Shown: in pieces, positions 1 through 64,000 of the stretch
Layout of the letters: each line of letters opens with the position of its first letter
Numbering within the stretch: position 1 is the stretch's first letter
DNA from: Paramacrobiotus metropolitanus
Taxonomy: Eukaryota; Tardigrada; Eutardigrada; Parachela; Macrobiotidae
DNA: 64,000 nucleotides
Direction of reading: 5' to 3'
Assembly (NCBI RefSeq): GCF_019649055.1
Contig: NW_026570222.1
Span: forward strand, 1,488,001 to 1,552,000
The notes under the pieces: generated by a model
Seen by the model: the letters and a program-made list of their open reading frames with translations, nothing else
The model's database searches: none
What the model was told of the DNA's origin: nothing
Translations under genes and position numbers: made by a program

Positions 1-3000
1 CTAGGTTAATCGCGACCAAGTTTGGAAATATGAATTCGTGTAAATCGAAATATTTCTATGATACTGGCACGTGATTACTATTTTTAAGGGCAATTGCAAA
101 AGTGAAGGAAAAATATTTTTAGGATTTTTCACGCAGTTTCGACGATGTTGTAGTGGCCACATTAATTTCTCTCATATCTATGCTTACATAATACAGTTCC
201 ATATGTTTTCCAAACAAAACACCAAGACGATTAACAAGCTACAAACCGTGAGTTTCAGCTTACCATTAGTCGGTATTGGAGTACAGAAATACAGTATTAT
301 TATATTGCAACTTTATTCCCGCATCGTCAAAAAAATGGTTGGGAAGGTTTTACGCGTGTACTACAGTGTAGGACTTTCGAATAAGTATGTCAATTGTTGT
401 CTTGATTTAACTGTTAGAATTTCGGTGTGGATTTTTCATGAAATTATAAGTGAGTATGCACAAATGAAAATGCACACTGACCTTGCAGGTAGTAACTATG
501 ATTCTGGACCTTACTGCTGTGTTGAAAGTATTAGCACCGTACACTGTATGATCTCATTGATCTGTATCTACACTCTGCACAATAGTGTAGTTTTTTCTAT
601 GGCAGTAGCAAGGTATATAGTAGCGATAAACCTATATATCGTTATCCCATCTCATCTTGGTATAGTAATACTGTATTTGTACCATCCTGAATTGTGGAAA
701 AGCTGTACGCATATACGGAAACTGTTTTTGGACACTGGGCATTGTCTGTTATGTGTCAGTGAGTGTGCTTGCGTAAATTATTAAAGATTTACGTAGACAT
801 TTAATCACATTTTGATACAGATGCAGCTGTTCCCATATTGATTAAGAAATTATTATAACGATTTGACCAAGTTCCGACACACTGGGTTGGGCAACATGTG
901 ATATATTATAGTATTTTATCGTTTGACCTGATCTAGTCCAGTCAATTATATGGAGATATGATGACATAGAGTACTACGCCATCCAACTGAGTGAGATGGC
1001 AACCATGATTTATAAAAGGAAGATGTTATAAAGAAGTGCAGCAGTGAATCAGATTGGCTAGTCGGGAGAGCAGCCCGGGATTTGGTAGCAATTGGCCCGC
1101 ACTGTACTTTCTGTACTACAGCTGGATCTGTGCAGTGCTTAATCGGAAACAGCAATGAGAACGATTATTTTGAAAAGCCCCCTTTCATAATTTCGGTCCT
1201 TTTATTTACTTGTGGGTTGTTGCCAGTTGTACGCCGGCGATCGTGAGGGGCGATAGAGAGGGAGAGTATCCCCACGCTAGTGCGTGATTCCACCGATTAG
1301 TCTGTACTAACTGCCACACTGCAGTCGGCATCCCCGGCTTCTCCGGATTCCATTCTCCCGTTTAGCGCAAGTTGGCTGCTTTGTGTGACTTTGTACTCTT
1401 TTGCACCTACACTTGTTTCCCGAACAGCTCATAGTACACAGGCTCATACATCCCGGTCGGTGACTGAGCTCTAAGGGAGCATATATCGTCGCGCCGGTAG
1501 AGCAGCGATGATTCGCGTAATATTTGGTAACTGGATGTATGAAGAAGTTGCATGCCAGGACATGGTGCAGCGGGATGAAGATTAAGCCGGCTGGATATCC
1601 TAGATGTGGTTTCTAAAATGGGAATTTTTGCTATTGTGCACCATGTTTTGCCGAAACCGCATGCGACATCCATTTTCATTAGGCTTTCATGAGTTATTAG
1701 TTGCGGATTGATGTGCTGTGGCAGCTTATGAGCAAAACACTAAGCAGTCGCAGCGGGTTCTGATGTGGTCGATCCGATATGACACCATTGTGCTTTGTGT
1801 GACTGGAATATGTTAACATCAGAAATATTTTTGAATATTATTCTTCTCACACGTAAGTAAAAATGCCTCAGATCGTGTTTGTGTTAATTTTAATTGTAGG
1901 TGTAAATAATGTAATGCAGAATACCGGAGTATGAAAGTGCTCCTTTTAAAGCAAATCTGTACTTTAATTACGGAATTGCAGTTTCGATGTTTTTTTGTGC
2001 ATCTTAAGCAGTTGGCATGGTGCAAGCAGTGCCGGATAGCTGTTTTGCAAACTTCCTTACTTGAATTTGGGGAGTGTGTATTACAAGTAGCGTAACAAAG
2101 AGGAATCAAAGTGGATTATAGCGTGCAGCTGGTTCAACTGGCTTTGGCGACAGCGACGTTTTTTGCCCATGATTAGGATAATTTGTACCATACACAATGT
2201 AATCCAAACATTGCTGCAACATACAGAATTGACATTTGTATTACGGGACTCTAAAATCTGTATTACGAACTCAAGATTTTGTTGTGCTCATGCACTGCGA
2301 TCTGGTAAATAATGGTGTTGCATCTCGCAATGTTATGGGTCACCGGAAGTAGCATGCCGCTTACTTGATGAAACTTTATATTGAATCTGTTAGCTCTTTC
2401 GGGAGAGACTGCCAACTGTATTTACTACTTTTTTGTCGAAGATCGACTGCCAGTCGCTTTACTGATAGTGCACTCATTGTATTTAGCAGCGGCGGCTGAA
2501 CACTTGCATCCAGTTAGCCGGTTATTCTCCAAACGGTTGTGAGCTTTGTCGGATAATACTGCGATAATTAAATTAATTTAATGTCTCTGAAGACTGCGGC
2601 CGTGTCATTTTCCAAGAGCTACTCATAGTGATCGATGTGCTCATGAAATGCGTTTGTATTGTACACTGATACGATGACCGATGCACAGACGACCACATTA
2701 TCCAAAGTAGGTTTCCATGTCGCTGATTTGTAACTGTTCCCCGGTATTCGCTCTGGGATATATGTGTTGTGGAGGATATGTAAGCACGTTGTGAAGTATG
2801 ATTGTCGTGATACTCTTTTAACGGATAAAATTGATGAACCTTGATTATATCTGAAACGTACTTGAAGCTTAATATTAAATATCGGTGAAGGAGCGATTCT
2901 TGAACGATAATATCAGAAGATATAGTGCGTTCAAGGAGATGAATACAAAATTTGACTATGAATGCCGTGTATTCAAAGTGGGTTCGTAAAATCACCCTGA

Positions 3001-3855
3001 AAAAGTGCGTGCGACTTTTGTGTACCAAAGAATAGTAATTTCTCGAAGCTTACAGTGTCGCAGAAATTATCGTTTGAATTTTACTAAAACTGTAACTTCT
3101 GTGTAGTGGTCTGAACGGTGGTTTCATCAGTATTTGGGACAGTATACCACAGCAAACCCCAATCAACGCAATTATACAAAGAGAAATCAGGCGTTCATCT
3201 TCAGCTTCCGTAGGCACATATTGCATTTTACAGGCAGTTCGAACATAAATCAAAGTGGGACTGGTGGTACGGGGCCTGGGTTTTACAACGCGTACCAGTA
3301 TGTCAAATATCTTTCCCGTAAGTGCACTTATCACATTCCATTACATCCGCTTAGTAGGCGAATTAAGAGCAGTGGTCAGTGCCAGGCCTAGCCAGGACGG
3401 TTGGCATCCAAATGGATGTGGTGCCACCTAATTGTGTCCGATTAGATTAGGGTTTTAGAGCGACCACACTGCGCGTCGGCTTCGCTTAACATATATCCGG
3501 TAGGAAAATTTACCAAAAATTAACTCGATACATTTACGAAAGCGACTAGCGAAGCCGCTGCGATGCCGGCGTTGAGGAGAAAGACTTTTTAGCTTGCGAA
3601 ATTAATGCAGAAGTTGGCACAATGACGAATCGATAAACTGGACTTAAAGTGTGTAGATCTGGGATATCTCATCAATATTTTATTACATTTATGTTGTAAA
3701 ATTGTGCGTGATCGATATAGTTGTGCCTGTGTTATGATCCGAGAAAAATGAGACACAGTGGCTTAAAAAGCAGAGTATTGTGAAAGCCTAATGCATTGGT
3801 TTGGTCTTTGACCAGTAAATTGGAACTGATATGAAATGCTGTGTGTGTTGTATAG
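1..3855. other. Upstream or intronic region of the LAR gene, no supported gene
   Basis: I see no exon here that can be joined with confidence to the Ig-encoding exon at 3856. That exon starts with two bases completing a codon, so at least one upstream coding exon carrying the signal peptide must exist, either in this stretch or before the window. The longest open frame is 71-784 (+), 237 codons from a GTG, with its first ATG at 203. It is rich in Ile, Tyr, Cys and His and resembles no family I know, so I do not call it a gene. Confidence 0.5.
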
Positions 3856-6800
3856 ATGCTCCACAAATTCTCAATCCTCCCGTTGATACCACGGCCATCC
3901 ATGGCAGAGCTGTCAGTTTCATTTGTCGTGCATCGGGTAATCCAAAGCCGCGTATTATCTGGCAGAAAAATGGTAAACGAGCCGCTTCTTCACGGATCCT
4001 TATCAAAGATGTGCCGGGCGGAAGTGCCAGCGTTTTACGGATTGATCCTGTTAGACAAAACCGCGATGACGCAGTGTATACGTGCCTAGCTGAGAACGGC
4101 ATCGGCACACCGGTTACCGCCAGTGCTAAGCTAACCGTGTTGAAAGGTGTGTACAAGGAGGAAAACTTTATCTGGAATGCGAAAATTGCGTCTGATTAAT
4201 ATGATAAATTAAATATCGGTGATTTGTGATAATAACAATCAAATAAAACCCGCCATGCAGTAGTTGCGATGCAGTTCAGCGTTTGCCAGTAGAAACGCTT
4301 GTTACCTTAATTGTGATGCATGCATTTCGCTTTTCGATATTCACGAAGGTAAAAGGTATGCATCTGGATTTTGAATCATAATCGGTACTCTTAGCCGCAT
4401 AGCACTCCGCGAAGAGAGAAAGGGAGAAAATCTCTTCCGTTGGCTGGCTTTGGATACTTTACTCGAGAATGGATGATTAATTTCGCATGGCCTGATTTTT
4501 CTCTTTTACTGTGCTATGTGCAGATGATGAGGCGCCGGCGGGCTTTCCAAAAATCATCCATCATCCACAGCTTAAGTCAGTGGAGAAAGGTGGCAATGCT
4601 GTGATGTTCTGTCAAGTCGATGGGAATCCGCCACCGGAAGTAATATGGTTAAAAGACAACATTCCTCTCGAGCTGGATAGTAGCCGCTACACCCTGCTAG
4701 ATCAAGGTTCGTCTCCCTTGATTTGTATTGATTCTGCTGCCTGTATGTTTGGTCAATAAGCTCCTGAGTCTATTTTTTCTGTGTTGTTTCTAGGTTCTTT
4801 GCAAATCCGCCAAACAGTGGAGCAGGATGAGGGCGATTATGAATGTCTGGCCAAGAATGTCCACGGTACACTCCAGTCTAACAGCGCCAAGTTGTACGTT
4901 AAGGGTAAGAGTACTCTACACATTTGTTGTAATATATTGGATTTACTGTTTGAGTCCTGTGTGAATGTATATTTTTTTACTGAGTTGTACCGGAAATTGC
5001 CAAGGAAATGCAGTATGTGTATGGTTTCTCTCCCTTCTAGTGCGCCGTGTCCCTCCATACTTTTCCATTCCATTTAGTCAACAGTACAGCGTCCCGTTGG
5101 GAAGTGATCTCAATGTGACTTGTGTGGCGGCTGGTGCGCCGGTCCCTTTCGTCAAGTGGCGTGAAGGTATGCCAATCAATACTGTAATTGCTTTTTGTAC
5201 TTGGTGCAATTGACATGCCGAAATTTCTACGCATGCTTCGCAATGTGTACACAATGTACTGTAATTTACTGTATTTCAGTTCTTGTGATTGACGGAAAAT
5301 TTTGTTCGACTTTTCGAAATGCGTAATCGTTTAGGGTTTTTTCTGGCTACTGATGTGGATTTCAAGAGTTTTTACCATATTTTTTGATTTGATAGGCTTA
5401 AGGGATGTCGCTCCGGGAGCAGGCGAGCCACAAGCTATCGGCAAAGTTGTCTTGCAGCTGAAGAACATCCGAAAAAGCGGCAACTTCACCTGCGTTGCCA
5501 GTGCCGAGTCGAACATGCAGGATCCAGGCGCCATCGAAGCCAGCACGTGGATTAACGTGGACGGCGTGGCTGACCGGCCCCGAGCGGATGCCAGCAGTGC
5601 CGGTCTGCCGTTGCCGCCGCGCAATCTGAAAATCTCCGACGTCACCGGCAGCTCGGTTAATTTGTCCTGGTATCCGGGTGGGGATAATGAGCAGATTAAG
5701 TACTACGTGGTACAGTATAAGCCGCGGGATTCAGCGCAAGGCTACTCGGAAATCAGCGGCATCACCACGACCAGCCACACCGTCACCAATCTGAAGCCCT
5801 ACACACTGTACGAATTCCAAGTGGTGTGTGTCAATGACAAGGGCCGCGGACCGCCCAGTGATGTGGCTGAAATGACGACCCTGGAAGCTGAGCCAGGAAG
5901 TGCTCCGCGCAATGTGCGTGCCAGAGCGCCCAGCTCCACCAGTTTGTTTGTTGAGTGGGATCCGCCTATGTCACCCAATGGACAGATTGTGGTACGTGGC
6001 AGAAGCATGATTTCTAAGCTCAGTATTTTGCAGGGTATTTTTGAAAACTGTAATAAGAGAGCAGTTTTAACCATTTGAAATCTTTCTTTGGTATAAATTT
6101 GTCAGTGCCCTTGGTCATCTAGTAAAAAGGAGCTGAACATAATACTTCTACACAGTACGGACAATAATTACTGCAAGTTGTTGTGAATATGGTTGTCTGC
6201 AGCACCCGATACCGGTTAACCAAACATGCTTTGCTTGAGTGGCTGTGCTAAACGTATCGGCTTGTGGGATTTTTTAAATCCCTCAAGTGCCCGACAGGTT
6301 ACGCACGCCAGCACGCGTGAAAATTTTCAAATACAGAAATTTATAAAGGTCACAATTTATTGCCTTGACTTTTTATCGCTCTAGTTACGCTTGACGGTTG
6401 CAAAGACATGGTATATCCGATATCGTATTGAAACGCCCAGTGGGGTCCTGTAAATTGTCTTCTCATCAGGTTTATTTCGTAATGTAGCCTAAATTTTAGA
6501 CCACTGTTGTTTTTCATGCGATACGGCTAAAATGTTCGTGACTAATGAATGCCGTCGATTTCAGCCAAAGAAAACCGGCAAAAAGCAGGGAGAAATTTTC
6601 TAGGGAAATTGTGTGCGATTGTTGATGATTAGGAGTAACCGTTTTGTGAATGTTAGGAAACAATTTCTCCTAGATATCCGTGACCAATATTAACCCACTT
6701 TCGGCCGCTAGTTTGTTGACTGCACGCAAGCTTTACGCATGGTGTGGTGAAAAAGTCTTTATTGATTTTATTGTGTGCTTCGTTCCAGGGATATAAAGTG

Positions 6801-9800
6801 GCATATACGACTGATGCCCGTTTATCAGTTACCAGCTGGAGATTTGAGATGGTCGGGAATGAACTATCCACAACTTTATCCAATTTGCAGCCGCGTGCGA
6901 TGTACACTGGTACGTAACGGATAGGCTAATAAACCTCGATTGGGAGAAGGAAATCGTGGCCCAGCTGCTCTGGGTTTCCCTCTGTCGTACATTTTATCAA
7001 AGTTAACGTGATTAAATTCGTTTAACATTTTATTTTTTGAAAGATGGCTTACCCTAGGTTTTATTTGATAGCAGTACATTGCTTGCTAATGCTTGCCTTG
7101 TTTTTCCTATTGATAGTGCGTATTCAAGCGTACACATCGGGCGGTCCGGGACCTTTTTCCCGACCGATTCAAATTAAAACTCAGCATGGGATTCCCGGTC
7201 AGGTAACGGACGTGACCTTCCCGTCGGTTTCCACGGATTCCGTGCGTGTGAAATGGACTGCACCCGCCTCGACCGGCCACCCTATTACGTCGTACAAGAT
7301 TTACTACAATTCCAGCGATGGCGCACACGGCCACGAGACCGTTGAAGCATCCACCACCGACACTACTATAAGGATGTTACGCCCGAGTACGGAGTATTTT
7401 TTCTACATTACGGCATCCAGTTCCGCTGGGGAGAGCCCGGCATCCGATGCCCTCAAAGTGATGACCAAGCAGAGCCGACCCGTCGCTCCACCTCAGGCGC
7501 TGGCTGGTAAATATTTGGACAGTCGCCGCATCGAGATCACATGGCTGCCGCCCGAGCAGGACACTCCGCGGGGCCGGATTATTTCCTATAAAATCTTCTA
7601 CCAGCCCAGTGATCAGGAGCAGGGTGAACCGATGGTGGTTACTGCCGAAGGGGAATCACGCCGGTATATTCTACGGGATCTTTCGACGTGGACTGAGTAT
7701 AAAATCTGGATGGTGGCCAGTACAGCCGTGGGTGATGGGCCGCCCACGGAACCCATTATTGTTCGCACTGATGAGTCCGGTAAGAACGCCTTTCCTTCCC
7801 GTATATATAGGATAAAATACCCGTGTTTTATGAGAGTGCCCTGTGTGTGACACTTTATGGTTGTTTAATTTGCATGTTGTGTTTGCTGACTTTGTCAATT
7901 TAATGCTGCGAACTTATTGGCGAAAGGCATTTCCGGTAGTATAACATTTCTGTTTCCACCATTTACGTATATGACCCCGTTTAGTAATACTCTTTTCTTC
8001 GTGCTTTTTGCAATCTTGCGTAACTTTGCCAGGCGTGCCATCCAAAACCCGTAAGTAATGTGTGTGCTCCTTTATGTGTTATGTTATTTAAGCAAAAGCA
8101 AGTGGCGTCGTGCCTTTCCTTATAATTATCTTCTAATGTCTTTAAATTTGCTTGTTTTTTCTTGCTGTGTTGGTTAGCGTAGCCTTAAACTTTTGATTTC
8201 TGGGCAGTTCCGGAGCGGCCACGGAAAGTGGGCGTAACTGTGAAGAACGCCACCAGCATCGATGTGGAATGGCTGCCGCCGAGCCAGAAAGGTCAAAACG
8301 GGATTATTCGCGGCTATCTCATCTTTATTCAGCCGGTTGATGAGCGCGATGAACTGATTGATGACACGTATAAGTACAACATAATGGATGGAACGGCAAC
8401 GCATTACACTGTGACCAACCTTAAACCGGATACGAATTACAACGTCCAGGTAGGTTTTCGCATTATAGTTAATCCAAGATTGTGCGCTTGAGGCCTTGAG
8501 TTATATGTGCAGTTACCACTAGCAATCTTAGTACTGCAGGACTACCATTTCGACTTTGTTATTGATTTTCATCATTTTTACAGGTCGGCGCATATACGCG
8601 TTCAGGAGATGGAGAGCTGACTAAGCCGAAAAAAGTCAAAACACCTCCCGGATTGCCTCTCTCTCCCAAATTAGACGAGCCCAAATTATCGGAAGACCAG
8701 GGAAAAGTTCAAGTGAAACTGCACTGGAAGAAACCGGAACAAACGTACGGCGCGCTGAAGGGCTATTATGTGATGTACGGGAAGAAAGGCAGCCCAAAGG
8801 AGCAGTTCACGGTCAAGGAGATGCTCCCGGGGGATGAATTCATCAGTATCGAAGGATTAGGTAATTACTGTTTACTGCGATTTTGATTGGATGGTGGGAT
8901 TAAATGGGTTAATGTGCAGGTCGCGGTGTGCCTTATGAATTTCGAGTGGCTGCCTTCAACAATCTGGGCGTGGGCGTGGAAGCAATTAAGGAAGTGCAGA
9001 TGCCTGAAGGCGGTGAGTGGCGAAAATATTTAAATAAGAGGGACGATCAACCGCAAGAGCCGCAATGTTATTGCAGTCCCCACTGGACCGCCGCAGAATA
9101 TTTCCTATCGTTTCGATTCCCCTTCGGCGGTGCACATCACTTGGGATCCGCCAGTACCGGATATGCAGAACGGCCTGATCACCGGCTATACGGTGTACTT
9201 TGACGCCAATGGGACCATCGCTAAAACCAATGTTACGCAACCGTTTTTTGACTTTGATAAACTGGAACTGCGGAAGGAATACATATTTCGCATTTCCGCA
9301 TGGACAAAGAAGGGCGAAGGGAAAATCAGCCAGAATATCGTCATATCGACACCCGCGGAAGGTTCGTGTCGACAGTCAAGTGCTTTGCTTATGAAGAGAA
9401 AAATCGAATTGCCAAATGCAAAATACATGATTGAATAAAAGTTTTTTTATTATATTTGCTACTCCTTAGACCGAAATGCTCAGTGAATAACTTGCGTAGA
9501 TTTAATATTTAGACGAATATTGGTAAAACAGTTGTGGAACCATTTGGATCGATTAACAGCATTGAATATTGATCGAGCCAACTAGCTATTAAACTGCTTT
9601 GTCATTTAATTTAATACAGTACCGCCGCCTCCTGAAAATGTACGTGCCGCCGCTATTAACGACACTCACGCAGAAGTCCGATGGAATGCTATTCCGGACA
9701 CCCCCGCTATTAAAATTTACGGTTATAAAGTATGATACATTTGTGTGCGTTATTTTATTGTCGGAATTTTTATGCGAATTGATCCGGTTTGGTGCAGGTC

Positions 9801-12800
9801 TCATTCAGCTGCGTTAAGGAAGTTCGGCATCTCTGCACGCACGCGGGATCGGTTGATGTAGATCATGCTACGTCGGTCATCCTGCCAAATATGGAGACCG
9901 GCAGAAATTATACCGTCATTGTGGCGGGCAAGACCACTCGTAGTGTTGGGCAATCGTCCAAAAAAGTAGTTTTCCGAATGGCACCGGAAGAAGTTCCTAA
10001 AGACGTACATGTGGTCAACGTACTGAAAGATTCCATCACAATTCGATGGAAACCTCCGTTAGTCGTCATTCCTTCCAGGTGAACTTTTTTTAGTATACTC
10101 GTCTTTGTTAATTTTTTTTATTGTTGTGGTGTTATTATTTATATGTGAACTGGCGCTGTTGATAGTTCTTGACCAAGTGTTGCATGTGAAATACTTACCC
10201 TCGATGCTCGTGACCTTTAGCTCATAAAGTTTTTGAACCGAAACGTTTTGCCCTATATGTGTAACCCTTGCTTTTTCTTTTTCGTAATTATTATTATGAT
10301 TATTTGTAGATACATGATATCTTGGCGTGGCCGGAAAGTATTTTTGGACCAAGACGGCAGTACTCAGATTCGTCAGATGCCCAAAGGCTCCAATGAGACT
10401 GCTAACACGGAAATAACACTGAACAATCTGCGACCGCACACCACCTATTACATTGATTTAACTGCCATTCCCCTGGATGGCAGAGAGCCGCCTGCCGTGC
10501 GACTGGAAGTGAAAACAGCAATCGATGGTAATTACTATCCTGAGACGATAGTTTAATCATTGGGAAGAACTTAAGCCTGTCATTTATTCTGCCCACAGTG
10601 CCACCCATGCTGTTCCCGCCTAATTTTACCACTGTTACGAAGAAGGAAATGATTCGAATCCAGCTGAAGCGGGCAACGGAAGAATTCGGCCCGATTAAGC
10701 ATTATTTGGTAGTGGTTGTTCCCAGTCAGTTGGCGATCAAGCATCCGGATAATTACACTCTTGCTGAGGTATTCGTTTGATTACAGTAAATACTTGTAGT
10801 GGACACTGAATACATTTGTTCGGACACTTTATGTTTGTTCCTTGACAGTTAACGCGGCATGAATTGGCGAGTGGACAACAAACACATCGTACTGTAAAGC
10901 CATCCTTCCCATATATTGCTGCAAAGTTTAGTCGGGAAAATTTGCCGCACACGTTCGATGTTGGCGATGGGAACGTATATGAAACATATCTGAACCGGCA
11001 GATTGTCCCGGGCCAGCATTACAGGGTCTTTGTGCGGGCTTACGTGGACAGTCAGAACATCGTAAGTCCGCTGTGACATGTCATTGAGGATTTACGGAAA
11101 TGAAATCCATGAATTTGCTTTTCTACTATAATGCATGCCCTTGTAGTCTGAGCCACTGTACACCAGCAGCCCTTTTTCGGAGGACATCAGTACGGATAAA
11201 CGGGCAAAGCCGGAAATACCGGAAGCCACCCAGAAAGCTGCTCAGTTTCCATGGTGGATAATATTGGTTGCTGGATTTATCTTGGCTGTTATTATTGGTC
11301 TTATTATTTTATTCTTCGTGAAAAGGTACAACACACGTAGTTTGCTAATGCAAAATTTTAGGTTGGCGAGATTACCGATTAAACATTGATAGTCTTTCCA
11401 AAACAATTTTGTAACAACAAGATAAAAAAAATATCTTGATATCTATCCAAACGTACGAAAAGAGCTGTAAAATGAATATTGTCGTGGTTTAAGGAACAAG
11501 AAAACCAGAAAACCAATTCCGGAGCCGCACGTGAAGCCGCCCCAGCCCAGTCCCACATATGCCCAGAAGCCGACCACCAATGGCAATGGAGCCATCGGTA
11601 ACGGACACGGCGGTCATGCACTGCAAGTCAACACCAGCCCAGAAACAAAGGCTCTTCTCGGATCAACTTACCCAGAAGAGCCGGAACCGTCCCCCAACTC
11701 GACACTGCGGTTACGTGAAGTCGGGCGGGACAAGCGGGACTCCTATCCCAGTCCGCAACCCGGACGACATCCGGCCATTCCGATCGAAGATTTGGCCAAT
11801 TACATCAATAACCTCAAGGCCAATGATAATCTGAAATTTTCGCAAGAATACGAGGTATTGCTTACAGTAATCGTCGAATGTTTTTTTATGTAGCAACAAT
11901 ATTTGCAGTTATTATGCTGATATAAAGTACTATACAGTAGTGATAACTTTTATTCGACACCAGTCAGCTTACAGATCAGATGGGCTAGCACAGGTTTACA
12001 CTACTTAAAATGATCAGAATTTAAACATTGAAAAAACATCCAAAATCGTTAGTCCCATTAGTGATCTTGGGGCGTGCAGTCAGTGTACCCAAAACCGCAG
12101 CTGCATTTCCTCTGACTACTGCAAGGCTTAAGCGCTGCCTTAAAAAGGCCGTAGATCGTGGTTCTCCGGTAATTTCGCGGATCTTACGGCCGGCGAAACG
12201 GATGAGAAAAAAAAACTATACAGTAGTTGTAGTATTGTAACACGAATCGATAAATACTGTTCACTGAACCGCGCACCATGGAAGGTGCTAGCAAAAAGCT
12301 CAAGGTTTTATCAGAATTTGATTTGACAATTTCTTGTAGAGTGTGGAAACGAATCAGCAGTTCACCTGGGAAAACTCCAATCTGGAATACAATAAACCGA
12401 AAAATCGTTACGCCAACGTCGTGGCGTATGACCATTCGCGGGTCATTTTGAAGACGCTGGACGGTATTCCGGGCAGCGATTACATCAACGCCAATTTCTG
12501 TGATGGTTACCGGCATAAAAACATGTACATCGCCACTCAGGGTCCGCTTCCTGAAACCTTCGGGGATTTTTGGCGCATGGTCTGGGAGCAGAACTGCTTC
12601 ACCATCATCATGATGACGAAACTGGAAGAACGTGCTCGCATTAAATGTGATCAGTACTGGCCGTCCCGTGGTCACGAACAGTACGGCGTGATGCTGGTGA
12701 CCTTGGTGGATGTACAGGAAATGGCATTCTACTGCGTCCGCACGTTCCACCTGCAGCCCATGGGTCACATGGACCGGCGGGAAGTGCGGCAGTATCAGTT

Positions 12801-14436
12801 CACCGGGTGGCCGGACCACGGTGTCCCAGAGAGTCCAACGCAGTTTCTCATGTTTTTACGGCGCGTAAAAACCGGCAATCCACCGGAAGCCGGGCCGTTG
12901 GTGGTGCACTGTAGCGCCGGGGTGGGACGGACCGGGGCTTTTATTGTGATTGAAGCACAGCTGGATAGGCTGCAGAGCGAGCGGAGTGTTGATGTGTATG
13001 GCCACGTGACCTGCCTGCGGGAACAGAGGAACTATATGGTCCAGACAGAGGATCAGTATATTTTCATCTATGACGCCGTGTTGGAGGCCGTCGAGGCCGG
13101 CTTCACGGAAGTCAGGGCGGGGAATCTCCATCAGCGACTGCAGAAACTGATGCAGCCCGTGGGGGGACCGGAAAGCATTACGGCCATGGAATTGGAGTTT
13201 AGGAAGCTGGCACCGGTGAAAGCGGAAATGTCCAAGTTCGTTAGCGCCAATATGCCGGTGAATAAGCATAAGAACCGGCTGATTAATATCCTGCCCTATG
13301 AGAGTTCACGCGTCTGCTTGGAGCCCATCAGGAGTATTGATGGGTCGGATTACATCAACGCCAGCTATATTGATGTGAGTTGGAGTGGTGCTTTTATTCA
13401 GCAGAACTGGATTTTGAATGTGACTTTTTTTAACAGAGTTATCGGCAGCGCAGTGCATACATTGCCACTCAAGCGCCACTCAAGTCCACCGTCGATGATT
13501 TTTGGAGGATGATCTGGGAGCACAACTCCACGATTATTGTGATGCTAACCAAACTACGCGAACTAGGCCGAGTACGTTGTCAATAAGTGACTGGAAGTTA
13601 CATGCTTATAATAATATTTTCCGTACAGGAGAAATGTGAGCAGTATTGGCCGGTTGAGCGATCTCAACGGTACCAGTATTTTGTGGTGTATCCCGTGGCG
13701 GAGTACAGCATGCCGCAGTACATTCTGCGCGAATTTAAAGTAACAGACGCCCGAGATGGACAGTCGCGCACCGTCAGACAGTTCCAGTTTACCGACTGGC
13801 CGGAAGAGGGTGTGCCGAAGATTGGTGAGGTCTTTATCGATTTCTGCCATCAAGTGCACAAGACGAAGGAGCAATTCGGTCAGGAAGGACCCATTACCGT
13901 CCACTGCAGGTTGGTGAACAGAAGTAAAATTAAGTTCTTGACCTTTCGTTATGAGCTTTCAACATAGCGTTTGTTTATGTTGGAAAATTTTTTGAAAAAT
14001 TAGATAAAATCCGGTTAAGGCGATGGTGGTAACTGTGATAACCGTGATGTGGCAAATATTAATAAGAATTCAGGGAACAGAAAAAATTAGTAAGTATGAT
14101 TAGTTTGCTAACGAATTGTACTAACGATTGATATCTTTGCAGCACCGGTGTTGGTCGAACCGGGGCTTTTATTGCCTTAAGTGTTGTATTGGAGCGACTG
14201 CGTTATGAAGGCGTTATTGATATTTTTCAAGCGGTCAAACTTCTTCGAACGCAGCGACCGTCGATGGTGCAGACACTGGTAAGTTATATTTGATATCAAC
14301 GCATGATTTTTGTTTGTGATTCGTTAGTACCTCTTCACTGTGAGCATCGATTGTACCGTTGCAGGATCAGTATCAGTTTCTGTATTTTGCGGCCTTGGAA
14401 TATCTCAATTCTTTTGATGAATACAATAATTCCTAA
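3856..14436 (+). CDS. Lar: LAR-type (type IIa) receptor protein tyrosine phosphatase, 5' end missing
   Basis: This is a cell-surface receptor that dephosphorylates phosphotyrosine; family members act in axon guidance, synapse formation and cell adhesion. About 2,065 residues are visible. In order: three Ig domains (3856-5550), about nine FN3 domains (5600-11060), one membrane helix in the exon 11147-11325 ([20 protein letters not shown]) followed by basic residues, the conserved wedge segment ([10 protein letters not shown]), then phosphatase domains D1 (12340-13200) and D2 (13200-14430). D1 has WPDHGVPE and the P-loop [10 protein letters not shown], so it should be active. D2 has WPEEGVPK and [13 protein letters not shown] is usual for the inactive LAR D2, while Thr replaces the usual Ala. 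The order matches fly Lar. All 24 exons join in phase. The signal-peptide exon was not found. Confidence 0.97.
3856..14436 (+). other. Lar: Exon map of the LAR gene
   Basis: Exons inferred from splice sites with matching phase: 3856-4146, 4524-4706, 4794-4904, 5041-5166, 5396-5991, 6789-6909, 7117-7779, 8033-8050 (microexon), 8208-8449, 8584-8860, 8920-9012, 9077-9361, 9620-9729, 9798-10078, 10310-10527, 10599-10768, 10849-11061, 11147-11325, 11494-11854, 12340-13374, 13437-13571, 13629-13909, 14143-14278 and 14365-14436 (stop TAA). Donors at 4707 and 9362 read GTTCGT and the one at 13910 reads GTTGGT; the rest are close to GTAAGT or GTANNN. The 797-bp intron before 6789 and the 485-bp intron before 12340 hold no exon I can support. 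Confidence 0.85.
8033..8050 (+). other. Lar: Candidate 18-nt cassette microexon in LAR (linker before FN3-5)
   Basis: Eighteen bases are flanked by an acceptor (ctttgccag) and an optimal donor (GTAAGTAATG). The upstream exon ends in phase 1 at 7779 and the exon at 8208 accepts phase 1. Inclusion gives DES-GVPSKT-LPERPRKV and skipping gives [11 protein letters not shown], both open, because 18 is a multiple of three. The skipped form resembles the ordinary LAR linker between FN3 domains. Vertebrate LAR-family genes are known to splice mini-exons that tune ligand binding; equivalence to any of them is inference. Confidence 0.6.
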
Positions 14437-15877
14437 GCCATATGTTGAGCACTGCCAGATTTGTTTGTGCTTCAAATTACCGATGATTCCTTTCATGCCT
14501 TAAATGTTTCCAAAGAGAAACGAATGCTTCATGTTGTTTACTCTGCGCTGTCGGCCATTTTCCGAGGACCAGTTTGATCGCATTCCGCTGTGGCGTCATT
14601 GGACGCATCTTCGCTGGCGCAGTGCTGATCAGCGTTTAGTCATTTCCATGCCAAACACGTATCTCCTCTTGTGCAGTTAGAGAAGTTTTTTTATTTTTTG
14701 TTTGTAGTTTTTTGTGCAACCTAAAGTGGATTTGATGTAATTTTAGTTTTTAATTTTAAAGATTTGAATGTACAAACAGAATTTCTTGGTTTTTGTTGCT
14801 TTCGGTATTTGTGAATGGTTAAAATAATTTGGTTGCATTGCCTGTGGACCGGGGCTGTGTTCAACCCTTCGCATGTTTTTACCTTGGAATTGGTTCGATG
14901 TTGCTTTTAAAGGCATCGTTCCTCTCCTCTGCTCAAATGAAAGCGATACCAAATAAAAATAACGTAAAGAAATTACTCGTATTATTCTGTATGCAGTTTG
15001 CATAAAATCACTGTTACTGTTTATTTGATTACCAACGAGTAGCAAGCAAAACACCGGCTGTGTTTATGGTCGTGTCGCCACTATGTAGGAGTACTAATTA
15101 CCTTCACAAAGTTCGACAGTTTTGGTTTTTTGCAGTGTTAACTGATCTTGAGTGAAACGTATCCATATTTAATTCGAAATTGTGCCAAATGCAGTTATTT
15201 CAAGAAAATCGTGATGTTAGGACATAAACACATTGTATCGTTACGGAAAGCTAACGTGACCTTTCGAGTGCAAATAGCCTTCGCGACCTCACAGTCAGAT
15301 TCCCACTTTGGTATCTATTATAAGCAGCGAATCTACATGAAGGTTATACTCCGCATCAGCTGCCTGTAGGCAGCTACGAGAAGCAGAAAACGAGTCCTTT
15401 CAAAACTGGAGATCTTGCATGCTACATAGCCGCATTGCTACCGTTCGATGAGGAGTGGCCTGAATTTTGATGACCAGCAGTCGAAGGTTCTGTAGAAGCT
15501 GAATACTCTACGAGTAGATTTTCCCTTCTGTACAAAACTTCAGTCGCCACTCGCCAAGGGTAGTTTTCGCACGCATTAGTACCACAGTACGTGACGGAAT
15601 TTTAGACCGATGCGTGGTTACAGATTTTACGAGGTGGGCCAGGTGGCACAACGCAAAGCTTCTTTAGTATGTACTATGTACGCACGCGCGCAACTGGGAT
15701 CGGAGACAAAGCCTTGGGGTTTGATGAAGAACCAATAAACGAGAACAGCGCGGGCTGTTTCATTAATTTTGCAGTAAGCTTACGCAGATAAACGAGAACC
15801 AAGTCACATACAACATCGAGCAGCAATAAGAATATTCTCGTACTCCAGTACCTGTAGTACTGTACGAACAAGAAATC

Positions 15878-16102
15878 ATGGAAACTAACGGTAAGAAACT
15901 GCTGCGAAGTCACCGCTCGAGTAGATCAACGCCAGACTTGCCGGTGCCCATTCCCACTGCACGAGTTACGCCACCTGCGCTGCCAGATTTGCCTTTATTC
16001 CATAAGCGACGAACGATGCTGCACCTTAAGGAGATGCACACGTATGGGTTCGTACGAAATTTCGACACGGACAGTGAAGTTGCAGAATCATATAGTTCCT
16101 GA
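15878..16102 (+). CDS. Possible small protein, 74 residues, unrecognised
   Basis: An ATG in good context (aatcATGG) opens a 74-codon frame rich in Pro, Arg and Ser at its start (RSTPDLPVPIPTARVTPPAL), ending in an acidic-Ser tail and TGA. It has no family I recognise, signal peptide or membrane segment. A donor-like GTAAGA lies 13 bases after the ATG, so the frame might be interrupted by splicing. The length is compatible with chance and the call is tentative. Confidence 0.25.
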   Translation: METNGKKLLRSHRSSRSTPDLPVPIPTARVTPPALPDLPLFHKRRTMLHLKEMHTYGFVRNFDTDSEVAESYSS

Positions 16103-16232
16103 AGCAGTTAACAACTTAACATCCTGTAATTAACCGTGTATGACTAAATGCAAGCCTGTGACCAGTAAGTCCTGTAGCATACGGCCGGTTTTACTACATA
16201 CTTAGTTTTGTTATCTGTTCATATTCAGAGCC

Positions 16233-16286
16233 GTTCTCGAAGAACAACTCAGTACTCTCGAACAACTCTCGAAGAACACTCTAGCA
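16233..16286. repeat. Short imperfect tandem repeat of TCTCGAAGAAC
   Basis: The unit CTCGAAGAAC or CTCGAACAAC occurs three times within 54 bases. The first copy forms GTTCT-cga-AGAAC and contains TTCNNGAA, the basic arrangement of heat-shock elements. No gene start is recognised beside it, so a regulatory role is only a possibility. Confidence 0.4.
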
Positions 16287-17285
16287 GTGCAGATTGCAGA
16301 AAAACATTAACAAAAAAATTTGTGCAAGTTCTTGCGAAAAATTTAGTTCAGCTAGATAGAGCTGCAAGGATGCAGTTTTTCATGCAGAACAGAATTAATT
16401 GCCATTGCTCTTAAAATTCTTCACATGGCGATCATGAGCAGCAAACGCGGTTTAACCAGCAAAGCAAATTTCAGGATTTTCGTGACCACCTCCATGTTCA
16501 CGGAACCTAAGCAAGTATTATGACGACAGCTTCGACGACTACAGCTGTCCAAGTGGCAAGTGTTGTCCAGTGGAATTCGCAGAGTTTGTAGTAAGCTGGT
16601 AACTAAAAATGGTCTTTTGGTACTATGTAATAATTCCGTATTCCCGTTGCACAAGATGTAAGTACATTTTACGCTGGTTATGAATGGATTGGTCATTCTC
16701 CCCGTTCTCTACATTCACCACAGGAAGTAAATGAATTTTCTTTCTATTTTTTCCAGTTTGTATGCGCACTAACGAAGTCAATCCGTGAAGCTCCACACTA
16801 AATCCACAATCTGCACAGCCAGGGAGTTTCCAGTTGCATATGTTCACGAGAAAACTGGAAGCCATTTAATTCTGACAGTAATTCGTAGCTCTGCAGTCTG
16901 CATCCATAAACTAGCCGCACATTCCGCCACATAATTACATCTTTCCACATAAATAAAAAAGCAAAACAAAAGATCGCGGAAAAATAAGAAATGAAAATCT
17001 GAATCCGGATCACCATCATGAATGTCAAAAAATACTCAATTTCTCGCTGCAAAGTTAAATATTATCAAAAATACGCTATAGCAAATATTATTATTTTGAA
17101 CCTTGAACGACAGAAATAAAAACAGTCCCGAGCAAGAATAAGAGTCAGCAGCCAAAACGGCAAACTCCCGAAAGGCTCAATTTCGCCGCAGTCAGAATGC
17201 CATCTCTGGGTAAATGGATATATGGAAAGATTAATTAGACAAAATTATTTCAAGAAGCTCCTTGTTCAAATGTCCATGACGTGCG

Positions 17286-20200
17286 TTATTCGTCATCGTC
17301 GTTCGTTATCGAACTACCAACCGATCCGCCATTCTTGTGGTAGTCACCCATCCCGTTACTGTCATAGGCTTTCCCAGATGATGATGGCACAGTCTTCGTA
17401 ATTGTAGGCAGCTCCAGTTCTTCATGCTTAGACATTTTCAATCCCAACTGCAGCTTGTAATGATGAATAATATCTTGATCGGCAGGGCAAGATTCCAAAA
17501 ATGCCGGCAAGTGATACATGGTATCCATGTAGCGCCACAAGTTCTGCATTTCTCCAGGAATCTCAAAATCGTAAAAGTGTTTCCCTGCAAAGAAATACCT
17601 CTTTTTATGATTTTAAAATGTAAAAACGGAAAACGAAAGTGATTTTCGACAAATATTATACCACAAAAAATATACAAATAAACGTCAAAGGTGGATCAAC
17701 TTACAATGGTGGATCATAAAACGTAACCGTTCGCTAAACTAGACAGTAATATTTGAAATTTGAAGATCACCTGCAATACGGATATTCTGAAGACGGGGCA
17801 TCAATTCGCAGTCGAAGCAGCAAATGGAATCGCCTGTCAGAAATCTTGATCCTTTCTGAGCCAGATGCGCATCGATGTTTTTCAGGCAGGTCAGCAATGA
17901 ATTTTGGGCTTGTGGTGTATTGTTCAAAAGAAACATCTTGAACTTCTACAAATTATGATAAATAATCAGCACAGTCATACTGTAGCACTGAACCATGACA
18001 GCAACATGATCGATCTTCCGATTACGTCAAAAACTCTAAGCTGTGCTTCGGCAACGACAATGGAAAAAAAAGTTTATCCATACGCAGCAAGATCACAACG
18101 TTGAATGCTGCGGACAGTCATGCATTTCCAAAACAAACTTAACGGAATACAGTCATGAAAAACTTTTACCGCAGCTTCAAATTATCGTCTCACCTTATAC
18201 AAATTTTCGATTTTCGCCTCGGTTTCCCGGTCTTGCACGAACAGGTTATGACCTCCAGGAATCTCTTTCATAATGTGCCGTTCGATCTTGTCGTTTTCCG
18301 AAATTACAATCCCATCATGGATAAGTATCGGAGGATGGGCCGCTTCAAAATTGCTTCTAAAAATTAAGATCACTCGTGATCGAAAAGCCTAACACCATAT
18401 AAATAAGACATTGTGAAAATGGAATGGTCGGACATACTCGCATTAACAATTTCTATAATTTCAAATTTACAGCGTACATGATAAAAATCATGAAGGTACC
18501 AGCTCAATCTACCGCAACAGCGGGAGCTTGTACCATGCTCTGGGATAGCTTTTATTTTTCGGCTATAATCGACGATTCACGTTCATCGACTGCGAAACAG
18601 AGATATCAAACGTGCGCAAACTCACCTGAAATCAGCAGGAGGTTTCAGCATGTCGACAGTAGTCACTTTCAACGCGATGGTTTTAAGCTCTGCGAGTAGA
18701 TAAAGTTCCATAAAGTATTCCTGACAAAACAAGCAGGCTCCTTTTCGCCGGCCATCGATCGTGGATGCCTAAAATATGTGATGCGTAAAATTATTTTGAT
18801 AAAAGCAGAATCTAATATTACAACAGGCGTCAAATTCGTTTTACGATACTGTAAGTAATTGTAACAATTTTTAATACTTGTACACTACTTGTACACTAGT
18901 TGTATTTGCAGTTTCGTTCACAAAAAACGACAGATTATTGAACAAGATATTTTTCAGGAGCGTTTTGCCGCAGGTATTGCACAGCTCGGCGTTTTCCGGA
19001 ACAAAAGCATTTTATGCGCAACCATGAACGCCGGACAATGTAAACACGATTGTCTTTCCACATTTATAGTATGTAAATAATTTATTAAGTAAATGAGTGA
19101 GTAAATCCAATTTTGGCAGAGAATCTCCGATTCAATGGTTCTCGGAGAAGCTCCTTTTTTCATCATCAAATTTTTTTCTGTAAACGTAATACCGTAATTG
19201 GATTGACGTAAAGAATTATTTAAAACATCTTATACCAAATCAGAACCACAAAACATAAACAATATAAACGCCTCAAGGAAAAGGTAACCAGAAAAAAATA
19301 TTACCATCTACGGAATATAAATCTATCTGTTAAAAATTAATAATATGATCAATACAATACACAATCTTCCGCTCACCTTATGAAAGCGTAAAAAACCTCA
19401 CTATTATTGCCGACGATCCTCATAAGTCATACATGGGCCGATATCGAATTCTTTCTGCGTTGACTTCCACACAAACACTTTATGCTCGCCAAGCTACTTT
19501 TATTTCTACGCTCTCCACCGGATAAACCTGTCAACTATTGACTTGAGGCAATATTATATCGACTACAATAATTTAACTCCGTGGAGCCAGGTGAGCATCA
19601 CTTTATTTGCCAATATATTTATACAAAACGTGGACGAACAAGACCATCGATGCTGTGCAATGGACAGAGCGTGCAGCTTCAGCATAATGTCTTCTTGCAA
19701 ATTTCTTCTACTTCTTTTCCAGTTCGAAAAAACTAAGGCGGCAAAAGGTACGGCAAACGGAAAGGTACGGCAAACGGTTGATGCAGTATCAATCCTTTTA
19801 TATTACAAGTGTTTCATAATTAAAGATTAAAACCAATTATATGCTTAATTTCGCACCTCAGTGCGTCCATGACGCGCGTATGTCGCTTTACCAAAAGGAC
19901 TCAAAAACACACCACATGAAAGGTAATTATCGAATCGTAAACTGGTGCTAATTAGGCACATCACTGCATCCGTGTAACATAATTGCGGTAGATTTTCAAC
20001 AGGAAACCCAATGAACCACGAAATTTACTCCACGCTTAATTCAAAATTCATTCTAATTTCACGGTGGTACTAAAATTAATCACTGGAGCCAAATAATCCA
20101 ATACTACGATATCTCTACATGAAAACTGATGTTGTTGGTTGATGCTTACAAGTTCGAGAAAACGATGAATCCTAAATTAAAACTTAGCGCGTGGCGGTGT

Positions 20201-21321
20201 AAAAACTACGGAATAATTTAAGAATAAAGTGTATTAACAATTTAACAGGCATTGAGTCCTACTCTACCTTACACTAACTGTTTATAAACTTACCATATTT
20301 GATATTTCTATACTTCTCAGTAGACCTATGCGAGATCCAGATATTTCATATGGGCACTTTTAGCTCATAAAATCAAACCAGAAAAAGTATAAAATTTTCT
20401 GAATGAGCCAAAAGAATTTTCCAATAGCCTGGTAAAATATCTCCGTTAACGGAGTTTGGCTACTATAATTAGGAGTATAATAATATAGATATTAAGCACA
20501 ATTATGACATTCTGTTGAATGAAACTGAAAATAAAAGATACACAAACCAAACAAGTATACCAGCTAAATTATGATTATAATATCTCAGTAAAATAGTAAT
20601 TGTTAATCACAAATTAAAACACTGCCATTTTTAATAAGCAGCTTCTAAGTACTAACTACCTAGAGTTTTTCGTTATCGTTTGCTAATACAGTTCTCCACC
20701 ACTCTAATGTCGACACCCTTTTCATATAAAACACTAGGTTATAATCAAAATATTTTACAATAGTTAGCCGTCAGATAAGAGAAACTGCCGTCTCGATAAC
20801 TGAAGTGTGGACTGTGGAATGCTCACTGCTGTTGCACGACATTCAATCATGTTCTGCAAACTTCCCTTATCAGTACAATTTGCGTTATCGCTTGTTATGA
20901 AAGCATGCAACGGCAGCGACACCTTAAAATAACCGCCAACGCAACAACCGTTCGATTTCCAAATGTAAAGCAGTGAAGCAGTGACGGGACCCATTTCAAA
21001 CACCCATTTCTTATCTACAGGACCGTCTGCAACCGTATACAAAGCCCTTACGTAAGACCGGATCCTCTCACACTGCAGTTTAGTGAACAACCACGAGAAA
21101 CTTACAGAAAATAATAAAATTATGGTTTTTTTTTTAAAGAAATCACTCACAGTAGTTACTTGTTAGTTGTTACTAGAACAAATAACTAACAAAATTAATT
21201 TAAAGCACCTCACACAACATTATTGTAGCACTTCTAATGCCTGAACGTTCGGACTATCGTTATAATTGCAACTTACTCTGATTAACAGCTCCACTTCCGG
21301 TAAGGGTCCTTGATCACTCAT
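17286..21321 (-). CDS. Clic: Chloride intracellular channel protein (CLIC / EXC-4 family)
   Basis: CLIC proteins have a glutathione-transferase fold, exist in soluble and membrane-inserted forms, and act in tubulogenesis and membrane trafficking. Five exons join in phase: 21277-21321 (start MSDQGPLPEVELLIR), 18626-18768, 18194-18356, 17771-17945 and 17286-17584. They give 274 residues, the usual CLIC length plus a short acidic tail ending DDDE. Family landmarks are GACLFCQEYFMELYLL, where CLFC sits at the GST-like active site, AHPPILI, ERHIMKEIPGG, CCFDCELMPRLQ and ESCPADQDIIHHYKLQ. Both cysteines of CLFC are kept, as in the fly protein. The first intron is 2.5 kb and shows no gene I can support. 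The receptor gene at 22221-24936 lies upstream on the same strand. Confidence 0.96.
18769..21276 (-). other. Large first intron of CLIC
   Basis: This is 2.5 kb of AT-rich sequence. An open frame at 20764-21150 (-), 128 codons from a GTG, begins with a hydrophobic stretch but has no suitable ATG and no recognised similarity. An imperfect tandem duplication of a 17-bp unit containing GGTACGGCAAACGG lies near 19742-19780. Nothing else stands out. Confidence 0.5.
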
Positions 21322-22220
21322 GGTTTCAGAATCCAGTTCTCGACAATTTGACCGCAAAATTTATTCAGCAGAATGAAAATAATGGATCTCGCGTCACAGC
21401 GAAAACTCTAATCCAAACCACCTGTGCGTTCAATGATAATCTTTTCGCAGCCTGAATGAGTGGTTTGAGAGAAATGGCGACATGCAACGACTACCTGTCG
21501 AGCAGTCGACGGGCTGTGTGATGCTGCAATAAAAATAGCATTCTTTGAGCGTGACTGACTTGACTGAGCGTTCACGATGATTCACGAGTCTGTGGGTGTA
21601 TGAGCGTACAACCGAGGTGCACGATTGGTTGAAAATGTGAGCTGTCCGATTCATTAAGGTTGAGCCATTTCCGGTTTCATGAGAAACGAAGAATTTACTT
21701 ATTAGAAGTATAGATGCCACTTTCGAAAATATAATCATGTTTATACGGTGTTGGATGCTGTACATATAACCTCACAAAAATTTATTTTTTTTAGCTTACC
21801 GAAAGAATGATTAAACTGACAATTCAGCTGAAAAGAAAGTGACGCTCACAAGATTTAATTTAATAATTAAAATGCATCCATACGGTATTATCAAGCTTAA
21901 ATTTCATCACCCAACTCACAAACCGGTCACAAAAATTACCGTGCACCTCGAGGTATATAAATGCAAACAAACTCACAAGGTATCAAACCACAAAAATGAA
22001 GAAGTAGTTTAAACGTGGAACACGAACTATTTAAAAATCATGAAAACATATTCTATGGAAAATCTAGCAGCAAGTTTTAAATTTACCCAAATTCAGCCGT
22101 TCACAGTTTGAGCTAACTCCAAAATACCGAAAAGCGCGTCGAAAGACCACTCATTAATAATATTATGCACGCATATGGCATATGGATACAGTCATTTTTC
22201 AATTTTCACCGATGACGGAA
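21322..22220. other. Spacer between CLIC 5' end and receptor 3' end
   Basis: About 0.9 kb lies between two genes on the minus strand. It should contain the CLIC promoter and the receptor 3' untranslated region. An open frame at 21430-21765 (-) has no recognisable features and I treat it as chance. Confidence 0.4.
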
Positions 22221-24936
22221 TCACAGCTTTTTGACGAAAGTGCATCCTTTATCATTGCAATCCTCCAGGTTGATTTCGGGCACTGATCCACTCTTCCGCA
22301 GCGTGCTTTTGTCACCGGTGAATTTATCCAGAGTGGAGGGCGTCTTGGGAGCAGAACCCAGATGCTTCTTCGTATCAGTGCTCATAACCGAAACGTACGT
22401 TGAATCGTCACTGTATTCATTTCCCATATCAGAAGTAGCATCGCCAAGGAGTGGAAAAGAACTTGCGCGATCGCGCCGTCGAATTGTAGTATTTCGGGCC
22501 AGGAAACCATCGCTCACCGGTTGAACTGCTCGGGTTTTCAGAACGCTTTTCAGAAACTGCAAGGTGGATTCCACTGGTTTCTTTGCAGCGTCCAAAAGTG
22601 ACCGGTTAGGAGTAACGTATTCCGATTCAACTTCCTCGTTTCCGGATCCCGCCGTTTGATACTGGAACGATATTGTATTGACAAATTAGCTTAGGACTTT
22701 GCGTTTCAAATCAAAATACATAGCGTCAAGACTATTATGGACATACAATTTTATAACATCGTCTTTTCTTTAAACTTAGGATGCTACATATGCACCTTAA
22801 TATCGTGAGCGGCCTGCAATGACGGCGACCTAGGTGGTAATTCTGGGCCAGCGGGACCACCAGCTATATAAATGGTCCTCAATGGCTGTCTGTTATAATT
22901 GAGCGGAGCATGGGGGTTTCCATGTCCAACCGGCATACTCTGGTAGACATGATCAGGCGAGGTAGCTCCAGCCAACGTGTTTCGGGTCCAAGCTTTGGCA
23001 GCATATTCGTTGCGACGTTTGAATTTCGTGATCCTTTTATGATAGATGGCCCCAATAATTGCCAGCACAACAAGAGCAGCTGCCGTGAATCCCAGAGCCA
23101 CACCCAAGTGAACATCATCTCGTACCACTACCAGAAAAAACATATATAGGTTAACTTCAAAACGTGTCGAAACAACAGACAAAAAGATACGATTTCGCAA
23201 CGTGAATAAGCAAAGGAATTATTCCTACGCGATGTCAACCGCCATACTACAGTAAATACCATTCAGTTACGGCTTTTCTGTTGCATTTTATGAAATCAAA
23301 GCTTTTAATCACCCGCCCTGTACAAAAAATCAACTCACCATGTAAATCAAAATGTACGTACGTATACGTACATCTTTTTTACTAAATTAACCGTTCAGTT
23401 ACTTACCTTTTGTGCGAACAACAGCACGAAATCCTCGCATAAACACATTCTGCGGTGCCTTGTATCCGTACCACGAATAATAGTTCAAAACAGCCACAGG
23501 CGAATCCGACTCGAAGTCTTCCGGCTTCTCTGACCCGCAGAATCGTTTCCCGCTTATGAGCAGCTGCCCCGAACGCAGTAACGACCCAACCATAACGCCA
23601 CTGGTCTTGCAGTCCTCCAGGAGTTCAAAATCATCAAACTGCACCGTGACGGGATACTCAGGAGTGGGAGAAAGGAATGTCCATTGACACGCCACAACCG
23701 GCAGAATTCGGCTGGGAAATCCCGGCGACATGACGACCAGCGGCTTATCTTCCTGCAGATGGACAGTACCCCCGCACGATCCGCAAATAATATGGGATAA
23801 GCGGGAGCAGGACTGGATGGAGCTGAGGATGCATTCGTTGATACTGGTGGCGGTGGATTTGCAGGTCAGCGTAACGTAATCCGAAACAACGGACAAGGAC
23901 ACATCGACTTCCTTCAGCTCGCGGAAGGTTTCGAAGCCGGCTTCACGGCAAATCAAGTGGGATACCAGGGCGTTCGGGTCGCAGATGGGTAGGAAGTTGT
24001 TCTTGGTGACGTCGGTAGACATGACATGGGGAACCAGCAGAGACCGGGCCGCGGATGGTTGGTCAGAAGACGACATTAGCGGTGCCGCTTCAGCCGATAA
24101 ATTCAGCGGCATAAATTTAAACGCAACCACTGCAAACAAGTGCATTTATATGTTGTCACAAATTTTTCATACCGGTTTTATGTAGATCTCCAACAGAAAA
24201 ATAGAAAGTTCATAAAGCCAATTATGGCATAAATGTGAAATGTTTGACGCAGTCAAATCACCTTTGGAAACCAGCAGAATTGGTTTTTCCATCCCGACCT
24301 CCTGCAAAGCATATGATCCAGATAACCAAATCCGACTGCAAAGTTTTTCAGCAACGAACAGAACAGAGCGTACAATTTACAAATCAAAATGACTTCCAAA
24401 TTCCATAAATCGAAGCCGCAGGCAAGTTCAAAAACATTTGTTCGCAGTAAAATGAGAAATATTTCTGTTCGCGAGCGCTGTATTCATCGCTCACACAAAA
24501 TCTCCATTAAACTAGAACAGGAAGGTACGGTAACAAAAGGTTTGCGTTCGTGACAATGCACACTTTCGACAACTTACAGGGCATCCGCCTCCTATTACAG
24601 TAAAAATTTCTCAGGTTTCATACTTACTTATTTCTTATGCCAGCTGAGTTTTAATATTGAAATTAACAACTTTCACTGACCACATCGTATCCGCTAACAA
24701 AAAAATCCCAAATACTAATTCACTAAAGTGACTAAACGTTAGAAACAATTAGAAACTAAAAATGCTCAAGTATGTATTATGTTCTATACACATACCACAG
24801 GCAATGGCGACAACTGCAGACTGGTTTGTGGCGAAGGGCTGAAATTTGAAACATTCAGGGGTGATTCTCCTTTAACTAGCTCCTGACAATAATTAAAAAA
24901 CAGCAGAATAACCACAGAATTTCCGTATCGAATCAT
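22221..24936 (-). CDS. Single-pass membrane receptor with SRCR-like and CUB domains
   Basis: Five exons join in phase (24796-24936, 24262-24301, 23407-24129, 22796-23127, 22221-22661), giving 558 residues. The start encodes a signal peptide (MIRYGNSVVILLFFNYCQEL). After a Ser/Pro-rich segment comes a stretch like a degenerate SRCR domain (SHLICREAGFE, then several cysteines), then a CUB-like domain opening with CGGTVHL and containing PGFPS and FDDFELL. A membrane helix follows (LGVALGFTAAALVVLAIIGA) with a basic stop-transfer segment. The cytoplasmic tail of about 220 residues has tyrosines in YQTAG, EYVTPN and DSTYVSV contexts and many Ser/Thr. SRCR and CUB modules bind extracellular ligands. 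The ligand and exact orthologue are unknown to me; a gene-specific name is not justified. Confidence 0.8.
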
Positions 24937-26265
24937 TTTAAATTAAAACTCTATTACAGAACAAATCTTCTCAAAACACCTGACTGGTTCGCAGCTTCTC
25001 AGCGATGTCCACTCTACCAGTACAAATGAAGCGAAAGATTTTATATTAAAATATAGCAAAACAAGCCGTTTGGTGTTTAGCATTGGACATGAGTCACAGG
25101 ACAAGAATACCGTACTTAAGGAGTTATCATTTTTTGTATGATACGGTACTAAAAGTGCCTTGAGTACTGTACAGTGTACAGTAAGGTCGAGAAGTTACTT
25201 ACGCACGCAAGTGCGCAGCGCACTTGCACTGCTTGCTGACCACGTCCAGTTTCCGTCGGGCTGACTGGTTAACCAATACAATATACATGTAGTGTATGCA
25301 AAAAAAACCCCCTCCCCGTTGTAAATACATAAAAATTATTTTTGTTTTTGGAGTAAATCTTTATACATAGTTGGAATCCGTTTTTGGGTACCATTACAGT
25401 ATAATTATTCTGTTACAAAATCTTTTAAAGGCACCGATAAATTAGTACAAATTTTTCTACAAACTTATACTTATCGGTGCCTTCAGGCTTTAGCAGAGTC
25501 GCAATATTTAGGTTACTAACCGTAAGTAGTGAGCAGGTACTAATAGTAGAGCTATTGTAGTAGTAGTAATTAATTAGTTTTTATAATTTTTTTAGGCGGC
25601 AGCTGGTTAGTAAGTATGGTACACTTACTACATTGTTAAGGTTAACTTATTAAGATCACCCCAGTGACCCCACATAAGCCACATAGTAAACTCTGTTATA
25701 AAACAATCCGCAACTCCGCACTATTTACAAGACCGAAATGGCTAGTGCAAATCCGAGTGCGAGAATTTGTGAAGTTATTACTGCGTATGCTCTTTAACGC
25801 CCTGTACTCCTTATTCTGTACGTACTGCTGTTAAATTTTTCTTCTGTGTTGAACCAGTAAGTACTTTATACAAGCTGTACTGCAGCCTGTAGTCTGTACC
25901 ATGCTGCCATAAAACGACTTTCGTTTGGCTTTGGCATACCCGATTTGCCGTGCTTTCACAAGCAGCAGGATAACAGCTGATTTCTTTCTTCCGTCCCTGA
26001 GCTCTTTAAATGATCGATCAGTTTGCCTGTGGTGTACAAAAGGAACAGCTGTAAAAGAGGACCATTTGAATTGCGCTTCAAACTGGAACGGAGGTGCAGT
26101 GCAGATTCATAGCTGCTGCAGTTGCATGGCTTGCTCGTGAATGCTGCAGGCTTTGTCCTTCTGCTTTAAATGTGGATCAAATTTTCGCACCTTTGAAAGA
26201 ATATCATCCTTCTTTGTTCTCTTACTGCCTTCAAGTGCCTTGCAAGCAGGTAAGCCTGGTAAAAT
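24937..26265. other. Intergenic region with two short hairpins
   Basis: I see no gene. Two inverted repeats occur. At 25207-25227 a perfect 9-bp stem (GCAAGTGCG) encloses 3 bases. At 25428-25440 and 25471-25483 a perfect 13-bp stem (AAGGCACCGATAA) encloses 30 bases. Confidence 0.5.
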
Positions 26266-27019
26266 TTATCGTACGCTTTCGGTAAACAGAGTAAAAAAAT
26301 TAATTTCGGTCTTGTTAGATTGTTTGTACTGCAAACTTGCCATACTATTATTTGCTGTGGCCATATTCCCATAGCTGCATAGTGCATGGCTCTGTGCTAT
26401 ACCAAAAATTTTCATTTTTCACGTATTTTGATGAGTGGGGACCGTTTAAAGGTGCGGACTAAATACTTTTTCGTTGAAATTGGTTGTCAGTTTGTTCATA
26501 AGTTGTATGATAAACATATCGTCAAGTTTGACACTCTGAAACAGAAAAAGCGTTTGCATAAACTGTAATGTTGAATTAGTGGACAATAAATAATATACCT
26601 GCGGTCCAGCTATTTCGATTGTTTGCAGCACGAGAGAAGTATGTTTGTCAGTTTGTACAACTTTTACCGGGATTTCGGCAAAACTTTCTTTGTAATGTTT
26701 TTGGAAAATCTCAGAATGAAATTGTACGTTCGCAGTGTGCCATGTAGTGATATATATACGAAGCTCGATCCCGCGATTGCAGACGAATGATACTAGGGCA
26801 TTCAGCCGCAGTCTACTTGCAGGAATATTGTATGGCGTTTCTGGTTTCTCGAAAAAATTTGGTCCTACAACCATCTTTTCTCTGCTTTTGTGTTTCTGCA
26901 TTTACAAGCTATATTTTTGGTTAGCATTGAATCGAAATTCTTAGCGCTTACGTAAAAGATGACACTTGATCATTAATCACATACAGACATACTGCATACT
27001 TGTTGTCCAGGTCTGCCAT
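26266..27019 (-). CDS. Small conserved-looking protein of unknown function, three exons
   Basis: Three minus-strand exons join in phase: 26952-27019 (ATG, starting MADLDNKYAVCLYVIND), 26599-26881 and 26266-26328 (ends ESVR, TAA), giving 137 residues. Donors are GTAAGC and GTATAT; acceptors are AAAGCAG and TTTGCAG. The product is mixed charged and beta-prone, with no signal peptide, membrane helix or motif I recognise. The support is that a short ATG exon, a long open middle exon and a short terminal exon agree in phase and all end at good splice sites. It lies head-to-head with RWDD2, 1.2 kb away. I do not recognise the family. Confidence 0.6.
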
Positions 27020-28240
27020 ATTCTGGTACTCAACTTTAAGTCGTCAGTGTGATCAAATTGGCCCCATTTAAAAGTGTTATCTTGCTTCTGCTAGCCGCTG
27101 AAATTGTTACATAAACAGTTGATCATTAGCATAAGACGTTCACGTTATCTGTGTGCTGTGCTGCCAAAATCAATGGAATTTTCTTATACACAGCGTGGGC
27201 CATTTGGCGAAATGTCCTACCCCTAACCTTAAATGTTTTTCGTTTGCAGAAGCTGGCATTTAGCATAAAGAACAGTTGTAGGTTTGTGTTTGCATTTGCC
27301 CTTGAAACCGGTACTCTTCACTCAATTACGGTGAATAGGTGTAGTTTTCCAGCACTGTTTAGCTTGCTTTTTCTGTCGAGGTGCAGCATAATCTTACTTT
27401 AAATGCCGAGATACCATACCTGGTCCGCTAACTAACACAGTTATCGGTGCTCCGTTTGTGCAGTAGTTTGCATTTAGCAATATAAATAGACGGCGAAATA
27501 GTGTTTATTATATGGTGCACAAATCCAGAGAAAAAATTTTAGTTCTTATGCAGTAATTGTGCGCTTGCTGCTGCCACTATTGACTGTGGCACCTAGTATT
27601 AACATTGGCTACCGGATGGAGAATTTCTGAATTTCCTAATAATTATTTTGTAAAGTGTTATGATTCTGTAATAATGATAACTGGTCTTTTGCTTAGGGGA
27701 CGAGTACAGTTAGTCATAATATTTTTGCCCTGCATTTTGTACAATACGAAGATGAGTCCCGTAAGTATGACCGTAATTATGCATAGGAACAACGGGTTGC
27801 GTCAATACAGATTGCACTAACAGTACGCAATGCTTGACGCTTTGTGGTACGAATCAAGATGACACATACTCGTATGCAGGGCAGAGTTGCATTATTTAAG
27901 TGATTACTGCGAATGCGTCATGGACGAGATGTACATAATAACCGTGTGCATTACCTTATATCGCACAATAGTTTTCATTTTTGATGATACCAATAACGAT
28001 ACGAGTACTGGTAAAGTGATTAATTTGGTTTGCTTTAGTTTTAAACTTGTTAGAAAGTAGGGAATTCTTGCTTCTAGTTTTCGCTTTAAACTTTTTACTA
28101 AGTAAAGTAAGCAGGTATCCTTCTTGATGTGTTAAAAATCAGCGGTTTTTTTCTCAGGGAAACAAGCCGAATAAATTTCTATCCGCGCTTTAACAAGCGG
28201 AATTTTTCCTGCAACAAATTTGGCCTGCATCATAACGAAA
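27020..28240. promoter_or_regulatory. Bidirectional intergenic region between divergent genes
   Basis: This 1.2-kb stretch separates the start of the small minus-strand gene from the start of RWDD2, so it should hold both promoters. It contains two TACGAGTA octamers (27868 and 28000). I see no clear TATA box that I can tie to a start site. Confidence 0.4.
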
Positions 28241-30121
28241 ATGACAACAGTAGCAAAAACTGTGGATAACATAATCAAGGATCGCCATTTGAACCAAATG
28301 GCTGCGGAAAGCGAAACGCCCAACGCGAAAACGGAAGAGGAAATTGAATGCTTGCGTGCCCATTTGACCGCACAACTGCGGGAAATCGAAATATTGGAGA
28401 GTATGTATAGCATGCCGGGAGAGTTCTATTTGCACAGTCCTACCGCACGGGCGGATTTGGAAAATTTTTGCATGGATAAGTCTCTCATTGTTCCGACAGA
28501 GATCTCATACGATATTAAGCTACAGTGTGAGCAGAACATTCCCCAAGTCCCGGCCACCGAACTGGTAGCCACTGTCACTTATCCTCTCGATTATCCTCTC
28601 GCCCCACCCAACGTCCATGTGCGCTTACTGAATCACTATGCAACACGCCAGCATCAGCACTATTTGAATCGTGCGCTGACTTCGTGGATAAAGAGCTTCT
28701 CCAAAGGTGATCCGTGTATTTTACAAGTGTTCACATGGATAGAGCAGAATACCACCAGTTACGTGTCGTCGATTCGCCCACTGCAGCTGTCTTCGTCAGA
28801 GAGTGAAGGAGATCAGCAGCCGGCGGAAGTGGAATTTGAGCGGCTGTGGATCTATAGTCATCATATTTACGGGAAAGAGAAGCGGGAGATCGTCATGGCT
28901 AAAGCAAGGAATCTGGAGCTTACGGGCTGGATGCTTATCGGCAAGCCAGGTCAGTTTATAGGATACCCTGCTATGTGATAATTTTGATTATTCATTGTTA
29001 TTCAAATCACTGATTCACGATGCGCGGTACCGCCTATATGCCGTACCGTAGGGGCCGTAGGATTAGTAATCCAATAGGAACGGAAATACTGGTTCCGCAA
29101 CAGGAAAAGGATGTTAGTTTCACTACTTGAAGTATACGTTCTGCAGAAATGTGCTGTACTTTGTGTGCAAAACATTAGGGTGATTTTGCTAATGTACTTT
29201 TTATTCGTTCCCCCTCTTTTTCCAAAGGTCTGTGTACTGTATACGATATTCTTGTTTCTTAATATCATTCTGTTTCTTTCGCTTAACTGTGTGCAACTTG
29301 CCTAACGGACTATTTTACACTATCTAATGGAGTAGTAGTTAGTATAGTATTAATATTTCTGTTCTCTGGAACTGAGGTCGAATAACAGTGATTCAGTCAA
29401 TACTTTCACTTTTCGTTTCAAATTATCTCTGTGGCCTCTTGCGAACAAAATCTGTAACTCAAAAGTCAAAGTGTAATGAAAAAGTAGGCGGCTAAAGGAT
29501 GAGAGTAAGTACTCTTCTACGGTCTACACGTGCTGTGCACGTTGTTGCGCGATGGCTAATATTTTGCAGGCCAACTATCGGGTGAAAATCTGGAGTGACG
29601 AACGATCATTACATTTAATTTTAAAGCATTTTCCATTTTATCGTCTCTCTGTCACTATTATCATGATGGTTTATGATCGTTGTACAGTTTTCCTGTTGCC
29701 TTGTCAAAAGTGATAAAATGCGCGATAAAGCTTACGTAAAAGTTTGGATAAAACTGTAAACAACAATGTTGTGTTTTTACGTGCTTTTGTAGGATTGATT
29801 TGCGTGGAAGGGATGCGCCAGGATACGCGAGCTTTCTGGGAACAAATTCGACGTTTATCATGGCAGCGCATTACTCTAAAGCATCAAGAGAATTCTACTA
29901 TTCCAGCTGATAACGTAGCAAAAGAGCAAAAATTTTCCAAATTTAAGGAAATTACCACAACTTCCGCCAATAACAGCAACAGCGCAGGCGGCACTCAAAG
30001 CGGTAACCGAGATATGGGCGAATTTTTCCGCTTCCTGAAGGAACACGACTGTGAGCATATCATACAGCTGGTTTTTGGCATCAAGAATCAAAACAGCAAC
30101 ACGAACGAGGAAACAAGCTAA
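28241..30121 (+). CDS. RWDD2: RWD domain-containing protein 2 (RWDD2A/B family)
   Basis: Two exons, 28241-28949 and 29793-30121, join in phase (GKPG then LICVEG) to encode 345 residues, somewhat longer than vertebrate RWDD2. An N-terminal extension of about 45 residues precedes the RWD domain (IEILESMYS through PLDYPLAPPNVHVRL). The C-terminal DUF1115 region carries LWIYSHHIYGKEKR, GWMLIGKPG and the family ending FFRFLKEHDCEHIIQLVFGI. RWD domains are protein-interaction modules like those of GCN2 and ubiquitin-conjugating enzymes; the cellular role of RWDD2 is poorly defined. I chose the ATG at 28241 because no earlier in-frame ATG exists. Confidence 0.93.
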
Positions 30122-31662
30122 CAAGGGACGTATTTAAATAGCAATGCATTTTGCGTGACGTTACAGTTTTGCGCGCGCGACTGGTTTTTTTATCCCATTT
30201 CTCCACTCAACCAAACCGTTGCAATACGTGTTTTTTTGCTGGTTGATTTTGCAAAGGCAGTTCTTGGTATTTTGGTTGGTTTCTTCCACTGGCACCGTGT
30301 TCGGTATAGTGCTTCTCTCATTTTTGATGCTTTGTTTTGTTTTCATAATTCGGTGCAAATACCGTGGTTCCTAGGAGAAATCCAGCATCTGCAAATAACG
30401 GATCTGGCATGTAGATCATGTACATTATGTTTGCAATGTCTTACTTCCGTGCGGTTGTTTATTATTGCAAGAAAAATGTTGATCTTACGAATTGCGCCAA
30501 AATTCTCTCCAGATGTGTCTCATCAACTTTTGTCTGACGATCTTTCTACAAAATAGCTGCAGATGAGTTGTCGAAATTGTCAGTTCGCTTTCGATATGAG
30601 CCCGAAGCGTAAGCACTGCAACAAACTTTACCTGGGCTTCCTGAGCACAACGGCATAATAGTTCTACAAAAGCAATGTAAGAGTACATTTGGCTGTACAA
30701 TTACTACTGTACTAGCGAGTGCAGTAGAGAATATTAACTCTATAGCTAATTATTGTTTTCATTCTTACTGCCTTGCCACTTCGTTGTTTTCGCTTGGATA
30801 ATGCGAAGTGTGCGCTAAAAAATTTACCGTTTACGAATATGCGCCATGTACAAGTACAGAGTATGATCACTATGATGCTATGTAAAAAGTATGCTTAGTA
30901 ATTACAGAACTAGCAAGTACAAAGTGAAAAACTGAAAGAGTTCTACAAGTGTATATACTATAATTTTAAAAATAACACCCCTGCTTTGAAACAGTATGCC
31001 GGATTAGAAATTCTAACAACATAATTCAACTTCATTCTTTAGAGCAGTTATCACGCATTGCATAACGCATACGAGTATAACGGAAATATTCAACAAACAC
31101 ATTTCATGCCCATGACTGATAAGATGGACAAGTGAACATCGCAGTTTGTTACCGAACAAAAACTTACTGTACCTACAAGAAAAGTTAGAAAACTAAGTGC
31201 TCTAGGAAACAAAATTTTTATTTTTGTAAAGTTGTAATAGTTATCGCTTAAATTGAGTAGGCACGAATTGAGATTTGCGCGAAAAATTATAAGAAATAAT
31301 ATATAAGTAAAAGACTGCAGGCTTAGGCTACATCGCCTTTATATTGTAGTAAGTACTAAGCAGTTTATATTATTGTTCTGAATACTTGCCTAAAACATAA
31401 ACCCGAGTAGCCCATTCCATCATCTGCACAGCATCACCCGCAACTGTCAATAAAAATGGGCAAACACATTTTAAAACGATGCCGTGGCTAAAAAGATGAC
31501 AGAGTTTGTCGCACAAAGAACTAATAATTGTGGATGCGCGAAGAGCGTTCGCGTTCGAGGTATTGTATACTTCTAATCATGCAAACTGGATATGTTATTT
31601 AATTGTTGTAAGAAATCACGTAAATTAATAATTACTTTACAGTTTAGACAATTACGCTGATC
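30122..31662. other. Region after RWDD2, no supported gene
   Basis: It holds the RWDD2 3' untranslated region and AT-rich DNA. The frame at 30155-30556 (+), 133 codons, is hydrophobic in part but begins without a convincing ATG directly after the RWDD2 stop. I do not call it. One TACGAGTA octamer lies at 31070. Confidence 0.4.
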
Positions 31663-32268
31663 TTAAAATCTGCGCAAACCGTGAATGAATGCTATGCTGG
31701 TAAGTACGCCAGAGTCCATAAAGTATCCTGTATTTATCGTTACGAACCCTACCATCGTACCTTTAGTTTTCGACTTCTTGAAACCTTTGGCAATGCATGT
31801 GGAGATAACGTTTTCCGTAAATTTAACGCTGGAGTCTGGCATTTGGGGCGGATTCCGAACCAGCTCAGGATCCATTTCCCCCTCAGGCGATCCATCTCGA
31901 GCAAGCTTCTCCTTCTACGGGAACATAATGAAATCCTTAATAATAATTCGCACTTAAGTGACTTAAGGTAATTAATTCTCCGTAAACTCTTTCCTGTACA
32001 TACACGATGTTTAGGCACATCGGAATTTTTAGGCATGTTATATCGCTGTCGTTCTGGTCTCCAAAGTTTTATAAGACTGGGCAGACTCTCTGCGTGCTGT
32101 GACAACTGACTATGGAAACTTTGAGGATACTCGAAGCATCAAAGCAAAAGCCTCTGCATGGTAAACTCTAAGGTATTGTGGATAAAAGAAACGTCCGCGA
32201 CTTACAAAATTAACCAATAATGACCCGTAGCAAAAGTATCCCCTAATACCGCAAACCCATTCAAAAAT
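31663..32268 (-). CDS. 3' part of an unrecognised spliced gene
   Basis: Three minus-strand exons agree in phase: 32206-32268 (FLNGFAVLGDTFATGHYWLI), 32004-32109 (contains SLPSLIKLWRPERQRYNMPK) and 31663-31914 (contains DPELVRNPPQMPDSS, then KGFKKSKTKG, ending GLRRF, TAA). Together they give about 140 residues. Donors are GTAAGT and GTATGT. The first exon starts in phase 2 after GTGGCAG, so an upstream start exon is missing. A further donor-like GTACGA after KSKTKG could replace the last 30 residues. There is no known family or membrane segment. The support is phase agreement and protein-like composition only. Confidence 0.45.
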
Positions 32269-32470
32269 CTGCCACGAGCAAAAATTAAGTATTCGAAAAT
32301 TACAGTAAGTAAGTACAGTACTGTATTTACTGCTTACTGGTTAGTGCTTACGTTTATCTGGGACCGCCACAATAATAGGTTTCCTGCTTTTACAAAGGAC
32401 ACGCATGTATGCGCTCATGTCGCCCCTAGGCGGATGCCTACTGAGCCAAATAAGAGCGTTACATCTTCCA

Positions 32471-32668
32471 CGGCAGGCATATACTGGACTGAGTGCGAAA
32501 ATAAGCTGCCGGGCCGTGCCGAAATGAAGCTGCCTGGCGAAAATGTTTCGATTGGTCGGTTTATATAATTTTCAAAAAAACCGACCAATCGGAGAATTTT
32601 CGCCAGGCATCTTCAATTCGGCACGGCCGGCAGCTTCTCATCGCACGCAGTCCACTGTATGTCTGCCG
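32471..32668. repeat. Long foldback: 92-bp inverted repeat with about 15-nt loop
   Basis: The arms 32471-32562 and 32578-32668 are inverted copies of each other, about 85-90 percent identical by eye with one single-base gap. The inner ends match over GATTGGTCGGTTT. A transcript would fold into one long hairpin. The left arm is open in one frame and reads YWTECENKLPGRAEMKLPGE with IGRF beyond. The inverted right arm reads a similar peptide (GRAELKMPGEN) broken by its one-base gap. I see no terminal repeats or target-site duplication typical of a transposon. Confidence 0.85.
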
Positions 32669-34387
32669 TAGCCCTACTGCGGGACCGAAATCTGGAGCAT
32701 GAATGAATCATCTCGGTTTGCTCATGGCCCACCTACTACGTACTGTATTTACAACTGCACACTGAATGGATTTCGCACACAAGTGACAGCACTACACCAG
32801 GTATGAGTTATCACGAAAAATTTGAGAAAAATAATAATAATTATATTTGCCTTTCTCGTTTTGAAAACCAAACTAAGAACGTCTGATTATTTTGATGATT
32901 TACAGGTCGGATATCACAGCCTCCCGGTGGATTCCAGTTTGGCTTTACTTTACGCTTTATTGGACTATTGATATTCTGTCTTCCTGGCTCAGTCTTCCAC
33001 GTTCCAGTTATTTCTTTTATGCGGAAACGAGAATTGAATTATTAGAGTGATAGGTGCTGATGCCAGCAACCTGTTGTTCTTATGCTGTCCTGTGATTAAG
33101 TGGAGAACAAAAATGCCTTAACTCGTTCTCTGGCTCGCCTTAATTCAGGACTTGACTGCAAGTCTGCAGCTTTGATTTTCGTGTGTTTGGGTTCTGGATG
33201 CTGGACCAGATTACGGGATTACCTGATGTTCGAGGTTCGTGAGGAACCACTGATGATTGGTTATATTTTTTTTTCTTGATATCATTACCACTGTATCGGA
33301 GAACTTCGATTTTAAATTTTCGGTTATTATGCTGTTTAATAATTCTTTTTACTCGAAAATGCATTGTAACTTTTAATGTAATTTGTTAGTACGGAGTTTG
33401 TTTTGTTTGTTTATTAGGCAATAGTTTGTTAGGCAATATTAGGCCATAATTTATAATTAGGCAATAGTTTTGTTTGTTTAATTTTGTTATTTTTGCGAAA
33501 AACAGTGCGGATTTAATAGAATTTTCTGTGGATTTAACCGGTGAGAGTGCTGTTAGCACTGATTACGGACTCTTTGACTTTTAATTTCAGTCTGTTTATT
33601 AATTACTGAGGATTCCTGACGCTTTTACGGAAGTTGGTGTATACTATTTACATTTTTCATTATCTTATCAGGAAAGTGGAACGTTTATGCCTGGACTCAC
33701 TTTAATTTAGGGCGCAAGTCGTTGACTTGAGATGTCGACTGCGTAACTTGATAATTGAGTTGCCACAATATATATATTATCTCTTTTTTCCCAAGCTAAT
33801 CATTAGCGTTTTGTGAACTCGGTTGTGGTATTTTTAATCTGAAAATAATCATAATAAAACGTGGTAGTTTCTAAAATTTAAGGCTTGCTACATGGTTGTG
33901 CAAGTGTGCATCCGCGCTGACTCAGCTGTTATCGTTTCAGTGCGATTTCACACTGGAATTAAAAGATTCAAGTGCAAGCGGCAAGCAAACTTGGCAATTA
34001 TTGTAAACATAACGGGTTGTTTATTTTGCAGTGTTTGTGGGAGTATCGCACAAACTGAACTATAGGCTGGTGTTTTATGTAGGTATTTAATCAGAACTAC
34101 GCTCAAACTGTTTCGCAAATGAGCGTCAACATGCTCGGCGCTTTCGGTATTACTTGTCGTCGTTGTCGAGCGCTTTCCGATACGTAGACTGAATTGTCCG
34201 TATTTATTCCCAGCTTGCATAAGCAGGTTTATTCCGCTGTACAACCGGTGACCAGCTGGATGATCAGCTCGTTCACCGTGCTGGATGCACGATTATTTAA
34301 AGCTGTGGTGTAGTCCGCGATCGGTTTCTCCGATTTTATATTTTAAAATAGCTGGCTTTGGTTATGGTATGTGACTCCTTGAAAAGT
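32669..34387. other. Upstream region of the ARAP-like gene
   Basis: I support no coding exon here. Direct repeats of TTAGGCAATA occur at about 33413-33467. The region should include the 5' untranslated sequence and promoter of the gene starting at 34388; a TACGAGTA octamer at 34571 lies within its first intron. Confidence 0.4.
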
Positions 34388-37300
34388 ATGGCACCGGCAA
34401 TTCTCACGGATAGATATGCAGAAGCTACAAATCAACCGGTACATGCAATTTATTTTTAATAGTTCGTTTAAATATGAGTGCGTTTATTGTGAGTTTAAGC
34501 ATAGGTATATTGCGTTGACAGTTATCATCTTTCGCTTCATTAGCTGATAGTGATGACGATGCATTGAAAGTACGAGTATTTAATTAACGTTGTGAAAACG
34601 ATGCCAGTGTAATAAGACTACTGCAGTGGAATTTTCCATAGTTTTTCAAATGCAATTTATGAAACACTAAGGTTTACTTTATTAAATGAATTAGTTAATG
34701 TTGTACTTGCCGTTTTGCAGGCCGCTGAGAGAGTCATGCTGGAAGACATGTCGGAACCACCGGCCTTACCTCCACCACGACGCGTCAACCGTGCACCGGA
34801 AGATAACATTGCATATCAGCCGACCCACCCACCGCTGACTGAATCGACCACTTTGGCTTTGAGAAATATTCCGGAATGCTCGTCTCCAGTCGAAAAAGCT
34901 GCACCAATACCACGACCACGAAAGCCCGTGCCGCTGCCCCGTTTCAAATTACCGTCTAAATCTCCGTTAACTCCTGAAAGCTCAGTATCCCTCCATGACG
35001 AGCTGTCATCTGCTATGGGAAGTTCCGAACATCTGTCAGAGCTGGAAAACTTAAAAATGGATAATCTGAGTGAACATGAGTTGGATTCTTTCCCTTTATC
35101 GGAATATCTGCAGCCGGTGAAAACTGATCAATCTCAGAGTGGCCAACCCACTAAATTTCCTTATCCAGCGCGCAGTGTCTTATCGAGCACTGTCAGTACT
35201 CCGATCGTACCGTCGGATGTTCAACAAGTGCCAATTCATCGGTCTGCATCCAATGGCACGATGGCTTCCGCTAAAAGCCTGATACAGTGGGAATCTATCG
35301 ATAATCTGCAAGATTTTCATGGGCAGGCAAGCGGTTTACGAGCAGTTGAGCCTGATGTGTTCTCTGCTGTCGATCTGGACTTGACTCCTCCTGCTTACAG
35401 TCCTCCACCGATACCTAAAAGTCCCGAAGTTCCGGAAGGGAACTGATACCGATCGAGCCGCCACCTCCGCTACCTCCAAGACCTTTGAAAAAAGACGGCA
35501 CTTCAATGGATGTTATAGTTGAACGACCGGCTCCGCCACTTCCGGTGGCTGTTAGTAAAACGGCGCACGAGCGCGAAGTGCGCAATGGAATCTCCACTTT
35601 GTGCAGCGATTTACTGACTGTCAAGTTTAACCAAAGAGGTTTGTGCAATAGCTTTTAGAGTCCCATGCGTTATGCTTTTTTGAAATTAACTACGGGTAGA
35701 AGTTTTGTGTTCCGTGGTACACTGAAGTGCAAAATAGTACTTATATATATTGACATGCGGAGGTCTGCAGCCATATTGAAGTGTTGTAATTTCATTTTAT
35801 TTCAGAGCAGGGTAAGCGATGGTGTGTTCTGAAGGATGGCAAAATTAGCCTGTATGCAGATCGCAAGGTAAGTACCTGTAAAAACCATGTGCCGTTGATA
35901 CTACTCATTGTAGACAATAACTACAATATTAAGCAGCGTGGGGTAGGCATATTGTATTAATGTAGGGATTGTTTGATTTTGCAGTCTTTGATAAGCCCAA
36001 AAAATGTGATATTATGCAGCGAGATATTGGATATCACTGTGCTAGAAGAGAAGAAAAACAAGTAATTTTTGATGTCGTTGTTGGAAATTGACGCGAATAA
36101 CTGCACATGTTTCGTTCGTTCATGTCATGCAGGCTTTCATTTGGTTTTGAGATCACTATGATCAAAGACCGCAGCAAGCCTTGGACTTTTTCCGCGGTTT
36201 CGCGGGATATGGTGATTCGATGGATGAGCGCAATAGCCAAGGTTGGTAGGCACTTCGATTAATGTGAATGCCGTGTCCTCGATCGAAAATCTGACGTGTT
36301 TGGTTTTTAGGGTATCTGTGATGTGTCGGGAATGTACCTCACATCACCTTTGGTCGGATCAGAAGTAATTCATTTGTTTTAAAGCTACAGTAGAATGCTT
36401 TTTGTTGATTTTGCTATGTTTAGGAATATGAATTTGGAGGGAAAGTATTCATGCGCCGAGGCTCGACAGGGGTGAGTGATTCTCATGAGTATTTAAATTG
36501 TTGTACAGTTTGTATGAACATTATTTTTGATTTTTCGAAGTGCTGGTCCATAGTATGCAGAAGTGATATGACGTAGCGAGACCTTTAGTTTTGATTTGTA
36601 ATTTGACACGTACAACGTCTTCGAGTCGTGGATTTTCGATTTTGGGAATATGTAATGAAATTTTCGCAATACTATTTCATAGTAGCAATAATTTTCCCAT
36701 CCTGGCTAGGGCTAGGGTAGTTATCTGTGCCTAGCATTGACTTGGGCTCATTATCTGTGGATACTAGAGTGCGTCTTATCTTAACTCGTAGATGTGTTCT
36801 ACAAGACATCAATAAGTGGAAACTGCTTTCATTATTTGTATGGTTCATAATAGCTTGCTTTGATTCGTGTTTGTAGAAACGTTAATGAAAAATAGAACTC
36901 TTTGTGTTTTTTTTTTGCAGGAATGGATGAAAATTTGGATTGAATTGCAAGGACGCACTCTTCGAGTTTTCACAGATGATGTATTGGAAGAGTTTGACTT
37001 GCGAAAAACATTATCGTTCAGTATGTATTTGATTACAGCACTATGTGTTCGATTTCCGATAATTGTGCCTCACGCTGCACTTCCGTTACGTCCTCTAGGG
37101 TTTCCATTATTTACCTATACTTCTTATATGCAGATATGGTCAACGTTGGCCTTTACGAAAATAAATCCGATGCAATGTGCCGGGACGTTGCGCAAGAAAG
37201 CAATCCTTTCATATTAAATATGCCCGGGAAGTGAGTCACGGAACACAGTTCATTTTTTGCAAACCACGGGTTTAACTTAAATGAGACACGTCGATGGGAT

Positions 37301-40041
37301 TATCCGTCAGCTGAACTTAACTCGTGGAACTGCGATTTCTAGGTCGTTGCATTTTCAAGCGGACACCGACAAGCAAACACTGCAGTGGATGAAAATCATG
37401 CAAAAACGAGCTAAGGTAGCCGCCGCATCTTTGGTCATCGCTTACGCGGAAACGAGGATACTAATGTTTTCAGGAATGTGGCGATTCTTTGGAAGATCAG
37501 CCTTTGACTGCTGACGATGTTCCGGTTATTGTCGATAAATGCATGCAGTTCGTTTCCGCATATGGTACTGCGCAGCATTCCAAAAATATGGGGTATTCTC
37601 ACTGTTCTGCTTTTAAGCTTTTTAAAATATTATGTTGGATTAGGATTGAAATCCAAAGGAATTTATCGACAAAGCGGTGTGTCCTCGAAAATTGCGCTGA
37701 TCTTGGAGATGTTCGCAAAAGGTTCATACATACGGTTCACGTTTATCTCGAAGTGTACGCCTGAAGCTTTATAACTATTGTTGCTTTTCAGATGCTCATT
37801 CATGCTATCTGTCTCGGGAAAATTTTACGGAGCACGATGTTGCTGGTAAAGTTAACAATAGGTTTCACTCCGTCCAGATACATTTTCAGCTTGCGAGTAT
37901 ATTGTTTATTGGCTAAAAGTTTGGTGGTGCGTTTGGATTTCAATGCAAAAAATTTCTCTAATTGTGTTGTGCCTGAATTATTGCATAAGATCAATTCAAA
38001 ACAGTGAATTATGGGGTTTTGGGGGCCTCTGTGAAATGCTTTTATTTTTAAGGTGCTCTTAAACGTTTCCTCCGACAGTTGCCTGAACCAGTTATCAAAG
38101 TGGAGTTGTATCAGCCTCTACTGCATTGCACCGGTAAGAATTATTAGTAAAATTGATTTTGAAATGAAATCATTGTTGACTGGTGAAAAATTGTGTAGAA
38201 ATGTCAACCGAGGTTAAACTGAAAATGTACCTATCTTTATTGGATCAGCTGCCTCGAGTTCCCAACTATGCTACGTTAAAAAAGCTGTTGGGCCATTTGA
38301 AAGTTGTGTCAGAATCAGCGAATGAAAACCTCATGTCGATACCGAACATTGCTGCAAGTTTTGGTAACACTTTGATGAGTGGAAACGGGGATAGTGAAAT
38401 GGTAGGATGTTTATTGTTTCCTATACTATGGTTCGAAAATTTTACGTATTTCGTGTTTTCAGGGCGATGTATCAGGCACCAAGTTCGACACGACGACTAA
38501 GGAAATTACCGTTATGGTTGACCTTCTAACATTTTATGAACCGTTATTTGATGTAAGTCTTACCGGTTGCGTCAGCTCTCACTTTCAGTAAAGTTTGTTA
38601 GATTATCTGGATTGTTAGATTATCTGGCTGGAATATAGAATACAGATACGATGTATATAGAAACGTTTCGTTACCCAGGTTAAACAAGCCGATTTGGATA
38701 AAGAACGAAAAATTCTAAACGCATTGGAAGCAATAAACAAACAGTTACTGTTGCCGGTAAGAAATTTCTGTTTTCTTGCTGTTTCGATTTTTAGTATAGG
38801 GTCAATTTTCGTTGTAGCCTAGAGCGGGGGACTTTTTAATGGGTGTGTACTGGATTGACAAAAATGGAGAATGCGTTAATATGCGCTTGAGTAGCAAACT
38901 GACGGCTGGACAGTTATGCCAGAACATGCTTGACCATGAAAAAATGGTCCACGATAATTCGTATTCCCTCTACGAAGTCATATTCGATGACAAGCTCTGT
39001 AAGTACCAGCTGGTTTATGCTCTCTAAGAGAATGCATTCTTTGAATTTATTCTCTGTAGACCGGCCCGTCCATTATGCGGAAGAAGTTAGCTCGATAATA
39101 ATGCGATGGACGGAATGGAACAGCTGTAACATTTGCGAATACTCGTCTAATTATCTCTGTGTGCGGAGGAATACTGTGTACGAGAAAGTGGCTATGATGG
39201 TAAGGAATTAACTAATTTGTTTATTATCCATAAGTTTTTGTATGCCCTGTATTGCGATCTTTATTTATGTGAGATATCGGGAAATGACTTCACGTTTGTT
39301 AGAAAATGAACCGTAATTTTGCTTCTGCAATACTTATACTTTTGTTTTGTTTACACAGGAGAGAAGTCCGCTGTCGGTCACACAGCAGTTACGATTCAGT
39401 AAAGATAAAACCTTCAAGAAAGTATCGATGGATTTCAGTCGTATGGCATTGACAGTCCATAAGTCAGCTAGTGTAAGTGGATAGATTTTTCTCTTACCAT
39501 TCTGGTCTTTCTTATTCAAAAGACCGCTTCTAGGTGGAAAAAGATCTGGGTAACTGGAAAGTGGAAGATATTATTTGGTTTCTGGGATGCAGTCCCCAAA
39601 GGACACCACCAACGAAATGGACTTTCTCTTTTATTGAAAAAGACAGAAATGCTGTGCTGTCGAGATTGTGAGTTTTCCAAGCGAACATATTTAATTATAT
39701 CATCATACATTGGTTCTCTTGTTTTTCGGTTGTGTTTTGTGCAGGGTCAGGGTTTATGAAATTAGAATTCCTGTGTTGTCCGTGCCCTTCTTTACAGAAT
39801 TATTTTGTTTCAGGAAAGAGAATCGTGTAGCCTTTGGATTCACAGTGTGTTGCGATGAGGAAGAATGGTTAGACAAGTGGATTGCCGCTATGCTTCAAGC
39901 ACAGGTATTAAAACCCAGCTTTGATGAATATTGCGAAATCGGTAGTTTTGTTATCTAAATTAAAGTTGTTATTGCATCATTAAAAATATATTCTTTCAGC
40001 ACAATATGGATTTTTATTCGGATGCGGCAACTTTTGTATGA
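34388..40041 (+). CDS. ARAP-like RhoGAP (PH-PH-RhoGAP-RA-PH), no ArfGAP domain seen
   Basis: The product should stimulate GTP hydrolysis on Rho-family GTPases at phosphoinositide-containing membranes. Exons: 34388-34438, 34721-35638, 35806-35867, 35985-36061, 36133-36241, 36311-36364, 36424-36471, 36921-37020, 37134-37230, 37343-37415, 37474-37564, 37644-37721, 37792-37845, 38053-38133, 38199-38401, 38463-38552, 38679-38756, 38818-38998, 39060-39199, 39359-39472, 39534-39667, 39814-39904, 40000-40041. About 988 residues: a Pro-rich region with SH3-ligand-like stretches (ALPPPRRV, PLPPRP), two PH domains, RhoGAP with the arginine finger in GIYRQSG, a Ras-association domain and a last PH domain. 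The order matches the C-terminal half of ARAP1-3. The SAM, first PH pair, ArfGAP and ankyrin parts of vertebrate ARAPs are absent. The start (MAPAILTDRYAEATNQP) is inferred. One base is missing near 35440. Confidence 0.88.
35437..35443 (+). other. Apparent one-base frame break in the Pro-rich exon
   Basis: The frame from 34721 reads through SPEVPEGN to a TGA at 35443. The same exon continues open in another frame (LIPIEPPPPLPPRP) to the in-phase donor at 35638. Adding one G to the GGG at 35438-35440 restores one continuous frame and makes the summed exon length divisible by three. A 29-base intron (35429-35457) would also join the frames but is implausibly short. Confidence 0.75.
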
Positions 40042-40867
40042 TCTCTGTGATACTCGGCACCTTACTTGTTCGTGCAGCTCGTTGTCACCCAGCTAATGGA
40101 ATCCCATTCCTGTGTGGACTGTGATCTGATTGAATTTTGTCCGATTTCATCGTTTTCCCTGACACGGTTACGTTTACAGCGTTTAAATTCTATATTGTCG
40201 TTTTTATTGTTTCTATTTTTGTATTTATGCTTGTGAATATGATTGCACTGGGCATCCTTTGTTTTCCAGTTTTAACTGTGAGCCTCTGTGAAGCTGTTCT
40301 TTTTAAATTTTAGTGATTTTTTTATGTGCACGTGTACAGTAGAATAGCGTTTGCGGCATTAATTTTTGAATCGGTGCATGTTTTTGGGCAGATGTGCGTT
40401 CAGGACTGTATTGTGTGGTTTTATTAAAGCTGACAAGCAGTTGCACTGTTTTACATAACATCACCAATATCACAATCAGTTTTAAGGCAAAAGAGAAGAA
40501 AGTCCACACAGTGGCAACGCGAGACCAGTATTCGATTACTATTAAATAATTAGAAAGTCATTACAGATAATATATGGGCTGCTAATTACGTTATAAAGGA
40601 GTTCGCAATTATGCGGACAACCTTGTTGTCAGTAAATAAATCATAAATGCAGAGATAGTTCCGATTGTACAAACTGGTCTGAGCAACGAGACGAAAAGTC
40701 CTTGATCGTGGGAAGACCATAGGCTTACATCCGTTAAAATACGTCATAATACTTAGTACAGATAAGCATATGACGTGATAAGAAGGCGCGTTGATCTGGT
40801 TAGCCGATGCCGCTCCGACCAACACCCGGTTCAAGATTCCAAATGAGGCATACCAGCTGGTCAAATG
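40042..40867. other. Convergent intergenic region between ARAP-like and ETS genes
   Basis: The two genes end facing each other, 826 bp apart, so the stretch should hold both 3' untranslated regions. I see no gene in it. Confidence 0.5.
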
Positions 40868-43800
40868 TTAGTCATCTTTATCTTTTTGCGGTGATAAATC
40901 AATCATTTTAAATAATTCCTCAGCGCTAACGCCGAGGACTTGCTGGAGGTCACAGACGAAGCGATAAACGTAGCGTTTACCATTGGTTTTGTGAATGATA
41001 TTCTTATCATAGTAGTAGCGTAATCCGCGGCTGAGTTTCTCGTAATTCATTTTTGGTTTATTCTTCCGGATGCCCCATCGGCGCGCCACTTCGTCCGGGT
41101 CCAGTAGTTTGAATTCCCATCCATCTCCTGTCCATGTGATAAAGGACTGGCAAAGCTTATCCGTAAGAAGCTCCAACAGAAACTGCCATAGCTGTATCGG
41201 CCCGCCTGTTAACGTAAAAATATTATAATATTAAAACATGCCTCATTGTCAGTAAGTCATTTCACCACTAGTACGAGTACTATTCTGAAGGATGTATTTC
41301 ACTGCCACCTGGCACAATGATACACTGCGTATGTAATATAATTATGCTGTGTTATACTACTTACCTGAACAGAGTCTTTGTGAAAAACGAAATTAATAAT
41401 AGTATCAAGGTGGAAAACAAACAGAGGCAGATTTCTTAGCAGCACTGCACTATAGCGTCCACTTTCATTAGTACACAATTTGCTTAAAATAAGCAAACCG
41501 CTTCCGCATATAAAGTTCACTCCAAATTATGTAAAAGTCTGTATGCTAGTTTCCGCAATTCGTGTTTTTTGTAGAAGTGTTTAAAAAGTTATTCTATTAT
41601 GCGACTCGCTCTTTCTCGGCGAAATTCTAAAGTTTTAAAAACCTTAAAAACTCTTTCGGGTAAAGATCGGTTCCGTTTGTTAAGACAAATCTCTACTTTA
41701 TCTTATAAAAGACTTATAGGAGCGGTGCAAGTTGCATTCCTACATACCGGACGCTTGCTGTAACGGCAGGAGTTCGGTTGGAGAACTAGGATTGAACGGA
41801 TGATAGGAAGGATGGATAATGGACGGAACAACAAGTTCAGGGTGGCGATTATGGCCATTCATTTCGATGACGGGATGAGTGGGAGGTATCGAGGGTGGAT
41901 AGTAGTCGGCAGGAGGGGATGGTGGATGATAGGTCACATCGGTCTGCCAATGGTAATCATCGTACGCCGACTCGATATTTCGTGGGACGGACGGTAAAGG
42001 ATTCCCATAGCTACCCGCTGAACTGGCTTGTATGGAGGTAGTATAATGCGAATGCGAAGTGCTCATAATCACCCGTTGCCGATCCGCTTCTGTATGCAAA
42101 AAAGGGTCACACTATAGGATCATGGGCATATGCATAGAATTACTGGCATATAAAAGCGCTACATATCTGTTTAACATACCTCTGCGAAGAAAATCCAGAT
42201 GTTCATAAAATATCTCACCGGCTCCGTGAATTATAAACTGGGAAAATTCGTCGCGGGTCATTGAGCTGAGTTCTTGGCCGGTTATCCGATAGGGATGAAA
42301 GCTAACTCCATCACCGTCCGGCACATGATACTCGCGCCGCACCCAGTTTAACCACTGTTCTACGTGTTCCTCGCGCCAATAATAGGGATCTGTAAAACGG
42401 TCGACTGTTTATGAAGCTGCGGAGTCCGAAAATCAAATTTTAAAAGCTTTAAATAAGGACTTTGAAAATCTAATCATTCTTCGCAAAATCTTTTTGCAAA
42501 TACCGTCACAGGTACGAAAAACTGTTTAATATTCTGATAAAACTGGGAGATGTAACCATCAAGCAATGGACGCGAATGGTACTCCGATGCGACAACTGCA
42601 AGTGAAACTTGTGCGCACGGACAAATATATTTTAATCAAGTGTTCCTCTCTTGTGATATACACATTTTTATTACGTAGCACCTGGGAGTAGTACTGCTAC
42701 CTATTTACGCACAATGCAAAGCTAGGACGTCAGTTGTTGTTACCTGTTGCCGATTACTATACCGGTAGTTGTTAGCATTTATGCATCCAGCTGATAAGCA
42801 ATAACAACAATACCATGGGGCACTGCGATTGTCAACACTGGCTGTACCTTTTGGTATATTTAGCCGGCATCGCTCCTTGTCGAATTGGCTAAAGCTGGCG
42901 TAAATCGCTTGATTCATTTTGCTTTTGGTAACCGGTGTAAGAGGTGGAACACTGCTTCCAGGTGTATCGCCTAAATCACAGTAACAATTATTAATGTTTC
43001 ATCAGTTTGCGTTTATCCATTCATTCGTATTCAGACCACAACTGCGCTGGTGTTTAAGTTCGTTATGAAAAAAATAATTGTAATGATGTGGGCGAGGTAA
43101 AGAGGTAGTTGTAGAACACGCAGTTAATCTTGTTTTCTTACGAATAAGTTTTATAACCTTTCGTATTGTATCGTCTCTGATTTACAGCTATGATCAGAAC
43201 TTTGTAAGTGATGATATTTAATCTTGTTATGGACACTTCGTGTCTCCAAGTGTCGAATTGGGCGTTCATACGGTCTTACAGGTAATTTATAATTACCGTT
43301 TGCAGAAGGGCGTATAAGCTTTTACACACTCAATGCTGATACGCAAAACACGAACAATTAAAGCCGCAGCTGTTGCACAACACAAGTACCTAAGCGAACT
43401 CATTTCTTGAGTAGCACATTCCCAGATACTTTATAACAGATTCTGTTACAATTAAGCTCTTTACTTAACAGATCTGTTCCTTTGAGTATTTGGGAACTGC
43501 CCTCGCTTACTCTAAGAATTTACGCGGTTTTGTCATGAAACGTTAACAACATAAGTACCAGCAATCCGGCACGAAATCGTATTAGAATTGGTTATTGCAT
43601 AATTATCATGCGCTTAATCTTTCAAATTCAAATGCCAAAGTAATAGCTGCTTAAACTTATTTAAACTAAAATCCACATTCCACACATAATTTTATGAACA
43701 AATCTGAAAATAGCATTTTCACTTGGCCAAAAGACTAATGGTGATTAATTATTGTTAACATGCGAACTAACATCAGAATCAGTGGTTATGATGTTAGTTC

Positions 43801-46800
43801 GCATGTTAACAATGTTCTGTTATTTGTCAGAATCAAAACGGAAAAACTAATATCGCTTTCATCTTTAATTAAAATTCATCTGTAATTAAAAAAGGTAACA
43901 GAATTAATGTTGACTCAAATTTAAACAAGTACAGGGGGTAGAAGTATGGTAGATGGTCAGCAGTGGCAGATAAGTTTGCCAGAGTGATACGCGACATCTT
44001 TGCATGAAGACAACTCTATAGCTCTGACGTAGTGGAAGAGCGTCATCTTATAGATGCAGTGCAGATAAGCCACGATTAAAACGTTACGGCGGTTATCTCA
44101 ACCGGATTTAAAATGTTCATGTGACCATAAACAAACGTCTACATAATTATGGCAACATATTGCTCATACAGAAGAAATACTGTAAACAATGGAGGCAATG
44201 TGTAATAATATTCGATCTTTAACATGTTTATTGCACAAAAAATTTATCCTTTGAAAAAAAGACACAGTCAATTACTGTACCAGGCTTTTCTCCAAATCTT
44301 AAATCTTCTTTTTATAAGTTTGCGCTTGTAAGAGATTATTCCACATTTGTCTAGCTATTCCCATGAATAATTACTCACTGGTTTTGCGCAGAAAAATACG
44401 AATTTTTCGAAGAGTTTGCGCATCCGAATTTTAAATTTTCACTTGCGTTTGTGGGCCCACAAATGGACATAATAAACATTAAACACCAATTTCAAATCTT
44501 TCGTGAAATAAGAGCTACTGCTACAGACAGTAAAAGTGGGAAGAAAATTTGAAATTTAAGAAGAAAATAATAAGAAAAATACCGAATTTAACAGAATCAT
44601 TAATTTTCAAAAATGTTTACTCTGAGGAACTGGCAAAAATTTTTGAGGGAATATACTGTAATATGTACTCAAAAACGTCAAAATGTAGTCATTATTTTGC
44701 GCTGCTGAACAAAGCTGAATCTGCTGACTTAAATTTTGAAAAAAAAACAGTAAGTACGTATGCATATATTATATGCTCAAAATACAATTCCTGGAATACA
44801 GCGATTTCTAGGTATGCAGGTTGTACGAACAAAAACCCTAAACTTAAGTTTAATGAATTAATTAATTTTTACAAAGGAAATCGAAAACTCTCACAACTGG
44901 CTTTTTTAGCGTTTCGCAGACTGGAAATGAATGAATAAGAAAAATTTAAGTACAAAAGTACTTATACTTTTTCATTCATGATAACAAAAATATAATGTGT
45001 GCTCTGACCGGGAACGTGGTTATTTCAAATGTCGTAAGAGATTCTGTCAGGGACTGACTGTACAGGATTCAAACCGCAGGGTTCCGCCTGTTGCACATAC
45101 ATAATACTCGTATACCCGAATCATTCTGAGTTCTGGTTTCTTTAAAAGTTTTTTAAAAGTTAGTCCCAGATCAAAATATGCACACAAACGCAGAAAAATC
45201 AGATGGCAAAATAGACCAGCCGGCTGAGTGTCAGAGGCATACTGGTGGAAAAAGATAACCGATTTGGCGATATCAAATCAAATCAAATTCAGTAGCGGTA
45301 GGTCGGGACTTTCACATAGCGGTTTAGTCACATAGCTTGGTAGCTAAATGATCTGCGCTACCGAAAAATTGTGCTGATAAAATTAATGCTCTTTTCAGAA
45401 ATAAACGTCTAATAAACAAATGATATAATTACATATTTACATATTTCACATATCGCGTAAGCACGCTTATTACAAGTTCCCATTTGAATTTCATTAAAGG
45501 TCACAATGGTGACTGATCAAAATAAAACTTGACCACGTACATTAATAAATATGTAATCAACGGCCAATACGACGATAAAGGGTGATAAGCGAGAAAATAA
45601 TCAGTGGATATCCAAAACGCAACCCAGCAATATGTTTTTCCATGACAAATACATGATCACAGGAGGTATAAGGAACGAACCGCAGTAGTATCCATAGAAG
45701 TACGCATAAATATTTGCACTTTTCTCGGGTTGACGTTCAGCCCGAGAGTGAGATCAGGCGCACGAAAATCCGCTCTCAGGTACCATGCATAATACACAAT
45801 CAAAATAGAAGCGAAAGCAAATGAACTAGCCAACAACGTAACCGGTGAAATAATCGACTATCGCCTCTGATACGTTAATCCTGTGAGGGTACAAAAACTA
45901 CCAGCAAACTATGCTGGGCTCCTTCTGTAAGTGACCACAACAAAGCTCCGGCCACTACAATCATCAAACACAGCGCACACCGAGCTCGATACAGTTACCG
46001 TTACTATCCAAAGTAGCGAGATAGGGTTCAAGAGGCAGGGTATTTTAATCTGCATTATAATCGTTACTATTGGAGGTTTTTGTTGTCGTAACATCTATTT
46101 AATGATGTTTAGTTGATTGCCGTTTGGCTTTGGCTCGATCGTTACAGTATACACACGTATATACCGTGTGTGCACACATAGTGTAACAGTGTAGTCAAAT
46201 CTCTCCAGTCCGCACGGGTCGGGCCGGGGCAGCCAGCTGGTTACTTCATTAGCGGGCTGGTACCCTAAACTAAACTGTACAGCCATGGCCCTGACCCATT
46301 GTTGTAAGTTTGCGCCGGTTACGCGGCCCTCGGCCAAGGAGTGCATATTGCACTGTACTGGGCGGGTCAAGTGGACTTCGATCCCGAACTTCAATAACTT
46401 TCAACCAGCGTTATTCGCACATATCGAGCAAACATCAAGTTAAATGGCATGTTGCTGCAAAACTCCAAAAAGCCGATCGCAAATTTCGGATACGGCATGG
46501 CGAAATCAGCTGGCGCTGTTCTTCTCTTTTAACAAGCATTGTTTCGACTGCGGGCACACTGCTGTCTGCGAGCCGCGACTGCAAAAACTGGAGTTTACCT
46601 GTGTGTACGCAAAGGAAAACTTTAAAAGACTTTAACTGACTGACCCCTCCAGGAAAACTCTTTTTTTTTAACTATTAGAAAGCTGGATTCGGTATAACCA
46701 TCTTTTACATAAATATTGGATAGAGTTCGCCTTTTACAGCAAAGTTTTCTCGTTTTCCTTCGGTTAAAGCTGGCATGGTAGGTCTATTAATGATTCATTT

Positions 46801-48261
46801 TGTCTTACTCCAGGGTGAGATGCAGCCAGTTTCGTTTACTTATCTAGCAGGCACTTGATGACCCGCACAACTACAACATAACCGAGTCGAATAAAATGTA
46901 ATATATTAATGCTTTTTGAAGATGTTGTCAAAGACACTCGGCACGATGGTTGCCATGTTCAAGGAAACTTAACCACCTCTTATCAGAGCCATATGCTCAT
47001 ACATTAAAGGGACCATGTTATGATGCTTGATAGAGCTACACAAATTTTATCTTCGGGTTTTTGAAGTATACTTGTAGTGAGTTGGTAAGTGCGCATTAGT
47101 CTGACATGACGAAGCTCTATAAAATTCCAATATTTGTTTATCAAGTATAATAATTTTGTAATACATGTGCATATTACACACTGCTGTAAAATACCTACTG
47201 TGCTGCCATCAAAAATTGAGTTGCCGGTCATAATCATGCAGTATTTTATTCATTAGCGCTAGCTTGCAGTTAGGATGTACTAAATGTCAAAATGTTATAT
47301 CGTTATGCAGACATAAAATACAGTTTATAACGTTATTAACGAAATATTAGAAGTATATATAGCTAAAACGATGGACGGTGGTTCTCGCCGCTTAGAATAC
47401 CCGTATCCACTATCCAGCGTACCAGTTCAGTCACACTCCACCTGTTTTGTTTTTTTTCACTTTTGTTATCGAAGCTGTTATGTTGACAATAGGCATTAGC
47501 TCTGAGCGCATACCAGCACATTTCCGCTACGCGGCGTACAGGTAACCGAATATACACGAGTACTTAAGATTACGGATTAAGCTACGGGCAGTAACATTTG
47601 CATTGTGCTGCTAGTCGCAATACTTATCGATAATCGGCAACTTATACGAGCGGAGTCACCTGTTGCATATATATGTACCTGTTAGCTGCGTTATCATTAT
47701 CGTAAACTTTTCGCCTTCATTTTCAAACATTTTTCGAGCTATCATATGTACGACTGAGCTGTGTAATTGGAATGATGTTTTTTGTGTTATTAACAGTTAC
47801 TACAGCCAGTGCGATGAAAACTGTGCTACATAAAATAAAAAACAAGCTGCACACGGAATTGTACAAAAACATAACTTAAAAATTTAAAAGCATTTAATAA
47901 GCGTGTCGCAGAATCGACTTTACGTACCTGCAACGTTTTCGTCGTAACAGTCGCCGGGCATCGTAGGAACCGTCTGAGCTCCCATGGATAAGCTTAGTTT
48001 TGACCCCTGGAATTTTGGTTGCAGTTTTGGATTATAATGGGGAAAGTTAGGCACGGCCGGTTCTGTTTTGATTCGCTTGACGACATCGAAATTGTTATCG
48101 GGCAGATTGGAATATAAGTCGCCAGGTGAGCAGAACGTCGGCACTGTCAACGTTTGTGAACCATTGCCATTTGCGCTGGACATTCTTTGGCGCGAGCGGA
48201 AATCACTGATCAAACACCGAGCGACAGCGTCAGAATTTTCATTCACATCCCAGGGTGACAT
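40868..48261 (-). CDS. pnt: ETS-family transcription factor, ETS1/2-Pointed type
   Basis: A nuclear DNA-binding protein recognising GGAA/T sites, normally a Ras-MAPK effector. Five coding exons join in phase: 47928-48261 ([11 protein letters not shown]), 42848-42970, 42180-42389, 41748-42089 and 40868-41205, giving 448 residues. The N-terminal exon has VKRIKTEP, like the sumoylation site of ETS1. Exon 2 has PPLTP, the MAPK phospho-acceptor just before the PNT domain in ETS1/2 and Pointed-P2. The PNT domain spans [13 protein letters not shown] to [10 protein letters not shown]. After a Pro/Ser/His-rich linker comes the ETS domain ([52 protein letters not shown]). An acceptor at 48270 shows a 5' untranslated exon upstream. 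Confidence 0.96.
43751..43813. repeat. Perfect 25-bp inverted repeat with 13-nt loop
   Basis: The arms 43751-43775 and 43789-43813 are exact reverse complements (left arm begins ATTGTTAACATGCGAACT) around a 13-base loop. It lies in the large second intron of the ETS gene, so it would be transcribed as part of that intron. A 25-bp perfect stem is very unlikely by chance. Whether it is a small-RNA precursor, a foldback element or a repair product cannot be told from the sequence. Confidence 0.9.
44549..44938 (+). CDS. Possible open frame inside ETS intron, unrecognised
   Basis: A frame of 129 codons, antisense to the ETS gene, opens with TTG; the first ATG is at residue 39. The product is Lys/Asn/Ser-rich with mixed helical segments ([34 protein letters not shown]). 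I recognise no family. A strong donor (GTAAGTACG) at 44751 and an acceptor (TTTCTAG) near 44811 lie inside it, so the coding structure is unclear. It could be a remnant of a mobile element, a small gene or chance. Confidence 0.2.
   Translation: MKFKKKIIRKIPNLTESLIFKNVYSEELAKIFEGIYCNMYSKTSKCSHYFALLNKAESADLNFEKKTVSTYAYIICSKYNSWNTAISRYAGCTNKNPKLKFNELINFYKGNRKLSQLAFLAFRRLEMNE
46190..46400 (-). promoter_or_regulatory. GC-rich island in ETS intron, possible alternative first exon
   Basis: This stretch is clearly more GC-rich than the surrounding intron and is open on the gene's strand (46095-46394), with an internal ATG ([17 protein letters not shown]). A GT in phase 1 after TVTL would join in frame to the exon at 42970. 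Pointed and ETS genes commonly use alternative promoters. This is a guess from composition and phase, with no motif proof. Confidence 0.25.
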
Positions 48262-48270
48262 ATCAGAAAC

Positions 48271-51200
48271 CTAAAAAGTCAAAGAATGTAACTCGAAAAG
48301 CGTATTTATCAAATTAATATGTACGAGCTGTCCAACGCAACGATTAGTCAATTGAATATATTCTGACTTCAGATTGTCCAGTCCTTCACGTCCTTATATG
48401 GACATATAGGATATGGCGAAAGGTTAGGCGCTTATCGAACAATATGAGTATACAGCAAGTGACGTATTTTGATCACAATCCATACGTACTGACCCGCCAA
48501 TTAACTTGTTTGTTGCGGCAATTATCAGTCCGTGCATGCGGTGCTTATTCACTTATTATGGAAATCACTTACAATATAATTAATTTTAGTTCCCGAAGTA
48601 TTGTTACAATACGAGGACTATTACTTTTCAATGGTTGCTTACGGTTAACACTTAATAATTTTAAGAAATTAAAACAATAATTCCACAATAATAAAATTTG
48701 AAAAAGTTTCTCTGCATGCGATGTTCGTTCAGTTTAACAGTGGAGATCTAGTGCGGCAAAAACTACGATTGCCAACTTGCCTAGTCGCTAGTCGTGCTAC
48801 TCGCTAGTCTTTATTACGAGTAGAAGTATCGATAAAAGTATCATGAATCACAAGCAAGTTTGAAAACATTATATTGTAATTTGTCAGTAGTAATGCGCGT
48901 ACAGATCCAAAGCGATCAGGAAAACTCGGATAACCGTGAAGATGGATCATAAACAAAGAATTCAAAAACGTGCCCACATGCATACGAGATAATACGAGTA
49001 ATATATAGGTAATTCTGATGTACGAGTATATCTCGAAAGGATACTGATACATCGATACATACAAATATGTTGACGCAGAATGTTGAAGCTAGAAGGACTT
49101 TATCAATATGAATAAACGGAAAAACTCTGAATAAGACGATAGTCTACATTAATAATAACCCATGAAGGCATCCAAAATGCATGGTGATACAATACATCTA
49201 TACACATGTTATTAGGGCATGGAATTAACTGCGATTCTGTATTGATCCATCGTGTCCTGTGCTTGTTCCAAAGAGCGCAATAAAGTTTAACAATGCAATT
49301 TTTTGCTCAGCTCTTTTGTGTGCCGCTAGTGAACCTTGGTTGGGTTACCTGCGTAGCTGTTTATCAGCCAACAACAGCCATATACCATAAAAATTAATTT
49401 GAATTATACATGATAAATTTTTTAGTACATAAAGATACATTTCGCAGACACCAGTCAGTGTTTTTGGTTTGCAGCTTTCGGTCAGAACTTACCAAAGTAT
49501 AAATGTATATATAGGTATGTATCTCCGCTATATCTGTACTGCAGATACAGTGTCGCATGGAGAGCTTAAGAAATTTTCGTCGTGTTTTGTAAACGGTCCG
49601 ATTAGACCTGTCTTGGGGTAAGTGCTAAAAACGAGATTTGAATGGAAACATCCCTGCTGGGATCCTTGACTTTACACGTGCCTGGCGATAATCTGACTAC
49701 CTCATTAGGAAGCTAATTAAAGATGCTGCGTGGCGACATTATGTCAAATGAGAACTAGCGTACGAGCGTTATATAAGACGTAATAATTACGCAGTAAAAG
49801 CTATGCAACGGCTCACAAGTCAATCATAAGACGTGGACATATTTAAACTTCCCCAGCATGGTCGTTTATTGATAGCTATTTGTTGAGGTGGAATTGGCAT
49901 ATGACATAATTGCGTCAGTTTGGATATTGCGGACACCGGTCAAACAACAAAAATAATCAATAGGTACCGTTGTCAATTAATGTCTTTTTAGCATGAAATT
50001 CGGTTGTGAATGAATGGTACAAATTGGTGCCTGAATGCGACGCACACACTGTCCGCCAGAACGTCCATCCGGTTAACTACCATTCTCCACCCTGCACCCG
50101 CGGCAAAAAGCAGCCAGAAGCAGCACCATTGCACTGTGGGAATAAATTCTAAGACAAGGGCCCCGTCTTCGAGACGTTAACTATATGGGCTACGAGTGGT
50201 TTTTACAATTGTAATTATGTACCGATAGTAGCGCATCATTTGTCCACTGATTAGGGGTGCAGGACCGGTTCTCATTGATTCAAACGGCCAGTGTTGTATC
50301 GTTATTTCACACTTCACCAGATTCGCGTCCCCGCGCCGGGGCTAGGCCTGACCATCGTCCGCAGCGAAAAGGGCAGAGAAACGATTCATTGTTGCAGAAA
50401 CTTGCAGGCCACTTGTCTGCCCTCTTTAATAGTACTAGCTAGCCTGCCCTAACTGCCGTGCTGGAAATTATTGCTTTCATCGAATTTATTCAGTCATTTT
50501 ATGCGAATTCATTCATAAAATTTGGTACAATTTGAAACTAGCTATATATAGTTGACCATGCACCTTCGTATACCATTTGTACAACAAATTGGCACTGCTG
50601 CATATATGCGCGCAATGATACAAATGTTGGACGCAAAAACCCGGCGAGACAACCGGTGAAACAGAAAGAATCTGGTACGGTAAATCAAACCGTACGGTAA
50701 ATGATGAAAATCAAACCGCCACAGTACAGCATGTGGGTATTATTGATTGATGTGAGACAAGCAGCGCATAATTGATAATTCGATCACCCCGTGCCAGCTG
50801 TTTAATCAAGGGGAAGGGGTGTTAATCTGTTTTTTGTCTCTTATCTTTTGCCCCACCGCACACAGATGCCGTAATAACGTGAATGTCAGATTTCTAATAC
50901 AGCCATGCTCTGCATCTCTGGTTTATGCAAGATCAAATGGATAGGTAAAACATGTACAATACTTATATAAAAGAGATGCCTATCTACCTTAAAACTGACA
51001 AGGATGAAGGCATGCTGGATAGATTTATCTTAATAAACTACTTACATGACAGCTGCTTGCACAGTGGTTGATGCCGATATTGCAGTATAATGAATCAAGC
51101 GTTCCTAATAATTCATGATCATGACTTTTTATGGGTAGTTGTGCCTGCATCTCAATCAGCTGGTATCAAGGAATACGTTTCATCAAGTTTTACTTCTTCG

Positions 51201-54200
51201 GTGGGTTGGCAATGCATATGCTATAAAAGCCATGCTACCCCATGAAAAAGATCGCGTCAGTGCAAAGTGGACAATCAAGTTGACACGTGGCACGGTAACA
51301 CCGAATACGATTGCTGCCACTTCTGTTTTGCGACTACAGACTATACGTACTTAAAATTAAGCTATTATCAGGATAGAAATACAATGAATAAATTACTTGG
51401 CAAAAATAATATTTCAGAAGAGTGAAAAGTTTTGTCCAAGGCGAAAACATGAACCGAACTGTGATAGCTATCCACACTTTGTGCGCTCGGCATTCGAATC
51501 GTGTCCTTTGCTTTGCTAACAACAATTCAAGGAACAATTGACGCCGTAACTTTCCTATTACGATTACATACCGTTTATTCTATGACGTATCTTCCTAACG
51601 ACTTCAATGCTTGAAAGATATAAAAATTACCTAATTCTGAGCAAAGCCGTTTGTTGATAATTCGGACTAGGCACGAAGGAAATGATCAATAAGACGCTGT
51701 GTTAAGTAAGAATGAACCAGGGTGGAGTCATACAGTATCTGAATGAAAAGTCAAAACAGATTAATTTAACTTTGTCAGGATTTATCATCCCTGATAAGCC
51801 GCTTATCCAGCTTTGAATCAATAAAAACCTCCTTTATCTTCTTACTCGCAACATAGTCCCATACCATAATATCCTTGACCATTATCCATCGGCTGATAAT
51901 CGCAAGCGAACTGGATTAAAAGATAAACAGATACCGGTATCGTCTGTTTTCGTATGGATCATACGAGACCTTTCCCAAAAATATCCATTACAATTTTAAG
52001 GCAGCCAATTCTAGACAGTTTAATTGCAGCAGAGATAGCTGTTGTTCAACACGTATCTCGACTGCAGCAATAAGATATCTGCCCATGCTGAGTTATGCAG
52101 ATTTAAAAAAACGAAATAGTTCGGTTCCGGAGAGGCCTAGAACTAGACATACTGTTGGTTTAATTACGTACTGAATCTGGCCATGTGAGAAGATTTTCCC
52201 TGTTTTAATGAAAGGACAAATGATGCAGCAGCAAGTGAACTACAAAATTATGCGATACTGGCCCGTAAACCAAACCGTCCTTCATACAGGATGACAGTTC
52301 CGGACTACATGAAATCTTTGAATGAATTTCAATTAATCTGTTTTGTATTCCAGATCAACCACGAGCTGCACACACCAAATGCATGGCTGTCGGATGCATT
52401 GCTAATAAATGTCAATGAAATGCGATCAACAGTGCACACAGATTTTAATATACACATTTTTTGGCGGTCGCCGGTTCCAGCGACGGTCTGCACTTTGACG
52501 ATGTTCACACTCCACTCACCGCTGATATAAGAATGTTATGAATTGTTTCCCCATTGAAAATTAAAAATCGTGTATAAATGAGCAAAATATTAACTAAAGA
52601 AGTGCTCTAATGCTCGCATATACAGGAAATAAAAAAATCCTAAAGGAGTTGACTCTTGGCACGGTGTGACCTGATGGTGAGGTCACTAAATTTCAATTAT
52701 GCCTTACGTACAATGTCAGAAAGACATTCTCTGATTTGAAAAGATTTTTCCTTTTGCACTAATAGGTTGTGCTTAAAGCAGCACTTACATTGTTAGAAGT
52801 AAATTGCAAGACAGAGTTAATTACCACACAAAGGCAAGCACACAGCTTACTCTCGTTCATACAATATAAACAAGTGACTTCATTACCGTTTGATAAGCAG
52901 AACAATAGTCTACATCCATAATCCTCCTCCTTGACTGTCTCTTTCCAAAAGGTGAAGATGGACTCTTGCGCTTGCTGTGTAGTCTGAACGATCACTTAGA
53001 CGAGTCCTCAGGTTTGCCGCTTAACAAATTTTCGAGCTGCACCACTCGAAAGCTGCTGGAATTTGGTGAAATGTATTGGGGCATTAACGGGATAGCTTCA
53101 GCATGTATTGGTCAAGCGATATCATACCATCAGATGCTAACGCTTCCATGAATGAATGAAAGTTTCAAATTTTAGACCAAGCCGGACAGTAGGAAAGTAA
53201 ACACAGAGGTTATATATATCCCGGGTTGGGTTCGGTTGACATAAGACTATGTATGCATTGTTTGACCAGGGAAATCCAACACAACCAAGCCTTCATTCCC
53301 ACATAGCATACAACTTTAATTTTATACCAATAAAAGTGCCCTTTCTCGCTTCGGATCGCAGACTATAATATCATCCATAAACCAGGTCTCGTTTCGCTCT
53401 CCGTTCTCAATGGAATTAGAGAACTAATAGAGCAATCGCCCCTTCTCTATCATTGTTGATCAAATTGAGCTGGGATTGACCAATGGCCAGTGTATAAAGG
53501 CGGTAATGCAGCAGGCAGAAGGGGTACGAATTCCGGTCGACTAGTGTGCGCAGTGCACAAGCTGTAATCAGAAAGTTTACAGGGAACGAATTTACTTGTG
53601 CATGTACTGTTACAGCGAACCACTTCTTTGAACCAACGTCTTTAGAGTAAGTAACATTAAATACTGAATAATTACTGATGACGCTAAATAATAGCATTAG
53701 TTCGTGCTAAGTTTTGTTCTGATATTGCATTAACTGATAAAGCATCTTTTTATTGATGATCACTTCCGTTGCTTGCATGCAAAAGATTAAAATAATTAAG
53801 CGGCTACAAATACAATAACTACTTCTACAGAAGTACTCGTACTGTTCGAACTCCGCAATAACTTTAACCCGGCAGCGTCTGCTAGGTGCAAAAAGCACCA
53901 CTAAAGTTCCTTAATTTTTGCCAAACCAGAATAGTCGATATTATTGCAACTATGTATGCATGCGATAGAGCAAAGATTGCTCTTTGCACACAGTATTTTT
54001 GTTTTTTGTTGAAACGCACTAAAAAACAGCCACAGTGCTTAAAAAACACTACAAAATTTAAGAAAAGTTCTACGAAGTGTATATAAATCAGCGATTATGC
54101 CAGAAGACTGATATTAAATTAGTATCAACTTCATAATAACATCTCCAAGCTCCAGTTATCCAAAAAATTTTACAGCTCCGATGTAAAAAACAATGAATTT

Positions 54201-55506
54201 TCAAAAACAGCTGGTGCAAATTGCACCACTTGGGCATTGCCGGGTAGCAGTAAAGTGCTGCCTGAACAGGCAGAGTGATCCGAGCCGCATACTAATATGA
54301 CGCAGCCGTTGCTCGCTTATGAATAGTTCATACCTCTGGCAGTTAGCTGATCGATTAACAAAACAAATGAGGACACCTAATTGATTCTATGATTCAAAAC
54401 AGCAGTAGAAAATCGTTTTCCTGATTATATTTTAATGTTTTCTTCGAGTGAAATAGGAACAATAACAATAAAAAGACGTTGTGGTCGAACAGCCAGTCAA
54501 CAATATGGCTGACCGTGCCTTCAAATTTTAAACTACTGCAGCAAAAATTTTGAAAAAATTAATTTTAGTTCATTATATTATTGTTATTCTATGGTATGAA
54601 TTTCAACTTCGACAAAAAACTCATTGATACCCCGGGCACTGCCAGGTTAAAGTCGTCTGTTCGGCTGTGCATTGCATTATTGTGCGCATTGCATAATTGA
54701 GCCTATTGACACACGATAGTAAGAAGCTGGTTTGTTTTGTAGTATTTAAATATATTTACGTATACCAACTCAGAACTCTTATAATTCGAGATGCGAAAAA
54801 CAAGCCCGACAGATTTCAGCAAATTTCACAAATCAAGATCAAATGGGCTATACAGCTTTTTTGTGTGCATAATAATACGTCTGATAGTGTGATGGTGATT
54901 ACCGTGTTTGTTCTCGTTTCATTAATACGAGTAGTGACGCACATAATCTTTTTGTTCATAGAATTGGCAACGCGAGTAACTTCTTCCTAGCTAAAAGATT
55001 TTTCCTTGGTTTACAAAAGCGGCATAATTAAGATGCAGCGTGTCAGTGACCACTTATCGCTGGCCGTCATCGACGGGGATGTGGACAGCGGCTAACCTTA
55101 AATTTTAATGAAGGGATTCGCCGAACAGTCAACAGACTAGCTACGAGTATATCGGTTACAACGTAAAGTAATCCTGGCTATGACAATAATTTCCCATCGT
55201 ATTCTATTATAGATTTCATAATCAAAATCTTCCAAAACAAGATCAAAGAGCAAAATCAGCATAGGCAAAGTCATAATTATTTTCTGATCAAAATTAAACA
55301 TGACAACTGATTAAAAAATTACATAACAATAGCAACTATTCCAAGCACGTGCCCGTTTAACACAAGAAAATGGCGGTAATTTTTAGTGGTAACTGGTAAA
55401 GAACGTGTTATAACAATTGGCGATAAAAAACTTCTTCATTAGAGTTTTACAGAATACAAAACCATCCAACGCTTCTTAAGTACATATAACTCATAAGTAT
55501 GGCTTA
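48271..55506. other. Gene-poor stretch of 7.2 kb
   Basis: I find no coding exon I can support. Its right-hand side is 3' of the ADAR-like gene and its left-hand side should hold the ETS 5' untranslated exon and promoter. A locally GC-rich segment at about 50040-50460 (with CCCCGCGCCGGGG near 50330) could be an untranslated exon or promoter. TACGAGTA octamers occur at 48815, 48993, 49021, 53834, 54926 and 55142. No tRNA gene was recognised. Confidence 0.5.
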
Positions 55507-58068
55507 TTAAATTGCTCCTTGGAGGTCGAGCCCAAACGCTTCCTCCTCGTCACAGTGCGGAATCCATGCTCCTAACCCCGCATCCTGAACCGTTTTACGA
55601 AATCCACAAACAATCTCCCTGTAGCTCTCACTACTGCTTTTAGCCAAACCATAAATTACTGAATGTTCGTTCGATTGGAATCCAGCTGGTGGCGTCACAC
55701 CTTTATCTTTCATGAGAGCCACAACCTTCATAAACGATGCTCCAGCGTTACCTTTGCTTATCTCTGCTGTCGTCCCTGCCGCCGGCTGACCCATCGTGGT
55801 TTCCAGAAAAATTTCCCGCCCACCAGAACTTTCCGAATCGGTATGCCACACAAATCCTTTCAATGGAATGGTGTCTTTCAAACTGAAGCGTTCCTTTACA
55901 GGGGGACAGTGAATGATTTCAGGACATTTGGAAGACGCTGCAGTATCGTTCGGGAAAGTGCTCTGTAGGCGGCCGTAAAGTCCCTCAGCCATAATGGGCA
56001 AATCCATATCCTCTGCTACGGACACCGTCTGCAGAAAGATGGCACGACAGAAGCACGACGCCAGCGCTCCCTGTATACCCACAACCAATTTCTTCATCAG
56101 TTTATCCGAAGCTGACATGATGCGCAGTTTTTCGTGCCCATCAGTTATATCCCAAAACGAATGCAGACCAACGTCTTCGGGTACGGTGTGGACATTACCA
56201 GAAACGATTTCCCCGTCGATATAATGGAGTTTTTTGTCGGTAACCGCAGGCTCATTTTTGGCAAGCAGAGTACACGATCCCGAGGGATATCGTGAGAGAA
56301 ACAGGTGGAAACCAATGCCCGGCTTCAACACCAGCAGCCCGTTTTCGCCAGGTCCACTGAAGATTGTTTCCTCGTTTTTATAATACGCTGCAATCTGATC
56401 CAGCAGAATTTTCTTGACAGCTCGCAACACTAAAATTTCGGCTTGGCAATCTTTGATATTTCGGCCTCGCGGATTCAAGTGTTTTCGATAAATTATCGAC
56501 GAACCAGTAGCCAGTGCGACTGGGGTCATTTTACGGTCAGCAGACATACAGACAGCGGCCATGGTCGGCGGATGAATGTAATTACTCCAAACCGTTCCAG
56601 CGTGTTTCAGGGATATATCGCTCAATATTTGAATTACAGCGGAATAGATCTCACTTGCTAAGTGGCGCGGATCTTGAATGGTGGCGCTTTCCACCTGCAA
56701 GTCTGCTAAACGCAGACATAATCACACCAATACATATCAAAAATCGCATCGATTAAAGAAATAATTTGCAAAAGCTCTATGTAACGGCAGTCTCCAGCTG
56801 CTCCAAAAAAATTGCGCTGACTGTCCATAATCTTAAATTTTAAAAACTATTGTTTCGGCGCAAACACAACCGCGTCAGTTGGCGGCTCCTTTGGTGCAAA
56901 ATAAAAACATTGGCATTTAATAAAGGTTATAAAACAGAAGAAATTTTGATATACATACGAAATTAAAAATTCAACAGAAATGAGGAGTATAGATGCAAGA
57001 GCAGTTTACAATATTTGCACCCAACTTACCATGAGGCTCAATGGAGCGAGTCGTAATTCTTCGCCAAACCGCAGGAAGAACGTCCACAAGCCAATTGAGC
57101 GCTTCGCAGGCCACCATTTGCTTTGCAACCTTTTTACTATGGCTTCGCGCGAAGAAAGCCTCCTCAAAGAAATTCAGCTTCACTACAAAGCTTGAACTGC
57201 GCTTTCGTTGACGAAACACACTATCTTGATCCGATTCGAAGGGCTGGTGAGGATCCCAATCAACAAACTCATGCGGGAATTTCAAAGCATCTGCGATTCG
57301 CAGCACCAGTCCGATAGGATTTGTCATGGATTTCGGAGATTTTGCTTCGCCCAACAGCTGTTCTAATGCAGATAATTTTTCATCATTTAAAGAACTTAAC
57401 AGTTCCGATAAACGGGCCACCGTAAGTGGATTCGTTGGAACTGCCGGAGCGCGATACAGCAGCGTATTTTTTGCGCTTTCGTATTGGGGCAATTCTGGAG
57501 AATCCTTCTGGGCTGGCTGCAACGTCGCTTCTTCAACCGGTTCTTCCAGATTATCTTTAGTTTCAGATTTTATTACACCAACAGCATCCTCAGATGCAGA
57601 TGATGATGCTGGGCAGGTCGCTTCGGCCGTCTCGGATTTGGACAACGATAACAGTGCATCCACAGCTTTGCGTGCCGCACACTCCTTGGCCTGCTTTTTT
57701 GACCTGCCTTCGCCTTCATACACCACTCCGTCCAATTCCAAACGTATTCGAAAGTTGGCCAGGTGAGTGGGTCCTTCGGAAGTCGCTTCGGAAAAAGCTG
57801 CTGACAGTTGCATTTCATTTAGAATCGAGATGGGGTTCTTCTCGGGTGCGTATGCGCGGAGGAACTTCGCCACTATAGAAAGCGGTTCATCACTCTCGGT
57901 CTTGCGTTTTTTCGCTCTCGGTTTCGGGAGGTCTTCGGATGGTCCCCTTTTCAACGGCGCTTGGGCGCACACGCCTTGGTAGCCATCCTGCGGAGGATCA
58001 TCGAATGTGTCCACACTGAAATCCACCACGCTAACGTGTCCATCCGTTTGCATCGCTACAGACGCCAT
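55507..58068 (-). CDS. ADAR-family protein with two dsRBDs and an inactive deaminase domain
   Basis: Two exons, 57030-58068 and 55507-56705, join in phase to encode 745 residues. Two double-stranded RNA-binding domains are visible: residues about 78-145 (NPISILNEM through SKKQAKECAARKAVDALL) and about 251-327 (NPIGLVLRIADAL through HSKKVAKQMVACEALNWL). Residues about 350-745 match the ADAR deaminase domain throughout, including LRIMSASDKL, VVGIQGAL and AGLGAWI near the end. The zinc ligands are gone: HAE is QAE (codon at 56443-56445), PCGD is PSGS (56281-56283) and SCSDK is SASDK (56110-56112). It therefore should bind dsRNA but not deaminate adenosine. Worm ADR-1 and the ADAD proteins are deaminase-dead relatives. 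The start MASVAMQTDG is the first in-frame ATG. Confidence 0.93.
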
Positions 58069-58848
58069 TGCTTCACAGTAATACCTTCCCACACATCGAA
58101 CACAAACAGTACGAGTACGGGAAGCGCCGCCAAAAATAAATGTTTCGGACGTTTCGAATAACTGTTGTACGTTAGCAGGTTGTCGACACCTGTGCACATT
58201 TCAAAAACGACTGACAGATATGCCGAAAAAAACTTATTGTGAGCTTTATTTCGAACTGTCGAAATTTAGTAATTTTTATTATTGTCAGTAGATTCATGTG
58301 ACGTGCATTGCCGGGCGGTCAAGAACGAAAACCCTTTCCGAAGTTGTAGGCACGCACTTGAGTGCCCACTATCGACATCTGTGTCCGGAATGCGAGTATC
58401 GAAGGTTGTCCAAAAACATTTCCAGCAGCAAATTTTAAGCCAACTTATATGTACTAATTCAAACGTCAATTAAACGAATCAAACATGCAAGGACAACTTC
58501 TCACAGTATGAAGTTTGAATTACACAACTTTTACCAGCCTTCGCGGAAAGCTGTCTCGAAACTTTTTTAATTGTTTTCATCGGTTTTGGGGTAAAACTCC
58601 ATTCACAAAAACGTTTGAAACCTTTACAAACTGAGCCGACTAGCTACAGACAGGATTCACATGACGTCTTCAGCACAAAAAACGCACTCATACAACTCTG
58701 TACAGGGATAAGGGAATGCGGTAAAAATTAATTCACCTGACCCTAAAATGCAGCATGTATTAAGTTCTTACACAATCTCAAGTATACGAGTACCGTAACC
58801 ATACAGTGTGAGTTATCTCAATATGACTGCATAATACTTCTGCGGTAA
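58069..58848. other. Spacer between ADAR-like gene start and atlastin end
   Basis: Both flanking genes are on the minus strand, so this 0.8 kb should hold the ADAR-like 5' untranslated region and promoter. The frame stays open upstream of the chosen ATG to 58197, but without another ATG. TACGAGTA octamers lie at 58110 and 58785. Confidence 0.45.
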
Positions 58849-61764
58849 TCAGCGTTGTTTGGATGCCGGTCGGTATCCTTTATCAGCACCACTCATCATC
58901 TTCCCGGCATTAACTGTAACATTGCCCACATTGACCATATGCTGATACTGTGGATAAGCTGTCGCCATTCTTTGACCAGCCTGTTGTGTCAAAGGACTCA
59001 AGACCTACAAAACAATTCGATTTCAGACTACGCTGGAAATTAGCACAGGAATATTGTGGATTTATCAGGAATCAGCAACGCGACAATCCATTTAAAACGA
59101 TGTAAAATACAAAAAAGTGACACGATTAGAACAAAAACACTCACGTTTTCCCAAATCCAAGTTGCAACTTCGTCGATTGCTTGACCAACTTCGCGCGCAC
59201 TACCCGTCAGGCGGCACACTCCCCAAGTAACCACAGCCGTAATGACAACACCCATAACCAGTGCGAAGAAATTGGCATAACGAAGCAATCCAATCAGGTC
59301 CAAAAATCCCGAAATCACATACAATACCACAATGACCACGAACAAGGTCGCCGGTGTTCGGAAGGAACTAAAGAAGTTTTTGCTTTCGTTGTGCTTCATA
59401 AACGATCCGTATGCTGCGAACAGTTCGTCCTCCAATTTCTTGAGATAGCTAGCGCTGAATTCATCACCGCCCATTTTCGGGATATCCTTGAATCTCTGCA
59501 CAGCCGCACCCTGTATCAAGGTATGCTCATGTTCCAAGCTCTGGGGATTAAGGTAAGGCTGTTCCCCACCACAGATCTGTAAACATCCATACCATCAACA
59601 ACTGCTATTCACTTGCAAATCGCTTTAGAGTGACCAAACCAGTTAATACTCACAGCTTCCATCCGCTCCATATACAACTCTCTAGCAGCATTCACAGCGG
59701 ACAAATTATTTGCTTCAGCTGTCGCCTGTATCAAATCCATACACTTCGTAAATAAGTCGGGTGGCAATAATATTTACAACGCACCTCTAACATGGATTTC
59801 GGTTCAGGGAGTGTATCACTTTGATAGATTTTAATGTAGGACTGCAAAAAATCACAGTAAAACAAACAGAAACTCTCGGGCGAAATATTTCAGCCAACCT
59901 TAAAATATTCCAAAAGTTCGCGACCAGTAATTTTCTGGCCATTAATTTCTTTGGGCACCAAATAAGCTTGACTCAGAACTAAAGGCATCAATTCGACCAA
60001 ACACCGCTTGAAGTCCGCTTCAATGTCTGCATTTAAAAACGGTACGTGAAAGCACAGCATCGATTTGAAATTAATTAAAACATCAAATAACCTGATAATC
60101 GACCATCGAACTTCGGATTCGTAGCAACTCTTAATCCAGGATGGGGCATTAGGAAGCACTGAATTTTGTCAAAGCAAGATCTGATATGCCGTCGTAATTG
60201 TTGCAGTTCAGGATGCTGCCGATCAGATATCTACCACATAATATCCACTATCAATCAGCAGAATTAACACCACCGGCCCACGGTTATTATACCTGCAGTC
60301 GCTTTTCCAGAAGCTCTTGCCCTCCCTTAATTCCGTAATCACTTTCGTAAGGGAAGCTCCAGTCACGCACTAGGAATATCAACTCCTGAAATGGTTTCGC
60401 AGTGCTTTTCTCCATAGCCAAACGGCCGTATTCCGTGAACAGCTGGAGATGCTGCAAGTCATCTTCCTGGATGTTCGCAGACAGATTATACATCTACAAA
60501 AAAATTCTGATTTCACAAATCACGAAAAACTAGCAGACTTATGACCACTGGCAGACCTGCACGGAACTGATCATGGTGCTCAAAGCAAATACAGTGGCAC
60601 AGTCTTTGACAGTTGATTCCGTATCGAAGGCACCCTGAGTATCCATTATGAGCACTACAACTTCTTCGCCGTTCGGTAACTTCCGAAAGAACGGCTCATT
60701 CCAGAGAAGAATTCCTGTTGTGTCCCGTTCCGATCCGCCTCTCCAGTGGAAACCAGTTAACGCTTGGTTTTCATTTCCCAGCCAACTACCACTTCGTAAT
60801 TCCTGCGAAGAAATGTTCCGAATAGGAACAGACTGGTGGAACGTGCAAGGTTACCATACTCCATCCAAATATCACATCACAAGCGCTTTACGATAAACTA
60901 TTACAGTAATTATCGAGCCTCACAAACTCAGACGCAGCGAAAAGTGTAGACTGTAGATTTTAGAACGCAAACAGCCGGGATGAAACACAGACATTGGTAT
61001 AAAAACGTTTTCAGCAATGAAGGTGCAAACGATTAATAAAACAGCAAATTTGAAATTTCTCGTCATTCACCAACCAAGCTGGTAAGAATGTCTTCAATGT
61101 CATAATTAAGCTGTTTTTGTTTCTAACTAATTATTTAAAATTAATAATATTGCACGAAAAGTGTTTGTGAAATTTACTCGTATTTTAGTCAAATCGAAGG
61201 TTGACTTATACTTTAGTAGGCAATAGTCAATAAAATGACTGTGAAGCAAACTGTTACGTCTTATGGGCTACGAGTTAACTAAAAGGATTAATTAAGGAAT
61301 TATAATTGTTCCGCTATATATTAACACGATTACGAGCTCTTACGATTAACCCTTAACGAAATGAAAGCTGCTCAGCGCGCACTTACTTCTTCTGAAAGGC
61401 GTTCCCCTGCTCTTAAGAAGCGGAGCATGAAATCAAGAAGGAAGCTTTTTCCTTTCCGAAACGCTCCGGCGACGGAGATCAAGACAATCCTTTTGTTCAC
61501 CACATCCTTGCGCAAGAGCAAATCGCTAAGCGCTTCCTCGTCCAAGGCGAACGTATGGTCATCTTGAGCGATGACAATCTGCAACGGAGCAGGTCCAGAC
61601 ACTTCCTCATCCACAAGCGACGGCATTTCCGTAATGAGTGCGAGTAATTCCTCGTAATTGGCCTTCACACCTAAACCACAAAAATGGAAGTTCTGGTGTG
61701 CAGCATACGAATTCCCAGTTTCTAATTCAATGTGATCAGCCAACGACATAGTATCTTCCGTCAT
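58849..61764 (-). CDS. atl: Atlastin, dynamin-like GTPase for ER membrane fusion
   Basis: Atlastin tethers and fuses endoplasmic reticulum tubules by GTP-driven dimerisation. Nine exons join in phase: 61387-61764, 60557-60802, 60293-60493, 60092-60230, 59899-60026, 59785-59841, 59654-59725, 59145-59576 and 58849-59004, giving 602 residues. Landmarks are the P-loop GAFRKGKS, switch region [16 protein letters not shown], the RD motif in [11 protein letters not shown], the middle-domain segment [37 protein letters not shown], and two closely spaced membrane helices ([20 protein letters not shown] and [18 protein letters not shown]). The last exon encodes a cytoplasmic tail ([19 protein letters not shown]) ending KQR. 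The donor at 60556 reads GTCTGC, which is unusual. The N-terminal 45 residues are the least certain, since an acceptor-like TTTAG lies inside that exon near 61673. Confidence 0.95.
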
Positions 61765-64000
61765 CCACCAGATCAACTAAATCACCACCAGATCCCCATA
61801 GTCTGGATACTGTAACAATTTAGAAATTATTCGCTGTTATGTTCTGTATCATCTAATAAGCAAAAGACAATGAGAATAATTGAGAGCATTTCTATGTAAA
61901 ACCAGTCCACTTCAGTACAAGCTTGGCGGACAGATTAAGGAGCAAGAAAGATCGCTGATGATGTAGAACGAATGCACATCGCCGTACTGAAAACGTCAGA
62001 CTGATTGAAAGCGAAAGTTTGGGTTTCAACACAGCAGCTGGCTATTTTTCAGTTGTTGCTCATTTAAATTTAGCTCATCAAGCTATCAAGCGCACTTTCT
62101 GCTAAAAGGTTGACTGTGCAACAACTAAAGAGCTCAGCTGGAGACCAAAGTAATTTGAGATAGCGTACCACGCACTTTAAAACATGGCACCACTGTAAAG
62201 AACATGTGAGACTGTGACATAACTTCGGAAGAATGAAGAATCTATCCCTGACATTCCCTGCCCCGAGATGAACATGTTCGACAGCACTGCTGCGAAACAT
62301 TCTGGGAACCATACGAAGGAATATGACGGAAAATACTTACCGATGATAAACTTTACCTACAGGAGTAACAGGACTACCACAGCCACGTACCGTGTCCGAA
62401 CTCAAAATGAAACAGGCTAAAACAGTATACACTGCTAGTCAAGGGTGTTAATTTGCCCGAGCACAATTGAATATAACACTGATGAAACGGAAGTGAATTT
62501 TAAAGGCAAACAAAAGCACAAAAATCTTTCTATCACAAAAGAAACAATTTGAATGAAAATAATTGTTAATTTTGTCGCTCACAGCTGGCTGCGGGTAGGC
62601 ATTAACCACTACGAGTACCTAAATGCCAAAAATAACGTACACTGACGTTCTGAAAATGAATGAATATCCAGGTGGCAGCCAGCCAATGAAGTTAACGAAC
62701 GCCTCACCGTCAGAGAATTGGTGGTGCTTTTCGCTCAATGCAGACCGCGGCCACTCAGCGCAAAATTACTTACTACTACCTTACTTAAATTACTTACTTA
62801 CTAATTATTACGCAAAATTATTTACTTAGTGAGCGTAAGCTCAATTTACAGACTTTGCTACCACGAGTACTCTACCGTTAGTAACAACAATAATACGTAG
62901 ATTAAATTTTAAGATAAGTACTGTGATAGATACTGTGATACTACTACATAAATGGAATTACCGTTGTACGATGATCTCACGAATTATTATTAAATACTGC
63001 ACACTTAATTTTATTTGCAATATTTACACAGCGAGCTTCGCTCAACGAAAACTATCAAATGAAAATTTTGTCCCAATTAACCAAGAGATGGGACTGTAAG
63101 CAAAACACTTGTGACGGCTTACCATTAGTACGAGTACATACACAGCGTAACCCGTGGGCCAGTGGCACCTACAAAGCATCGTTTCCAAGTAATTCACCTT
63201 TAAACGTGGAACAGAAAACACTTTGTCAATTTACAGTTCACAAGGTAACATAATAAAATTACAGATCATGCAGTTGTATATATGCCTGAAATTTCGATAC
63301 AACCGAAAAACGGGGAAATCACAGAAATCGCAATATTTACTTAAAGATGTTATGGTTACAACTTACAGTCACAATGTCCGTACCGGTAGGTATTCAAACA
63401 GTAACTTTTCCTTTCAGGAATCCATAATTTATTGCGAGCGCTTTCGCAAAAACTTAAGCGAGACGAATGTTTGCAAAGAGTACTGAATTGTAAGTCGTAT
63501 GAGTAGGTAACACGGGTGATCATGACCTCCTCGGTTATAGACTCATTTAATAATATCAATAATTATTGCAGACTCATTCGTAATTATTGTGAGTGTCGGT
63601 TTATTTTCATGATGCACTTCTGGAGTGGTAAGGTACTTACTGTACTTCAATTTCAGGAAAATTTTAAATTTATAATTCACTACATCAAAATGATCCTTTT
63701 CTCCAGGCATCCTGTATATTTTGCAAAAAAAATTTAATTTACTTATAACATTTGGGAAAGTGAATTAATTACCAAAACGTACAGCATTGTATACGTATTT
63801 ATTGCATTGTATTGTATCTATATCTATATACGTATATTGTATACGTATTTATTAAAATTATATATGTCATTAGTCTAGTGGTTGGGAATGAACACAGACT
63901 GATTAGTGTGACAATTCTTGGGGGTTTTGTTATTTGTATTATTGCTGAATATGGTCAAAGCGAGGAACAGTTGTTATTAAAATTTAGTTAATACTGAATG
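61765..64000. other. Region upstream of atlastin, no supported coding gene
   Basis: A strong minus-strand donor (GTAAGT) near 62340 could close a 5' untranslated exon of atlastin that joins at the acceptor before 61764. Otherwise the DNA is AT-rich. TACTTAC-type simple repeats lie at 62765-62825 and TACGAGTA octamers at 62610 and 63129. I see no gene. Confidence 0.4.
63786..63853. repeat. 18-bp direct repeat flanking an AT-rich simple repeat
   Basis: The sequence ATTGTATACGTATTTATT occurs at 63786-63803 and again at 63836-63853, separated by TATCTATATCTATATACGTA-type sequence. It looks like local duplication in AT-rich DNA. Confidence 0.7.

Follow-up and report, generated by a model that had tools for sequence, protein, structure and literature searches.

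A catalytically dead ADAR paralog in the tardigrade Paramacrobiotus metropolitanus as a possible dsRNA-binding partner of an intact ADAR

We identified an ADAR-like gene on the minus strand (58068-55507) of a 64,000-nucleotide stretch of the Paramacrobiotus metropolitanus genome, here called the window, to which coordinates refer unless another contig is named. The encoded protein appears to be an ADAR paralog that has lost catalysis and is retained as a dsRNA-binding tether or regulator of an intact ADAR encoded on another contig (C50) of the same genome, and we give this reading a probability of about 50%. It is favoured because the layout of the pair resembles that of ADR-2 and ADR-1 in C. 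elegans: a single weak dsRBD is seen in the C50 ADAR, and its dead paralog carries a canonical dsRBD1 and a divergent dsRBD2. By this analogy, an ADR-1-like role would be the best reading of the protein. Zinc-ligand loss is already known among ADAR relatives, from C. elegans ADR-1, from ADAD1/2 and partly from squid ADAR/D-like. The new point would be the pairing, as in the worm, of an intact ADAR with one weak dsRBD and a dead paralog with a strong one.

The gene has two exons, which give 2238 nt when joined (745 codons and the stop). Exon 1 (57030..58068, minus strand) starts with the ATG at 58068-58066, is open up to a GT donor that begins at 57029, and encodes the N-terminus with a basic stretch and two dsRBD-like stretches. 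The sole intron (56706..57029, minus strand, 324 bp) is in phase 1 with GT and AG ends, its splice being deduced from the DNA alone, and exon 2 (55507..56705, minus strand) encodes the entire deaminase domain and ends with a TAA stop. The first-pass annotation had described an open frame with no break over 745 codons, and the only stop codon in the joined 2238 nt is indeed the terminal one.

In neutral simulations of the coding sequence, which included substitutions only with 1000 runs per level, 42.5% of the runs stayed free of stops at 1% change, 1.3% at 5% and 0.1% at 10%. Codon scores from a training set of 1475 codons reached 0.174 bits per codon in the read frame of exon 1, where none of the five others exceeded 0.117, and 0.158 in that of exon 2, where none of the others exceeded 0.094. 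The best-frame score of 300 pieces of 1.1 kb, drawn at random from the window with its genes, had a 95th percentile of 0.096 and a maximum of 0.396. The scores together with the open frame support a coding gene and not old decay; both the scores and the simulation are within-genome evidence and differ from a dN/dS test. No relatives of the gene were confirmed among viral contigs (53 pattern matches) or genome contigs (6), and an Rfam scan of the window at gathering thresholds gave no match.

The next recognised gene upstream, also on the minus strand, encodes a GBP/atlastin-like GTPase, with two frames matching PF02263 (60539-60850 and 61375-61776). Elsewhere in the window we detected a protein-tyrosine phosphatase domain (12340-13509, plus strand, 317 bits) and an Ets domain (40871-41230, minus strand, 123 bits). 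An 86-base piece of exon 2 (56482-56567) was found again, at 83% identity and at two places, in a repeat (L010, 977-1061, and L011, 1007-1091) whose copies on C57 and C13 are 99.7% identical across 1790 bases. A mobile element may have picked up this piece as a gene fragment.

The A_deamin domain (55561..56517, minus strand) matched Pfam PF02137 with 131.9 bits (E 4.9e-38) over profile positions 1-326 of 329, so the fold is recognisable over its full length and the initial assignment to the relatives of ADARs stands. The protein combines at least one dsRBD with a full-length A_deamin domain, as ADAR family members do. Its scores against 9dp5, ADR-2, hADAR2 and hADAR1 were nearly equal (64-71 bits). 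When the last 168 residues were searched with phmmer against the PDB at E<=10, no ADAR was retrieved; the Pfam profile covers this region.

Column conservation was compared over a 179-column block common to hADAR2, C50, ADR-2 and 9dp5, the last two being represented in part. The ADAR-like protein keeps 26 of the 47 columns that are invariant in these four active ADARs and has changed 21, and it is identical to hADAR2 in 24 of the 132 other columns (Fisher P 3e-6 for the difference from 26/47). When each active enzyme was left out in turn, its own changed columns numbered 6/53 for hADAR2, 17/64 for C50, 13/60 for ADR-2 and 8/55 for 9dp5, against 26/53, 33/64, 32/60 and 27/55 for the ADAR-like protein on the same sets. 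The deaminase core is retained above background and below the level of active enzymes. The 21 changed columns would suit a decaying gene whose enzymatic role was lost too recently for stops to have accumulated; however, although only 93 of 372 aligned sites are identical to the C50 ADAR, the frame contains neither a stop nor a break, and the core columns are preferentially kept, which makes such decay highly improbable.

The zinc site was assigned by alignment with human ADAR2 (1zy7), C. elegans ADR-2 (8zen) and 9dp5. An active ADAR has His/Cys/Cys with Glu at this site, and the ADAR-like protein has Gln at the position of the hADAR2 ligand H394 (CAA, 56443..56445), Ser at that of C451 (TCG, 56281..56283) and Ala at that of C516 (GCT, 56110..56112), with Glu retained at the position of the proton shuttle E396 (GAA, 56437..56439; all on the minus strand). 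The loss of three ligands beside a kept catalytic Glu, as it had been read at first, was thus confirmed. Ser and Ala are frequent replacements of Cys, and for this reason the same two changes in squid ADAR/D-like, C451S and C516A, are weak evidence of kinship. At least 1+2+2 nucleotide changes separate the observed codons from CAY, TGY and TGY, and with five or more differences across three codons in the assembly sequence, to which this argument is limited, a base-calling error is an unlikely source of the ligand losses. Since the ligands are lost, we infer that the protein no longer depends on zinc. After C451 the loop is shortened relative to hADAR2; we dropped this as an argument because the active ADR-2 and 9dp5 share the shortening. 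To treat the ligand loss as exceptional was an overstatement, as every zinc-coordinating residue is described as mutated in C. elegans ADR-1, and three of the four in ADAD1/2 (PMC7360552). If that count of four includes the Glu, the ADAR-like protein also lacks three of four.

Both dsRBDs had been described as intact, and this holds for the first and not for the second. dsRBD1 (57643..57840, minus strand), with the motif KKQAK, is canonical: it matched PF00035 with 40.4 bits (cut-off 23), and its best PDB match was to the hADAR2 dsRBDs (2l3j, E 9.8e-16). dsRBD2 (57076..57324, minus strand), with the motif KKVAK, is divergent and was detected in its second half only, by a home-made profile. A profile built from four dsRBDs gave this half 10.2 bits, whereas 496 of 1000 shuffles scored and the highest reached 3.7; once the C50 dsRBD joined the profile, the half scored 17.8 bits (best shuffle 1.8, 547 scoring). 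dsRBD2 had no Pfam match at E<=0.1, and its region had no BLASTP match with the C50 dsRBD. All 29 PDB sequences listed at E<=0.1 had their best stretch elsewhere in the protein.

The KKxxK motif is thus present in both domains, and its mutation in dsRBD1 of ADR-1 is reported to abolish in vivo binding of known mRNA targets (PMC10870475). A canonical dsRBD1 and two such motifs would also be expected of an editing-independent dsRNA sensor or an RNAi or antiviral factor. We consider such a role very unlikely, as Pfam at E<=0.1 gave dsRBD models and A_deamin and no other domain, and nothing seen ties the protein to such a pathway.

To place the gene among its homologs, we used the PF02137 profile on the genome (169,799,020 bases in 533 contigs) and obtained at least six matches at three loci, with 7 candidates scored: the ADAR-like gene, the ADAR on C50 and an ADAT1-like gene on C4. 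The second, catalytically intact ADAR that the first-pass annotation had suggested looking for is the one on C50, whose zinc-site motifs HAE, PCG and SCS are complete and which, judged by these motifs, is an intact ADAR. No further intact ADAR was present among the matches at these three loci. The best PDB match of the C50 protein was hADAR2 (204 bits), followed by 9dp5 (142), hADAR1 (137) and ADR-2 (127). A search of the genome with the whole ADAR-like protein gave 5 matches, which fell on the gene's own locus, on C50 and on a short fragment present in two copies. The gene on C4 has a DSHAE motif, which we take to be ADAT1-like, the label coming from the motif and not from a family test. ADAT1 is a tRNA deaminase without a dsRBD, and an ADAT1 identity for the ADAR-like gene is ruled out by its dsRBD1.

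In the gene model of the C50 ADAR the exon joins are inferred, and dsRBD exons may be missed. Its dsRBD-like stretch scored 17.7 bits with Pfam in one run and 19.1 in another, below the cut-off of 23. A home-made profile gave it 11.5 bits, close to the top score of 8.5 bits in a shuffled set five times larger. No second dsRBD-like stretch stood out in C50:566500-580000.

The C50 ADAR (L005, exon 2316-2906) has Met at the position of hADAR2 E488 (KIEAGMG) and keeps E485. Both Glu residues are reported as ultra-conserved in the collected non-nematode ADARs, with E488M fixed in motif-shifted nematodes (PMC9989829). Because of this Met, the tardigrade may have a shifted editing motif. As further observations on the assembly, a COX1 search gave no match, and COI was obtained from the published Paramacrobiotus sp. 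TYO assembly (PMC8277472). The TPS family gave 7 matches at three places (C67, C84 and C208); the same paper gives three TPS-TPP genes. The TTR-52 family of nematodes and the Chitin_bind_4 family of arthropods had no match in the assembly, nor in any control, so that their absence does not follow, and a fatty-acid-binding protein was uninformative as a marker of the taxon.

Overall, 83 of 349 sites of the ADAR-like protein are identical to hADAR2, and 137 of 365 in the C50 ADAR. Among hADAR2 positions that we take to be RNA-contacting or base-flipping (375, 376, 455, 486-489, 510 and 594), 7 of 9 are changed, including K376S, R455T, E488N and G489V, and S486 and G487 are kept. The residues that directly contact IP6, listed in Table 1 of PMC10278661 and picked after the fact, are kept at 7 of 12 positions (binomial P 0.011 against 83/349) and at 10 of 12 in C50; on these residues, IP6 binding by the ADAR-like protein is predicted to be retained. 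In the ADAR2 dimer interface, with residues as named in PMC7641318, 4 of 9 are kept on the helix-donor side (W502, D503, E509 and E693) and 2 of 10 on the acceptor pocket side (G452 and R590), compared with 7 of 9 and 6 of 10 in C50; these counts are small and the residues were chosen after the fact. T501, V505 and G508 of the dimer helix are changed. Mutations of D503 and W502 are reported as the most damaging to the ADAR2 dimer (PMC7641318).

With D503 and W502 kept and the pocket largely changed (2/10), the protein might dock on an active ADAR and not accept one. It could then be a pure competitor or inhibitor, which lowers editing either by occupying ADAR substrates with its dsRBDs or by capping the active ADAR with its own dimer helix, as reported for hADAR3, an inhibitor of ADAR2, and for squid ADAR/D-like, which in vitro inhibits sqADAR2 without inhibiting sqADAR1 (PMC10278661). 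The single weak dsRBD seen in the C50 ADAR fits a helper better, however, and the changed helix residues T501, V505 and G508, along with the small, post hoc interface counts, also speak against this role. Perhaps the protein acts as such an inhibitor, which we find rather unlikely.

In the preferred reading, a dead partner that tethers or regulates the C50 ADAR, dsRBD1 would hold dsRNA, and dsRBD2, possibly with the partly retained dimer helix (W502, D503 and E509), would contact the C50 ADAR. The ADAR-like protein would in this way tether the active enzyme to chosen RNAs and, when in excess, would compete with it. Its deaminase domain, free of zinc, would serve as a scaffold, perhaps one still able to bind inositol hexakisphosphate. 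RNA binding, partnership and an effect on editing are here predictions from sequence. In C. elegans, ADR-2, with one dsRBD, is reported to bind 200-bp dsRNA at ~76 nM and ADR-1, with two, at 0.43 nM; dsRBD1 of ADR-1 binds RNA and its dsRBD2 binds ADR-2 (PMC6182170). Several observations stand against the tether: more ADAR-invariant columns are changed (21/47) than in active enzymes, the last 168 residues have no ADAR match by phmmer, and the dimer interface is kept at only 4/9 helix-side and 2/10 pocket-side positions. In addition, the dsRBD count of the C50 ADAR depends on a putative gene model and on 11.5 bits against a shuffle of 8.5. A more specific and more tentative proposal, which we consider possible though doubtful, is that tardigrades have an ADR-1/ADR-2-like pair in which a dead paralog, zinc-free and stabilised by IP6, would direct the choice of substrates by an active ADAR that has one weak dsRBD and Met 488 and depends on it.

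We found no report of a tardigrade ADAR in the literature searched, which was a limited collection, and the term 'ADAR' is absent from the main text of two tardigrade papers (PMC5531438 and PMC11191345). If the more tentative proposal of such a pair in tardigrades is true, the dead-partner editing complex predates nematodes or arose twice. With a second lineage having the ADR-1/ADR-2 layout, an oddity of worms could be told apart from a general form of editing control, and since P. metropolitanus is described as fairly easily cultured, the pair would be testable.

Among the known dead relatives, ADAR3 (ADARB2) also has two dsRBMs, is inactive and inhibits ADAR2, and differs in that H, C, C and E are all kept (PMC10278661, Table 1). 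Squid sqADAR/D-like likewise has two dsRBMs and an inactive deaminase, with the reported changes C451S, C516A and E396A, the first two being identical to those of the ADAR-like protein, and its RNA-contact residues are also said to be missing (PMC10278661). In the squid protein H394 is retained and E396 is replaced by Ala, whereas the tardigrade protein has Gln at H394 and keeps E396. Squid IP6 residues are reported as kept at 9/12 positions, against 7/12 here, and the squid gene has 11 exons, against two. The squid has two active ADARs, and in P. metropolitanus one was found.

Vertebrate ADAD1 and ADAD2 share a dsRBM and an inactive deaminase with three of four zinc-site residues mutated, and both ADAD mouse mutants are reported to be sterile (PMC7360552). 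ADADs are also described from some protostomes and deuterostomes, as sister to ADAR1s (PMC9989829). Like the ADADs, the tardigrade protein could bind RNA in the germline and leave editing unaffected. The ADADs, however, are testis- or germline-expressed and the description of Adad1 gives a single N-terminal dsRBM, whereas the ADAR-like protein has two dsRBD-like stretches, and neither ADAR nor deaminase is mentioned in the main text of the P. metropolitanus sex-transcriptome paper (PMC11191345); we regard this role as improbable.

A further known relative, compared by its description, is ADR-1. ADR-1 combines two dsRBDs with a dead deaminase, and the ADAR-like protein has a clear dsRBD1, a dsRBD2 that is divergent and detected in its second half, and a deaminase in which, as in ADR-1, every zinc ligand is changed; the tardigrade protein keeps E396. 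The worm partner ADR-2 has one low-affinity dsRBD, and the C50 ADAR shows one weak dsRBD.
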